43,007 nucleotides of DNA from Muribaculaceae bacterium (lineage in GTDB: Bacteria; Bacteroidota; Bacteroidia; Bacteroidales; Muribaculaceae), in contig JAGCRW010000008.1 in assembly GCA_017964485.1 (NCBI GenBank), forward strand, positions 1-43,007, written 5' to 3'. Shown here one piece after another: positions 1 through 43,007 of this stretch. Position 1 is the first letter of the stretch; each line of letters opens with the position of its first letter. Under the pieces are notes generated by a model. That model did not search any database. It was not told where the DNA came from and saw only the letters and a list, made by a program, of their open reading frames with translations. The position numbers were made by a program, and so were the translations under genes.

Positions 1-932
1 ACAATAAGTTAGAACTTGACCCAGAGGACGATGCCGCCACTGCCAACTGGGGTCCAGAGTGGTGCATGCCGTCGCAGGAGCAGATTCAAGAGCTCTACAA
101 CAACTGCTTCAGTGAGTGGACTACGCTTAACGGTGTGAATGGTCGTCTGTTCACTGGTCCTAACGGCGCATCGATGTTCATGCCAGCTGCTGGCTCTTTT
201 GGCAACTATTGGTCGCGTACGCTCCTCAGCTCCGATCCGTACTACGCTTATATCCTGTACTTCTACTCGGGCAGCGTGTTCCGGGACTACAGCGATCGTT
301 ACGTCGGTCAAAGTGTGCGTGCAGTACGTGTGCAAGAGCATGAGTACGTTGACCTAGGTCTTCCCAGTGGCACGTTGTGGGCGACGATGAACGTGGGTGC
401 CAACAGCCCTGAGGAATACGGCGACTACTTCGCCTGGGGCGAGACCACGCCAAAGGAATGGTATGACTGGAGCACTTACCAATGGTGGAACGGTGGCACC
501 GACGCGTACGCGTTAACCAAGTACTGTAATAACAGTGAATTTGGCTATAATGGCTTTACTGATAATAAGACTGAGCTTGACCCTGAGGACGATGCCGCCA
601 CTGCCAACTGGGGTCCAGAGTGGCGCATGCCGTCGCTTGCGCAGATTAAGGAGTTGTATATGAATTGCACCTGGGTATGGACAACGCAGAACGGTATTAA
701 TGGTAGGTTGTTCACTGCAAGCAACGGCGCGTCGTTATTCTTGCCAGCGACTGGCGACCGCTGGAAGGGGGAGTTTAAAAACGTTGGCTCTTGGGGATAC
801 TATTGGTCGCGCGAGCTTTTCGAATACCCCAACAGCGCTTGGAGCCTGTACTACATCACGAACGAAGCTGTAGGCTGTAACAATGTCACCCGAAGCTACG
901 GTTTCACAGTACGTGCAGTACGTATGCCATAG
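1..932 (+). CDS. FISUMP-repeat surface protein, 3' part (5' end outside window)
   Basis: The reading frame is open from the first bases of the window and ends at the TAG at 930-932, so the start lies upstream. The visible 310 residues hold one complete and one partial copy of a domain with the landmarks EYVDLGLPSGTLWAT, YFAWGETTPK, WGPEWRMPS and GRLFT, ending in VRAVR. This matches the Fibrobacter succinogenes major paralogous (FISUMP) domain, common in tandem in secreted or surface proteins of Prevotella-like bacteria; its function is unknown and its fold may be C-type-lectin-like (inference). The two copies are offset by 561 bp (187 codons) and are close in DNA as well as protein, which suggests recent duplication or gene conversion. 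An internal ATG at 66 is not the real start, because similarity to the second repeat extends upstream of it. A strong terminator follows. Confidence 0.85.
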   Translation, partial: NKLELDPEDDAATANWGPEWCMPSQEQIQELYNNCFSEWTTLNGVNGRLFTGPNGASMFMPAAGSFGNYWSRTLLSSDPYYAYILYFYSGSVFRDYSDRYVGQSVRAVRVQEHEYVDLGLPSGTLWATMNVGANSPEEYGDYFAWGETTPKEWYDWSTYQWWNGGTDAYALTKYCNNSEFGYNGFTDNKTELDPEDDAATANWGPEWRMPSLAQIKELYMNCTWVWTTQNGINGRLFTASNGASLFLPATGDRWKGEFKNVGSWGYYWSRELFEYPNSAWSLYYITNEAVGCNNVTRSYGFTVRAVRMP

Positions 933-965
933 AATTAGCACTGTCTCCTTCGCATGAAACGTCAA

Positions 966-1007
966 AAAAGAGTCCGCACGCTCGATGAGCCAAGTGCGGA
1001 CTCTTTT
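966..1007. terminator. Intrinsic terminator after the FISUMP gene
   Basis: A perfect 14-bp inverted repeat (966-979 with 994-1007) encloses a 14-nt loop and is flanked by A and T runs. It lies 33 bp after the stop of the FISUMP gene and could work in both directions. Confidence 0.9.
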
Positions 1008-1114
1008 GCGTCAGCAATTAATTATGCATTGTATAATGGCACAAAAATCAGGCGCCACCTCAAGGTTGCTTGAAGCGACGCCGTTGTGAGCGAAATATGA
1101 AAAGGAAATAATTC

Positions 1115-1170
1115 TAAGTGTTAAGAGTCAAGTTTTAAGTGTTAAGTAGGGACGAGGCCTGCCTCGTCCG
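1115..1170. repeat. TAAGTGTTAAG repeat plus REP-like palindrome
   Basis: Degenerate copies of AAGTGTTAAG (1115-1148) lead into GTAGGGACGAGGCCTGCCTCGTCCG. Positions 1150-1169 form a perfect 9-bp inverted repeat around CT. The same composite recurs at 27225-27281 with one mismatch in the palindrome. It resembles a dispersed REP-type intergenic element. Confidence 0.75.
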
Positions 1171-1183
1171 CTACTGTCAAGTT

Positions 1184-2641
1184 TTATACACCGAAGGTGA
1201 GTACTGTGAAGTAACGTCCACCGTCGTACATGGTGTTGAGGTTCACAAATCCGCTGCCGTTGCGTCCGTACCACGAGAAGTGGCCGTTACCGCTATTGAT
1301 TGGAGTGCCAAAGGTGTTGCACAGCGAGTTGTAGAGGCTACGGAAGCGATAGTCATCTTGATAGGATGCGGAGGTGACAAACTCGGCATAGTACATGCCG
1401 CCATCAACATCGTACTGCAGCATCACATCGGGCCAGCTGTATCCCATCATGTTCACGTCGCGCAGATATACCACATTGTCTTGATATCCGTCGATGTCAT
1501 ACCCGTTGTAGTAGAGGTAGTTGAGCGAAGCGTCAAGATAGGTGCCAAACTCCAATCCCAAAACTCCCGAGATGATGGGTGCCGAGGCATAGTAACGATA
1601 GCCTACGGGAATTACTGGGCGATAGTACCAAATAATGCGTGGACGCCACTGACGGAAAGGAGGTGCGATTGGTGCTCGCCAGCTCCAACGGTTGTAGCGG
1701 TAGTAGTCGTACCAGCGATCACGTGGTCCGCGAGGACGCACACTGCTGTGCCAGCGATAGCGGTCGTAGTCGGGGCGTGGGCCTCCGTGGTTGATGCCAC
1801 CATGATGTGATCCACCGGGACGATGGCTAGGTCCACTACCAGGACGGCCGTTACCTGGGCCACCGTGGCCACCACCAGAACGATGGTTGTCATTGCCTGG
1901 ACGATAGTTGCCACCATTATTTCCGCCATGTCCTCCACCGGGACGATGGTTGCCATTGCCTGGGTTCACATTGCCGCCGCCATGATTGCCGCCGTTGCCA
2001 CCTGGAGGGTTCATGTTTCCATTACCTGGACGGTCGTTGCCACCACCTGGGCGAGTGTTTCCGTTGCCATTATTGCCACCAGGACGGTTGTTGCCATTGC
2101 CTGGTTTTGGATTTAAGCCGTTATTGCCTTTGTTGGTTTGGCTGCCAGGCTGATAGATGCGGTTGTTGTCATTGCTGAAATTCCTGTTCTCAGGACGACC
2201 TGGATTGGCGTTTGGGCGCTGATTTTGGTAGCCTTTGTTGTCGCCGCCATAGTTCCTGCCACCACCATTATTGCCACTACCGTGGTTGCTACCGCCACGT
2301 GGACGGTTGTTGTCACCGCTAGGTGAATAAGACGGGCGCGAATTACTCATGCTCTGCGAACTACTACGGTTGCTGGGAGCACTGGGTGTGCTGGGGCGAG
2401 TTTGAGGGGCCGTTGCCGAGCTGCGGGGGGCGCTGCTTGGGCGTGATTGCGGTGTTGAAACACTGCGGTCGGAGCGTGGGCTCGGTGAAGACTGCTGCAT
2501 CGACTGTCTTGGACGGTCGCTACCGCCACCTGAACCATGTCCGCCTGGTCGGCGACCTTGCGCCGATACTGGCGCTGCTAGAGCAATGATTGCCGCTGTG
2601 AGCGCCACACTTGATAATACGTGGTAAAATTTGCTTTTCAT
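1184..2641 (-). CDS. Secreted Gly/Asn/Arg/Pro-rich protein with folded C-terminal domain
   Basis: This 485-residue protein starts with a clear Sec signal peptide ending in APVSAQ (about residue 28). Residues 30-130 are rich in Gly, Ser, Arg and Pro. Residues 130-300 are a long disordered stretch of GNGN, RPGG and GGNHGG-type repeats. From about residue 300 the composition turns to Arg, Tyr and Trp, and the last 130 residues look like a globular Tyr-rich domain ending FTVLTFGV. I do not recognise a named family. An exported, basic, low-complexity protein with a C-terminal domain could bind cell-wall or extracellular polymers, but that is inference. The gene stands alone, and the opposite-strand frames through it are artefacts of the repeats. 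Confidence 0.75.
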   Translation of the reverse strand: MKSKFYHVLSSVALTAAIIALAAPVSAQGRRPGGHGSGGGSDRPRQSMQQSSPSPRSDRSVSTPQSRPSSAPRSSATAPQTRPSTPSAPSNRSSSQSMSNSRPSYSPSGDNNRPRGGSNHGSGNNGGGRNYGGDNKGYQNQRPNANPGRPENRNFSNDNNRIYQPGSQTNKGNNGLNPKPGNGNNRPGGNNGNGNTRPGGGNDRPGNGNMNPPGGNGGNHGGGNVNPGNGNHRPGGGHGGNNGGNYRPGNDNHRSGGGHGGPGNGRPGSGPSHRPGGSHHGGINHGGPRPDYDRYRWHSSVRPRGPRDRWYDYYRYNRWSWRAPIAPPFRQWRPRIIWYYRPVIPVGYRYYASAPIISGVLGLEFGTYLDASLNYLYYNGYDIDGYQDNVVYLRDVNMMGYSWPDVMLQYDVDGGMYYAEFVTSASYQDDYRFRSLYNSLCNTFGTPINSGNGHFSWYGRNGSGFVNLNTMYDGGRYFTVLTFGV

Positions 2642-2829
2642 ATTCGTTTATATTTTGATGTTTATAATTATTTTTATTGTATCACCAGCCTAACTAGGCC
2701 GACAATGTATTGTTTTGACAAAAAAATCACACCTTAGTTTAATTGTTTTATTCCCAAACCCTACCCAAAATGGGTGAGTAAGGAGATTTTATAGACAAAT
2801 CCGCAAAAAGCATAGAAGTTTCCATTTGA

Positions 2830-2898
2830 AGTAGGAAGTAAGAAGTAGGAAGTAAAAAGTACAAAGGCCTCTTACCTCTCAACTCTTACCTCTCAACT
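2830..2898. repeat. Short intergenic tandem repeats reaching into the fur 3' end
   Basis: GTAGGAAGTA-type units (2831-2860) are followed by two exact copies of CTTACCTCTCAACT (2871-2884 and 2885-2898). The second repeat includes the stop codon and last codons of the Fur-family gene. It belongs to the same class of simple, degenerate intergenic repeats seen at 1115, 3690, 3957, 22654, 27225 and 28450. Confidence 0.6.
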
Positions 2899-3349
2899 CT
2901 AAACTGCTATCACTGCACTGGGGACACAGGCCTTTGAGCACATAGTTGATGCTGTGAACCTTGAAGTTTCCGGGCAACGTCACCACAGGGGCGGCTATAC
3001 GGCTCAGGCAGAAGGTGCGCTGGCAACGCTCACAGTAGAAATGGGCGTGCATATCGTCGAGGTGCTCGCCATCCTCACCGCAGTGGCAGTCGGCTTGGCA
3101 CACGGCATACTTAAGTGAACCTGTGCCGTCGTCGATGGCGTGGATGAGGTGGTGAGTAAGAAACAATGTGATGCAACGGTAGATGGTCGATTTGTCCACA
3201 GTGTCTAGCTTGTCCTCGAGGCTCTGCAGCGAGAAAGCGTCGTCGCAACTGACCATCGCCTTGAGGACCAAGATGCGCATGGCAGTGGGCTTGATGTCGC
3301 GCTGCTCGAGCAGGTCAATGATATGTTGTTCACTATCCATTGTCACCAT
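2879..3349 (-). CDS. Fur-family metalloregulator
   Basis: The protein has 156 residues (153 if the ATG at 3340 is used). The N-terminal half is the Fur winged-helix DNA-binding domain, with KPTAMRILVLKAM and DKSTIYRCI as the recognition region. The C-terminal half holds the metal-binding and dimerisation signature HAHFYCERC, a further Cys after it, and a closing CPQC, which would form the usual structural zinc site. Fur, Zur and PerR cannot be told apart by reading. The first ATG overlaps the stop of the upstream YqaE-like gene by 7 nt and the ATG at 3340 falls just after it, so the two are translated together. The last residues (about SSLELRGKS) are encoded by the repeat at 2871-2898, so the tail is probably not native. 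Confidence 0.9.
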   Translation of the reverse strand: MVTMDSEQHIIDLLEQRDIKPTAMRILVLKAMVSCDDAFSLQSLEDKLDTVDKSTIYRCITLFLTHHLIHAIDDGTGSLKYAVCQADCHCGEDGEHLDDMHAHFYCERCQRTFCLSRIAAPVVTLPGNFKVHSINYVLKGLCPQCSDSSLELRGKS

Positions 3350-3681
3350 CCTTGCCAGCCGCTACTCTGGTTATTGTTACTTGACATCCTGCGCGGCCGG
3401 TCAAAAGGCGACTGCTGCTGGGTGCCAGTGTTATCGTTTCGGTTATTGCTAGCCATGCGTTGACTAATGCTTGACGACTGCTTGTTCTGCAACTTGCCCA
3501 CTTGGTGGCTACTACCGCCTTGCTTGCGCTGCTCCTTCCTGAGCACCACAAAGGCGTAGATGATTCCAGGAATCCAACCTAGGCATGTGAGAGCGAAAGC
3601 GACAAGATAGGTGCCGCACCCCTTGTCAACCACGGCAAAGGGCGGAAACACTACAGCCAATATTTTTCTAGCGAGAGACAA
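3343..3681 (-). CDS. YqaE/Pmp3 family membrane protein with polar C-terminal tail
   Basis: The first 50 residues match the YqaE/Pmp3 (UPF0057) family: two transmembrane helices around the signature FPPFAVVDKGCG and a second helix containing CLGWIPGIIYAFVVL. Family members are normally about 50 residues. This one (112 residues) carries a polar tail rich in Gln, Ser and Asn ending SGWQGW, with no recognisable domain. Plant and yeast Pmp3 influence membrane potential and salt tolerance; bacterial roles are unclear. It overlaps the Fur-family gene downstream, which suggests metal or stress co-regulation. A short paralogue lies 115 bp upstream at 3797-3949. Confidence 0.85.
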   Translation of the reverse strand: MSLARKILAVVFPPFAVVDKGCGTYLVAFALTCLGWIPGIIYAFVVLRKEQRKQGGSSHQVGKLQNKQSSSISQRMASNNRNDNTGTQQQSPFDRPRRMSSNNNQSSGWQGW

Positions 3682-3689
3682 CTTTTTTA

Positions 3690-3790
3690 AGTGTTAAGTG
3701 ATAAGTGTTAAGTTTTAAGTTTTTCGTGAATGTGAACGTGAAACGTGAACGGTTTTGATTTCAATCCTCATTTCACGTTCCCCGCGCGAG
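3690..3790. repeat. Intergenic repeat block (TAAGTGTTAAG and GTGAACGTGAA units)
   Basis: AAGTGTTAAGT-like units (3690-3722) are followed by GTGAACGTGAAACGTGAACG and then by a segment ending ATTTCACGTTCCCCGCGCGAG, which is partly complementary to the first part and could form a hairpin. The block at 3957-4085 has the same order with related sequence. Confidence 0.6.
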
Positions 3791-3796
3791 TGTACC

Positions 3797-3949
3797 CTAG
3801 TCGTTGTTTAAAATCACGAGGGCAGCAATCACACCTGGAACCCATCCACAACAAGTGAGGAGGAGAGTGATGAGAAATGACCCACAACCTTTGTCTACCA
3901 CAGCCAGTGGCGGAAAGATGATAGCTAATAAAACTCTTAAGCAGGACAT
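3797..3949 (-). CDS. Small YqaE/Pmp3 family membrane protein (50 residues)
   Basis: Reading the minus strand from the ATG at 3949 to the TAG at 3797 gives a 50-residue protein with the core FPPLAVVDKGCG, a second hydrophobic helix and CCGWVPGVIAALVIL. That is the usual full length and both signature helices of the YqaE/Pmp3 family. It closely resembles the first 50 residues of the next gene downstream (3343-3681) but has no polar tail, so the two are tandem paralogues. The gene is easily missed because of its size. It probably inserts into the cytoplasmic membrane. It sits between two related intergenic repeat blocks, which may have mediated the duplication (inference). Confidence 0.88.
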   Translation of the reverse strand: MSCLRVLLAIIFPPLAVVDKGCGSFLITLLLTCCGWVPGVIAALVILNND

Positions 3950-3956
3950 GATTTTG

Positions 3957-4085
3957 TAAGTGTTAAGTTAGTGTTCAGTTTTAAGTTGAATGGAGCAAAA
4001 ATCATGCCATATTTCGGGAACGGGAACGGGAACTATTTCGATCGCTATCCTCATTTCACGGTTCCCGCGAGCGAAGCGAGTTTAT
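3957..4085. repeat. Intergenic repeat block related to 3690-3790
   Basis: This block has TAAGTGTTAAGTT units, then GGGAACGGGAACGGGAAC, then TCCTCATTTCACGGTTCCCG and GCGAGCGAAGCGAG. The order and much of the sequence match 3690-3790 (shared core TCCTCATTTCACG). The GGGAACGG and GTTCCC parts could pair. Confidence 0.6.
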
Positions 4086-4088
4086 GTA

Positions 4089-5669
4089 TCAGTTCGTCCG
4101 GCCCACTCGTTGCAGTGGTTTCACATCGGCTGCATTGAAGTAGTAGTTCATGAGGAAGACACCCTTCTCATAGCCCATCACCACCACGCAGCCGGCATCG
4201 CTAGTAAACGTGCCGTCATCATTGATGCCAAAGCCTTTCTTGCCCATCTCTTGGGTGATAAGCTGCAAAATCTCCTCCTCGGTACCTGGCGCGCACTCCC
4301 TGACGGGATATTGCAGCGTCACACCACGAACCACAGCGTTGTAGTTGAACTGAGCCGACGACTGGGAAGCTGTTGCGATGCTGTCACTTGCACTAGGCGC
4401 ACCAGCCTTGAGAGATGCAATCTCACGGTCGAAATGGTAAGTAAGAATCAGTGGAGGCAGCGGACCTGTTAGCTCGGTGGCGCCCACATAATTGTCGGGG
4501 TTCATGCCCACCGCCTGGTTTATCTCCATAAGCGTGCCACCCTTTCGCACGTTGAACACAGCGTCTTTGTCAAAGAGTTGCAGCAAGGTTGCCGCCACCT
4601 TTGCGGGGTTTACATATCCACGTCCGGCAGCCTCTTCAAAGTTGTTGCCGTTGACGAAGTCAACAAACTTGGCATTGCCCACTTGCTTGCCTTTCTCGTC
4701 AACAATCATCATCACCGAGTCTTGGGCGACGATAAATCGGTCGGGGGTAATGTTGATGATGCCATTATACTTAATACCGATAAGCGTATCGTTGTTCGCG
4801 TCAACGAGTCCCATGCGGTCGCCCTTGATGACCATGTAGCGGTCTTTACCCACGTGCTTCACATCGCGGTAATTGACCTCTTTAATCTTCTTGGGAATCG
4901 CCAGCGTGTCGGTAGTCTCTTTGCCTTTCTTGTCGAGATAGACAATTTTCTGGTCCTCTGCCTGCATCACCTTGAGCGTGCCGTTGATGAAATATCGGTT
5001 GATAGGCAGGTATTTATCGCTGTCGAAGTCAAACAATTTCTCGCCCTTCTTGTTAATGACCACCAAACTCGAAACGGCAGTAGTGTCGGCAACCTGGCTC
5101 TCCGACACCAGCGCGGCATCATCAAAAAGGAAGGCATTGGCAAGGCCTAGATGCGGCCCTATCACTGTGTCGCCCTTGGTGTCGACAAATCCAGTCAATC
5201 CACGGTCGTCTTTCACTATAGCGAGGTCGCCCAGGAACATCGACGCCGAGTTGATGCTTGGCGGCAACTTCTTTACCGTTTGGCAATTCTTGTCGATGAC
5301 TTGCAGGTCCTCACCCGGAAGGCAGGCAATGGCATAGCCACCGTTGAAGCTCGTTGCCGAGCAGTAGGGCTTGCTGTTGACAGGCTTAGAGCAGTCGGCC
5401 ACATTGTAATAGTTGATGCGAGCCGTCTCGTTGTCATAGACGTAGAACATATCCTCATGCACAGCCGAAGGTATGCCGCTGATAGCATTCTTAGCAACGA
5501 TGTCGCCATTCTCAACGTTGATGATGCTCCACTTGTCGCTGCCCTGCAGCCTCACTGTCAAATACTTAGTCTCCTCTTGAAAAGGATAAATGCCATTATC
5601 CTTGTTGCCACAAGAACTAAGAGTTACAAGCACTACTAAGAGAGAGCAGATATAAAAAATTTTCTTCAT
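4089..5669 (-). CDS. WG-repeat lipoprotein
   Basis: The 526-residue product begins with a lipoprotein signal peptide ending LSSC (Cys20), so it is probably anchored in an outer or inner membrane leaflet. The body is built from repeated strands of the form (V/I)-(V/I)-(N/D)-x-K-G, for example VVINKKGEKLFDF, VYLDKKGKETTD and MIVDEKGKQVGN. This is characteristic of WG (KWG) beta-propeller-like repeat proteins of Bacteroidetes, which are thought to mediate binding at the cell surface. The C-terminal 130 residues look like a separate globular domain. The gene stands alone. A TATTTTTG box at 5697-5704 on the minus strand is a possible -7 element. A start other than Met1 is unlikely given the signal peptide. 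Confidence 0.8.
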   Translation of the reverse strand: MKKIFYICSLLVVLVTLSSCGNKDNGIYPFQEETKYLTVRLQGSDKWSIINVENGDIVAKNAISGIPSAVHEDMFYVYDNETARINYYNVADCSKPVNSKPYCSATSFNGGYAIACLPGEDLQVIDKNCQTVKKLPPSINSASMFLGDLAIVKDDRGLTGFVDTKGDTVIGPHLGLANAFLFDDAALVSESQVADTTAVSSLVVINKKGEKLFDFDSDKYLPINRYFINGTLKVMQAEDQKIVYLDKKGKETTDTLAIPKKIKEVNYRDVKHVGKDRYMVIKGDRMGLVDANNDTLIGIKYNGIINITPDRFIVAQDSVMMIVDEKGKQVGNAKFVDFVNGNNFEEAAGRGYVNPAKVAATLLQLFDKDAVFNVRKGGTLMEINQAVGMNPDNYVGATELTGPLPPLILTYHFDREIASLKAGAPSASDSIATASQSSAQFNYNAVVRGVTLQYPVRECAPGTEEEILQLITQEMGKKGFGINDDGTFTSDAGCVVVMGYEKGVFLMNYYFNAADVKPLQRVGRTN

Positions 5670-5754
5670 ACAAATTTCATTTTATCATTCAATCTGCAAA
5701 AATAATATTTTTGTAGGAATAAAGAATCCCATTTATTACTAAAAAACTATAATA

Positions 5755-5786
5755 AAAACTCACGGACTGTATCGCCCGTGAGTTTT
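5755..5786. terminator. Intrinsic terminator downstream of the aldolase gene
   Basis: An 11-bp inverted repeat (5755-5765 with 5776-5786) has A and T runs at its ends, 27 bp beyond the aldolase stop. It is bidirectional in form. Confidence 0.88.
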
Positions 5787-5812
5787 CTGATTTTGGTGAT
5801 GTTACGCAGTAA

Positions 5813-6814
5813 TTACTCAGCCTTGCCGTCGCTGCCAAGCACTTCGATGATTTTGTGCTTGTAGAGCTTGGTCATCTCGTCGCGTGCGGGACCACAGTAC
5901 TTGCGTGGGTCAAACTCGCCTGGTTTATCGGCGAACACCTTGCGAACTGCTGCAGTGAAAGCTAAGCGGCTGTCGCTGTCGATGTTGATCTTGCACACTG
6001 CGCTCTTGGCGGCCTTGCGGAGCTGCTCCTCAGGAATGCCTACTGCGTCGGGCAGATTGCCTCCGTGAGTGTTGATGATGTCAACATACTCCTGTGGCAC
6101 TGATGATGAGCCGTGAAGCACGATGGGGAAGCCAGGAAGTTTCTCCATGATGGCGTCGAGCACGTCGAATGCCAATGGGGGAGGAACGAGCTTGCCAGTC
6201 TGTGGGTCACGAGTGCACTGCTCGGGCTTAAACTTGTAAGCGCCGTGGCTGGTGCCAATAGAGATTGCCAGTGAGTCGCAGCCTGTGCGGGTAGCGAAGT
6301 CGATAACCTCCTCAGGCTTAGTGTAGTGTGACTCCTCGGCCTGAACGTCATCCTCAACGCCAGCGAGCACGCCAAGCTCAGCCTCAACGGTCACGTCAAA
6401 CTGGTGAGCATACTCAACAACCTTCTTTGTCAAAGCGATGTTCTCCTCGTAGGGCAGCGAGCTGCCGTCAATCATCACGCTCGAGAAGCCAAAGTCAACA
6501 CAGCTCTTGCACACCTCAAAGCTGTCGCCGTGGTCGAGGTGGAGGCAAATCTGTGGGTTCTCCCAACCAAGTTCCTTGGCATACTCTACAGCGCCCTGTG
6601 CCATGTAGCGAAGCAGGGTTTGATTTGCGTAGTTGCGTGCACCTTTAGAAACTTGCAGGATAACAGGCGATTTAGTCTCGGCGCTAGCCTTGATGATAGC
6701 CTGAAGCTGCTCCATGTTGTTGAAATTGAAGGCGGGAATTGCATAACCTCCATTGATTGCCTTAGCAAACATCTCGCGGGTGTTGACCAGGCCTAATTCC
6801 TTGTAACTTACCAT
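5813..6814 (-). CDS. fbaA: Fructose-1,6-bisphosphate aldolase, class II
   Basis: The 333-residue protein is a zinc-dependent class II aldolase that splits fructose-1,6-bisphosphate into dihydroxyacetone phosphate and glyceraldehyde-3-phosphate in glycolysis and runs the reverse reaction in gluconeogenesis. Visible signatures are IPAFNFNN near residue 26, HLDHGD at 92-97 (catalytic Asp94 and zinc ligand His95), VEAELGVLAGVED near 143, ISIGTSHGAYKF and VLHGSSSVP. The family length is normal. The gene is a single cistron between a terminator and a strong promoter (TTTG-N19-TAATTTTG at 6880-6910), with a leader of about 60 nt. A second, weaker copy of the promoter lies just upstream. Confidence 0.97.
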   Translation of the reverse strand: MVSYKELGLVNTREMFAKAINGGYAIPAFNFNNMEQLQAIIKASAETKSPVILQVSKGARNYANQTLLRYMAQGAVEYAKELGWENPQICLHLDHGDSFEVCKSCVDFGFSSVMIDGSSLPYEENIALTKKVVEYAHQFDVTVEAELGVLAGVEDDVQAEESHYTKPEEVIDFATRTGCDSLAISIGTSHGAYKFKPEQCTRDPQTGKLVPPPLAFDVLDAIMEKLPGFPIVLHGSSSVPQEYVDIINTHGGNLPDAVGIPEEQLRKAAKSAVCKINIDSDSRLAFTAAVRKVFADKPGEFDPRKYCGPARDEMTKLYKHKIIEVLGSDGKAE

Positions 6815-6879
6815 AATAATAATTCTGTTTTTAAAGATTGAATAAATTCTAATCTGTTATCTCATCTATTTTTCGACTG

Positions 6880-6910
6880 CAAAATTAGTGCAAGTTGAGA
6901 GAAATACAAA
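6880..6910 (-). promoter_or_regulatory. Bacteroidetes-type promoter of the aldolase gene
   Basis: On the minus strand, TTTG (6907-6910) is separated by 19 nt from TAATTTTG (6880-6887), an exact match to the primary sigma factor consensus of Bacteroidetes. The expected transcription start is about 60 nt before the aldolase ATG. Confidence 0.85.
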
Positions 6911-7012
6911 ATGAAATGCAAAGATTTTCATTTTTATTTCCGAAACGCCGCCTAATTTATCTAAAATTAGTGCAAGTTGAGAGAAAAACCAAATTTATTT
7001 GAGTTTTTCCGC
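6880..7012 (-). repeat. Tandem copies of a promoter-bearing repeat
   Basis: Read on the minus strand, two units share TTTCTCTCAACTTGCACTAATTTT (6880-6904 and 6962-6985). The upstream unit (6962-7012) has TTTG-N20-TAATTTTA. The junction GATAAATTAGGC at 6950-6961 precedes the second unit, as it precedes a third copy at 39346-39414. Confidence 0.75.
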
Positions 7013-7076
7013 AGAGCAAAAAAGCAATTTATTGGTATATATTTACGTTATTATATATACTGAAAAAACCGAAAGA

Positions 7077-8678
7077 ATGAAGATAAAGATAAAAGCTCCG
7101 CTAGGAATCAGTGAAAAGGGACAATCGGCAGTACAGTGCAACTCGTTTTTCCCGCATCTCGCTTATGTGAACTCGAGCGACCATGTGTTTGTGCTCTGCG
7201 ATGGCGTTGCCGGCCATGCTCACAGCGAGGTGGCGAGTGCAGTGGTGGCTAAAGCCCTTGGCGAGTGGATGAACGCTAATGTTGACTTTTCGCAGCAGCT
7301 CACTGGCGTGACAGTGCGCCGCGCTGTTGTGCATGCCCAAGAGCAACTAGATGCCACCTACAGTCGCTATGAGCCGAGCCGTTACCCCATGGGCACAACC
7401 ATGGCGATGCTTGCCTTTGGCAACTTTGGTGTTGCGGCTGCCCACATAGGCAACAGCCGTGTCTATCACCTGCGTCCCTCGCGCCGCGAGACTCTATACC
7501 GCTCGCGCGACCACTCACTGGTCAACGACCTTTTTGTCGCCGGTCGTCTCACTCGTGCCGAGGCCGACGCATCGGCTAAAAAGAACGTGCTCACCCGCGC
7601 CATGCTCCCTGGTCCTTGTAACGCAGCGGTGCCCGACGTGGCATTTATCACCGACATCCAGGCGGGCGACTACTTCATTCTGTGCTGCGACGGCATCACA
7701 AGCGCTCTGAGCGACAAAAAACTCAAAGACGTGCTTTGCAGCAAGTTGAGCAATGCGCAGAAACTTGCGTCACTTAAGATGCTCACCAATTCTGTGCCAG
7801 CCAATCACAGCATACTGCTCATTGAGGTGGAGAGCGTTGAAGAAGAGGACGGCGACCACCTGCTCGTCAACACCGAGCGACTGATGTGCGACAAGATGGT
7901 GCGACGCAGCGTGATTCTCGCCCACAAGGAACCTGCAGTAATCACTCCACCGCCAGCTATAGTCACGCCTCCGCCAGCACCTGTATCGGCACTTGATGAA
8001 GGTGTTGAGACCATTGAGGCGCCAATAGAGCAAGAGCTGGCAGTCACTGCCCCCGTTGTCGAAAACCAACCGGCAGTCACCGCCACTCCCCCACCTGCAC
8101 CGGCACAGTCAGCGGCAAATAAAGACAAGTTGTTGAAACGCCTGCTGTGGATTGCAGTTGCCGCTTTGCTTTTTCTTGGCGCCATAACAGCGCTGTTGCT
8201 CTACAACAACAAAAAGGACAGCGATAAAGAGGTGTCTCAGGTAAGCCAAAGCGAGGAAAAGAGCGACCCCGATGTAATCGTCAGCAAAGACATACCCGTC
8301 AATGACGTGGTGCCAGAGGAGCCTTTAGAGCCGTTCGACAACACCGAGGGCGAACCTGCCACCGGCAGCAACGTGGCAGTGACACCTGCGCCTAGAGTAA
8401 GCAACATACCTCTGCCCACTGGCAGCAATGTGAAAGTGCCTCGAGTAAAGGAGGGCGATCCCTATCCCGATGCTTTCGACAACAAGAACGACTACAAGGA
8501 GCTTGACAGAGAAGTGCCCGAGACACCCGTTGTCAACAACGATGAGCCAAAGCAACCTGCACAGCCTGGTGGCGTGCCGCAACCTAAGAAAAAGGCAAGC
8601 AACGACCCAACCAAATCCAACCGTGGAATACCAGTGCCTCCGCCACCAACTAAGAGCCACAAAATAGAGACACCATAA
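7077..8678 (+). CDS. PP2C-type Ser/Thr phosphatase with transmembrane anchor and Pro-rich tail
   Basis: I chose the ATG at 7077 because the frame upstream (from 6999) encodes AT-rich non-conserved sequence. The 533-residue protein opens with a PPM/PP2C domain (about residues 10-250): VLCDGVAGH (metal ligand Asp42), MGTTMAML at 105, AHIGNSRVY at 122, DHSLVNDL at 145 and CCDGI with Asp205. The usual final DN motif reads AN (about 242-243), so one metal ligand may be missing. A Pro-rich linker (about 285-345) leads to one transmembrane helix at 355-377, then an acidic, Pro-rich tail on the other side of the membrane. It would dephosphorylate Ser/Thr-phosphoproteins. The membrane Ser/Thr kinase at 28492 is the only candidate opponent in the window. 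The stop is 2 nt before the next start, so the genes are coupled. Confidence 0.88.
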   Translation: MKIKIKAPLGISEKGQSAVQCNSFFPHLAYVNSSDHVFVLCDGVAGHAHSEVASAVVAKALGEWMNANVDFSQQLTGVTVRRAVVHAQEQLDATYSRYEPSRYPMGTTMAMLAFGNFGVAAAHIGNSRVYHLRPSRRETLYRSRDHSLVNDLFVAGRLTRAEADASAKKNVLTRAMLPGPCNAAVPDVAFITDIQAGDYFILCCDGITSALSDKKLKDVLCSKLSNAQKLASLKMLTNSVPANHSILLIEVESVEEEDGDHLLVNTERLMCDKMVRRSVILAHKEPAVITPPPAIVTPPPAPVSALDEGVETIEAPIEQELAVTAPVVENQPAVTATPPPAPAQSAANKDKLLKRLLWIAVAALLFLGAITALLLYNNKKDSDKEVSQVSQSEEKSDPDVIVSKDIPVNDVVPEEPLEPFDNTEGEPATGSNVAVTPAPRVSNIPLPTGSNVKVPRVKEGDPYPDAFDNKNDYKELDREVPETPVVNNDEPKQPAQPGGVPQPKKKASNDPTKSNRGIPVPPPPTKSHKIETP

Positions 8679-8680
8679 CA

Positions 8681-9451
8681 ATGCAAGACATCAACAACGG
8701 AATAATCAAGCTGGTATCTTCGCTGGCAGTGAAGAAATACCGCGACAAGGAAGGACTCTTTGTCGCCGAGGGATGGAAATGCGTGCGCGACACTTGGCGG
8801 GCGTTCAACTGCCGTTATCTGATCGCCACCAAGGCATGGTATGAGCAGCAGGGCACCGCCGAACATTACCCAAAACTAGTGCTCGCCCACAAGAGCCAAA
8901 TGGCGCGCATGTCGCAGTTCACCACGCCAAGCGACGTGATGGCGGTGTATGAGATTCCCGAAGTCAATTATACCGACGATGAGGTGCGCTCCGAGCTCAA
9001 CATCGTGCTCGACAATATCCAAGATCCAGGCAACCTAGGCACTATCATGCGTCTTGCTGACTGGTTTGGCATCAAGAACATTTTCGCCAGCAAATCGACA
9101 GTCGATGTCTATAACCACAAAGTGGTGCAGGCGACCATGGGCGCCATCAGCCGAGTGAAAGTGCATTACTGCGACCTTGACTTCTTCCTCGATGACTTTA
9201 GCGACATGCCCGTGATGGGCACATTCCTCGACGGAGAGAATATTTACAGCGCAAAATTGCCCGAGGGCGGAGCTTTCGTCATCTTCGGCAACGAAGGCCA
9301 AGGCATCAGCCCAAAGGTGTCAGAGCATGTGACTCAACGACTCCACATCCCTGCTATGCCCCGCAAAGGCGCCAAGAGCGAGAGCCTAAACGTAGGCATC
9401 GCCGCCGCTATCACAATAAGCGAGCTACGACGACAAAAATTAGTCAAATAA
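8681..9451 (+). CDS. TrmH/SpoU-family RNA 2'-O-ribose methyltransferase
   Basis: The 256-residue SPOUT enzyme has all three SpoU motifs: motif 1 at 111-130 (DNIQDPGNLGTIMR), motif 2 at 202-210 (FGNEGQGIS) and motif 3 at 233-246 (SESLNVGIAAAI). The N-terminal 95 residues form the substrate-binding domain typical of RlmB-like enzymes (L30e/L7Ae-like). It transfers methyl from S-adenosylmethionine to a ribose 2'-OH in rRNA or tRNA; the exact target cannot be read. It begins 2 nt after the phosphatase gene and is followed 9 nt later by a membrane-protein gene, so the three form one operon. Confidence 0.93.
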   Translation: MQDINNGIIKLVSSLAVKKYRDKEGLFVAEGWKCVRDTWRAFNCRYLIATKAWYEQQGTAEHYPKLVLAHKSQMARMSQFTTPSDVMAVYEIPEVNYTDDEVRSELNIVLDNIQDPGNLGTIMRLADWFGIKNIFASKSTVDVYNHKVVQATMGAISRVKVHYCDLDFFLDDFSDMPVMGTFLDGENIYSAKLPEGGAFVIFGNEGQGISPKVSEHVTQRLHIPAMPRKGAKSESLNVGIAAAITISELRRQKLVK

Positions 9452-9460
9452 TTTTTACTG

Positions 9461-9922
9461 ATGCCCCTACTTAACGTCTCTTTTGGAATTTTCGCTTTTA
9501 TGCCGCAAGGATGGCTTTTCATGTTGCTCATCATCTTGCTGGAGGCTTGCGTCATGAGCCGAGTGCTACTGAAAAAGTGGCTCGAAAGTGGCGTGTTTGT
9601 CTCGGCATTAGTGGCAAATGCCGTGAGTGGCATTGTGGGATTTGTAATTTCGATGATTCTTACTGGTGGATGGTGGCTTGTGATATGGTTCCCTTGGGTT
9701 TCATCTCATGAGGTGAACGTGCATAATCCCAAAGCAATATTGGGCTTGGTAATCTATTATTTTGTGGCTTTGATACTCTCTGTGCTCATAGAATGGGGGT
9801 TTAATCATCTTATCCTCAGAAAAAAATTTACCAAACGTAAAATTCTTATGGCGACACTCTTGGCCAATGCCACCAGTTATACTCTAGGTGCCGTGCTTAT
9901 AACACTGCTGTGTATACTATAA
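9461..9922 (+). CDS. Integral membrane protein of unknown function
   Basis: The 153-residue product is almost entirely hydrophobic, with about four transmembrane helices (roughly residues 8-32, 45-68, 88-112 and 128-150). A short loop contains WFPWVSSHEVNVHNP and a basic turn is LRKKFTKRK. I do not recognise a family. It is the last gene of the phosphatase/methyltransferase operon, 9 nt after the methyltransferase, and is closed by a strong terminator. Confidence 0.75.
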   Translation: MPLLNVSFGIFAFMPQGWLFMLLIILLEACVMSRVLLKKWLESGVFVSALVANAVSGIVGFVISMILTGGWWLVIWFPWVSSHEVNVHNPKAILGLVIYYFVALILSVLIEWGFNHLILRKKFTKRKILMATLLANATSYTLGAVLITLLCIL

Positions 9923-9950
9923 AGAAAAAGTGAAATTTGTGACATTATAA

Positions 9951-9989
9951 AATGAACCCCAAAAAAGTCGGAAACTTTTGGGGTTCATT
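9951..9989. terminator. Bidirectional terminator between convergent genes
   Basis: A perfect 14-bp inverted repeat (9951-9964 with 9976-9989) has A and T tracts inside and at the ends. It separates the membrane-protein gene (+) from the aminotransferase gene (-). Confidence 0.9.
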
Positions 9990-10014
9990 AATCTATTGTG
10001 TTCTAAAATTCACA

Positions 10015-11208
10015 TTAGCGATCTTTATAAGCTTCAAGTGCTTTCTCGAGGACGATGAGTGCGCGCTTGAGGTCTTCGATTTTTAGGACATAGGCCATGC
10101 GGACGATGTTCTTGCCCTCGCCTGGGGTGGCGTAGAAACCAGTAGCGGGAGCCATCATCACTGTCTCGCCCTCGTAGCTGAACTTCTCGAGGCACCAGCG
10201 GCAGAAGTCATCGCAGTCCTCAATGGGGAGCTTCACCATAGCGTAGAATGCACCTGTTGGCATGGGGCAGAACACGCCTGGAATCTTGTTCAAGCCCTCA
10301 ACGAGGCAGTTGCGGCGAGCGATATACTCGTCATAAACGCCCTGATGGTAGGCCTGTGGAGCTGCAAGCGATGCCTCAGCAACAACCTGTCCGAGCAATG
10401 GAGGACTCAAACGCGCCTGGGCGAATTTCATCACTGTAGTAAGCAATTCCTTGTTGCGGGTAATGAAAGCGCCGATGCGGACGCCGCACTCGCTGTAACG
10501 CTTCGACACTGAGTCGATAACAATGGCGTTGTCCTCAATGCCTTCAAGGTGTAGAGCGCTCAGGTAAGGCTTGTCGCTGTAACGGAACTCACGATATACC
10601 TCATCGCTGATAAGATAGAGGTCGTGTTTCTTAACCAAGTCGCGCAACTGCTTCAGCTCCTCATCAGAGTAGAGAGTGCCAGTAGGGTTGTTGGGATTGC
10701 AGATCATGATTGCACGGGTGCGATCGGTAATCAGCTTCTCAAACTCCTCAATCGAAGGCAGGGCGAAGCCGTTCTCGATTTGCGTGGTGATAGTGCGCAC
10801 CTTCACGCCCATCTCGCAGGCGAAGCCCATATAGTTGGCATACACTGGCTCAGGAACGATGAGTTCGTCGCCTGGATTGAAGCAAGCCAAGAAGGCAAAC
10901 TGCAGCGCCTCGCTACCACCGCAAGTGACGATGATGTTGCTGGCGTCGAGCTTGATGTCATAGCGGCCATAATAGCCCACGAGCTTGTCGAGGTAGCTCT
11001 GATAACCTTGCGAAGGAGAATACTCAAGCACCTTGCGGTCCACGTTCTTGAGAGCGTCAAGACCCTCTTGAGGTGTGGCGATATCGGGCTGGCCGATGTT
11101 GAGGTGATACACTTTGATACCTTTCTGCTTTGCTGCCACAGCAAATGGCGCAAGTTTGCGAATTGGCGATGCGGGCATGTCGATGCCGCGTTGTGAAATA
11201 ATAGGCAT
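10015..11208 (-). CDS. Class I/II PLP-dependent aminotransferase (aspartate aminotransferase-like)
   Basis: The 397-residue enzyme is a fold-type I aminotransferase. Visible landmarks are NIGQPDIATP (37-46), TCGGSEAL (95-102), NPNNPTG (171-177), the cofactor Asp and Tyr in SDEVY (201-205), the Schiff-base lysine in SVSKRYSECGVRIG (Lys236), and a C-terminal Arg region near RMAYVLK. Members of this subgroup are annotated as aspartate or aromatic aminotransferases; the amino donor cannot be decided from the sequence. It is a single-gene unit with its own consensus promoter at 11268-11299. Confidence 0.93.
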   Translation of the reverse strand: MPIISQRGIDMPASPIRKLAPFAVAAKQKGIKVYHLNIGQPDIATPQEGLDALKNVDRKVLEYSPSQGYQSYLDKLVGYYGRYDIKLDASNIIVTCGGSEALQFAFLACFNPGDELIVPEPVYANYMGFACEMGVKVRTITTQIENGFALPSIEEFEKLITDRTRAIMICNPNNPTGTLYSDEELKQLRDLVKKHDLYLISDEVYREFRYSDKPYLSALHLEGIEDNAIVIDSVSKRYSECGVRIGAFITRNKELLTTVMKFAQARLSPPLLGQVVAEASLAAPQAYHQGVYDEYIARRNCLVEGLNKIPGVFCPMPTGAFYAMVKLPIEDCDDFCRWCLEKFSYEGETVMMAPATGFYATPGEGKNIVRMAYVLKIEDLKRALIVLEKALEAYKDR

Positions 11209-11267
11209 AGTTGTTTTATAGTTTTTAGTATTTTAGTTTTTTAATTCTTCGTTTATAGATTTGCGGG

Positions 11268-11299
11268 CAAAGGTAGGCAAAAATCACCGACCCGCCAAA
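11268..11299 (-). promoter_or_regulatory. Bacteroidetes-type promoter of the aminotransferase gene
   Basis: On the minus strand TTTG (11296-11299), a 20-nt spacer and TACCTTTG (11268-11275). The start of transcription would be about 55 nt before the ATG. Confidence 0.8.
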
Positions 11300-11345
11300 A
11301 AATATTGCGGGTAATTGTTTAATAAAAAATATGGCGAGATATTTA

Positions 11346-11924
11346 TTACTCCTTAATGATCATCTTAAACTCGGCCTGCTTCTCTTTCATGAGTTTCAGC
11401 ACGTCGGCAGGCTTGCTGATGACCTGTGGGTGCAGATTCATGCCGCCGTTGTCCTTAGGCCACTGCTTGAGTTCGGGGTCTACCTTGATGACCTTGTCGT
11501 TCTCGAAGTAGAAGCGGTATTCTTTCTTGGTGCCTCCTTCATCTCGCACGAGCAGGGCAAACATGGGGTCTCCCTCCATCGCGTCCCATAGGAACTCCCA
11601 ATACCACTTGTGCATACCCATAGCGTAGGTAACAGTGCTGGTGGCGAAGTAGAGCAGGCTGCACATTGAGCCGTCGGCGCTATACTGCTCCTGAGTGAAA
11701 TAATACTTGTCATGCACCTCGCGCATCCCCGAGCCAGGCATGTTCTGAGCCACATTAACGCTGATTTCGTTAAAAGGCTGATCGCCGTATGGCTTGTTAT
11801 TCATCATCTCCAACCTGTCGGCGTAGGCCTGACGAATTTGAGCCATGCGCTTACTGTTCTGCGCACTGAGTACCGAAGCAGTGGCGAGCACTGCGAGCAT
11901 GATGAGTGTGAGTCGTAGTTTCAT
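11346..11924 (-). CDS. Small secreted protein of unknown function
   Basis: The 192-residue product has a standard signal peptide ending VLSAQ (cleavage near residue 22). The mature part begins with a short Met/Arg/Gln-rich helix and then a mixed, probably beta-rich domain with several Tyr and Trp residues (MHKWYWEFLWDAM, YRFYFENDKVI), ending in a Lys-rich helix. I recognise no family. Similar short periplasmic proteins are common in Bacteroidales. It is monocistronic, with a consensus promoter at 11959-11989. Confidence 0.75.
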   Translation of the reverse strand: MKLRLTLIMLAVLATASVLSAQNSKRMAQIRQAYADRLEMMNNKPYGDQPFNEISVNVAQNMPGSGMREVHDKYYFTQEQYSADGSMCSLLYFATSTVTYAMGMHKWYWEFLWDAMEGDPMFALLVRDEGGTKKEYRFYFENDKVIKVDPELKQWPKDNGGMNLHPQVISKPADVLKLMKEKQAEFKMIIKE

Positions 11925-11958
11925 AATAGTTATTAGTTAGTTATTAGTATATGATTTA

Positions 11959-11989
11959 CAAAGATAGGCATAATTTTCAATACCGCAAA
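11959..11989 (-). promoter_or_regulatory. Bacteroidetes-type promoter of the small secreted protein gene
   Basis: On the minus strand TTTG (11986-11989), 19 nt, then TATCTTTG (11959-11966); the gene begins about 35 nt downstream. Confidence 0.82.
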
Positions 11990-12020
11990 AAATGAGACTA
12001 TAAAATGAAGAAGGCGTGTC

Positions 12021-12061
12021 AAAAAAAGCGGTTATCGTACCAAAAAGCACGGTAACCGCTT
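12021..12061 (-). terminator. Intrinsic terminator of the acetyltransferase gene
   Basis: A 13-bp stem with one G-U pair (12026-12038 with 12049-12061) is followed on the minus strand by seven T residues (12021-12027). It lies 24 bp after the acetyltransferase stop. Confidence 0.88.
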
Positions 12062-12084
12062 CTGTGTGCAAAAGACGGCAAGAC

Positions 12085-12732
12085 TTATTCTTCAATGGCT
12101 CTTATCAGTTGCAAGTCGCCACTTGACAAGGCTTCAAAATTGGACTCTATCTTTTCAATATCCCAATCCCACCATTTAAGGTGTAAAAGGTATTCTATCA
12201 GTTCGTCATCGAAGCGTTTCTTGACAACACGGCAAGGATTACCAACCGCTATGCTGTATGGCGGAATATCTTTAGCCACCACTGAATTTGCACCGATAAT
12301 TGCGCCGTCTCCGATATGAACACCAGGCATGATTGTCACATTCTGACCAATCCAAACATCATTGCCAATGATTGTGTCTCCTTTCAACGGCAGTTCATCT
12401 TTGACGGGCGCGATGGCACTACCCCAATCACCACCCATCACGTAGAATGGGTAAGTTGAAACACCGTTCATACGGTGATTGGCACCATTCATAACAAACT
12501 CAATGCCTTTTGCTATGGCGCAAAATTTGCCAATAATCAGTTTGTCGCCAATAAAGTCGTAGAAGTGAGTGACGTGCTTCTCAAATTGGTCTGCACCATC
12601 CACATCATCGTAATAGGTGTAGTCACCGATAATGATATTCGGATTCTTCACCACATTCTTGATGAAGCAGAGACTTGGGATTTTCGGATTTGGAAAAGCC
12701 AAGTTGGGATTCGGTCTGTTGGTAATCTTCAT
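12085..12732 (-). CDS. Hexapeptide-repeat acetyltransferase of the Vat/CatB (xenobiotic) class
   Basis: From the ATG at 12732 the protein has 215 residues. A TTG at 12759 would give nine more, but it lies inside the predicted -7 box. The left-handed beta-helix core is visible as [10 protein letters not shown] (37-46), [27 protein letters not shown] with the family's catalytic His86, then [31 protein letters not shown] and the closing [11 protein letters not shown]. This pattern belongs to xenobiotic acetyltransferases, which include Vat streptogramin A and CatB chloramphenicol acetyltransferases. They transfer acetyl from acetyl-CoA to a hydroxyl. Many chromosomal members have no proven resistance role, so activity on an antibiotic is uncertain. 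Confidence 0.88.
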
Positions 12733-12756
12733 AACAATAATGTCTCTAACAATCTG

Positions 12757-12764
12757 CAAAGGTA
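12757..12764 (-). promoter_or_regulatory. Possible -7 element of the acetyltransferase gene
   Basis: TACCTTTG on the minus strand fits the -7 consensus about 25 nt before the ATG. No good TTTG is found at the expected distance upstream, so only half the promoter is convincing. Confidence 0.5.
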
Positions 12765-12936
12765 AGTATTATTCCGCTACGTCCATTTATTCTTTGGGGG
12801 ACATATTATACATCAGCCGTTGAATTTCTTACAATCGCAAAATTAAGCATTATTTCAATATAATCCACAAGTCAATCCAAAAAAATGAAAAATAGTTCGC
12901 CAATGAATGGACCTCTGATTCTGTCTTGTAAATTAT

Positions 12937-13749
12937 TCATTCCTCATTATTTTGTTCATTTACCATCTTTTCAAATCCCTCCATAATATTAAGCAGATCC
13001 TTAGACAAATAATGCTCAAATCTGATGGCGAGAGCCTCATCTTCTTGCGTGTTCTTTACAGCATAAATGGAGCATGCTATCGCAGCAATCGTATCGGAGT
13101 CACCACCTATAGACACAGCGTTACGGGCACAATCTTCCAAAGAGTCACTCTCAAGGAAAGCGATAATGGCTTCGGGAACACTTCCTTGACAGCTGACATC
13201 AAATCTATAATGAGGACGAATCTCATCAAGAGTCCTGTCAAGATTGTAGCCATACTTTCGTGGAATCACATCTCTAATCTCCATTTTTGCAGCTTCAATA
13301 TCGGTCGCTTTGCGGCAAATATATACACATTCGGCAACAGCCATCGCACCTTTTACTCCTTCAGGATGATTATGGGTTACATTGGCAGTTATTCTTGCCA
13401 ACTCCAATGCTTCCTCTAAGGAGTCGGCATAAAGAGAAACAGGACTTACACGCATTGCCGAACCGTTACCCCAACTGTCATAGGGTTGGGGATTCTCCAT
13501 CATGAGCCACGCCCTGAATCGGCCGCCATAACCTGCGTTATAATGCCTTCGGCCCAACATCTGCATACACTGCACCAAATGGTTCGCACTGTGAGAAGGG
13601 TCTTCAATGAGCCACTTCGCTACCGCAAGCGTCATAACGCTGTCGTCGGTGTAACGAGTGCCTCTACTCTCCAACGGAAAATCCTTGGTCTTTACATTGT
13701 GCCACTCATAGGCACTTCCTACTATATCTCCAAATACTGCTCCCAACAT
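12937..13749 (-). CDS. ADP-ribosylglycohydrolase family protein
   Basis: The 270-residue protein matches the ADP-ribosyl-glycohydrolase (ARH/DraG) family. The N-terminus LGAVFGDIVGSAYEW is followed by TDDSVMTLAVA near residue 34, whose Asp residues hold the magnesium ions, then GNGSAMRVSPV, THNHPEGVKGA and a C-terminal SIGGDSDTIAAIA carrying the other metal ligands. All key acidic residues are present, so it is probably active. Family members remove ADP-ribose from proteins, nucleic acids or small molecules. No ADP-ribosyltransferase is visible nearby, so the substrate is unknown. It has its own promoter at 13795-13826 and is divergent from radA. Confidence 0.92.
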   Translation of the reverse strand: MLGAVFGDIVGSAYEWHNVKTKDFPLESRGTRYTDDSVMTLAVAKWLIEDPSHSANHLVQCMQMLGRRHYNAGYGGRFRAWLMMENPQPYDSWGNGSAMRVSPVSLYADSLEEALELARITANVTHNHPEGVKGAMAVAECVYICRKATDIEAAKMEIRDVIPRKYGYNLDRTLDEIRPHYRFDVSCQGSVPEAIIAFLESDSLEDCARNAVSIGGDSDTIAAIACSIYAVKNTQEDEALAIRFEHYLSKDLLNIMEGFEKMVNEQNNEE

Positions 13750-13794
13750 ATTACTTTTTCTCTATCATTTATCATAAACATCTTAATCTTCTAC

Positions 13795-13826
13795 AAAGTT
13801 ATAAATTTTTTTTCAATTCACCAAAA
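13795..13826 (-). promoter_or_regulatory. Bacteroidetes-type promoter of the ADP-ribosylglycohydrolase gene
   Basis: On the minus strand TTTG (13823-13826), 20 nt and TAACTTTG (13795-13802), about 45 nt before the start codon. Confidence 0.8.
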
Positions 13827-13860
13827 TATTTGCGTAAAAACTACACAAAGGGTTGATTTT

Positions 13861-13892
13861 TTTGCTTTGTTGCAATCTTTTCATTACCTTTG
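13861..13892 (+). promoter_or_regulatory. Bacteroidetes-type promoter of radA
   Basis: TTTG (13861-13864), a 20-nt spacer and TACCTTTG (13885-13892). The predicted start of transcription is only about 12 nt before the radA ATG at 13912, which rules out the longer upstream frame. Confidence 0.82.
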
Positions 13893-13911
13893 TGGCATAA
13901 AAGTAATCGTT

Positions 13912-15300
13912 ATGGCAAAGAAGACTACAAAAACGACATATTTCTGCAAAAACTGTGGGGCTGAGTCGCCTAAATGGATTGGCAAGTGCCCAACATGCGG
14001 AGAGTGGAACACCTATATCGAGGAGCCTGTGGTGCCTAAGTCAAGCAAAGGTGTGCTCTTTGGCACTGACGACAACGGCCACCGCAAAAGTGCCGTGCCA
14101 GTGAAAATCAACGACATCAAGGCAGAGCAGCTGCCACGCATCAAGTTGCCCAGTGGCGAGCTCAACCGCGTGCTTGGCGGCGGACTGGTTCCAGGAAGCA
14201 TTGTGCTTATTGGTGGCGAACCAGGCATTGGAAAGAGCACGCTGGTGCTGCAGAATGTGCTGCGCATACGCTCACGCAAGGTGCTGTATGTTAGCGGTGA
14301 GGAGAGTCCGCAGCAGCTGCGCATGCGTGCCGACCGCATAGCCGGCAGCGACCAGGACTGCGAGTGCTACATCGTGTGCGAGACATCGCTCTCGAGCATC
14401 TTTACCAGCATCAAGGAGAGCGCCCCTGACCTCGTGATTATCGACTCCATCCAGACCATCGCCAGCGATGAGCTCGACAGCGCGGCAGGCAGCGTGAGCC
14501 AGGTGCGTGAGTGCGCCGCCGCTTTCCTGCGCTATGCCAAAACAAGTGGCGTGCCAGTAATTCTAATTGGCCACATTAATAAAGAGGGCACCATCGCTGG
14601 TCCCAAGGTACTGGAGCACATCGTTGATGCCGTATTGCAGTTTGAGGGCGATAGCCACTACATGTACCGCATCTTGCGCTCCATCAAGAACCGCTTTGGC
14701 TCCACGAGCGAGATGGGCATCTATGAGATGCGCGAGACAGGTCTGCGCGAGGTCACCAACCCCAGCGAGATGCTGCTCTCGGCAATGGACCAAGACCTCT
14801 CGGGCACTGCGATTGGAGTGACCATCGACGGCGCGCGTCCATTCCTCATCGAGGTGCAGGCGCTGGTGAGCACAGCAGCCTACGGCACCGCACAGCGCTC
14901 GGTCACTGGTTTTGACCAGCGACGCATGAACATGCTGCTTGCAGTGCTTGAAAAGCGTGTGGGATTTAAATTAGCTCAAAAAGACGTCTTCCTCAACATC
15001 GCTGGCGGACTCAAAGTCAACGATCCCGCCCTCGACTTGGCAGTGATATGCGCCATCCTCTCCTCTAACGTAGATATCGCTATCCAGAAGGGCGTATGCT
15101 TCTCGGCTGAGGTAGGTCTGAGCGGCGAGTTGCGCCAAATCACCCGTATCGAGCAACGCATTGCCGAAGCCGAAAAACTCGGTTTCAACACCATAATCAT
15201 CCCCCGCAACAACCTCAAAGGCGTATCAACAAAAGACCTAAAAATCAAAATTGTAGAAGCCTCTAAGGTAGAGGAAGCGTTTCAATATCTTTTTGGGTAA
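13912..15300 (+). CDS. radA: DNA repair protein RadA (Sms)
   Basis: The start is the ATG at 13912, giving 462 residues, the usual RadA length. The longer open frame from 13486 runs antisense through the ADP-ribosylglycohydrolase gene. The product has the N-terminal zinc finger (Cys12, 15, 26, 29), a RecA-like ATPase core with Walker A GEPGIGKST at 102-110, the RadA-specific KNRFG motif near 259, and a C-terminal Lon-protease-like domain from about 300. RadA is a branch-migration helicase acting on recombination intermediates. The gene stands alone. Confidence 0.97.
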   Translation: MAKKTTKTTYFCKNCGAESPKWIGKCPTCGEWNTYIEEPVVPKSSKGVLFGTDDNGHRKSAVPVKINDIKAEQLPRIKLPSGELNRVLGGGLVPGSIVLIGGEPGIGKSTLVLQNVLRIRSRKVLYVSGEESPQQLRMRADRIAGSDQDCECYIVCETSLSSIFTSIKESAPDLVIIDSIQTIASDELDSAAGSVSQVRECAAAFLRYAKTSGVPVILIGHINKEGTIAGPKVLEHIVDAVLQFEGDSHYMYRILRSIKNRFGSTSEMGIYEMRETGLREVTNPSEMLLSAMDQDLSGTAIGVTIDGARPFLIEVQALVSTAAYGTAQRSVTGFDQRRMNMLLAVLEKRVGFKLAQKDVFLNIAGGLKVNDPALDLAVICAILSSNVDIAIQKGVCFSAEVGLSGELRQITRIEQRIAEAEKLGFNTIIIPRNNLKGVSTKDLKIKIVEASKVEEAFQYLFG

Positions 15301-15517
15301 GTAAAAGATAAAGACTCTTTGACTAAGAATATATTCCCAGGTTTAATGTTAATGAAGGTTAAAGTCAAATTTTTAATTAAACCGATTGCATAAATTTGAG
15401 TCTTAGTATCGAATAATAAATCTAGCTTCAAACTTTTTTTAGTTTGTAATTAACTTTTTCGTAATAAAACAATATAAGTTCTGTTGCAGTGATTGCACCA
15501 TAAGAACGTAAGAAAAG

Positions 15518-15547
15518 ACTCCGAGCGACGACGCTTGGAGTTTTTTT
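15518..15547 (+). terminator. Intrinsic terminator
   Basis: A 10-bp stem with one G-U pair (15518-15527 with 15532-15541), a 4-nt loop and seven or more T residues on the plus strand. It could serve radA or a small RNA encoded just upstream. Confidence 0.85.
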
Positions 15548-15698
15548 CTTGCCCTGGACAGTGCAAAGTGAACGATTATCATCAACAACTAACGAAGCAA
15601 TCTCACAACATGATTCCGCAAGCCGTCAACAGTGAACCATTACCCCAAAAAATGCAAAGGTTTGCACTTCCCTATATTAATAATATATAGTGTTTTAG

Positions 15699-15729
15699 TT
15701 GAATATTAGAGATTTATTATCTACTTTTG
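15699..15729 (+). promoter_or_regulatory. Bacteroidetes-type promoter of the dockerin/SusE-F-like gene
   Basis: TACTTTTG at 15722-15729 fits the -7 consensus; GTTG ends at 15701, 20 nt upstream, as a one-mismatch -33 element. The leader would be about 80 nt. Confidence 0.65.
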
Positions 15730-15814
15730 CAGTTACAAATAAAGCCCTTATCCATTGCGATAGGGCAAGAGACAAACCTTTTTTATTAACTTAAACTTTA
15801 CAATCATTCTTTTT

Positions 15815-17758
15815 ATGAACAAAAAGTTACTGAAATCGTTTTTTGCGGTAGTTCTTGCTGTTGCAGGGATTTTCGCATTTTCTCACTACAGCAATGCTAC
15901 AGTGGGCGATGTTGACGGCGACGGCGTTGTTACTGCCAATGATGTAACAGCTGTCTACAACTATCTGCTCAACGGCGACACTGAATTTTACGCGTCAAGC
16001 GATGTTGACGGTGATGGTACTGTTACCGCTGCAGATGTTATGTATATCTACAACATCCTGCTCGGCAACACTCCAGCGGAGCCTGACCATGTTTACATCC
16101 TTGGCAATGCCACAGAATGGAACCCTGCCGTAGGTCAAGAGATGACTACCGAAGATGGCGTGACCTACACTGCCGTCTTTGAGGCACAGGACATCAACGA
16201 TGGCTACAGCTGGTTTGGCTTCACTACCAAACTCGCAGCTGCCGACAGCGAAGATCCTTGGGGCGAAATCGCCGACTATCGTTTTGGCGCGCTTACCAAT
16301 GGCGACGACTTCCTCGTTACCGAAGAGACTATTGGCATCACCATTCCTTTGACCAAAGAAGATTATCATGCCTTCCAGATTCCTGCTGGCAAGTATGAGT
16401 TCTCTCTCAACCTCAACGAGATGGCTCTGGTCATCACCAAGGTTGAGGAGCCACAGCCAGAGAACAAGGTTTATATCCTTGGCGAGGTTAACGGCAACAG
16501 CTGGGCAGCTAACCAGGGTTTGGAGATGGCTACTGAGGACGGCAAGATTTTCACAGCGCAAATCACCACCAAAGAGAGTGGCTTCAGCTACTTTGGCTTC
16601 ACAACATTGCTTGCTGAGACTTCCGACGAATGGGATTACATAGCACCTTTCCGCTTTGGCCCGGTTAGCGTAGGCGATCTCAACTTCATTGTGACTGAAG
16701 AAACCCTTGGTACAGAAATTTCTCTTACTACCGAGGATTATCAGGCTATCCAAATGGCTCCTGGCTCATTCAACCTGAGCCTCGACCTGGAAAACATGAA
16801 GCTTATCATCACTGGTGAATTTACTCCTCAACAGCCTGCCGGTGAGGGCTGGTATCTCATTGGCACCAACAACAACTGGTCAACCAGCGACATGAGCTAT
16901 CCATTCGTTCAGGACGCTCAGAACGAGAACGTTTACAGCATCCACGTTGACAACGTGAGCGGTGACTTCTGGTTCAAGATCGCTGCCGAGGGCAACTACA
17001 CACTCGCAGACTTCTGGAGCGGTAACTTCTTGAGTGCTGCTACCGATGGCGAGAGCGCACTTAGCGGAACTCACGTTCAAGGCAACCAGGGCGCATTCTG
17101 CATCCCAGGTTCTTACAACTGCACTTATCTCGACATCACTATCGACGTTGAGAACCTCACCTACACCATCACTACCGATGGTCAGGAGCCAATTGTAGAT
17201 CCTAATGCCGAGTACGACTACGTTTACATCGCTGGTACTGCCGACGGTTGGAGCGGCAATGGCGGCAAGCTCGCATCAGTTAAGGACGCCAACGACTACT
17301 ACGGATTCTTTAACGCTACTGGCGAGTTCAAGATTCAAAAGAATCAAGGCAGCTGGGCTACCAACTGGGGTGGCTCAAACGGCAATCTCGTTGCAGGTGG
17401 CGCCAACATCCAAGCCAATGGTTTCGTTTATGTTAACGCCAACATCGGCGAGTTGACCTACAGCGTTACCGACATTACATCAATGGGCATCATTGGCGAC
17501 GCCACTCCTGGTGGCTGGGAGGCTGAGACTGCTCTCACCTACAATGCAGAGACCAACGCTTGGGAAGCCGACGTTACACTCACTACCGGCAATATCAAGT
17601 TCCGCGCAAATGGTGGCTGGGAAATCAACTTTGGTGGTGCTCTCAACAACCTCGTTATGAACGGTGACAACATCGTTGTAGAGGCTGGCACCTACAAAGT
17701 GGCTCTCACCCTCGTTTGCCCAGGTGAGTACACAGCTACTCTTACCCCAGCAAATTAA
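15815..17758 (+). CDS. Secreted dockerin-repeat protein with SusE/SusF-like modules
   Basis: The 647-residue product has a signal peptide (about 1-28, no lipobox Cys) and then a dockerin type I-like pair of calcium loops, DVDGDGVVTANDV and DVDGDGTVTAADV (about 32-75). Five beta-sandwich modules follow. Modules one and two (about 90-210 and 215-330) are close paralogues, sharing YILG, YxWFGFTT or YFGFTT, YRFG and VTEET. Module three starts WYLIGTNNNW, module four YVYIAGTADGW, and the last, from about 550, has IIGDATPGGW and IKFRANGGW. The later modules resemble the starch-binding domains of SusE/SusF outer-membrane lipoproteins. A role in binding glycan at the cell surface or outside is likely. 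No SusC/D pair is present in the window. A terminator follows. Confidence 0.85.
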   Translation: MNKKLLKSFFAVVLAVAGIFAFSHYSNATVGDVDGDGVVTANDVTAVYNYLLNGDTEFYASSDVDGDGTVTAADVMYIYNILLGNTPAEPDHVYILGNATEWNPAVGQEMTTEDGVTYTAVFEAQDINDGYSWFGFTTKLAAADSEDPWGEIADYRFGALTNGDDFLVTEETIGITIPLTKEDYHAFQIPAGKYEFSLNLNEMALVITKVEEPQPENKVYILGEVNGNSWAANQGLEMATEDGKIFTAQITTKESGFSYFGFTTLLAETSDEWDYIAPFRFGPVSVGDLNFIVTEETLGTEISLTTEDYQAIQMAPGSFNLSLDLENMKLIITGEFTPQQPAGEGWYLIGTNNNWSTSDMSYPFVQDAQNENVYSIHVDNVSGDFWFKIAAEGNYTLADFWSGNFLSAATDGESALSGTHVQGNQGAFCIPGSYNCTYLDITIDVENLTYTITTDGQEPIVDPNAEYDYVYIAGTADGWSGNGGKLASVKDANDYYGFFNATGEFKIQKNQGSWATNWGGSNGNLVAGGANIQANGFVYVNANIGELTYSVTDITSMGIIGDATPGGWEAETALTYNAETNAWEADVTLTTGNIKFRANGGWEINFGGALNNLVMNGDNIVVEAGTYKVALTLVCPGEYTATLTPAN

Positions 17759-17847
17759 TTATTTGCTAAGTAATTAATGCTTTTAACAAACCTATTTTTA
17801 TTTATTAATCACAGTTAAAAGGTTAATTATCTATTTATTAGTCATAC

Positions 17848-17887
17848 ATCAATGGCGAGGCCACTACGACTTCGCCATTGATTTTTT
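17848..17887 (+). terminator. Intrinsic terminator after the dockerin/SusE-F-like gene
   Basis: A perfect 11-bp stem (17848-17858 with 17872-17882) is followed by a T run to 17887, 90 bp after the stop codon. Confidence 0.9.
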
Positions 17888-17999
17888 CAATAGCGCAAGC
17901 TAGCAATAAATTGCCCCTGGTTTTTCTTGAAAAAATGGTTATGATTCGCAATATAGGTTAAAGGGGCTCGAGATTGAGGCCTATGTTGATATTATTGCC

Positions 18000-18007
18000 T
18001 AATTTTG
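18000..18007 (+). promoter_or_regulatory. -7 element of the DUF4954 gene
   Basis: TAATTTTG fits the -7 consensus exactly, 39 nt before the ATG. The -33 element is not clear. Confidence 0.6.
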
Positions 18008-18046
18008 TGGCCGAAAAAGGATTAGAAACAATAACTGATTATAAAA

Positions 18047-19915
18047 ATGGAACAACCAATAACCTATCGTTTTCTTAATGAAGATGAGATAGAGTGCCTA
18101 AAAGCCAATGGCTGTCAAGCCGAAAATTGGAAAAGTATTAATGTGACATCACATTTCAACCCAGCCTGCATTCACCGCGTGACGTTTTACGGTCACATCA
18201 CCATTGGCGACTGCAGTGGCAGCATCGAGGTGAGCGACGGCTTTGTGAAGCGCTGTGGCATCAGCAATGCCACGCTGCGCAACGTCACCATTGGCGACAA
18301 CTGCCTCATTGAGAACATCGGCAACTTCATGAATAACGTGAAGATTGGCGACAACTGCCACATCTCTAACGTGTGCACCATTGAGAGCACTGGTCCCAAA
18401 GCCACATTCGGGCAAGGCAACCTGATCTCGGTGCTAAACGAGGTGGGAAAAGGCAACCTTGTACTCTTCGACGGCCTCAACAGCCAGCTTGCTGCCCTTA
18501 TGGTGAAACAGCAAGGCAACACCGTTTTCCAAAAGGCTATCACAAAACTTGTGGAGAAGTTCATAAAATCGAAAAAAGCGACTTGCTGCACAATAGGCAA
18601 CAATGTAACCATCATAAACACAAATGAAATTACCGATGCGGTTATTGGCGACGGCAGCCACATCAAGGGAGCGTCACGCATCAGCAACTGCACCATCAGC
18701 AGCGCCATCAACAACCCCATCACCATTGGCACTGGCGTGATTTGTGAAAACTCAATTATTAGCGGCGGCTCAACAATCATCAACAGTGTGAAGATAGTAG
18801 ACTGCATGGTGGGCGAGGCATGTGAGCTGAGCAATGGTTTCACCGCAGCATCCAGCGTGTTCTTCGCCAATAGCTACATGTCGAACGGCGAGGCATGCGC
18901 CGCATTCTGCGGACCATTCTCAGTGAGCCACCACAAAAGTTCGTTGCTCATTGGCGGACAGTTCTCGTTCTACAACGCCGGCTCTGCGACCAACTTCAGC
19001 AATCACGCCTACAAGATGGGCCCTATGCACTATGGTATCCTCGAGCGCGGCACCAAGACCGCCAGCGGCGCCTACCTGCTTATGCCCGCCAACATTGGCA
19101 CCTTCAGCGTGCTGTTTGGTAAACTGATGTATCACCCCGACACCCGCGACCTGCCGTTCTCCTACCTTATCGCCTACAGCGACACCATGTATCTGGTGCC
19201 TGGCCGCAATTTCGCCACCGTGGGCCTTTACCGAGATATCCGCAAGTGGCCCAAGCGCGACAAGCGCCGCCTCGCCGACCGCAAGAGCATCGTCAACTTC
19301 GACTGGCTCAGCCCCTACTCCATCAGCGAGGTGTTGCGAGGCAAGAAAATCCTCGAGAAACTGCGCGCCGCCAGTGGAGACAACGTGAGCACCTACAACT
19401 ACCACGAGTATGTCATCAAGGCTCCCCTGCTTCGCAAGGGCATCCGCTACTACGACCTTGCACTGCGCATCTACATGGGCGCCGTGCTCAAGCGTCATCG
19501 CCCTGTAGTGCCCTCGTCAAGTACTGGCGAAGGTGATTGGGTGGATCTCTCAGGAATGCTGTTGCCAGTTAGTGAAGAGCAGCGACTCGTTACCGACATC
19601 ATCGAGGGCAAGCTGGAGTCAATAGAAGATGTACTTGCACGCTTTATCGCCATCCACAAAAACTATGACGAATACCGCTGGGCGTGGACCTATCGCATGA
19701 TACTCGACTACTATAACATCGAGAACCTCGATGCCGAGACTGTGGAGCACATCCATGCCGACTATGTTGAAGCCCGCCGCGAGTGGATAGCACTTATCCG
19801 CAAAGACGCCGAGAAGGAGTTCAGTCTGGGCGATGTAGAGCGCGACGTACTTGATGATTTCGTCACGCAACTTGAAGGCGAAGTGGATTTTGAGAACCAA
19901 AAGCTGTATATGTAA
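18047..19915 (+). CDS. DUF4954 family beta-helix protein
   Basis: The 622-residue protein matches DUF4954, a family found in Bacteroidetes. Residues 45-330 consist of hexapeptide-like turns of a left-handed beta-helix (for example HITIGDCSGSIEV, NVTIGDNCLIEN, NVKIGDNCHISN, NPITIGTGVICEN), similar to nucleotidyl- and acyltransferases. The C-terminal 290 residues are mostly alpha-helical and charged. No signal peptide is present, so it is cytoplasmic. The biochemical role is unknown; the helix suggests sugar-nucleotide or acyl-group chemistry, but no catalytic His can be assigned. It is a single-gene unit. Confidence 0.88.
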   Translation: MEQPITYRFLNEDEIECLKANGCQAENWKSINVTSHFNPACIHRVTFYGHITIGDCSGSIEVSDGFVKRCGISNATLRNVTIGDNCLIENIGNFMNNVKIGDNCHISNVCTIESTGPKATFGQGNLISVLNEVGKGNLVLFDGLNSQLAALMVKQQGNTVFQKAITKLVEKFIKSKKATCCTIGNNVTIINTNEITDAVIGDGSHIKGASRISNCTISSAINNPITIGTGVICENSIISGGSTIINSVKIVDCMVGEACELSNGFTAASSVFFANSYMSNGEACAAFCGPFSVSHHKSSLLIGGQFSFYNAGSATNFSNHAYKMGPMHYGILERGTKTASGAYLLMPANIGTFSVLFGKLMYHPDTRDLPFSYLIAYSDTMYLVPGRNFATVGLYRDIRKWPKRDKRRLADRKSIVNFDWLSPYSISEVLRGKKILEKLRAASGDNVSTYNYHEYVIKAPLLRKGIRYYDLALRIYMGAVLKRHRPVVPSSSTGEGDWVDLSGMLLPVSEEQRLVTDIIEGKLESIEDVLARFIAIHKNYDEYRWAWTYRMILDYYNIENLDAETVEHIHADYVEARREWIALIRKDAEKEFSLGDVERDVLDDFVTQLEGEVDFENQKLYM

Positions 19916-20001
19916 AAGGGAAGGTGAAAGTAAAAAGGACGAAGGATAAAGTTCACAAAACAACTATCCCTAATCTCGTCACGATACCCAATCCACATAA
20001 A

Positions 20002-20036
20002 AAATAATGCACCCGCTTTCTGCGAGTGCATTATTT
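20002..20036. terminator. Bidirectional terminator between convergent genes
   Basis: A 15-bp stem with one G-U pair (20002-20016 with 20022-20036), a 5-nt loop and flanking A/T tracts, between the DUF4954 gene (+) and the secreted-protein gene (-). Confidence 0.88.
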
Positions 20037-20057
20037 TTAGATTATGCAATGAAGCGA

Positions 20058-21947
20058 TTACTTAATAATCACCTTCTTGCCGTTGTGGATGTAGATGCCA
20101 GGAGCAGCGGGCATGGTCTCAAAGCGGATACCACTCATATTGTACCAAGCGTTGTCAACCTTGTCGCTGTTGATGGTAGTGATAGCGGTAGGAGTCTTGG
20201 CAACAACCATTACGAGAGGCTCGTTGATAGCACGACCAGCTTCCTTAACTGTGATGTCGTAACTGCCAGCCTCCTCTACGCGGAAGTTAGCGCCGTCAAT
20301 CAAGGTGATGTTGATGTTGAGCATGTCGTTGTTGATCAAGAAGTACATGCCATTCTCCGACTCGCCGCCGAACCACTGCCAGCCATACTCGAGAGGAGTG
20401 ATGATCTTGAACTCAGCGTTAGCCTCAAACTCTACAGTGGCAGTGAACTCAGTGCCTTCCTCGTTTTGTTGCATTGCAATGCGGCCACCATCCTCATTAT
20501 CAGTATCCCAGTTATTGAATGTACCAACGATGTAGAGCTCGTTGATGCCAGTAGGCTCCTCAACAACCTTTGTTATTGTCAAAGCCTTCTTGGCGGGAAC
20601 AGTGGTAACATTCTCATCAGTTGGAATAGAATAGATACCAACCTTGGCGCCACTCATTATTAAGTTGCCGGCATAGTCGAAATGCAGCTGATAAATCAGA
20701 CCAGAGCGAGCGATACCTGCGGCAGGAGTGAACTGAGTAACATATTCCAGTGAAGGAGCTCCATTCTCACCCCAAATGATATTGTAGAAGCTGATGTTAG
20801 TGTTTCCGTCGCTGATTACAAGCTGGCTTCCGTCGGGGGTCAGGGTAAATCCAGAGCCCATTGAGCCATTCAGGATGTCGGCCTGATCACCTGAGTTGTA
20901 AAGAATCTCGCCCTCAGCGTTGACATAAAGCAGTGATGGAACTGAGGATGTGTTTTGGCCTGTGCTACGGTATTGTGCAATCCACACGCCACCACGCTCC
21001 TCGTCGGGATAGAGGTTGCCGTTGCCATTTACCTCATAAGCACCCACTGCGTAGTTCACATCGGGAGCTTGGTTCCAACTTGTAGCGTTGCCAATGTTGT
21101 AAACGCTCACGTTGTTGCCCTTGCCGTTAATAATGACGTCCTCGTTGTAGACATACATCTTCAAGTTCTCGCCCTCACCAGCAAATGCCACGTTAGTACA
21201 AGAGCCACCTACAACTTCACCATAGGCGTTGGTGAGCATACCATCGCCATCGCGGTTGAGCGATGTTCCGTCGGGATTGCTGAAGAACTCCTTGAAGCCA
21301 GCATCAGGATTGGCAGGATCGAATACGAATACGCCCGAAGGTGCATCACCCCACTCTGGCATGTAAACCTTGCCAGTTGGGTCGATGCCTAAACGATAGT
21401 TGCTACGGAATGACAAACCATCGCTACGAGAGTTGATCACTGTCTCGTTAACTTTAGTGTAGTCGGGATTATAGATCCAAAGGCCATTGTTAGGATCACC
21501 AGTACCTGGACGGTGACCTACGTAGATACGTCCGAAGAAGTCACTCTCAGGGTTGTTGTCAACAGTGCTGAACGTGTAAGTGTAGTTGAAATCATCCAGA
21601 TTGTTGATGAGAGTGTAGTCGGTAATGGGTTTGCCCTCAAGTTTCACTGCCCAGTTAAGTACTTGTCCGTTATCACCAGGAAGATCAGCAATGGGAATTA
21701 CAAACTCATTGTTGCCCTCTACAACGTCAGTCAGGTCATAGGTGCCAACTTCTTCGCCAGTAGTAGCGTCAGAGAAAATAAGCTGAGCGCTCTCGGCGGC
21801 GCTGTTGGAGTAGAACTTGAAGGTAGCATTACCCCCATCTACGCTAGAGGTCAATCCAGAAGGCAGAATGCCCTTGATAACCTCGGCCTCTTGTGCCATC
21901 ATGCTAAATGAAGCACACAACGCTAATAATAGTAAAAATTTCTTCAT
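20058..21947 (-). CDS. Secreted protein with beta-propeller-like region, SusE/F-like module and C-terminal tail
   Basis: The 629-residue product has a signal peptide ending SMMAQ (cleavage near 19). Residues 20-125 look like a beta-sandwich. Residues 130-450 read like propeller blades (GRIYVGHRPGTGDPNNGLWIYNP, GVFVFDPANPD, GGVWIAQYRSTGQ, FTLTPDGSQLVISDG). A module from about 468 opens YIVGTFNNWDTDN, related to modules of the dockerin protein at 15815. The end (AWYNMSGIRFE and GIYIHNGKKVIIK) resembles tails common on exported proteins of Prevotella-like bacteria, possibly a sorting signal. A glycan-related surface role is likely but unproven. A TAATTTTG box lies at 22046-22053. Confidence 0.78.
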   Translation of the reverse strand: MKKFLLLLALCASFSMMAQEAEVIKGILPSGLTSSVDGGNATFKFYSNSAAESAQLIFSDATTGEEVGTYDLTDVVEGNNEFVIPIADLPGDNGQVLNWAVKLEGKPITDYTLINNLDDFNYTYTFSTVDNNPESDFFGRIYVGHRPGTGDPNNGLWIYNPDYTKVNETVINSRSDGLSFRSNYRLGIDPTGKVYMPEWGDAPSGVFVFDPANPDAGFKEFFSNPDGTSLNRDGDGMLTNAYGEVVGGSCTNVAFAGEGENLKMYVYNEDVIINGKGNNVSVYNIGNATSWNQAPDVNYAVGAYEVNGNGNLYPDEERGGVWIAQYRSTGQNTSSVPSLLYVNAEGEILYNSGDQADILNGSMGSGFTLTPDGSQLVISDGNTNISFYNIIWGENGAPSLEYVTQFTPAAGIARSGLIYQLHFDYAGNLIMSGAKVGIYSIPTDENVTTVPAKKALTITKVVEEPTGINELYIVGTFNNWDTDNEDGGRIAMQQNEEGTEFTATVEFEANAEFKIITPLEYGWQWFGGESENGMYFLINNDMLNINITLIDGANFRVEEAGSYDITVKEAGRAINEPLVMVVAKTPTAITTINSDKVDNAWYNMSGIRFETMPAAPGIYIHNGKKVIIK

Positions 21948-22045
21948 TGCGTTAAGTTTAATGGTTAATAAAAAAAGTATAATCTCGTTAGTTTATCTCC
22001 TCATTAGGACAAAGTGCATTATCACAAATGCACAAAATCAGCTAA

Positions 22046-22053
22046 CAAAATTA
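22046..22053 (-). promoter_or_regulatory. Possible -7 element of the propeller/SusE-F-like gene
   Basis: TAATTTTG on the minus strand, about 100 nt before the ATG. A TTTG lies 17 nt upstream (22071-22074), shorter than the usual spacing. Confidence 0.45.
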
Positions 22054-22146
22054 CACATTATTTTATAAACCAAAAACAATTTGAAAGAAAAAATTACCAA
22101 TAGGCCAAAAAAATCATCAAATCTGGCAAGTAACTCAAGCGGCAAT

Positions 22147-22602
22147 CTAACTCTGCGACTCGAGTTTCTCCTCGTCTTCCTCGGTCCAGAGAGGATTCTC
22201 GTCGTCGAGGTCGTCAAAATCGAAAAATGCCTCATCGGCAAACGCCGCCATCTCGCGGCCTTCCTTCTTAGTTGGGCGGCCCATGCCCTTCTGGCGGCGT
22301 ACGAAGCCACCAATGCGAGCCATCTCGAGAATCTTGTACTGATCCTCGGGAGTGATGTTTTTCAAGTAGTTTGACACGAGTTTGGCACCCACGCGGTTGT
22401 TGAGCAACCCCACAACCTCAAAGGTCAACGTGATGGGCGGCTTGCGCACCTCTATCACGTCGCCCACCTTGATGTTGTGCGACGGCTTCACATTCATGCC
22501 CTTTATGGTCACGCGCCCCAGTTTGCACTGGTCAGTAGCCAGCGACCGAGTCTTAAACACTCGTGTCGCCCACAGCCACTTGTCAATTCGCATTTCATTC
22601 AT
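22147..22602 (-). CDS. hslR: S4-domain RNA-binding protein, Hsp15-like
   Basis: From the ATG at 22602 the protein has 151 residues. A TTG at 22617 would add five. The N-terminal S4 domain (about 4-55) reads MRIDKWLWATRVFKTRSLA and later VGDVIEVRK, matching Hsp15, which binds stalled 50S subunits carrying peptidyl-tRNA and helps recycle them. The tail is typical of Bacteroidetes members: a basic GMGRPTKKEGRE stretch and a strongly acidic end (FDDLDDENPLWTEEDEE). It lies 79 bp downstream of pth, whose enzyme acts on peptidyl-tRNA, and probably shares the L25-pth transcript. Confidence 0.88.
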   Translation of the reverse strand: MNEMRIDKWLWATRVFKTRSLATDQCKLGRVTIKGMNVKPSHNIKVGDVIEVRKPPITLTFEVVGLLNNRVGAKLVSNYLKNITPEDQYKILEMARIGGFVRRQKGMGRPTKKEGREMAAFADEAFFDFDDLDDENPLWTEEDEEKLESQS

Positions 22603-22653
22603 AGCGTTTTCAGTCAATAGTTCACAGTTATTTGCCCAACTAATAACCAGTAG

Positions 22654-22690
22654 AAACTTAACACTTAAAACCTAACACTTATTACTTATT
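22654..22690. repeat. TAAGTGTTAAG-type intergenic repeat (inverted copy)
   Basis: CTTAACACTTAAAACCTAACACTTATTACTTATTA is the reverse complement of the repeat found at 1115, 3690, 3957 and 27225. It overlaps the last codons of pth. Confidence 0.6.
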
Positions 22691-23245
22691 ATTGTAATTT
22701 GTCATTGCAAAGCTCAATCCGCTTAGGCAGAAGGCTTTGATGGTCTCGGTGGTTTTCTGAAGTCTCTCGGGGAGCATTTGGCGCTCCTCGGGTGTGAGGG
22801 GGCCAAGCACATAATCAACCTGCGCTCCTTCGGGAAAATCGTTGCCAATGCCAAAACGCAAGCGGGCATAGTTCTGCGAGCCCAACAACTCGTTGATGTT
22901 CTTCAGTCCGTTGTGGCCGCCGTCGGCACCCTTGCCACGCAGTCGCAAAGTGCCAAAGGGCAATGCCAGGTCATCGACGATCACCAGCAGGTGGTCGAGC
23001 GCGATTTTCTCCTTCTGCATCCAGTAACGCACCGCCTCTCCACTACGGTTCATGTAGGTCGATGGCTTCAAGAGCACCAGTTGCTGGTTCTTGAGGCGCA
23101 TCTGTGCCACAGCGCCATAACGGGCTGAGGCAAAAACAACATTGGACGCCTCGGCAAAGGCATCCAATATTGTAAAACCTATGTTGTGACGGGTATCTTG
23201 ATACTCTGCACCAATGTTTCCCAGTCCAACAATCAAGAACTTCAT
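22682..23245 (-). CDS. pth: Peptidyl-tRNA hydrolase
   Basis: I start at the ATG at 23245, giving 187 residues, the usual size. The open frame extends upstream through non-conserved sequence to 23398, which would run into the L25 gene. The enzyme releases tRNA from peptidyl-tRNA that drops off the ribosome. Landmarks are [21 protein letters not shown] with the catalytic His20 and substrate-binding Asn10, [22 protein letters not shown] and GGHNGLKN. It follows the L25 gene by 73 bp, a frequent ctc-pth order in bacteria. Confidence 0.95.
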
Positions 23246-23318
23246 AGTTTGTTCAGTAGTTTCTTGAGATTCGGTTGTTTCACTGCTAGAGTGTCGTGAG
23301 AAAATGCGCTTTAGCCAA

Positions 23319-24008
23319 TTACTCAGCAGCAGCTTCACCTTCTTCGCCCTCCTCGGCAGCGGCTGCAGCAGCTGCGGCAGCACGGGTAGCACGAACACCA
23401 GTGATCACGAGGTCCTTAGAGCTTGCAAGCTCAAAGTTGTCAAACTTCATGTCACCCACCTTGATAGAGTGACCAATAGCGATATCGTCAACATTAACAA
23501 CGATGCGCTCTGGAATCTCGGTGTAGATGCCTTTAACTTTTACTTTCTTCATGCTCAGATAGAGCTTACCACCAGCCTTAACACCGGCAGCGTGACCCTC
23601 GATCTTAACAGGGATAGCAACCACTACTGGCTTCTCCTTTGTTACCTCAAGGAAGTCGAGGTGCAGGATGCTGTCGTTGGTTGGATGCCACTGGATGTCT
23701 TTAAGCACAGCCATTTTCTCAACACCGTTGAGGTTGAGAGCTACCAAATACACGTCAGGAGTGTAAATGAGCTTGCGAACATCGCTGAAGTTTACTGTGA
23801 AATCGGTGGTAAGAACAGCCTTGCCATCACGGCCAATCTCAACGACCTTCTCGCCCTCGGCGAGAGTGCCCTCATACTTACCATCTTTCAACTCTATTAC
23901 CTTACCGCCATTGAGGACGCAAGGAATTTTTTGGCTGGCGCGGAGCGCCTTTGCAGCCTTCTTGCCAAGGTCGGTTCTTGGCTCACCATTTAATTGGAAT
24001 GTTTTCAT
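23319..24008 (-). CDS. rplY: Ribosomal protein L25 (long, general stress protein Ctc type)
   Basis: The start is the ATG at 24008 (MKTFQL); an in-frame TTG two codons upstream is less likely. The 229-residue product is the two-domain Ctc form of bL25. The first about 90 residues bind 5S rRNA, and a beta-barrel follows (about 100-190: [34 protein letters not shown]). The tail is an Ala run and then Glu/Gly-rich, common in Bacteroidetes. It has a consensus promoter at 24082-24113 and heads the L25-pth-Hsp15 operon. Confidence 0.95.
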
Positions 24009-24081
24009 TTTCAATGATTTGTGTTACTAAAAATTAAGTTATATAGCTTAATTTCCCATCACACGGGAGCTTAAAGCGGTG

Positions 24082-24113
24082 CAAAGGTACAACACTTTTT
24101 TCTAATACACAAA
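24082..24113 (-). promoter_or_regulatory. Bacteroidetes-type promoter of the L25-pth-Hsp15 operon
   Basis: On the minus strand TTTG (24110-24113), 20 nt and TACCTTTG (24082-24089), giving a leader of about 65 nt. Confidence 0.82.
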
Positions 24114-24227
24114 TATTTTTTCACTTCGCATGAAAAAAACTTCCAGCCCTCTTTATCAAGACAATAAGGACAACTGCTGATTTCTCTTTTATCACCAACG
24201 ACGTTTATTTTAGGTTCGGCCTCGACC

Positions 24228-27221
24228 TTACCCCTGTGTGTTTCTTCGGCAAAAATCGATATATCGGCAGAGTTTGCAGGAGTTGATGTCCTCTGATTGT
24301 TCAAAAGGCTTAGTGGTATCAAATAGCGAACTCATCTCATTGTCCATTCTCTCCTTGAACTCGTCATTAATTGTGCGGTAATCTTCCAGTTGCGAGCCAT
24401 TATAAAGCACTCCAGTCTCACTCATGTTGCGCAACTTGTAAATTACAGGCATTATGGGTGTTTGAGGAATATTCTTCTCGAGGGCATAGGCATTGCAGTA
24501 GAGCATAAGCTGGAGCACACCGCGCAGATTCTTGCTTGCGGTAGTAACAGCGAATAGGTCATCAACGCTCACAAAACTGGTGGTGTCACTGCCACCCGTT
24601 TTATAGTCAACAATACGCAGCGTGCCATTGGGCAGGCGGTCGATGCGGTCGGCGATATAGGTGAAATTGAAATCCACGCCGCCATAGTTGAGCGTGATAT
24701 TGTGCTGGCATTCGCACTCCTCCACAATGAAGAATTGGTTTTTGTCATACTTTTTGAGCAGGTCAATATCGTAATAAAGAACCGCCAGGACATATTTCTT
24801 TATCGCCACGCTAACGATTGACGCCTCTCCATCAAGTCTGTCATTGTTGTGCAGATACTCCTTTTTGACAAGCTTATCGACCACATCATCCAAATCCCTA
24901 CTAATGAACCCTCTAATGTCATTGATTGATACGCGATTAATGCCAGTGCGCGGCTTGTCTCCCACATTAGGGTAATACAAGTGCTGGAGGGTGTCGTGGA
25001 CAATTGTTCCGAAGGTGCCAGCATCCATGAAATCAATATCATCGTCGCTAGAGCGAAGTCGTTCTATCTTGTTGAAATAGAACATCAATGGGCAATTCAC
25101 ATACTCCTTGATGGAACTTGCCGAGAGCCAGCGTTGCTTGCTGTTCATACCGGGGCGGAAGGTGTTGAGCTGCTCCACAGCATAGCCGCGTTTAGGCATC
25201 TTGATAGTGATGGGGTTGGTGATGACACTTGAGACGTTGAACATGCGACGCTTCACTTGACGATTATACACCAGCTCGAGCTGCGGCACATAACGTGTCA
25301 CCTCACTATTTCCTACAGGCTGGTCGCTGGTGTCGTAAACCATAATCAACCGCTTGGCGCGGCCAATGAGTCGGTAGAAGTGGTAGTTCCACATCATCTC
25401 CTGGTCGGCAACGGTTGACATGGCATAGTTGTATCGCATGAAATCGCTGATAAAGGAGTTGGTACGGGTCTTTCCAGGCATCATGCCCTCGTTGGCCGAG
25501 AGAATGATGACATTCTCGAAGTCGAGGCAGCGGGTCTCGAGCATACCCATAATCTGCAACCCTTGAAGAGGCTCACCCTCAAAAGGAATGGAAAATGCCG
25601 CAGCCAAGCGGTCAATGAGGTAGAATACCGACGACTCGCATGGGGGCACCTGATATCTTGCCAGGGCATCGATAAGCTGGTTGAGCACCTCGATGAACTG
25701 ATTGAGGAACGCCTCCTGGATGGTCATTACAGGCTGCTTGGCATCGCTGTCGATATTGTCACCGTCTATTTCATCTTTCTCAGTGGCCTTCATCGCCTCT
25801 ATCACTGTTTGGCAGAAGTCGATATATAGATTCAGGAGTTTAATCACATTCTGGGCATCATTCTCCTTGCCAAACGTTGTGAACAACAGTGCCAACTTGG
25901 TGTTAGCGAAATTGGACTGCGGCACGGCAAACATCCCTTGCTCGGCGATAAGTCGACGCATTTCCAACGCCTCGGCGCCAAAGTAGTTCTTGACAATAGG
26001 ATGCGAAAGCACAATCTTCACATCGCCACGGTAGAAAGTCCACTCTCCATCGGGATTGATGCGCGCCTTGCTATGCATATTGGCAACGACTCTCATCAAC
26101 GATGCTATATCGCTGGAGCTCAATGGATAGCCCATTGTCACATTCTTCTTCTCAAATTGTGGCGGCAACGAGTTGAGCAGCGGCACCAGCAAGCCATCAT
26201 CGGGGAGGATAAGCGCGGTATTGATAGCATCGTAACTGTCAATCACCTTATCTTTAATAAGCTGGTTAAGAAGATGGTAGCAATATTTTGCCTGGCCTAT
26301 GTTGGAAGGCACACCCACAACTTCTATCTCAGGAAACTCGTTTATTATCTCGCAAGTGAAGTCGTCGGGCTCGGGAAACTCATTCCTGAAGAATTTGACA
26401 TATTTAGAGCCATTATTGATGCTGTCATCGCCATTGAATGCAGCCGATGCCAAGTCCCAGAAGAACAACGCCCTACCCTGCTGCTTGAGGCGCTTAAAGA
26501 TTGCCACCTCACTAGTCGAGAGCTTATTGAATCCCACAAACACAAATTTCTCGTTACTCTTGAACTCGCGATCCTTCACCACCTCTACGGCATCGCGATA
26601 CATCCTTCCAATCGTGCACAGGCCACGAGACTGCAGCTCTCTGTTGTAGTCCTCATAGAGTTGATACAGGCTCTGCCAAAGCTTCAGATAACTGGCTTTC
26701 ACTTCCTTCTTCTCGTCACCACTGCTTTCATAGTTATGCCAGAATCTCTCGCTATCGACAGCCACGCTATCAACACCCAGGTTGAAATAGTGCGAAATAA
26801 TCTCTTTCAAGTCGTCGTCAATGTAGGTAGCCTGTATATTGCGGTACTCTTCCACATTCCTGAAAAGCTTCTCGGCTTTTACGAGATACATGTCCACATC
26901 ATTGAAGTCATTGAGCACGATATTGCCCCAATAGACAAATTTGTCGAACTCGTAATTTTCGTTACCAGCGATACGTTTATAGCATTGGTATAGTATAAAT
27001 AGCGCCTCTACAGGCCTTACTTGCACGCTGCCAGTGAGCGATGCGAGGAAGTCGGTGATGGTCATCACTTTAGGCATTAGATACACGCCATGGCTTGCCA
27101 TATCGAGTTCACGCTCCAAAAACTTGCAACTGCGATGGTTAGGCATCACAAAACAATAGTCGTGAATAGCAGGCTTAGCCTGAAAATATTGAGCAACTTG
27201 GCGAAGGAAAGGAGAGTTCAT
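24228..27221 (-). CDS. AddB-like PD-(D/E)XK nuclease/helicase-fold protein
   Basis: The 997-residue protein resembles the AddB subunit type of Bacteroidetes. The N-terminal region (CFVMPNHRSCKFLEREL, about 23-40) is helicase-like but has no usable Walker A lysine-threonine pair. The middle contains superfamily I-like segments (LILPDDGL, NVIILSANEGMMPG). The C-terminal nuclease domain shows IVDYKTG near residue 870, the D-x-K part of the PD-(D/E)XK site. Cysteines at about 707 (NCPLMFYF) and at the end (CKLCRYIDFC) would bind a 4Fe-4S cluster as in AddB. It should help process double-strand breaks for recombination. No addA is visible in the window. Confidence 0.88.
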   Translation of the reverse strand: MNSPFLRQVAQYFQAKPAIHDYCFVMPNHRSCKFLERELDMASHGVYLMPKVMTITDFLASLTGSVQVRPVEALFILYQCYKRIAGNENYEFDKFVYWGNIVLNDFNDVDMYLVKAEKLFRNVEEYRNIQATYIDDDLKEIISHYFNLGVDSVAVDSERFWHNYESSGDEKKEVKASYLKLWQSLYQLYEDYNRELQSRGLCTIGRMYRDAVEVVKDREFKSNEKFVFVGFNKLSTSEVAIFKRLKQQGRALFFWDLASAAFNGDDSINNGSKYVKFFRNEFPEPDDFTCEIINEFPEIEVVGVPSNIGQAKYCYHLLNQLIKDKVIDSYDAINTALILPDDGLLVPLLNSLPPQFEKKNVTMGYPLSSSDIASLMRVVANMHSKARINPDGEWTFYRGDVKIVLSHPIVKNYFGAEALEMRRLIAEQGMFAVPQSNFANTKLALLFTTFGKENDAQNVIKLLNLYIDFCQTVIEAMKATEKDEIDGDNIDSDAKQPVMTIQEAFLNQFIEVLNQLIDALARYQVPPCESSVFYLIDRLAAAFSIPFEGEPLQGLQIMGMLETRCLDFENVIILSANEGMMPGKTRTNSFISDFMRYNYAMSTVADQEMMWNYHFYRLIGRAKRLIMVYDTSDQPVGNSEVTRYVPQLELVYNRQVKRRMFNVSSVITNPITIKMPKRGYAVEQLNTFRPGMNSKQRWLSASSIKEYVNCPLMFYFNKIERLRSSDDDIDFMDAGTFGTIVHDTLQHLYYPNVGDKPRTGINRVSINDIRGFISRDLDDVVDKLVKKEYLHNNDRLDGEASIVSVAIKKYVLAVLYYDIDLLKKYDKNQFFIVEECECQHNITLNYGGVDFNFTYIADRIDRLPNGTLRIVDYKTGGSDTTSFVSVDDLFAVTTASKNLRGVLQLMLYCNAYALEKNIPQTPIMPVIYKLRNMSETGVLYNGSQLEDYRTINDEFKERMDNEMSSLFDTTKPFEQSEDINSCKLCRYIDFCRRNTQG

Positions 27222-27224
27222 ATT

Positions 27225-27281
27225 TAAGTGTAAAGTGTTAAGTTTTTAAGTGTTAAGTAGGGACGAGGCCTGCATCGTCCG
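27225..27281. repeat. TAAGTGTTAAG repeat plus REP-like palindrome, second copy
   Basis: AAGTGTAAAGTGTTAAG-type units (27225-27258) precede GTAGGGACGAGGCCTGCATCGTCCG. The palindrome (27261-27280) differs from the copy at 1150-1169 by one base. It lies immediately upstream of the nuclease start codon. Confidence 0.75.
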
Positions 27282-27326
27282 AAAGTATTAATTCCTAAAC
27301 ATTATAGGATTATTCTAACCAATAAC

Positions 27327-28448
27327 CTATTTCTTGATTAATATGGTAATTCTAATTGCGATGTCGAAGAGGACAATTTTGGCGTTGGCGTTGCCGCGTA
27401 TGTCACGGGCAGCATCGCTGAAGAGCTTGAGCATGCGCTCCACGTTCTCCTCGGTGATGAAGCGGGCGAAATTCTTGCTGAACTGAGACTCCTCTTGAGT
27501 CTCGTAGTTAAGGGCACCTATGCGCAGGTTGTAGATATAGTTCTCACGCACCATGCGTGCGGCGTAGTTGAGAAATCGCTGTGACTTCTCGCGCTTATAC
27601 TCGGCAATGTCCTCGCTCCATGCTTTCAGGCCCACCATGTCGCGCATATAGGCCAAGCGCATGAGTGCGACAAACTGCTGGTGAAAGTCGTGAATCTCGC
27701 TACTGTGGTCCATGTTGCGCAACGCCAAGACCACATTGCCGTCGGCAGGAGCAGCAAGAGCGAGCGCCTCGGTGATGTCAATGCCATGGGTGCGCGCAAG
27801 GTACTCAGCAATTTGCTGAGTTGAGGGCTTGCGAAGCTCAATGCGCTGGGTGCGAGAATAGATAGTTGGGAGAATGCCCTTCACATTATCGGTAGTGAGC
27901 AGAAAGATGCTGTCGGGCTCAGGTTCCTCGATGAGCTTGAGGAGCTTATTGGAGCACCCGGCGTTCATCTTGTCGGCCTGCCACATGATGAGAACCTTAT
28001 ATTTTGCAGTGTAGGCGCTGAGGCTCATCTTACGCACTATGTTATCACTCTCGCTGGCATAGATGAGTGGCTGGGCGTTCTCGTTGCCGATTGTCGCGAG
28101 CCACTGCTCATAGTCCTCGGCTATAATGCCACCTTCCACAAACTTCTTCCACTCGCTGCCAAAATCCTCGCTCACGGGTTTATCGCCCTTCTTGGTGATT
28201 GGATAGGAGAAAAACGTGTCGGCGTGGTTCATCGACTGATGCTGCAAGCACGAAGGGCACATCCCGCAAGAGTCGCCACCCGTGCGGTTGGTGCAGTGGA
28301 TATACTGCGCCGTTGCCATCGCCAGGGCAAGTTTTGGCACCCCTGGCTCTCCATAAAAAAGGAGGGCATGCGGAATGTGGTCGCTGTCAACCATGCGACG
28401 CACCTGCTCAATAGCCCGTTCATTGCCTATGATATCGCTAAATTTCAT
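27327..28448 (-). CDS. holB: DNA polymerase III delta prime subunit
   Basis: The 373-residue protein is a clamp-loader AAA+ subunit. The start MKFSDIIGNERAIEQV is typical, and the P-loop region reads GEPGVPKL (33-40), lacking the Ser/Thr after Lys, as expected of the non-hydrolysing delta prime subunit. A zinc module follows (Cys52, 61, 64, 67), then sensor and SRTQ regions near 200 and the helical collar at the C-terminus. It loads the sliding clamp with the gamma/tau and delta subunits. It is 105 bp upstream of the AddB-like gene on the same strand. Confidence 0.93.
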   Translation of the reverse strand: MKFSDIIGNERAIEQVRRMVDSDHIPHALLFYGEPGVPKLALAMATAQYIHCTNRTGGDSCGMCPSCLQHQSMNHADTFFSYPITKKGDKPVSEDFGSEWKKFVEGGIIAEDYEQWLATIGNENAQPLIYASESDNIVRKMSLSAYTAKYKVLIMWQADKMNAGCSNKLLKLIEEPEPDSIFLLTTDNVKGILPTIYSRTQRIELRKPSTQQIAEYLARTHGIDITEALALAAPADGNVVLALRNMDHSSEIHDFHQQFVALMRLAYMRDMVGLKAWSEDIAEYKREKSQRFLNYAARMVRENYIYNLRIGALNYETQEESQFSKNFARFITEENVERMLKLFSDAARDIRGNANAKIVLFDIAIRITILIKK

Positions 28449-28449
28449 T

Positions 28450-28490
28450 ATATATCCAAAACTGATAACTGATAACTCGAAACTGATAAC
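28450..28490. repeat. AACTGATAACTGATAACTC intergenic repeat
   Basis: Three degenerate copies of AAACTGATAACT lie in the 43-bp gap between holB and the kinase gene. They resemble the other simple intergenic repeats in style but use a different unit. Confidence 0.5.
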
Positions 28491-28491
28491 T

Positions 28492-30000
28492 CTATGGTGC
28501 CGCTACAGAATCTTCATAAAACTCATCGTCGGCCATGCTAGAATAATAATTCTCGGCATCTCGAGCATTACTAAGCTTATCAATAAGCTTGTTGGCCTTG
28601 CGTTGCTCCGAATCACTGAGTTCGTTGCAGTAGAGAGCCGCCTTAGCCCATTTCAACGCCTCATCATAATTATCCTTTTCCTCATAAAGGAGAGCAAGCG
28701 GATAGAATGCTCGTGCCGAATCTTTTTCGGCATATTTCTTGAGAAGCTTAAAGTCTTCGTTCTCGATAGCATATTGCAGTGATTTATCATCGTCATCTCT
28801 ACTGTGGCCGCCTTTGCTCCTGCTGTTTCCTGATGTCAAGGCGATAACGCCCCATGCTGCCAGGCCCAGTACCAGAATTGTCGCCAGTGCGCTAAGGGCG
28901 ATGATAAGCCCGCGTTTTGACTTGCGTTTTGGCTCGGAATTATAGGAATTGCCGGGATAGCTGTATTCTGGCTGCCTGTATCCACCCGAAACTATGCGTG
29001 TGTTGCTAGACTCGGGTGCCGATTGTGGAGCCACATAGTTCTGGCGCATTGTAGCATTGGCCACGTTCTGCGGAGCATTAGCCACAAAACCGCTCATAAA
29101 CTGCCTGACGGTGGCAGGGCGGTTGTTGAAGTCCTTGCTCATGCCGCGCACTATGTTGTCAATCGTCACCTTGCTCGCGCGACCGTGAAGGTCGGCAGCG
29201 ATAATGCCGGCGTTGATATCAAAGGCGCCCTTGGGATCGCGGCCTGTGAGCAAGAAGTAGCAGGTGGCTGCAAGGGAATAGATGTCGAGGCGCGGGTCAA
29301 ACCGGGTAACTCCGGCAAACTGCTCCATGGGCGAATAGCCCTGCGTCACGCCCTTCGAGGGGCGAGTGGTTGTGGGGGCGCCATCGTTGGTGAAATGCAC
29401 CGAGATTCCAAAGTCGATAAGCACTGGCACGTCGGGGCCGCCTTCGTCGCTCTGCCGCATGACAATGTTCTCGGGCTTGAGGTCGAGGTGCAGCATGTGG
29501 TTGTCGTGCAGGCACTGGATAGCATTGGCAATAGGTGTGATGATGCCGAGCATCGTCGCCTCGCTCACACCGCCACCATTATACTTCACCATCTTGCGCA
29601 AATCACCGCCCGAGAGATATTCCATCACGAAGTAGGCGGTGTTGTTGGCCTCAAACACCTCGTTCACTCTCACAATGTTGCTGTTGATGCTGCAAATGCG
29701 CTGCAGGCGCTGGCCCTCAGCGACGAAATCCTTGAGGCATGCCTCCATCTCGACCTTAGTGGTTGGAGAGTAGAGCATCTGTGTGGAGCCTTCGTTGCGC
29801 CAGCAGTTCGACGGGAAAAACTCCTTGACGGCAAAGTGGGTGGTGACGGCAATATTCCCCGCCATGATGCGAGCCTTTACCTTGTAGGTGATGCCAAAGC
29901 CTCCCTGACCCAGCACTTGCTCAATGGTATATACATGCGAACCGCCTGTGAGCTTAAACCCAACGGGCAACGCTTGTTCAAATTTCTTTCCTTCGGCCAT
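28492..30000 (-). CDS. Membrane Ser/Thr protein kinase, non-RD type
   Basis: The 502-residue protein begins with a Hanks-type kinase domain (about 22-305). It has the Gly loop GQGGFG (31-36), the ATP lysine in AVK (Lys59), a helix-C Glu near 95, the catalytic loop HLDLKPEN (171-178, Asp173), DFG (196-198), GYSPMEQ in place of the APE motif, LDIYSLA and the closing Arg294. The residue before Asp173 is Leu, not Arg, so it is a non-RD kinase and may not need activation-loop phosphorylation. A linker leads to a transmembrane helix (364-388), an Asp-rich patch (RDDDDKS) and a short TPR-like end. It has its own promoter and lies downstream of the FHA, zinc-ribbon and caspase genes, its likely partners. 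Confidence 0.93.
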   Translation of the reverse strand: MAEGKKFEQALPVGFKLTGGSHVYTIEQVLGQGGFGITYKVKARIMAGNIAVTTHFAVKEFFPSNCWRNEGSTQMLYSPTTKVEMEACLKDFVAEGQRLQRICSINSNIVRVNEVFEANNTAYFVMEYLSGGDLRKMVKYNGGGVSEATMLGIITPIANAIQCLHDNHMLHLDLKPENIVMRQSDEGGPDVPVLIDFGISVHFTNDGAPTTTRPSKGVTQGYSPMEQFAGVTRFDPRLDIYSLAATCYFLLTGRDPKGAFDINAGIIAADLHGRASKVTIDNIVRGMSKDFNNRPATVRQFMSGFVANAPQNVANATMRQNYVAPQSAPESSNTRIVSGGYRQPEYSYPGNSYNSEPKRKSKRGLIIALSALATILVLGLAAWGVIALTSGNSRSKGGHSRDDDDKSLQYAIENEDFKLLKKYAEKDSARAFYPLALLYEEKDNYDEALKWAKAALYCNELSDSEQRKANKLIDKLSNARDAENYYSSMADDEFYEDSVAAP

Positions 30001-30024
30001 GGATATTTAAGTTTTATGAGTCTA

Positions 30025-30032
30025 CAAAGATA
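30025..30032 (-). promoter_or_regulatory. -7 element of the kinase gene
   Basis: TATCTTTG on the minus strand lies 25 nt before the kinase ATG. The -33 element is weak. With the terminator at 30112 it makes the kinase a separate transcription unit. Confidence 0.6.
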
Positions 30033-30111
30033 CGACTTTTTTCTGAAAAAAACCACGAATTCTCACTAATTTTGGATTATGTTTTTTCAACTTGGCTTTC
30101 AATCATAGAAA

Positions 30112-30150
30112 CAATCCCCATTGAGCGCCTTATTGCGTCAATGGGGACAA
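30112..30150 (-). terminator. Probable terminator after the Sel1-repeat gene
   Basis: A 10-bp perfect stem (30115-30124 with 30138-30147), extended by weaker pairing, starts about 20 bp after the Sel1-gene stop. The following T run on the minus strand is short. Confidence 0.65.
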
Positions 30151-30168
30151 TTGTTTATGTTGCCTGAC

Positions 30169-31764
30169 TCAGAACTTTGTGCCAGCCAGCATGTTGATTA
30201 AGGTGTTGTTTTCTTTTGTTCTGCGCAGTTTGTCAACGTGTTTGTTGAGGTCTTCACTCTCTGGCAGCTTGACGATGCCTTTCTCGTAGAGAGTGGCGAG
30301 CTGCTTTGCCGACTCTGGGGTGAGGGCGCGCTGCGCCTCGGCAAGGAGGTAATAATTGGCGGCTTTATCCACGTCAATTTCCACGCCGCTGCCCTTTACG
30401 TACTTGTCGCCGAGCCTGCACTGCGCTGCCGCGCAACCTCCATTGGCGGCCACGGTGAGCATGTTGAGTGCGGTTTTGGAATCTTGCTTCACGCCATCGC
30501 CATTTTCAAGAAGCAAAGCGAGGTAATAACATGCAAGGGGGCTGCCACTGCTAGCTTTCTCTAGCATCTTGGCTGCCTTTTTCATGTCGCGTTTCTTGAT
30601 GAGAGCCACTCCTTGCATTGTTGTCCCCTCGGCAATTTGTGCCTTCTCCACCGCCTGAAATAGGCTCATAGCTGCTTTGGTGTTACCAGTGATGTTATAT
30701 TCATAGAGTCCTTTGAGGTAACTGTAGAATGGATCATTCTTTGACTTGAGGTCGGCAATGAGATTGCTGTACTCTGTAGCCTTGTTGGCCGACGCCACTA
30801 GTGCCATCCACTGCGCAGCGAGGGCATAGTTCTGTGGAGCGCCATTGCCCAATCGGTAACAGTTGGCGAGAGTCCACATCGCATTGTTGTTGCCTTTCTC
30901 GGCAGCAAATTTAATCATCTGGTATCCCTTTTTCTTATCTTGCTGGCTATTGCCGTTGAGGTAGATATCCCCCAACTTATAAGTGGCAGCCACATGACCT
31001 TGGTCAGCAGCCATTTGCAAGTATTCCAAGCCCTTAGTTTTATCTTGCCTCACACCATCTTTGCCATCATAGAGCATAAGTCCATAAAAATAGGATGCCC
31101 TGATGTCGCTCTTGAGAGCGGCTTTCTCGAAATATTTGAATGCCTCGCCTCGCTTACCATTGTTGTAGAGATACAGCCCCACAGGGAAGTAACTGTCCTC
31201 ATCGCCAGCGTCGGCGGCAAGGCGCTGATACTCTGCCGCCTTGTCGGTGTTGCGCTTCACGCCCACACCCTTGTCATAGCACTCCGTCATGAATTTGCAC
31301 GCAAACACATCGCCTTCCTTTGCCATTTCGTCAAAAGTCTCTACCATTCCCTCAAGCCCATCTCTTGTGGCAATAAGAAATAGCTTCATGGCGCGGTCGA
31401 GGTCTTGCTCCACGCCATCACCGCTGCCCAAACCGTTGTAGTAGAGCAGTCCAAGCCACCCTTTGGCCTCGGTGCTATAAGGCTTAGCTTCGGGGGTATC
31501 TATCTCGGCGGCGTTGAGGAACCACTCTGCGGCAGTCTTAAAATTCTGCTTGGCGCCATCAGAGCCAGCGTAATAGGCTTTTCCGAGCAAGAGCATCGCC
31601 TCGGCATCGCCTTGTGTGGCACGGTCTCGCAACTTGTCAAGTGTGCTCTTCTCTTCGACCACATTCTCGGTTTTCTTGTTGGCTTTCGACTTCTTTTGGT
31701 CACTGGCAGTAGTGAAGGTCACTGCCAAGACTAAGATTAATATTATTAGAGAATATCGTTTCAT
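30169..31764 (-). CDS. Exported Sel1-repeat protein
   Basis: The 531-residue product has a signal peptide (about 1-20) and then a Lys-rich linker. From residue 45 to the end it is a run of Sel1-like repeats, 36-40-residue helix pairs with the pattern A-x-x-x-L-G-x-x-Y (AMLLLGKAYYAGSDG, AKGWLGLLYYNGLGSGDGV, ASYFYGLMLYDGKDGV, ATYKLGDIYLNG, AQCRLGDKYVKGSGV). Such solenoids are scaffolds for protein complexes. It would act outside the cytoplasmic membrane. It is 79 bp downstream of the zinc-ribbon/FHA gene on the same strand and probably the last gene of that operon. Confidence 0.9.
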   Translation of the reverse strand: MKRYSLIILILVLAVTFTTASDQKKSKANKKTENVVEEKSTLDKLRDRATQGDAEAMLLLGKAYYAGSDGAKQNFKTAAEWFLNAAEIDTPEAKPYSTEAKGWLGLLYYNGLGSGDGVEQDLDRAMKLFLIATRDGLEGMVETFDEMAKEGDVFACKFMTECYDKGVGVKRNTDKAAEYQRLAADAGDEDSYFPVGLYLYNNGKRGEAFKYFEKAALKSDIRASYFYGLMLYDGKDGVRQDKTKGLEYLQMAADQGHVAATYKLGDIYLNGNSQQDKKKGYQMIKFAAEKGNNNAMWTLANCYRLGNGAPQNYALAAQWMALVASANKATEYSNLIADLKSKNDPFYSYLKGLYEYNITGNTKAAMSLFQAVEKAQIAEGTTMQGVALIKKRDMKKAAKMLEKASSGSPLACYYLALLLENGDGVKQDSKTALNMLTVAANGGCAAAQCRLGDKYVKGSGVEIDVDKAANYYLLAEAQRALTPESAKQLATLYEKGIVKLPESEDLNKHVDKLRRTKENNTLINMLAGTKF

Positions 31765-31843
31765 AACATTATAGTTTTAAGTTAAATGTCAAGTGGGCTG
31801 CGCTCCCTAATCTCTAATCGGAACGAAGTGTTATGCTCCTGTT

Positions 31844-33022
31844 TTATTTAGCGTCCTCACTAGCTTTAACAAACGAAATTACAGTCTTTCCCATGCATAT
31901 CGTGTCGCCATAGTTGAGCAGCACGGTCATGCCATTCTCCACAACACGGTTATTGACAAAGATTTTGTTGGTGCTGCGCAAGATTCTCAGCTCATAGGTG
32001 TAATCATAGCTGCCTTGCCTGAGCACCGCCGAGATTTCCACCGACTGGCGGCTCATCTCATCATCGCCAGTAATCATCACAGTAGATGGCAAATCGGGGT
32101 CAAATCGACCAATGGTGGTCCGTCCTGGACGAAGGCGGTGACTTTGTGAACGCGAAATGAACGAGCCAGTTTTCCAGGTGAGCATGCCCTTAGGTTCGGT
32201 TGCGACAATTGGAACCGCCCCACCAATGGCAGGAGGCTGAACACCAGGCCCCATTGGAGGAACTGGAACGCCCACGGGAGGGGGTGGAGGCATGCCAGGC
32301 CCTACTGCAGGTATTCTTGGTGGAACTTGTACACCGGCGACAGGAGGAGGAACAGCAGCCCTCGCTGGAGGAAGAGGGTTGTGAACAGGCGGTTTATAGG
32401 CATTACGCCCAGCGTTTGCACCAAATCCTCCACCAGGGGACAACAAAACGGTGCTTGGTCCATCATCATCGTCCTGTGGAGGTGCGGGGTGCGGAGGCGG
32501 AACGACATTTGGTTTAGCAGCCTGGTGAGGCACAGCTGCCTCTCCCATCGAACTATACACCACCTGTGTGCCACACTTCGAGCATTTCACCCTCATCAGC
32601 TTGCCGGCGACACGAGGCATTATCACAATATCCTTGCTGCACCCAGGACACACAAAGCGGTACTGCGTGTTGACCTGAGCCTTCTCCATGATTTGATAAT
32701 GCCCCTTTCCGGGTGGCACGATGGGAATGCCCAGCACGGGGATGCTGGCATTAGGTCTTTGCTTAGAATCCACAGGCTCAGCATGCTGCATTTCCTTGGG
32801 CAAGCCACGCGATATCACGCGGTCGTTAAGAATGTCAGATTTCAGCACTTTGACTTCTACCCCATCGGCAGCATTAACCTCAAACGACACCTTGTTCTGG
32901 CAATGCGGACATGTAAATTTGTATCTGCCAGGTTTGGGCGGCATTTTCACCGTCAACTCCTTGCCACAATGGTCGCAAACCACAGTTTTCAACCTTGCCT
33001 GTTTATTGTTCTGTTCATCCAT
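31844..33022 (-). CDS. Zinc-ribbon and FHA domain protein with Pro-rich linker
   Basis: The 392-residue protein has two zinc-ribbon modules, with Cys16, Cys19, Cys38, Cys41 and Cys125, Cys128, Cys147, Cys150. A linker very rich in Pro and Gly (about 165-280) follows, then a C-terminal FHA domain (about 296-386) with GRTTIGRF, MSRQSVEI and NKIFVNNRVV. FHA domains read phosphothreonine; here the usual His after the Ser-Arg pair is replaced, so affinity may be altered. No signal peptide or membrane segment is seen, so it is cytoplasmic. The zinc modules strongly resemble the free-standing 130-residue protein at 35314. It probably recognises targets of the kinase at 28492 (inference). Confidence 0.88.
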   Translation of the reverse strand: MDEQNNKQARLKTVVCDHCGKELTVKMPPKPGRYKFTCPHCQNKVSFEVNAADGVEVKVLKSDILNDRVISRGLPKEMQHAEPVDSKQRPNASIPVLGIPIVPPGKGHYQIMEKAQVNTQYRFVCPGCSKDIVIMPRVAGKLMRVKCSKCGTQVVYSSMGEAAVPHQAAKPNVVPPPHPAPPQDDDDGPSTVLLSPGGGFGANAGRNAYKPPVHNPLPPARAAVPPPVAGVQVPPRIPAVGPGMPPPPPVGVPVPPMGPGVQPPAIGGAVPIVATEPKGMLTWKTGSFISRSQSHRLRPGRTTIGRFDPDLPSTVMITGDDEMSRQSVEISAVLRQGSYDYTYELRILRSTNKIFVNNRVVENGMTVLLNYGDTICMGKTVISFVKASEDAK

Positions 33023-33055
33023 GCATTTTTATTTTGCAACAATCACAAGTGACGT

Positions 33056-34432
33056 TTACACCATGTCCATGCTATCATCATAGACGTCGGCCTCCATTTC
33101 CATCGAGTTGTCGTAGTTGTCCTCGGGGATGTAGGAGGTGGTGTCGGCCACCAGATCTTGGCTGTCGTTAACAAACTCCACTGGCTCCTCGTTGACCTCG
33201 GCCATCGCGTCCTCTCCAAGGTACTGCTCAAGCTCCTGGTCATCGACAATCACTTCCTCGTCGGCCATGGCATACTGGTCATTGTTGGCAGTGCCGCCAG
33301 CATTGGCATCCATGATCAAGTCATCATCTTCCATGATTAAATCATCGTCTTCCATCATAATGTCGTCGTTCATAGCAATATCATCGCCGCCAATGCCACC
33401 AGTCTCATCGTCCATAATGATCTCATCGTCGTTCATAGCAATATCATCGCCACCAATGCCACCAGTCTCATCGTCCATGATAATCTCATCGTCGTTCATG
33501 GCAATGTCATCGCCACCAACGCCGCCAGTCTCGTCATCCATAATGATGTCTTCGCCTGAAATGTCGCCGTCATTGGGCAGGTCACGTTGTGCGGTGAGCT
33601 CACCATCATCGGTAATGATGATGTCATTATTTATGTCGTCATTATCGACAAAGATTCTGTCCTCCGAACCTGGAGCAATGTAACCACCCTCGGTGTCAAT
33701 CATTGCCTCGAGGTCGCCGCGAGTAAAGGCAAACTGTTCGTCTATAGCAATTCTGTCTCCGTTGTTGGGATTCATTGCCACGTCATAGATTCCAGAGCCT
33801 GGCTCACCCTCAGTGATGAGCACATATCCGCCGTTGCCATCCTCAAAGAGCATGCCATTCACCTGATTACCATCTTGGTCGGCAATCGTGCGCCATCCCA
33901 CTGGCGTCCACTCACCATCCTTGTGATCAACATCAATCTGGTCTCTCTCAATGATGGTGTCGGTGCGGTCGTCAATGTCGTTGCCTCCACCATCATCATC
34001 TTCGCGCCCACGTGGCCTTCCTGGTCGGTCGGGTCGGCCAGGACGATCATTGTCGTCATCGTCGTCGCGGCGGCGCAGATTGCGTCGCAGATCGTCATTG
34101 TCGTCACGGCGGTCCCGAGGAATATCTTTCTTGTTGTTGTCCTTATTAAGCTCTAGGTCCTTGTCGTCATCATAGTAACCATCATCTTCGTTCCCATCGT
34201 CTTTCACTTCATCATTCAATTCCTCCTCATCATCGTCGTCAAGGTCATAGTGTTTCGGGTGAAGAGCATCGCTGATTACAGTAGCACCTGCAGCAGCGCC
34301 ACCAGCGGCAGCTGCAACTCCCACTCCTACAGCAGCCCCCACCGAAGCACCTTTAGAGACTTTCTTTTTCTTTTCCTCATCGCTCTCCATGTTAGGTAGA
34401 GCCGGAGGCATATTGTTTTTTATAGTATCCAT
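33056..34432 (-). CDS. Asp-rich heptad-repeat protein with membrane segment (paralogue of 35747)
   Basis: The 458-residue protein has a short basic N-terminus, an Ala/Gly-rich hydrophobic segment (about 29-54) likely to cross or dip into the membrane, the motif KHYDLDDDDEE at 60-70, and an Asp/Arg-rich disordered part (70-170). A small folded region (about 178-245) contains VGWRTIADQDGNQ, GEPGSGIYD and FTRGDLEAMI. From 295 there are acidic repeats: three near-identical 21-residue units (EIIMDDETGGIGGDDIAMNDD type) and further DLIMEDD heptads. The end is DDSMDMV. No known family is recognised. The acidic repeats could bind calcium or act as an interaction scaffold. It shares its layout with the 342-residue protein at 35747. 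Confidence 0.8.
   Translation of the reverse strand: MDTIKNNMPPALPNMESDEEKKKKVSKGASVGAAVGVGVAAAAGGAAAGATVISDALHPKHYDLDDDDEEELNDEVKDDGNEDDGYYDDDKDLELNKDNNKKDIPRDRRDDNDDLRRNLRRRDDDDDNDRPGRPDRPGRPRGREDDDGGGNDIDDRTDTIIERDQIDVDHKDGEWTPVGWRTIADQDGNQVNGMLFEDGNGGYVLITEGEPGSGIYDVAMNPNNGDRIAIDEQFAFTRGDLEAMIDTEGGYIAPGSEDRIFVDNDDINNDIIITDDGELTAQRDLPNDGDISGEDIIMDDETGGVGGDDIAMNDDEIIMDDETGGIGGDDIAMNDDEIIMDDETGGIGGDDIAMNDDIMMEDDDLIMEDDDLIMDANAGGTANNDQYAMADEEVIVDDQELEQYLGEDAMAEVNEEPVEFVNDSQDLVADTTSYIPEDNYDNSMEMEADVYDDSMDMV
33362..33550. repeat. 63-bp tandem repeat inside the Asp-rich gene
   Basis: Three in-frame copies of a 63-bp unit encode 21 residues each. The last two are nearly identical in DNA (period 63, for example 33371 and 33434). 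Such repeats can change copy number by slippage. Confidence 0.85.
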
Positions 34433-34502
34433 AATTCTGTTTATATGTTTTGTGCCGCATCTTTGTGCGACATGATTAATAATTTGTTAAAAAATCAGTC
34501 TC

Positions 34503-35276
34503 TTACCACTTGGCGATAACAGTGTTGTGCTCGCTAGAGGGACCTATCATCTGTGGATGTTGCACCATATCGGGATCATCGCTCTCCATGCGCATGGTAA
34601 CCTCGTTGTAGACGTACTTGAAGAGCTCCATAATGGTAATCTTGCGGTCGCCGTCGCGGTCGGCCTGGCCACGGAAGCCCTTGACAAGAGCGTTGCCAAA
34701 CACCGAGTGCCGCACTGGAGTCGTCTCACGGTTGATGATGCTCTTTGAGGTCTCTCCTGGACGACTCGACACGATGAATGTGATGCCACTCTTAACGGCG
34801 TCGTCACTCCAGTTAGGATCAGAAGTCAGTCCCTTGGTGATAGTACCCGAAAAGCAGGCCATAACGAAGACATAAACGTGCTTTGTCTTGCTCTTGGCAA
34901 GGATGTCGATTATCTCCTTGTAGTAAACAGCGCCACCACCATAGGTGAGCAGGTAACCATCATCCTGGCCGTGTGTAGCGAAGAAGAGGACTATACGGTC
35001 GTCGGGCTTCTTAGCGGCAGCCACCACATTTTTCACGCGCTTGAGTACGTTCTCTCGGGTGGCATACTGGTTAACAATCACGCTACCCTTGTAGCCCTGC
35101 TTTTGAAGGGCCTTCTTGAAATCAATGGCATCATATTGCGCCGACGAGATGTCCTGCGCGCCAGGTGTGTTGCACTTCGACAATCCCATGCAGAAGCAGT
35201 AGTTCTTAGCATTGACGTTGCCGCTCATCACAAAAATGGCAAGCACCATAAACAGTATCACTGATAACTTTTTCAT
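34503..35276 (-). CDS. Exported caspase-like (C14) protease with EF-hand-like loop
   Basis: The ATG at 35276 gives 257 residues with a signal peptide ending NVNA (cleavage near 23). The longer frame from 35330 puts polar sequence before the signal and overlaps the upstream gene. The caspase/metacaspase fold is indicated by LFFATHGQDDG (97-107, catalytic His102), FVMACFSGT (catalytic Cys141) and IVSSRPGETS (168-177). DRDGDRKIT (207-215) looks like a calcium-binding EF-hand loop followed by a helix. Both dyad residues are intact. Metacaspase-like enzymes cut after Arg or Lys, often calcium-activated. It sits between the two Asp-rich genes and the zinc-ribbon gene, which suggests a joint role. 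Confidence 0.9.
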   Translation of the reverse strand: MKKLSVILFMVLAIFVMSGNVNAKNYCFCMGLSKCNTPGAQDISSAQYDAIDFKKALQKQGYKGSVIVNQYATRENVLKRVKNVVAAAKKPDDRIVLFFATHGQDDGYLLTYGGGAVYYKEIIDILAKSKTKHVYVFVMACFSGTITKGLTSDPNWSDDAVKSGITFIVSSRPGETSKSIINRETTPVRHSVFGNALVKGFRGQADRDGDRKITIMELFKYVYNEVTMRMESDDPDMVQHPQMIGPSSEHNTVIAKW

Positions 35277-35313
35277 ATCTTCATAGTTTTTGCTGTTAAT
35301 AAAAGGGGACTGA

Positions 35314-35706
35314 TTATTCCTTGGGCTCAACAGCCTTGTAGGCGATAATGGTGCCGCATTTCTCGCATCGGGTCCTTAGCACCTTGCCTGCCTCGGGGGG
35401 AATAATCGACATCTCGTTGTTGCAGTCGGGACATACAACCTTATATGGATGCCCCACAATGCCGCGCTTCTTGATTACATACAACTTGTCCTTCACTTTC
35501 TCGGGATGACCAAGTTCGGGCACGATAAACCGTGGTGCAATCACCATCTTGGCGGGCGCCTCGTCTTTAGTAACCACAAATCTCACCATGTTCTTGCAAT
35601 GCGGGCAAGCCACCCTGTAGCGTCCCGCATTTTTCACTTTCACTTTGAAGGACTTTCCGCAAGAGTCGCATTGTCTCTTGAGGACCATAATTTCACTATT
35701 GCTCAT
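35314..35706 (-). CDS. Double zinc-ribbon protein
   Basis: The 130-residue protein consists of two zinc-ribbon modules, with Cys13, Cys16, Cys34, Cys37 and Cys92, Cys95, Cys114, Cys117. The arrangement (CDSCG, then GRYRVACPHC; KVVCPDC, then VRF/RTRCEKCG) matches the two modules at the N-terminus of the zinc-ribbon/FHA protein at 31844, including the spacer segment containing RG and GHPYK or GHYQ. It looks like that protein without its linker and FHA domain. It is probably cytoplasmic. Its gene lies 40 bp after one Asp-rich gene and 37 bp before the caspase gene. Confidence 0.85.
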   Translation of the reverse strand: MSNSEIMVLKRQCDSCGKSFKVKVKNAGRYRVACPHCKNMVRFVVTKDEAPAKMVIAPRFIVPELGHPEKVKDKLYVIKKRGIVGHPYKVVCPDCNNEMSIIPPEAGKVLRTRCEKCGTIIAYKAVEPKE

Positions 35707-35746
35707 ATTTTTGATATCTATTAGAATGTTAATACTACTATTGTTC

Positions 35747-36775
35747 TTACACCATCAAGGTGTCATCCATTGGCTCATCAAGCAAGTCCTCATCGGGATA
35801 GAGATCCTCATCGGCATAGGGCTCGTCGAGTTCGGGAGGCGTGTCAATATCACCTGAATCGCTATCAATGTCGTCATCGTTGATTGCCACATCTTCATCA
35901 TCGATAATCACCTCATCATCTTCGAGAACAACATCGTCATCTTCAAGGGCCACATCATCGTCGTCAAGAATCACATCGTCTTCATCAAGAACAATTTCAT
36001 CATCAGGAACGATTTCTTCATCATCAGGAATGATTTCGCCATCATCAAGATCTATTTCGTCATCATTGATGATTATATCATCTTCGCCAGTGATTTCTTC
36101 ATCACCGCCGTCATCGTTATTGTCATCATCGTTGTCGTCATTGTCGTCGTCACCGTCTTCTCCATCTAATGGCTCATCGGTATCGAGGGGCTCTTCGCCT
36201 GTCTCACTGGTATAGGGATTAGGAATTTCGTTCTCCAGCTCCTCACGGGTATAGAAGTTATCGATATGCTCAAAAGTATAGGGATCGGTGGTCATGTCAA
36301 CTACAGTGTCGTAGATTCCCGAGCCAGGCTGGCTCTCGACCAAGGCATACATGGCTCCCCCTGATTCAGCATCGCCAATGATGAAGAAATAAACATCATT
36401 GCCTTCTTCATCCACCCCGGGATACCAGCCTAGTGGCACTAATTCCACATCGCTGTCTGGCATCATGCCATCAGGCTCGTCGGCAGGGCCAACAATGGGC
36501 TCATCAGCTGGCTCCTCTTGAGGACGCTCTTCCTCTTTAGGGCGTGTGTCTTCTTTGGGTTCTTCCTGGTTGTCGTCATTAAGATTCTCAATATCCTCGG
36601 TGTCATCATCGTCGTCAAGGTCATAGTGCTTCTTGCCGAAGACATTTTTCAGCATATAGCCTGTGCCCGCTCCGGCTGCTGCCGCGGCGCCTGCGGCGAG
36701 GGCTACGGCCAAACCACTCAATCTCTTACCATTCTCTCCTGCAACTGGTGCATAATTTGATTTCTTAGTTTCCAT
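35747..36775 (-). CDS. Asp-rich heptad-repeat protein with membrane segment (paralogue of 33056)
   Basis: The 342-residue protein has a hydrophobic Ala/Gly-rich segment at 20-42, then KKHYDLDDDDD at 48-58, a Glu/Pro-rich linker, and a small domain (about 114-184) with LGWYPGVDEEGND, SQPGSGIYD and YTREELENEI, clearly related to the domain in the 458-residue protein. From about 233 to 305 there are some ten acidic heptads of the form DD(V/I)x(L/I)(D/E)D (DDVILDD, DDVALED, DDVVLED). The end DDTLMV also matches the paralogue. The role is unknown; a membrane-attached, calcium-binding or scaffold protein would fit. It is the second gene of the operon. Confidence 0.8.
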   Translation of the reverse strand: METKKSNYAPVAGENGKRLSGLAVALAAGAAAAAGAGTGYMLKNVFGKKHYDLDDDDDTEDIENLNDDNQEEPKEDTRPKEEERPQEEPADEPIVGPADEPDGMMPDSDVELVPLGWYPGVDEEGNDVYFFIIGDAESGGAMYALVESQPGSGIYDTVVDMTTDPYTFEHIDNFYTREELENEIPNPYTSETGEEPLDTDEPLDGEDGDDDNDDNDDDNNDDGGDEEITGEDDIIINDDEIDLDDGEIIPDDEEIVPDDEIVLDEDDVILDDDDVALEDDDVVLEDDEVIIDDEDVAINDDDIDSDSGDIDTPPELDEPYADEDLYPDEDLLDEPMDDTLMV

Positions 36776-36831
36776 ATTTTTAATGTTATTATTGCCCCGT
36801 CATGAGGCTTGGTTAATATCTTGGGAGGTAA

Positions 36832-37476
36832 TCACTTCTGGCATCTTCCGCATTTCAGGTTCTCTATCTCGTCGTTGGTTAGTTTGCGGTCACACTCTGG
36901 ATTGGGACACTGGCTGAAGAGCTTGCGCTTCTTGACAATTTTGGCGCGCTTGCCCTGGGCATCGTAGAATGTGGTGGCACCCATAGTCAACAGTGAAATG
37001 CCACGATAAAAATTAAACATCATTTTGGTTGCCGAATCATCAAGGATTTGCCATATAATAGTCCCTATAGTAAAAACTAGCATTATAGCGAAGATAATTA
37101 TTCTCACCCATTTGGCATTCTTTGCCACTTTTTCCTCTTCCATGTCAAACTCGAGTTTCTTATTACGCATGTAGAGGTGCTCGTCAACATAGTCGCCTGG
37201 GTTTACGAGTTGCTTGGCATAGAAGCAGCAACCTGCCGAGCTGTCTTCACCAAGAACAATAAAAGTCATCTCCGAAATCTGCATTCCCTGTGGGCCCACT
37301 CTCATCAATTCACCACTCATTTCGTTCCTTACAAAGGTGCCATTGGTGGAATTGCTATCGGCAAGAATCCATCTGCCATAGTCGTCAATTGTTACTGTAG
37401 CATGAATTTTGCTAACCCCAATTCCCTTGATTTTAAAGGGCTGATCGCCGGCTTTTCCTAATGTTATGGTTTTCAT
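36832..37476 (-). CDS. FHA-transmembrane-zinc-ribbon protein
   Basis: The 214-residue protein has an N-terminal FHA domain (about 1-75) with VSKIHATV (Ser22, His25) and DSNSTNGTFV (40-49), the conserved phosphothreonine-binding positions. A charged linker leads to one or two transmembrane helices (124-144 and perhaps 156-170), then a zinc ribbon with Cys190, Cys195, Cys209 and Cys212. The first two cysteines are spaced CPNPEC. The FHA domain faces the cytoplasm or the zinc ribbon does, depending on the number of helices. It should recognise a phosphorylated partner at the membrane. It heads the operon; TAAATTTG at 37536-37543 on the minus strand is a possible -7 box. Confidence 0.88.
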   Translation of the reverse strand: MKTITLGKAGDQPFKIKGIGVSKIHATVTIDDYGRWILADSNSTNGTFVRNEMSGELMRVGPQGMQISEMTFIVLGEDSSAGCCFYAKQLVNPGDYVDEHLYMRNKKLEFDMEEEKVAKNAKWVRIIIFAIMLVFTIGTIIWQILDDSATKMMFNFYRGISLLTMGATTFYDAQGKRAKIVKKRKLFSQCPNPECDRKLTNDEIENLKCGRCQK

Positions 37477-37580
37477 TATTAGTTATGATTTATTCGCTAT
37501 TTTTCTTATTTATGTTATGGTTTTTAAAAACTCCACAAATTTAATAATAATAATTTGATTATTAATAATAATTTATATTA

Positions 37581-37610
37581 AAAAACAAAATGGGCAGGCG
37601 AAGCCTACCC
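37581..37610 (-). terminator. Intrinsic terminator of the esterase-truA operon
   Basis: GGGTAGGC-TTC-GCCTGCCC with one mismatch (37592-37610), followed on the minus strand by a T-rich run (37581-37591). It lies about 32 bp beyond the truA stop. Confidence 0.8.
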
Positions 37611-37642
37611 AAATGTATTATTATGCAGAAACTAGACAGCAA

Positions 37643-38410
37643 TCAATGCCCGTCGATGTAGTCATATTTCACATCCCACAAAAACAGCGCGTGGGCGGGC
37701 ATTGAGGTGCCGGCAGCGCAACGGTCTTTCTGCTCTATGATGCGGCAAAAGTCCTCGACCGAAATTTTGTGGGTGCCCACATCGACTAGGGTGCCCACGA
37801 TTGCCCGCACCATGTTGCGCAAGAAGCGGTCGGCAGTAATGGTGAATGCCCACTGCTCCACATTAGCATCAAGGGCAATCTCGCAGCGTGTCCATTGCGC
37901 CTCGGTAATGTGGCAGTTGTTGGTCTTGACATCGGTGTGCAACTTGCTGAACGACGTGAAATCCTCATAATCAAGCAGATGTCGTGCAGCCTCATTCATC
38001 ATCTCAAAGTCAAGACGCGGGTTGCACTGCCAGCTCAGCGAGTGCAGCAGTGGCGACTTGCCAGTGTGGGCGAAGTATTTGTAGGTGCGGCTAGTGGCGT
38101 CAAAACGCGCGTGGGCAGTGTCATCAACCGCTATCACCTCGTGGATGGCGATATCCTGAGGCAAGATGCCGTTGAGACTGCGCACCAGCAACTCAGGGTT
38201 GTCGATTGGCTGCTCGGTATCGAAGTGGGCGTACATGGTTGTGGCGTTCACTCCCGCGTCGGTGCGGCCCGCGCCGGTGATGGGTGTAACGCGGCGAAAC
38301 ACCATCGCAAGAGCCTTCTCAATGGTCTCCTGCACGCTCACATCGTTAGGCTGAATCTGCCAGCCATGATAGGCCGCGCCTTGAAATGATATTTTCAAGA
38401 AATAGCGCAT
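37643..38410 (-). CDS. truA: tRNA pseudouridine synthase A
   Basis: The ATG at 38410 gives 255 residues beginning MRYFLKISFQG, the standard TruA start. The eleven codons upstream overlap the preceding gene. The catalytic Asp51 lies in GAGRTDAGV, and other landmarks are LPQDIAI, SRTYKYFAH, FLRNMVRAIVGTL and the C-terminal APAHALFL-like region. It converts uridines 38-40 of the tRNA anticodon arm to pseudouridine. The start codon lies 2 nt after the esterase stop, so the two are translationally coupled. Confidence 0.95.
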   Translation of the reverse strand: MRYFLKISFQGAAYHGWQIQPNDVSVQETIEKALAMVFRRVTPITGAGRTDAGVNATTMYAHFDTEQPIDNPELLVRSLNGILPQDIAIHEVIAVDDTAHARFDATSRTYKYFAHTGKSPLLHSLSWQCNPRLDFEMMNEAARHLLDYEDFTSFSKLHTDVKTNNCHITEAQWTRCEIALDANVEQWAFTITADRFLRNMVRAIVGTLVDVGTHKISVEDFCRIIEQKDRCAAGTSMPAHALFLWDVKYDYIDGH

Positions 38411-38412
38411 AA

Positions 38413-39327
38413 TTATCGTTTCAGAATGAACATAAATGGCCATTCAAGGCGTTGTGCCCAGTAGATTTCCATGTGCTGGTGCCCCTCAAAAATGAGGCTC
38501 TCAAAATGGTCGCTGTCCCAACCCAGCCCCTGTATCATCTTGTCCATCGAGTACTGATAAGGGCCATAGGTGCCGTCAAGTTCCACATCGCCACGGTCCA
38601 TATAGATGAGGCGTGTATTGGCTGCTGGCAGTTTCGCTTTCACATAGTTGCGGAAACCCGCAGCCCAAGCATTGCTGTTGAACTTGGGGTTAAAGAAATA
38701 CATCGACAGGTGGGTGGACATGCACACCGCGCCGCCAAACACCTGCGGATACTCGCAGAGCGCATACATTGAGATGAGTCCGCCCATGCTCGACCCCATC
38801 ACAAAGGTGTGCTCACGCGAAGTCAACGGCTTGTAGCGATTGTCGATAAATGGCTTGACCTCCTCAACGAGGAAGCGCAGATACTCATCGCCCTTATAGA
38901 CGCTCACATCTACATCGGCACGCAATTCTTCGGGCACATACTGGTAGCATTTTGTGGGGAAATAGTCGTTGAGGCGGTTATTACTGTTGTCAACGCCCAC
39001 AACGATGCATCGCCTGATTTTGCCCTCGGCGATAAGCCGCCCCATCACCTCATCAACCTTCCATTCCTGCTTGTTCCAAGTGGTAGTAGCGTCGAAGAGC
39101 ATCTGCCCATCGTGCATATAAAGCACATCGCACGGCTCGCCCACGACATACCCGTCGGGGAGCCACACCGTAACGTTACGAGCCTCAATGTATTGCGACT
39201 TAAACTGCGGGAAAAACTCCAGCCTTCCCGAACTAACTTGCTGAGGTGCCTCTACTGGCTCTTGCGCCAGCATAGCCATTGTGCTGCCTAAAATTGCAAA
39301 CACTATCGACATAATAGTAATTTTCAT
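38413..39327 (-). CDS. Exported alpha/beta-hydrolase, esterase (Fes/EstD-like) family
   Basis: The 304-residue protein has a signal peptide ending MLAQ (about 21). The alpha/beta-hydrolase fold shows VWLPDGY, VLYMHDGQMLF, a nucleophile elbow GSSMGG (Ser180) and a C-terminal His in EGHQHMEIYW. This pattern is that of the putative esterase family that includes enterobactin esterase Fes and carbohydrate esterases. It would act in the periplasm; the substrate (xylan acetyl or feruloyl ester, siderophore, other) is undecided. It directly precedes truA with a 2-nt gap, a coupling that looks accidental rather than functional. Confidence 0.88.
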   Translation of the reverse strand: MKITIMSIVFAILGSTMAMLAQEPVEAPQQVSSGRLEFFPQFKSQYIEARNVTVWLPDGYVVGEPCDVLYMHDGQMLFDATTTWNKQEWKVDEVMGRLIAEGKIRRCIVVGVDNSNNRLNDYFPTKCYQYVPEELRADVDVSVYKGDEYLRFLVEEVKPFIDNRYKPLTSREHTFVMGSSMGGLISMYALCEYPQVFGGAVCMSTHLSMYFFNPKFNSNAWAAGFRNYVKAKLPAANTRLIYMDRGDVELDGTYGPYQYSMDKMIQGLGWDSDHFESLIFEGHQHMEIYWAQRLEWPFMFILKR

Positions 39328-39345
39328 AGCTTTTTTATATTTTTG

Positions 39346-39414
39346 GATAAATTAGGCTGCACCTCGGAAAAACATAAATAAATTTTGTTTTTCTCTCGGT
39401 TTGCACTAATTTTG
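39346..39414 (+). promoter_or_regulatory. Promoter-bearing repeat, third copy
   Basis: TTTG (39384-39387), 19 nt and TAATTTTG (39407-39414) on the plus strand. The block from GATAAATTAGGC to TAATTTTG matches the units at 6880-7012 (minus). It probably drives the acidic lipoprotein gene with a leader of about 95 nt. A second -7-like box, TATATTTG, is at 39449-39456. Confidence 0.78.
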
Positions 39415-39515
39415 TTGCAAAAATAGTAAAAATATCATTGATTTACATTATATTTGCAAAATTATTAATGACATAGATTAATATTTTGTCTAACATACTA
39501 AAAATTACAAGTAAC

Positions 39516-40217
39516 ATGAAGAAAAATCGCTTTTTATGGATTTTGATGCTGGCGATAGTTGTCCCTGCGCTAGTATTGAGTGGCTGCGAAAAGAAGAAAC
39601 ACCACTACGATGACGATGAAGACGACGACGAGAGCACTGAGCAAGTGGAGAGTGACGACTCCGACGGCAAGAAACAGAAGAAACTCATCTTCGGCGAGTA
39701 CGAACTCGAACAGGAGAGCATAGTCAACTTCTTCGGAGAAGACATTGTGGAGGATGTCAAGCAAGAAGGAGGAAATCTTGATCTCATGTCTAGCTTCAAT
39801 TTCAAAGACGATGACCAACTCGGTTTGCAAATCATTTATAAACTTTCGATGCCTATTAAAGAAATTCGCAACACCCTTAATATAAACGTCATTTTTGATG
39901 CTTCTGGAACTTGGAATCACAACCAGGAAGACAAGCTGCTTACTGTCACCATCCAAGATGCGAAACTCAATGACATGGACATCAAATTTGCCAAAGAAGA
40001 TGTCTATACAAAAGAAGTCTTGAAACAACTCGGAGGCTACGAGGGACTCAAGAACCAGATGAAGAGCGAGATGGACATCGATACCGAATTGGCTAAAGTG
40101 AAGAAGACACAAGTCTTTAGCGTAACAAGACTCCAACCCGATGGATTCACTATCAAACCTCTCGACAACGAGAAGAGAATAAAATTCCAGAAAGTTGACG
40201 TCGATTACGATGAGTAA
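39516..40217 (+). CDS. Asp-rich lipoprotein of unknown function
   Basis: The ATG at 39516 gives 233 residues with a lipoprotein signal peptide ending LSGC (Cys24). Right after the Cys comes KKKHHYDDDEDDDES, an acidic stretch that recalls the KHYDLDDDD motif of the two Asp-rich proteins at 33056 and 35747. Acidic residues after the Cys also serve as surface-export signals in Bacteroidetes lipoproteins. The rest (about 65-233) is a mixed domain with regular strands (LLTVTIQDAKLNDMDIKF, KKTQVFSVTRLQPDGFTIKPL), similar in style to lipocalin-like DUF domains, with no certain family. A terminator closes this single-gene unit. Confidence 0.8.
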   Translation: MKKNRFLWILMLAIVVPALVLSGCEKKKHHYDDDEDDDESTEQVESDDSDGKKQKKLIFGEYELEQESIVNFFGEDIVEDVKQEGGNLDLMSSFNFKDDDQLGLQIIYKLSMPIKEIRNTLNINVIFDASGTWNHNQEDKLLTVTIQDAKLNDMDIKFAKEDVYTKEVLKQLGGYEGLKNQMKSEMDIDTELAKVKKTQVFSVTRLQPDGFTIKPLDNEKRIKFQKVDVDYDE

Positions 40218-40242
40218 CAGGAAACGAGAAATACTCACACAT

Positions 40243-40278
40243 AATCACCCCAAGAGCATTACTGTTCTTGGGGTGATT
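40243..40278. terminator. Intrinsic terminator after the Asp-rich lipoprotein gene
   Basis: A 13-bp inverted repeat (40243-40255 with 40266-40278), a 10-nt loop and a T-rich end, 25 bp after the stop codon. Confidence 0.88.
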
Positions 40279-40628
40279 TGTTTAAACGAAAAAAGGATAT
40301 CCAAATTTTCGCCGAGACTATTCGGCAAATAATGATTATAATCGCCGAACACCATCAAAGTCAGTATGCTTTTTTCTTATCTTTTTCTTTGAAAAAGTTA
40401 AACTTTATTAAAGCGCTGATATTCTGAAATGTATACTATGGATACAGCACAAAAAACAACGTGCAGTACTACCAAATACAACAACATTTTAACATCCGTT
40501 CACCGAATTATGAGCAACCATTAAATTTCTCAAACGTATTATATATAGAGAGGGAAGGGAAATAACCCATCTGAGTTATCTACTAAAAATTATTTTTCTG
40601 GACGTAAAAATCAACAATAGAACAAACA
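40279..40628. other. 350-bp AT-rich intergenic region before the three-gene cassette
   Basis: No coding frame or consensus promoter is evident. TCGCCGA occurs twice (40309 and 40351) with a small inverted copy between, and the region is rich in A and T. It may contain the left edge of an acquired segment. Confidence 0.4.
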
Positions 40629-41102
40629 ATGAACCGACAAGTTATTACACAACTGACAACGGCCGAACGCTTGACACTATTTGAGCAAATCTTTGCCTCA
40701 CAGGGCGAACGCTCTCGCGTTGAATTTGCGTCCTGCGTTTTGAGCGACATGGCTTTTATGTTCGACTTTGCGAATGCGAATTTAGTGGAAATAAAATGGT
40801 CAAAAGACGAGTGCGAATTGGGCGAGATAATTGAGCGCATCAACCACCTTCTCTCGCCTGAGACTGAGCAGAAATTCGAACTTGGCATGCCTTATTTCAT
40901 TCATGCCATTTTACCGCTAGAGCCTATTCTCGCACAAAAAGTGATCCACTGGCTCCAGTACGACGAACCTATCGCGATGGAACACTTCGTGACCATCAGC
41001 GACACCGACGACATTACCATTCGCGTCGCCCTCATCAAAAACGAAATCGGCAACAAAATCGCCGACGATATAGAGAAAGATAACAGAATTATAAATATTT
41101 AA
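40629..41102 (+). CDS. Unknown protein, first gene of the three-gene cassette
   Basis: The 157-residue product has no signal peptide or membrane helix. The N-terminal half looks helical (TTAERLTLFEQIFASQGERSR) and the centre has short hydrophobic segments (MAFMFDFANANLVEIKW, GMPYFIHAILPLEPILAQK). The end is acidic with DTDDITIRVALIK. I recognise no family. It is separated by 14 bp from the nuclease-like gene, so the three genes through 42381 form an operon. Its base composition is close to the genome average, unlike the next gene. Confidence 0.7.
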   Translation: MNRQVITQLTTAERLTLFEQIFASQGERSRVEFASCVLSDMAFMFDFANANLVEIKWSKDECELGEIIERINHLLSPETEQKFELGMPYFIHAILPLEPILAQKVIHWLQYDEPIAMEHFVTISDTDDITIRVALIKNEIGNKIADDIEKDNRIINI

Positions 41103-41116
41103 AAAAACAGAGAATT

Positions 41117-41806
41117 ATGGCAGAAATGGCAATTGGTTATGGTAGCGAATTTCAGCTACTTAGGTATCTTGGTCATCATAGACAAGACCTTAATCAAGCA
41201 ATCATTGATCAGTTGAAAATTGAGTCTGGTGAGATTCAATGGGTTGATTATCCAGTTAATCTAAATCGTGACTCCATGGATGGAGAATACAAAGGTGTTG
41301 AATGCTTTAAAAATAGTATTGATATTGATTATCAAAAACTACAAGAAGAATGGAAGAAGTTTTGGCCTCAGAGTGGTAATTCCCAGAATTGGGACGGAAT
41401 CTTCACTATTGGCAATAAATGGTATTTTGTTGAAGCAAAAGCTCATCTTGATGAAGCATATCAAAAATGCCAAGCGACAAGTAAGCAAAGCATTGATCAA
41501 ATAATAAAAGCTTTTGAAAAGGCTACGGGAGACTCGGTTAAGGCGGAAAAATGGTTTAAATCTGATTGTTATCAACTTGCTAACAGACTGGCATTTATTC
41601 ATTTTTGTAAGGAGAACGGCATAAAAGCAGAATTAGTTTATATTCTTTTTATTAATGGATATAGGATTAATACGAAAAAGAATGTCTGTGACAAACAAAA
41701 ATGGCAAGAACTAATGGAAGAGGAGTTCAAGATTCTAGATCTTCCAAAAAAGTTGAAAGAAAAAGTGGGTATCGTTTACATTGATTGTAAAAAAGGAAAA
41801 CAATGA
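41117..41806 (+). CDS. PD-(D/E)XK-like nuclease-fold protein, AT-rich
   Basis: The 229-residue protein contains NWDGIFTIGNKWYFVEAKAH. Asp93 is followed 13 residues later by Glu106-Ala-Lys108, the spacing and order of a PD-(D/E)XK active site on adjacent strands. The surrounding pattern (strand, turn, strand, then a long helix with SKQSIDQIIKAFEKA) also fits. The gene is clearly richer in A and T, with AT-ending codons, than its neighbours, suggesting acquisition. It overlaps the metallophosphoesterase start by 4 nt (ATGA). It could be a restriction-type or defence nuclease; a non-catalytic role cannot be excluded. Confidence 0.72.
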   Translation: MAEMAIGYGSEFQLLRYLGHHRQDLNQAIIDQLKIESGEIQWVDYPVNLNRDSMDGEYKGVECFKNSIDIDYQKLQEEWKKFWPQSGNSQNWDGIFTIGNKWYFVEAKAHLDEAYQKCQATSKQSIDQIIKAFEKATGDSVKAEKWFKSDCYQLANRLAFIHFCKENGIKAELVYILFINGYRINTKKNVCDKQKWQELMEEEFKILDLPKKLKEKVGIVYIDCKKGKQ

Positions 41807-42381
41807 CTATCCTTCACCTAAGTGACACACATGGGCTGCAAGAGCGGTTGGGGGCTATGCCTCCGGCCGATGTGATTGTGCATAGCGGCGATTTTACTCA
41901 CAGTGGTACAGAAGAAGAGGTGCTCGACTTCCTCAACTGGTTTATTTCACTTGATTATCCCAACAAAATCTTTGTGGTTGGCAATCACGACCTTTGCTTG
42001 TGGGATGCCGAAGACATTGAAGACCTGCCTTCCAATGTGCATTTCTTGCAAGACAGAAGCATTACCATAGATGGTGTGAAATTCTTTGGCCTTGGCTATA
42101 ACCATCCCGAAGAATTGATTGACCCTGCAACCGATGTTTTAATAACCCATGAGCCACCGCTCGAAATACTGGATTACTCTATGGGCATGCATTGGGGCAA
42201 CTTGCCGCTACGAGAACGGGTGGAACTAGTCAAACCACAATTGCACCTCTTCGGTCATGCCCACGAAAGTTATGGCACCACCGAGCGCGACGGCATTATT
42301 TTCAGTAATGGCTCATTGCTTGACGACTACAATAAACTTGTCAACTCGCCGCGAATGATTCAAGTGAGTTTGGGCAGGTAA
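41803..42381 (+). CDS. Calcineurin-like metallophosphoesterase
   Basis: The 192-residue protein holds all metallophosphoesterase motifs: SDTH (Asp8, His10), GD at 29-30, GNHD (60-63), THEP (His116) and GHAH (151-154). It is a single-domain enzyme that binds two metal ions and could hydrolyse phosphodiesters or phosphomonoesters; the substrate is unknown. It overlaps the nuclease-like gene by 4 nt and ends the operon. The family includes small cytosolic phosphoesterases of many kinds, so a link with the nuclease-like partner rests on context only. Confidence 0.92.
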   Translation: MTILHLSDTHGLQERLGAMPPADVIVHSGDFTHSGTEEEVLDFLNWFISLDYPNKIFVVGNHDLCLWDAEDIEDLPSNVHFLQDRSITIDGVKFFGLGYNHPEELIDPATDVLITHEPPLEILDYSMGMHWGNLPLRERVELVKPQLHLFGHAHESYGTTERDGIIFSNGSLLDDYNKLVNSPRMIQVSLGR

Positions 42382-42401
42382 AGGGTGAGATTAAGGCAGG
42401 G

Positions 42402-42639
42402 CAAGATTCACTTCGTGCATCTTGTGCGCTCCCGCGGGGCCGCGGGTAATGAAGGTCGAAACGGCACTTGAACGAGGACAAGATTCACTCGCGTTCGCTC
42501 GTGCATCTTGAATGGGGAGGAAGTACAGCGAGCAACCGATTGCTTCGCAATCATTGGTTGTTTCGTTATGGCAGATCACTCAAACAAGTTTGGAACTGTA
42601 AAAAGGACAAGATTCACTCGCATGCGCTCGTGCATCTTG
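42402..42639. repeat. Three copies of a CAAGATTCAC...GTGCATCTTG hairpin
   Basis: The copies lie at 42402-42424, 42479-42510 and 42608-42639; each folds on itself. The two longer copies are preceded by AGGA, giving AGGACAAGATTC, which equals the antisense of the tRNA-Ser 3' end at 42790-42800. On the minus strand the third copy is followed by TCCTTTTT and could terminate transcription. Confidence 0.75.
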
Positions 42640-42653
42640 GGTGGGGGGTGCAC

Positions 42654-42780
42654 TATGTGAAAGAAACGGCACCTTATGGTGCTTTTGTTTTTCTCGTGTG
42701 TACCCATTTCCAAGCAAGCTTGGATGGTCACACACGAAAAAAACAGTCTCGAATTTCATCGAGACCGTTTCTTTCACATA
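42654..42780. other. Nested multi-hairpin element
   Basis: A 16-bp perfect inverted repeat (42654-42669 with 42765-42780) encloses three hairpins: GCACC-TTAT-GGTGC (42669-42682, then a T run, + strand), a long hairpin with CCAAG/CTTGG apex (about 42694-42736), and GTCTCGA...TCGAGAC (42746-42765). Read on the minus strand, the last is followed by a T run and would terminate the tRNA-Ser transcript. Confidence 0.7.
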
Positions 42781-42783
42781 AAG

Positions 42784-42870
42784 CGGAGAGGACAAGATTC
42801 GAACTTGCGGTAGAGTTACCCCTACGGCAGTTTAGCAAACTGCTGGTTTCAGCCACTCACCCACCTCTCC
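42784..42870 (-). tRNA. tRNA-Ser (anticodon GCU)
   Basis: The minus strand folds into an 87-nt class II tRNA. The acceptor stem pairs GGAGAGG with CCTCTCC, with a G discriminator base as in tRNA-Ser. The anticodon loop reads TTTGCTAAA, giving GCT, which reads AGC and AGU serine codons. A long variable arm (GTAGGGGTAACTCTAC) is typical of tRNA-Ser, and the T loop is GTTCGAATC. CCA is not encoded. A terminator-like hairpin follows. Confidence 0.95.
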
Positions 42871-42906
42871 AGTGCCATTAGTGCTGAATTTTTCATTAAG
42901 CGACTG

Positions 42907-42914
42907 CAAAATTA
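42907..42914 (-). promoter_or_regulatory. -7 element of the tRNA-Ser gene
   Basis: TAATTTTG on the minus strand, in the context GCACTAATTTTGCAGTCG that is identical to the aldolase promoter region at 6875-6892. The -33 element is not clear. The tRNA begins about 37 nt downstream. Confidence 0.6.
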
Positions 42915-43007
42915 GTGCTTTTTTGGTTATCAGCCACATTTTTTTTGAAAATTATTTCATCTCCTCTTGTATCCTTGCCCACAAGTATCTATATATCAAG
43001 ATCTAAG

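Follow-up and report, generated by a model that had tools for sequence, protein, structure and literature searches.

A cluster of eight genes in a Muribaculaceae bacterium (GCA_017964485.1, contig JAGCRW010000008.1, positions 1-43,007 of the forward strand, the whole 43,007-nucleotide stretch analysed here and called the window below) may represent one inherited system that couples Ser/Thr phospho-signalling in the cytosol with an exported caspase, a scenario to which we give an even chance of being correct. From the gene set we infer phosphorylation, recruitment and proteolysis within the cluster: the acidic membrane proteins would be phosphorylated by the membrane kinase on a Thr in their short N-tails, which lie in the cytosol; this phospho-Thr mark would be read by FHA1 and FHA2, which would assemble a complex at the membrane; and the acidic, putatively calcium-binding ectodomains would then control the caspase-like protease on the external side of the inner membrane. 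In most relatives, a PP2C would reset the switch and a LytTR protein would set expression, both of which the lineage of the window would have lost from the locus. No described system with this gene set was found in the open-access literature, in agreement with the original prediction; experimental confirmation would make this a bacterial signalling system of a new kind. To our knowledge, no role is generally accepted for bacterial caspases, most of which have been treated as effectors of death or conflict. An exported caspase tied to a full write-read-erase phosphorylation set would, if true, provide a regulated, testable circuit for bacterial caspases and show that Ser/Thr phospho-signalling in common gut bacteria can act on a protease across the inner membrane. 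The Thr tail is then a concrete candidate substrate, and a basic P1 residue, altered in the window clade, is a specificity prediction just as concrete. The cluster spans positions 28492..37476, and the features discussed below are as follows.

36832..37476, minus strand: FHA1, FHA domain, TM segment(s) and C-terminal zinc ribbon (C190/C195/C209/C212)
35747..36775, minus strand: AspA, basic N-tail with T3, Ala/Gly-rich TM segment, acidic ectodomain
35314..35706, minus strand: ZnR, two zinc ribbons; related to FHA2 but has no FHA domain
34503..35276, minus strand: CASP, signal peptide, caspase-like peptidase (H102/C141), EF-hand-like loop DRDGDRKITIME
33056..34432, minus strand: AspB, basic N-tail with T3, TM segment, acidic ectodomain with a conserved domain; related to AspA
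31844..33022, minus strand: FHA2, two zinc ribbons, Pro-rich linker, C-terminal FHA domain
30169..31764, minus strand: SEL1, N-terminal signal segment and Sel1 repeats
28492..30000, minus strand: KIN, non-RD Ser/Thr kinase, TM segment 364-382, short TPR-like outer tail (weak Pfam match)
30100..30165, minus strand: terminator-like hairpin between SEL1 and KIN
30025..30032, minus strand: TATCTTTG, -7-like element, possible kinase promoter
37536..37543, minus strand: TAAATTTG, -7-like element upstream of FHA1
6999..8678, plus strand: PP2C-related protein of 559 aa, 20 kb from the cluster, system membership uncertain

All eight minus-strand open reading frames are present as originally listed, with the claimed gaps of 33-79 bp among the first seven; the gap between SEL1 and KIN measures 168 bp. 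The domain assignments made from the letters alone are borne out by Pfam, which finds FHA domains in two proteins (E 5.8e-9 and 6e-7), a protein kinase domain in KIN (4.9e-29), Sel1 repeats in eight stretches (1.4e-45) and a clan CD peptidase in CASP (C13 model, 2.2e-9). Of the zinc ribbons proposed for three proteins, the DZR match in the 130-aa protein lies above the cut-off, whereas most others fall below the curated Pfam cut-offs, and that of FHA1 is recognized by conserved Cys residues. Hydropathy places the kinase domain together with the FHA and zinc-ribbon domains on the inside and predicts the caspase, Sel1 and the acidic tails to be on the outside, in keeping with the proposed recruitment inside and proteolysis outside.

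One argument for a single system is recurrence. A caspase-first retrieval yielded 80 named loci in Bacteroidota, from Muribaculaceae to Spirosoma and Dyadobacter, with FHA1 in 70, FHA2 in 70, KIN in 56, PP2C in 56 and LytTR in 50. All four core partners (FHA1, FHA2, PP2C and kinase) are found in 27 of the 45 well-flanked loci and at least three in 36, the remaining nine, with fewer than three, counting against the proposed system; the search profile was built from FHA1-adjacent caspases, and when the 17 loci that form its rows are left out, the same counts are 22 and 27 of 34. Starting from FHA1 instead, full-length FHA1 occurs at 23 places in 198 family genomes, and at 21 of them, the window being one, a caspase is no more than 8.5 kb away. 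Furthermore, the pairwise distances of the cluster proteins correlate (r 0.69-0.88, against 0.16 for the largest of 200 shuffles, in a comparison that ignores kinship). The canonical set consists of LytTR, FHA-TM-zinc ribbon, exported caspase, acidic TM protein, zinc ribbon-FHA, PP2C, non-RD kinase and Sel1; from Bacteroidales to Cytophagales, the core content is kept and the gene order is shuffled. Absence of conserved neighbourhood in related genomes had been named beforehand as evidence against the system; what was found is that the linkage recurs in relatives, and the genes are conserved neighbours. In four loci of relatives of the window caspase (L065, L066, L068, L069), however, only CASP, ASP, ZnR and SEL1 are labelled, so the kinase is not always needed at the locus itself; this counts against the proposed system, as do the missing PP2C of the window locus and the kinase of G198, which lies on another contig.

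The protease keeps its catalytic residues. The most likely start of CASP is at 35276 (MKKLS..., with a signal peptide) rather than the TTG at 35330; numbered from the MKKLS start, the His/Cys dyad, described as intact in the original prediction, is indeed so (H102, C141), and the catalytic His and Cys are kept in 82 of 82 family caspases. The structure model (mean pLDDT 91.4), with legumain/caspases as top Foldseek matches (best E 5.7e-12), places the dyad in a caspase fold and makes CASP a caspase-like peptidase (clan CD, C14/C13). A hydrophobic N-terminal segment is detected in 74 of the 82, and 73, CASP included, carry an EF-like loop; CASP may be calcium-dependent. A phylum-level search that counts caspase domains gave matches at E <= 1e-40 in 21 of 395 genomes, that of the window included; most of the other matches are caspase domains within ORFs of at least 400 aa.

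What would such a protease cleave? In 70 of the 82 family caspases, the second residue ahead of the catalytic Cys, which we take to be the exact metacaspase S1 position, is Asp, so that cleavage of the Asp-rich proteins by the caspase, for which the original prediction had asked for a test, is unlikely to occur after Asp; with ectodomains that avoid Lys and Arg rather than Asp, Asp-specific cleavage was ruled out as the leading idea. According to PMC6426788, the metacaspase-type S1 Asp holds basic residues; the family caspases, the window clade aside, would mostly be Arg/Lys-cutting. CASP of the window and its eight nearest relatives have Met139 in place of Asp and so lack the acidic S1 residue expected of C14B.

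The acidic membrane proteins show two patterns that could be related to their presumed partners. Among 73 non-redundant acidic proteins, 55 have a Thr at one of the N-tail positions 2-6 (27.6 on average in shuffles, maximum 41) and 31 have T-x-x-[ILVFM] in the N-tail (mean 4.5, maximum 13), a pattern spotted after looking and in related, non-independent sequences. Against it count the occurrence of this type of Thr motif at other N-termini, in 9 of 35 FHA1 and 5 of 23 LytTR proteins, and the window's own AspA and AspB, which keep T3 and lack the hydrophobic residue at +3. A DxDGD-type loop is present in the acidic family and speaks for the proposed calcium-binding ectodomains; AspA and AspB of the window have no clear loop of this type. 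The N-terminal Thr motif resembles known FHA-linked phosphosites: in the GarA/OdhI switch, as far as the accessible text of PMC8546545 goes, an N-terminal Thr phosphosite (ETTS) is tied to FHA recognition, whereas here the motif lies on a separate membrane protein and the phosphosite is predicted. The second pattern, likewise noticed post hoc and in non-independent sequences, is that acidic ectodomains accompanying an Asp139 caspase (n=80) contain a median of 0.8% Lys plus Arg, compared with a mean of 13.5% in 49 SEL1 proteins, as would be expected beside an Arg/Lys-cutting caspase; this avoidance relaxes in the window clade, whose caspase lost an S1-pocket acid. AspA is absent from a relative (G135) whose FHA1 is 90% identical to that of the window.

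On the cytosolic side, KIN combines the features of a Hanks-type kinase, that is, the G-loop, catalytic Lys, catalytic-loop Asp and DFG, and is non-RD (HLDLK), as had been claimed. FHA domains contact pThr through the GR, S and N motifs. FHA1 of the window has GK in place of the GR that a loose pattern detects in 52 of 70 relatives, and retains VS..H and NGT; FHA2 retains GR, with the S-R-x-H and NGT motifs altered. In its most specific form, the hypothesis becomes a trans-envelope phospho-caspase pathway in which the non-RD kinase would mark the Thr tails of calcium-binding acidic proteins, two FHA/zinc-ribbon adaptors would gate a calcium-dependent, mostly Arg/Lys-specific exported caspase, PP2C would reset the switch and the Lys/Arg-poor ectodomains would survive their own protease, from gut Bacteroidales to free-living Cytophagales. 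This detailed version is doubtful, and we advance it only tentatively. For the cluster in general, the sequences establish the gene content, its linkage and co-inheritance, the export signals and the intactness of the catalytic residues, whereas the assignment of kinase substrates, the binding of calcium and the route of the signal to the protease are proposals.

A different possibility, which we consider unlikely, is a cell-death or conflict system whose kinase arm senses attack and frees the exported caspase to destroy the envelope proteins of the cell itself or of its neighbours. Bacterial caspases, kinases and FHA domains are alternative conflict-system effectors according to the accessible parts of PMC8195603 and PMC7159879, and in three sister loci, two endonuclease genes follow the caspase cluster (four of the six genes are Pfam-confirmed). 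With no cut-offs or set rules applied, the kinase domain of KIN matches the PADLOC-DB 2.0 models mad6 (2.3e-36) and PD-T4-6 (7.4e-33), and, again without cut-offs, CASP matches the caspase model (2.5e-5) and SEL1 the PtuA model (4.6e-7), with further weak matches to Cas12/Cas10 models. These matches, however, fall on shared domains and not on the set of any known system, and in our judgement an equally good match would be expected of many kinases. Moreover, CASP carries an export signal, and most described effectors are not known to be exported. The immediate flanks in the window are housekeeping genes by Pfam, among them a DNA polymerase III delta-type gene 43 bp after KIN (2.9e-37), and a phage origin was rejected, no phage record and only four plasmid records, at 24-28% identity, having been matched. 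A mobile insertion with an empty site was also set aside: in six genus genomes without an adjacent system (L240-L245, L245 covering only 3.2 kb), no clean empty site was found and no TruA-type gene lies near the polymerase gene.

About as unlikely is a maturation system in which the caspase would process exported partners into a surface structure, with the phospho-arm as a timer; several loci do contain extra exported-looking Sel1, FGE-sulfatase, PEGA or unknown proteins, but these accessory genes differ from locus to locus. Least probable is mere adjacency of phospho-genes and exported genes without joint function, for instance under common LytTR regulation, for which speak the separate contig of the kinase in G198 and its own promoter-like element in the window, and against which stand the recurrent, reshuffled core set and the correlated distances. 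The SEL1-KIN hairpin is strong (-25.8 kcal/mol, z -5.0) and, together with TATCTTTG, presumably -7-like by the Bacteroidota promoter consensus, is compatible with a terminator followed by a promoter of the kinase's own; the kinase promoter originally proposed is supported by the -7-like element behind the hairpin, but not by an exact full-promoter match, which a pattern search found neither at TATCTTTG nor at TAAATTTG.

Returning to the phospho-caspase hypothesis, parts of the arrangement have known counterparts. The threonine phosphorylation pathway of type VI secretion comprises the PpkA kinase, the PppA phosphatase and Fha. There, too, a membrane Ser/Thr kinase, a PP2C and an FHA reader are encoded together, whereas the present loci would act through an exported caspase and acidic TM proteins, and a Pfam scan of 21 window proteins detected no T6SS genes. 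TerY-type triads consist of vWA, PP2C and kinase, and share with the present loci a kinase, zinc ribbons and, in relatives, PP2C. The window cluster has no PP2C and no vWA match listed for its eight proteins (for the 130-aa protein, among the best 25 of 39 matches); the original distinction from TerY by lack of vWA holds for these eight but is blurred by a Runella plasmid relative with a vWA-annotated gene beside its FHA1 gene. In KKP modules, as far as the accessible text of PMC11341870 describes them, PP2C precedes two kinases and FHA is involved, but FHA and CSD are fused to the kinases, the modules lie in prophages and a caspase is not named there; the window has one kinase, no PP2C and unfused FHA proteins that are membrane or zinc-ribbon linked. 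Orthocaspases and metacaspases, in the accessible parts of PMC3501461 and PMC6426788, share the His-Cys dyad and the metacaspase-type Asp of most family members; the present form differs in being exported, single-domain and recurrently located in a kinase/PP2C/FHA neighbourhood, with Met in the window clade. The only NCBIfam match of CASP is the EACC1-associated caspase (NF047832, E 1.6e-15), at 57 bits versus a cut-off of 140, and no EACC1 partner was matched among the eight proteins.

Where, then, might the phosphatase of the window be? The original prediction overlooked that the canonical system includes PP2C and LytTR, both of which the window locus lacks, although PP2C occupies the corresponding site in a close relative. 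The 559-aa protein groups among the system PP2Cs in a tree with a long branch and weak support, but it is disfavoured as the missing phosphatase by a changed first metal-site motif, by GNSR in place of GDSR and by the presence in G236 of both this type and an in-cluster PP2C. Another contig of the same genome (C33) encodes an intact system-type PP2C that shares 46-51% identity with the eight system PP2Cs closest to it and would be the better candidate for a phosphatase acting in trans.

Each single part of this system belongs to a known family; as far as open-access searches reach, what is new is that an exported caspase and dedicated acidic transmembrane (TM) proteins are combined with phospho-signalling of the write-read-erase kind, and this combination is conserved in Bacteroidales and Cytophagales. 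No description of the FHA/kinase/PP2C/exported-caspase gene set was found in searches of the open-access literature, and FHA has 0 occurrences in the main text of a survey of caspase homologues in prokaryotes from 2012 (PMC3501461). Two other papers (PMC7159879, PMC8195603) count caspases, kinases and FHA domains among effectors and give a kinase/PP2C/vWA theme, but arranged otherwise than in this cluster.

The eight minus-strand ORFs and their domains, as given in the original prediction, were borne out by an ORF check and Pfam. The intergenic distances along FHA1-AspA-ZnR-CASP-AspB-FHA2-SEL1 (where AspA and AspB are the acidic proteins, ZnR the double zinc-ribbon protein and CASP the caspase, which most likely starts with MKKLS and has a signal peptide) are 56, 40, 37, 70, 33 and 79 bp, and a stretch of 168 bp separates SEL1 from the kinase gene, KIN. 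Because this stretch holds a hairpin (-25.8 kcal/mol, z -5.0) and, after it and ahead of KIN, TATCTTTG, the seven genes from FHA1 to SEL1 probably form one operon and KIN a second unit. KIN, one of two PF00069 kinase matches in this genome (91% complete), is separated by 43 bp from a gene of the DNA polymerase III delta type (Pfam 2.9e-37). Exact promoter-like sites of the form TTTG-N17-21-TANNTTTG number 10 in the window vs 0.92 expected, and the Bacteroidota promoter consensus is therefore readable in this genome.

The check originally suggested, whether the genes stay together in related genomes, came out in favour of one conserved cluster. With the window's FHA1 as query, 33 of 198 family genomes matched at E <= 0.001, and profile searches of the same set gave 23 FHA1 places (E <= 1e-40) and 51 caspase places in 48 genomes (E <= 1e-46). 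Of these FHA1 places, 21/23, including that of the window, have a caspase within 8.5 kb, the chance level being estimated from genome size at ~1%; the remaining two are a place at the end of a contig and an unlinked one. An alignment of 21 caspases (A1), all of them neighbours of FHA1 hits, served to search named genomes and gave at least 284 confirmed relatives, of which the best 80 loci were used for counts, distant relatives thus falling outside the sample; a partner was labelled when it lay on the same strand as the caspase and within 12 kb. Among these best 80 of at least 284 loci, FHA1 and FHA2 are each present in 70, an acidic protein (ASP) in 59, KIN and PP2C in 56 each, the regulator LytTR in 50 and SEL1 in 48. 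Within the 45 that are well flanked (at least 2.5 kb upstream and at least 7 kb downstream) the counts are FHA2 44, FHA1 39, ASP 36, PP2C 33 and KIN 32; all four core partners (FHA1, FHA2, PP2C, KIN) occur in 27, at least three in 36 and at least two in 40. Exclusion of the 17/80 loci whose caspase is itself a row of A1 leaves 63 loci, 34 of them well flanked, where the respective figures are 22, 27 and 29. Under a looser definition, an ASP-like gene is present in 71/80 same-strand runs, and in three of the nine remaining runs (L118, L126, L128) an ASP with a weak label lies further on.

Twenty further caspase places from the profile search of the family genomes, chosen for having no FHA1 profile match beside the caspase, have at least one core partner in 18 cases and at least two in 15 (8 kb, either strand, broader profiles). 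When 12 more genus loci are added, the figures become 30/32 and 24/32, 6 of the 12 having been preselected by a PP2C already seen nearby and some of the 32 sharing species with the 80. Two loci, L208, which lies close to the end of a contig, and L195, which has LytTR only, have no core partner among the broader-profile matches, and at L181 core partners are limited to one weak FHA2 match. Pairwise distance correlations between the parts are 0.69-0.88, with a largest null of 0.16 (200 label shuffles each); computed without a species tree, these show co-inheritance, not interaction.

The usual gene order in relatives is LytTR - FHA1 - CASP - ASP - FHA2 - PP2C - KIN/SEL1. At the locus of one family genome (G154), Pfam matches LytTR (4e-7), PP2C_2 (1.8e-16), Peptidase_C14 (4.4e-22) and Pkinase (1.5e-28). 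The catalytic loop in 70 KIN-labelled proteins is HLD in 43, HFD in 16 and HCD in 2, with 9 unmatched and none matching HRD. FHA1, acidic proteins, FHA2, PP2C, CASP and a kinase domain are all kept in loci of Dyadobacter, Spirosoma and Fibrisoma; a Runella rosea plasmid has FHA1, an acidic protein, FHA2, PP2C and CASP adjoining a vWA-annotated gene, with no kinase labelled in the 18.8 kb read. Some loci carry exported-looking accessory genes (FGE-sulfatase in 2/10 scanned proteins, PEGA in 1/10, also Sel1). Three kinase-labelled genes per cluster are seen at L118, L128, L134 and L205, which suggests duplicated input branches. The same bacterial family has a second type of FHA/PP2C/kinase locus lacking a caspase label (L054-L057), and at L054 and L057 a protein of 1246-1280 aa matches the kinase query. 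Three sister loci (L065, L066, L069) have CASP-ASP-ZnR-SEL1 and no labelled kinase; there the caspase lies beside EndoG-type nucleases, two adjacent Endonuclease_NS-type genes (L065:14730-16593, L066:14755-16703, L069:14786-16662) standing after the caspase cluster and before an mnmE-type gene (4/6 genes by Pfam, E 8.6e-54 to 1.9e-47, and 2 by motif).

The window and its relatives L063, G135 and G236 share a genomic site, between esterase/pseudouridine synthase genes and the polymerase gene. Since G236 (L178) has PP2C there, between FHA2 and SEL1, whereas the window, L063 and G135 lack it, PP2C was probably lost from the window-type locus. In G135, AspA is missing too, and PP2C and LytTR are carried by a second locus (L067). 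In G198 the upstream seven genes are on one contig (C146, L177) and KIN adjoins the polymerase gene on another (C31, L246), a split due either to rearrangement or to assembly error. Outside the cluster, the window's genome keeps two PP2C relatives, an intact one on contig C33 and one in the window itself:

6999-8678, PP2C relative of 559 aa with altered metal-site motifs

Each of the three closest genomes has a copy of the latter (544-574 aa, 75-85% identity), and for two of these copies one stop is reported within the aligned region; the protein is possibly a pseudophosphatase.

How could these parts work together? Hydropathy alone predicts the kinase domain, the FHA domains, the zinc ribbons and the ASP N-tails to be inside, and the caspase, SEL1, the ASP ectodomains and the kinase tail to be outside. 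In the simplest wiring, KIN would phosphorylate a Thr of the ASP N-tail, FHA1 and FHA2 would read the mark, the ASP ectodomains would control CASP and PP2C would reset the system; the weakest step would be that from a cytosolic phospho-complex to an altered protease outside. Among 73 acidic-protein N-tails (95 usable before removal of near-duplicates), Thr is at position 3 in 32 and at positions 2-6 in 55 (shuffle mean 27.6, maximum 41; 2000 shuffles), and T-x-x-[ILVFM] with T at 2-7 occurs in 31 (shuffle mean 4.5, maximum 13). The motif is enriched in these tails yet not exclusive to them, because it also occurs at the N-termini of FHA2 (4/59), KIN (6/59), FHA1 (9/35) and LytTR (5/23), PP2C having 0/23. 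The motif is similar to the ETTS phosphosite known from GarA/OdhI (PMC8546545). The pattern was noticed on inspection and is put forward as a hypothesis.

In a set of 82 caspases (the best 80 of at least 284 loci, one with two copies, plus the window), H102 and C141 are conserved in 82/82 and an EF-like loop, under a strict pattern, in 73/82; among solved structures, profile comparison ranks GSU0716 (3bij, 2.1e-10) and legumains highest. At the position two before the catalytic Cys, which we take to correspond to Asp211 of the metacaspase TbMC2, 70 of the 82 caspases have Asp, 9 Met, 2 Gly and 1 Glu. Asp95 and Asp211 of TbMC2 hold basic residues (PMC6426788). The Met139 caspases (9/82) are those of the window and of L063-L070, its eight closest relatives among the best 80 loci, and THG replaces GHG in all 9/9.

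AspA and AspB have 37% and 31% D+E and one weak Ala/Gly-rich TM each, and profile alignment of their type with the ASP type gives a probability of 96.7% (E 3.3e-10), which low complexity may inflate. A D-x3-D-x3-D loop, mostly DVDGDxxxD, is near-invariant in the acidic family, and a model of it has a block pLDDT of 88-95 (residues 51-100); Dyadobacter and Spirosoma homologues have several DVDGD-type loops, and the window's AspA and AspB have no clear one. Ectodomain K+R has a median of 0.8% and a mean of 1.4% in 80 proteins of Asp139 loci, 35 of them with at most one basic residue (L102, at 14.2%, may be a false ASP and was left in the counts), against 2.2% and 3.8% in 11 proteins of Met139 loci (Mann-Whitney p = 0.00024, the Met139 rows being one clade); D+E is similar (0.27 against 0.31). 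The two Gly139 loci have 4.3% and 3.9% K+R, and the Glu139 locus 1.5% and 0.6%. In the clade with the Met139 and THG caspase (34503-35276 in the window), the acidic partners are richer in Lys/Arg, and the two features together may reflect a co-evolved change of specificity.
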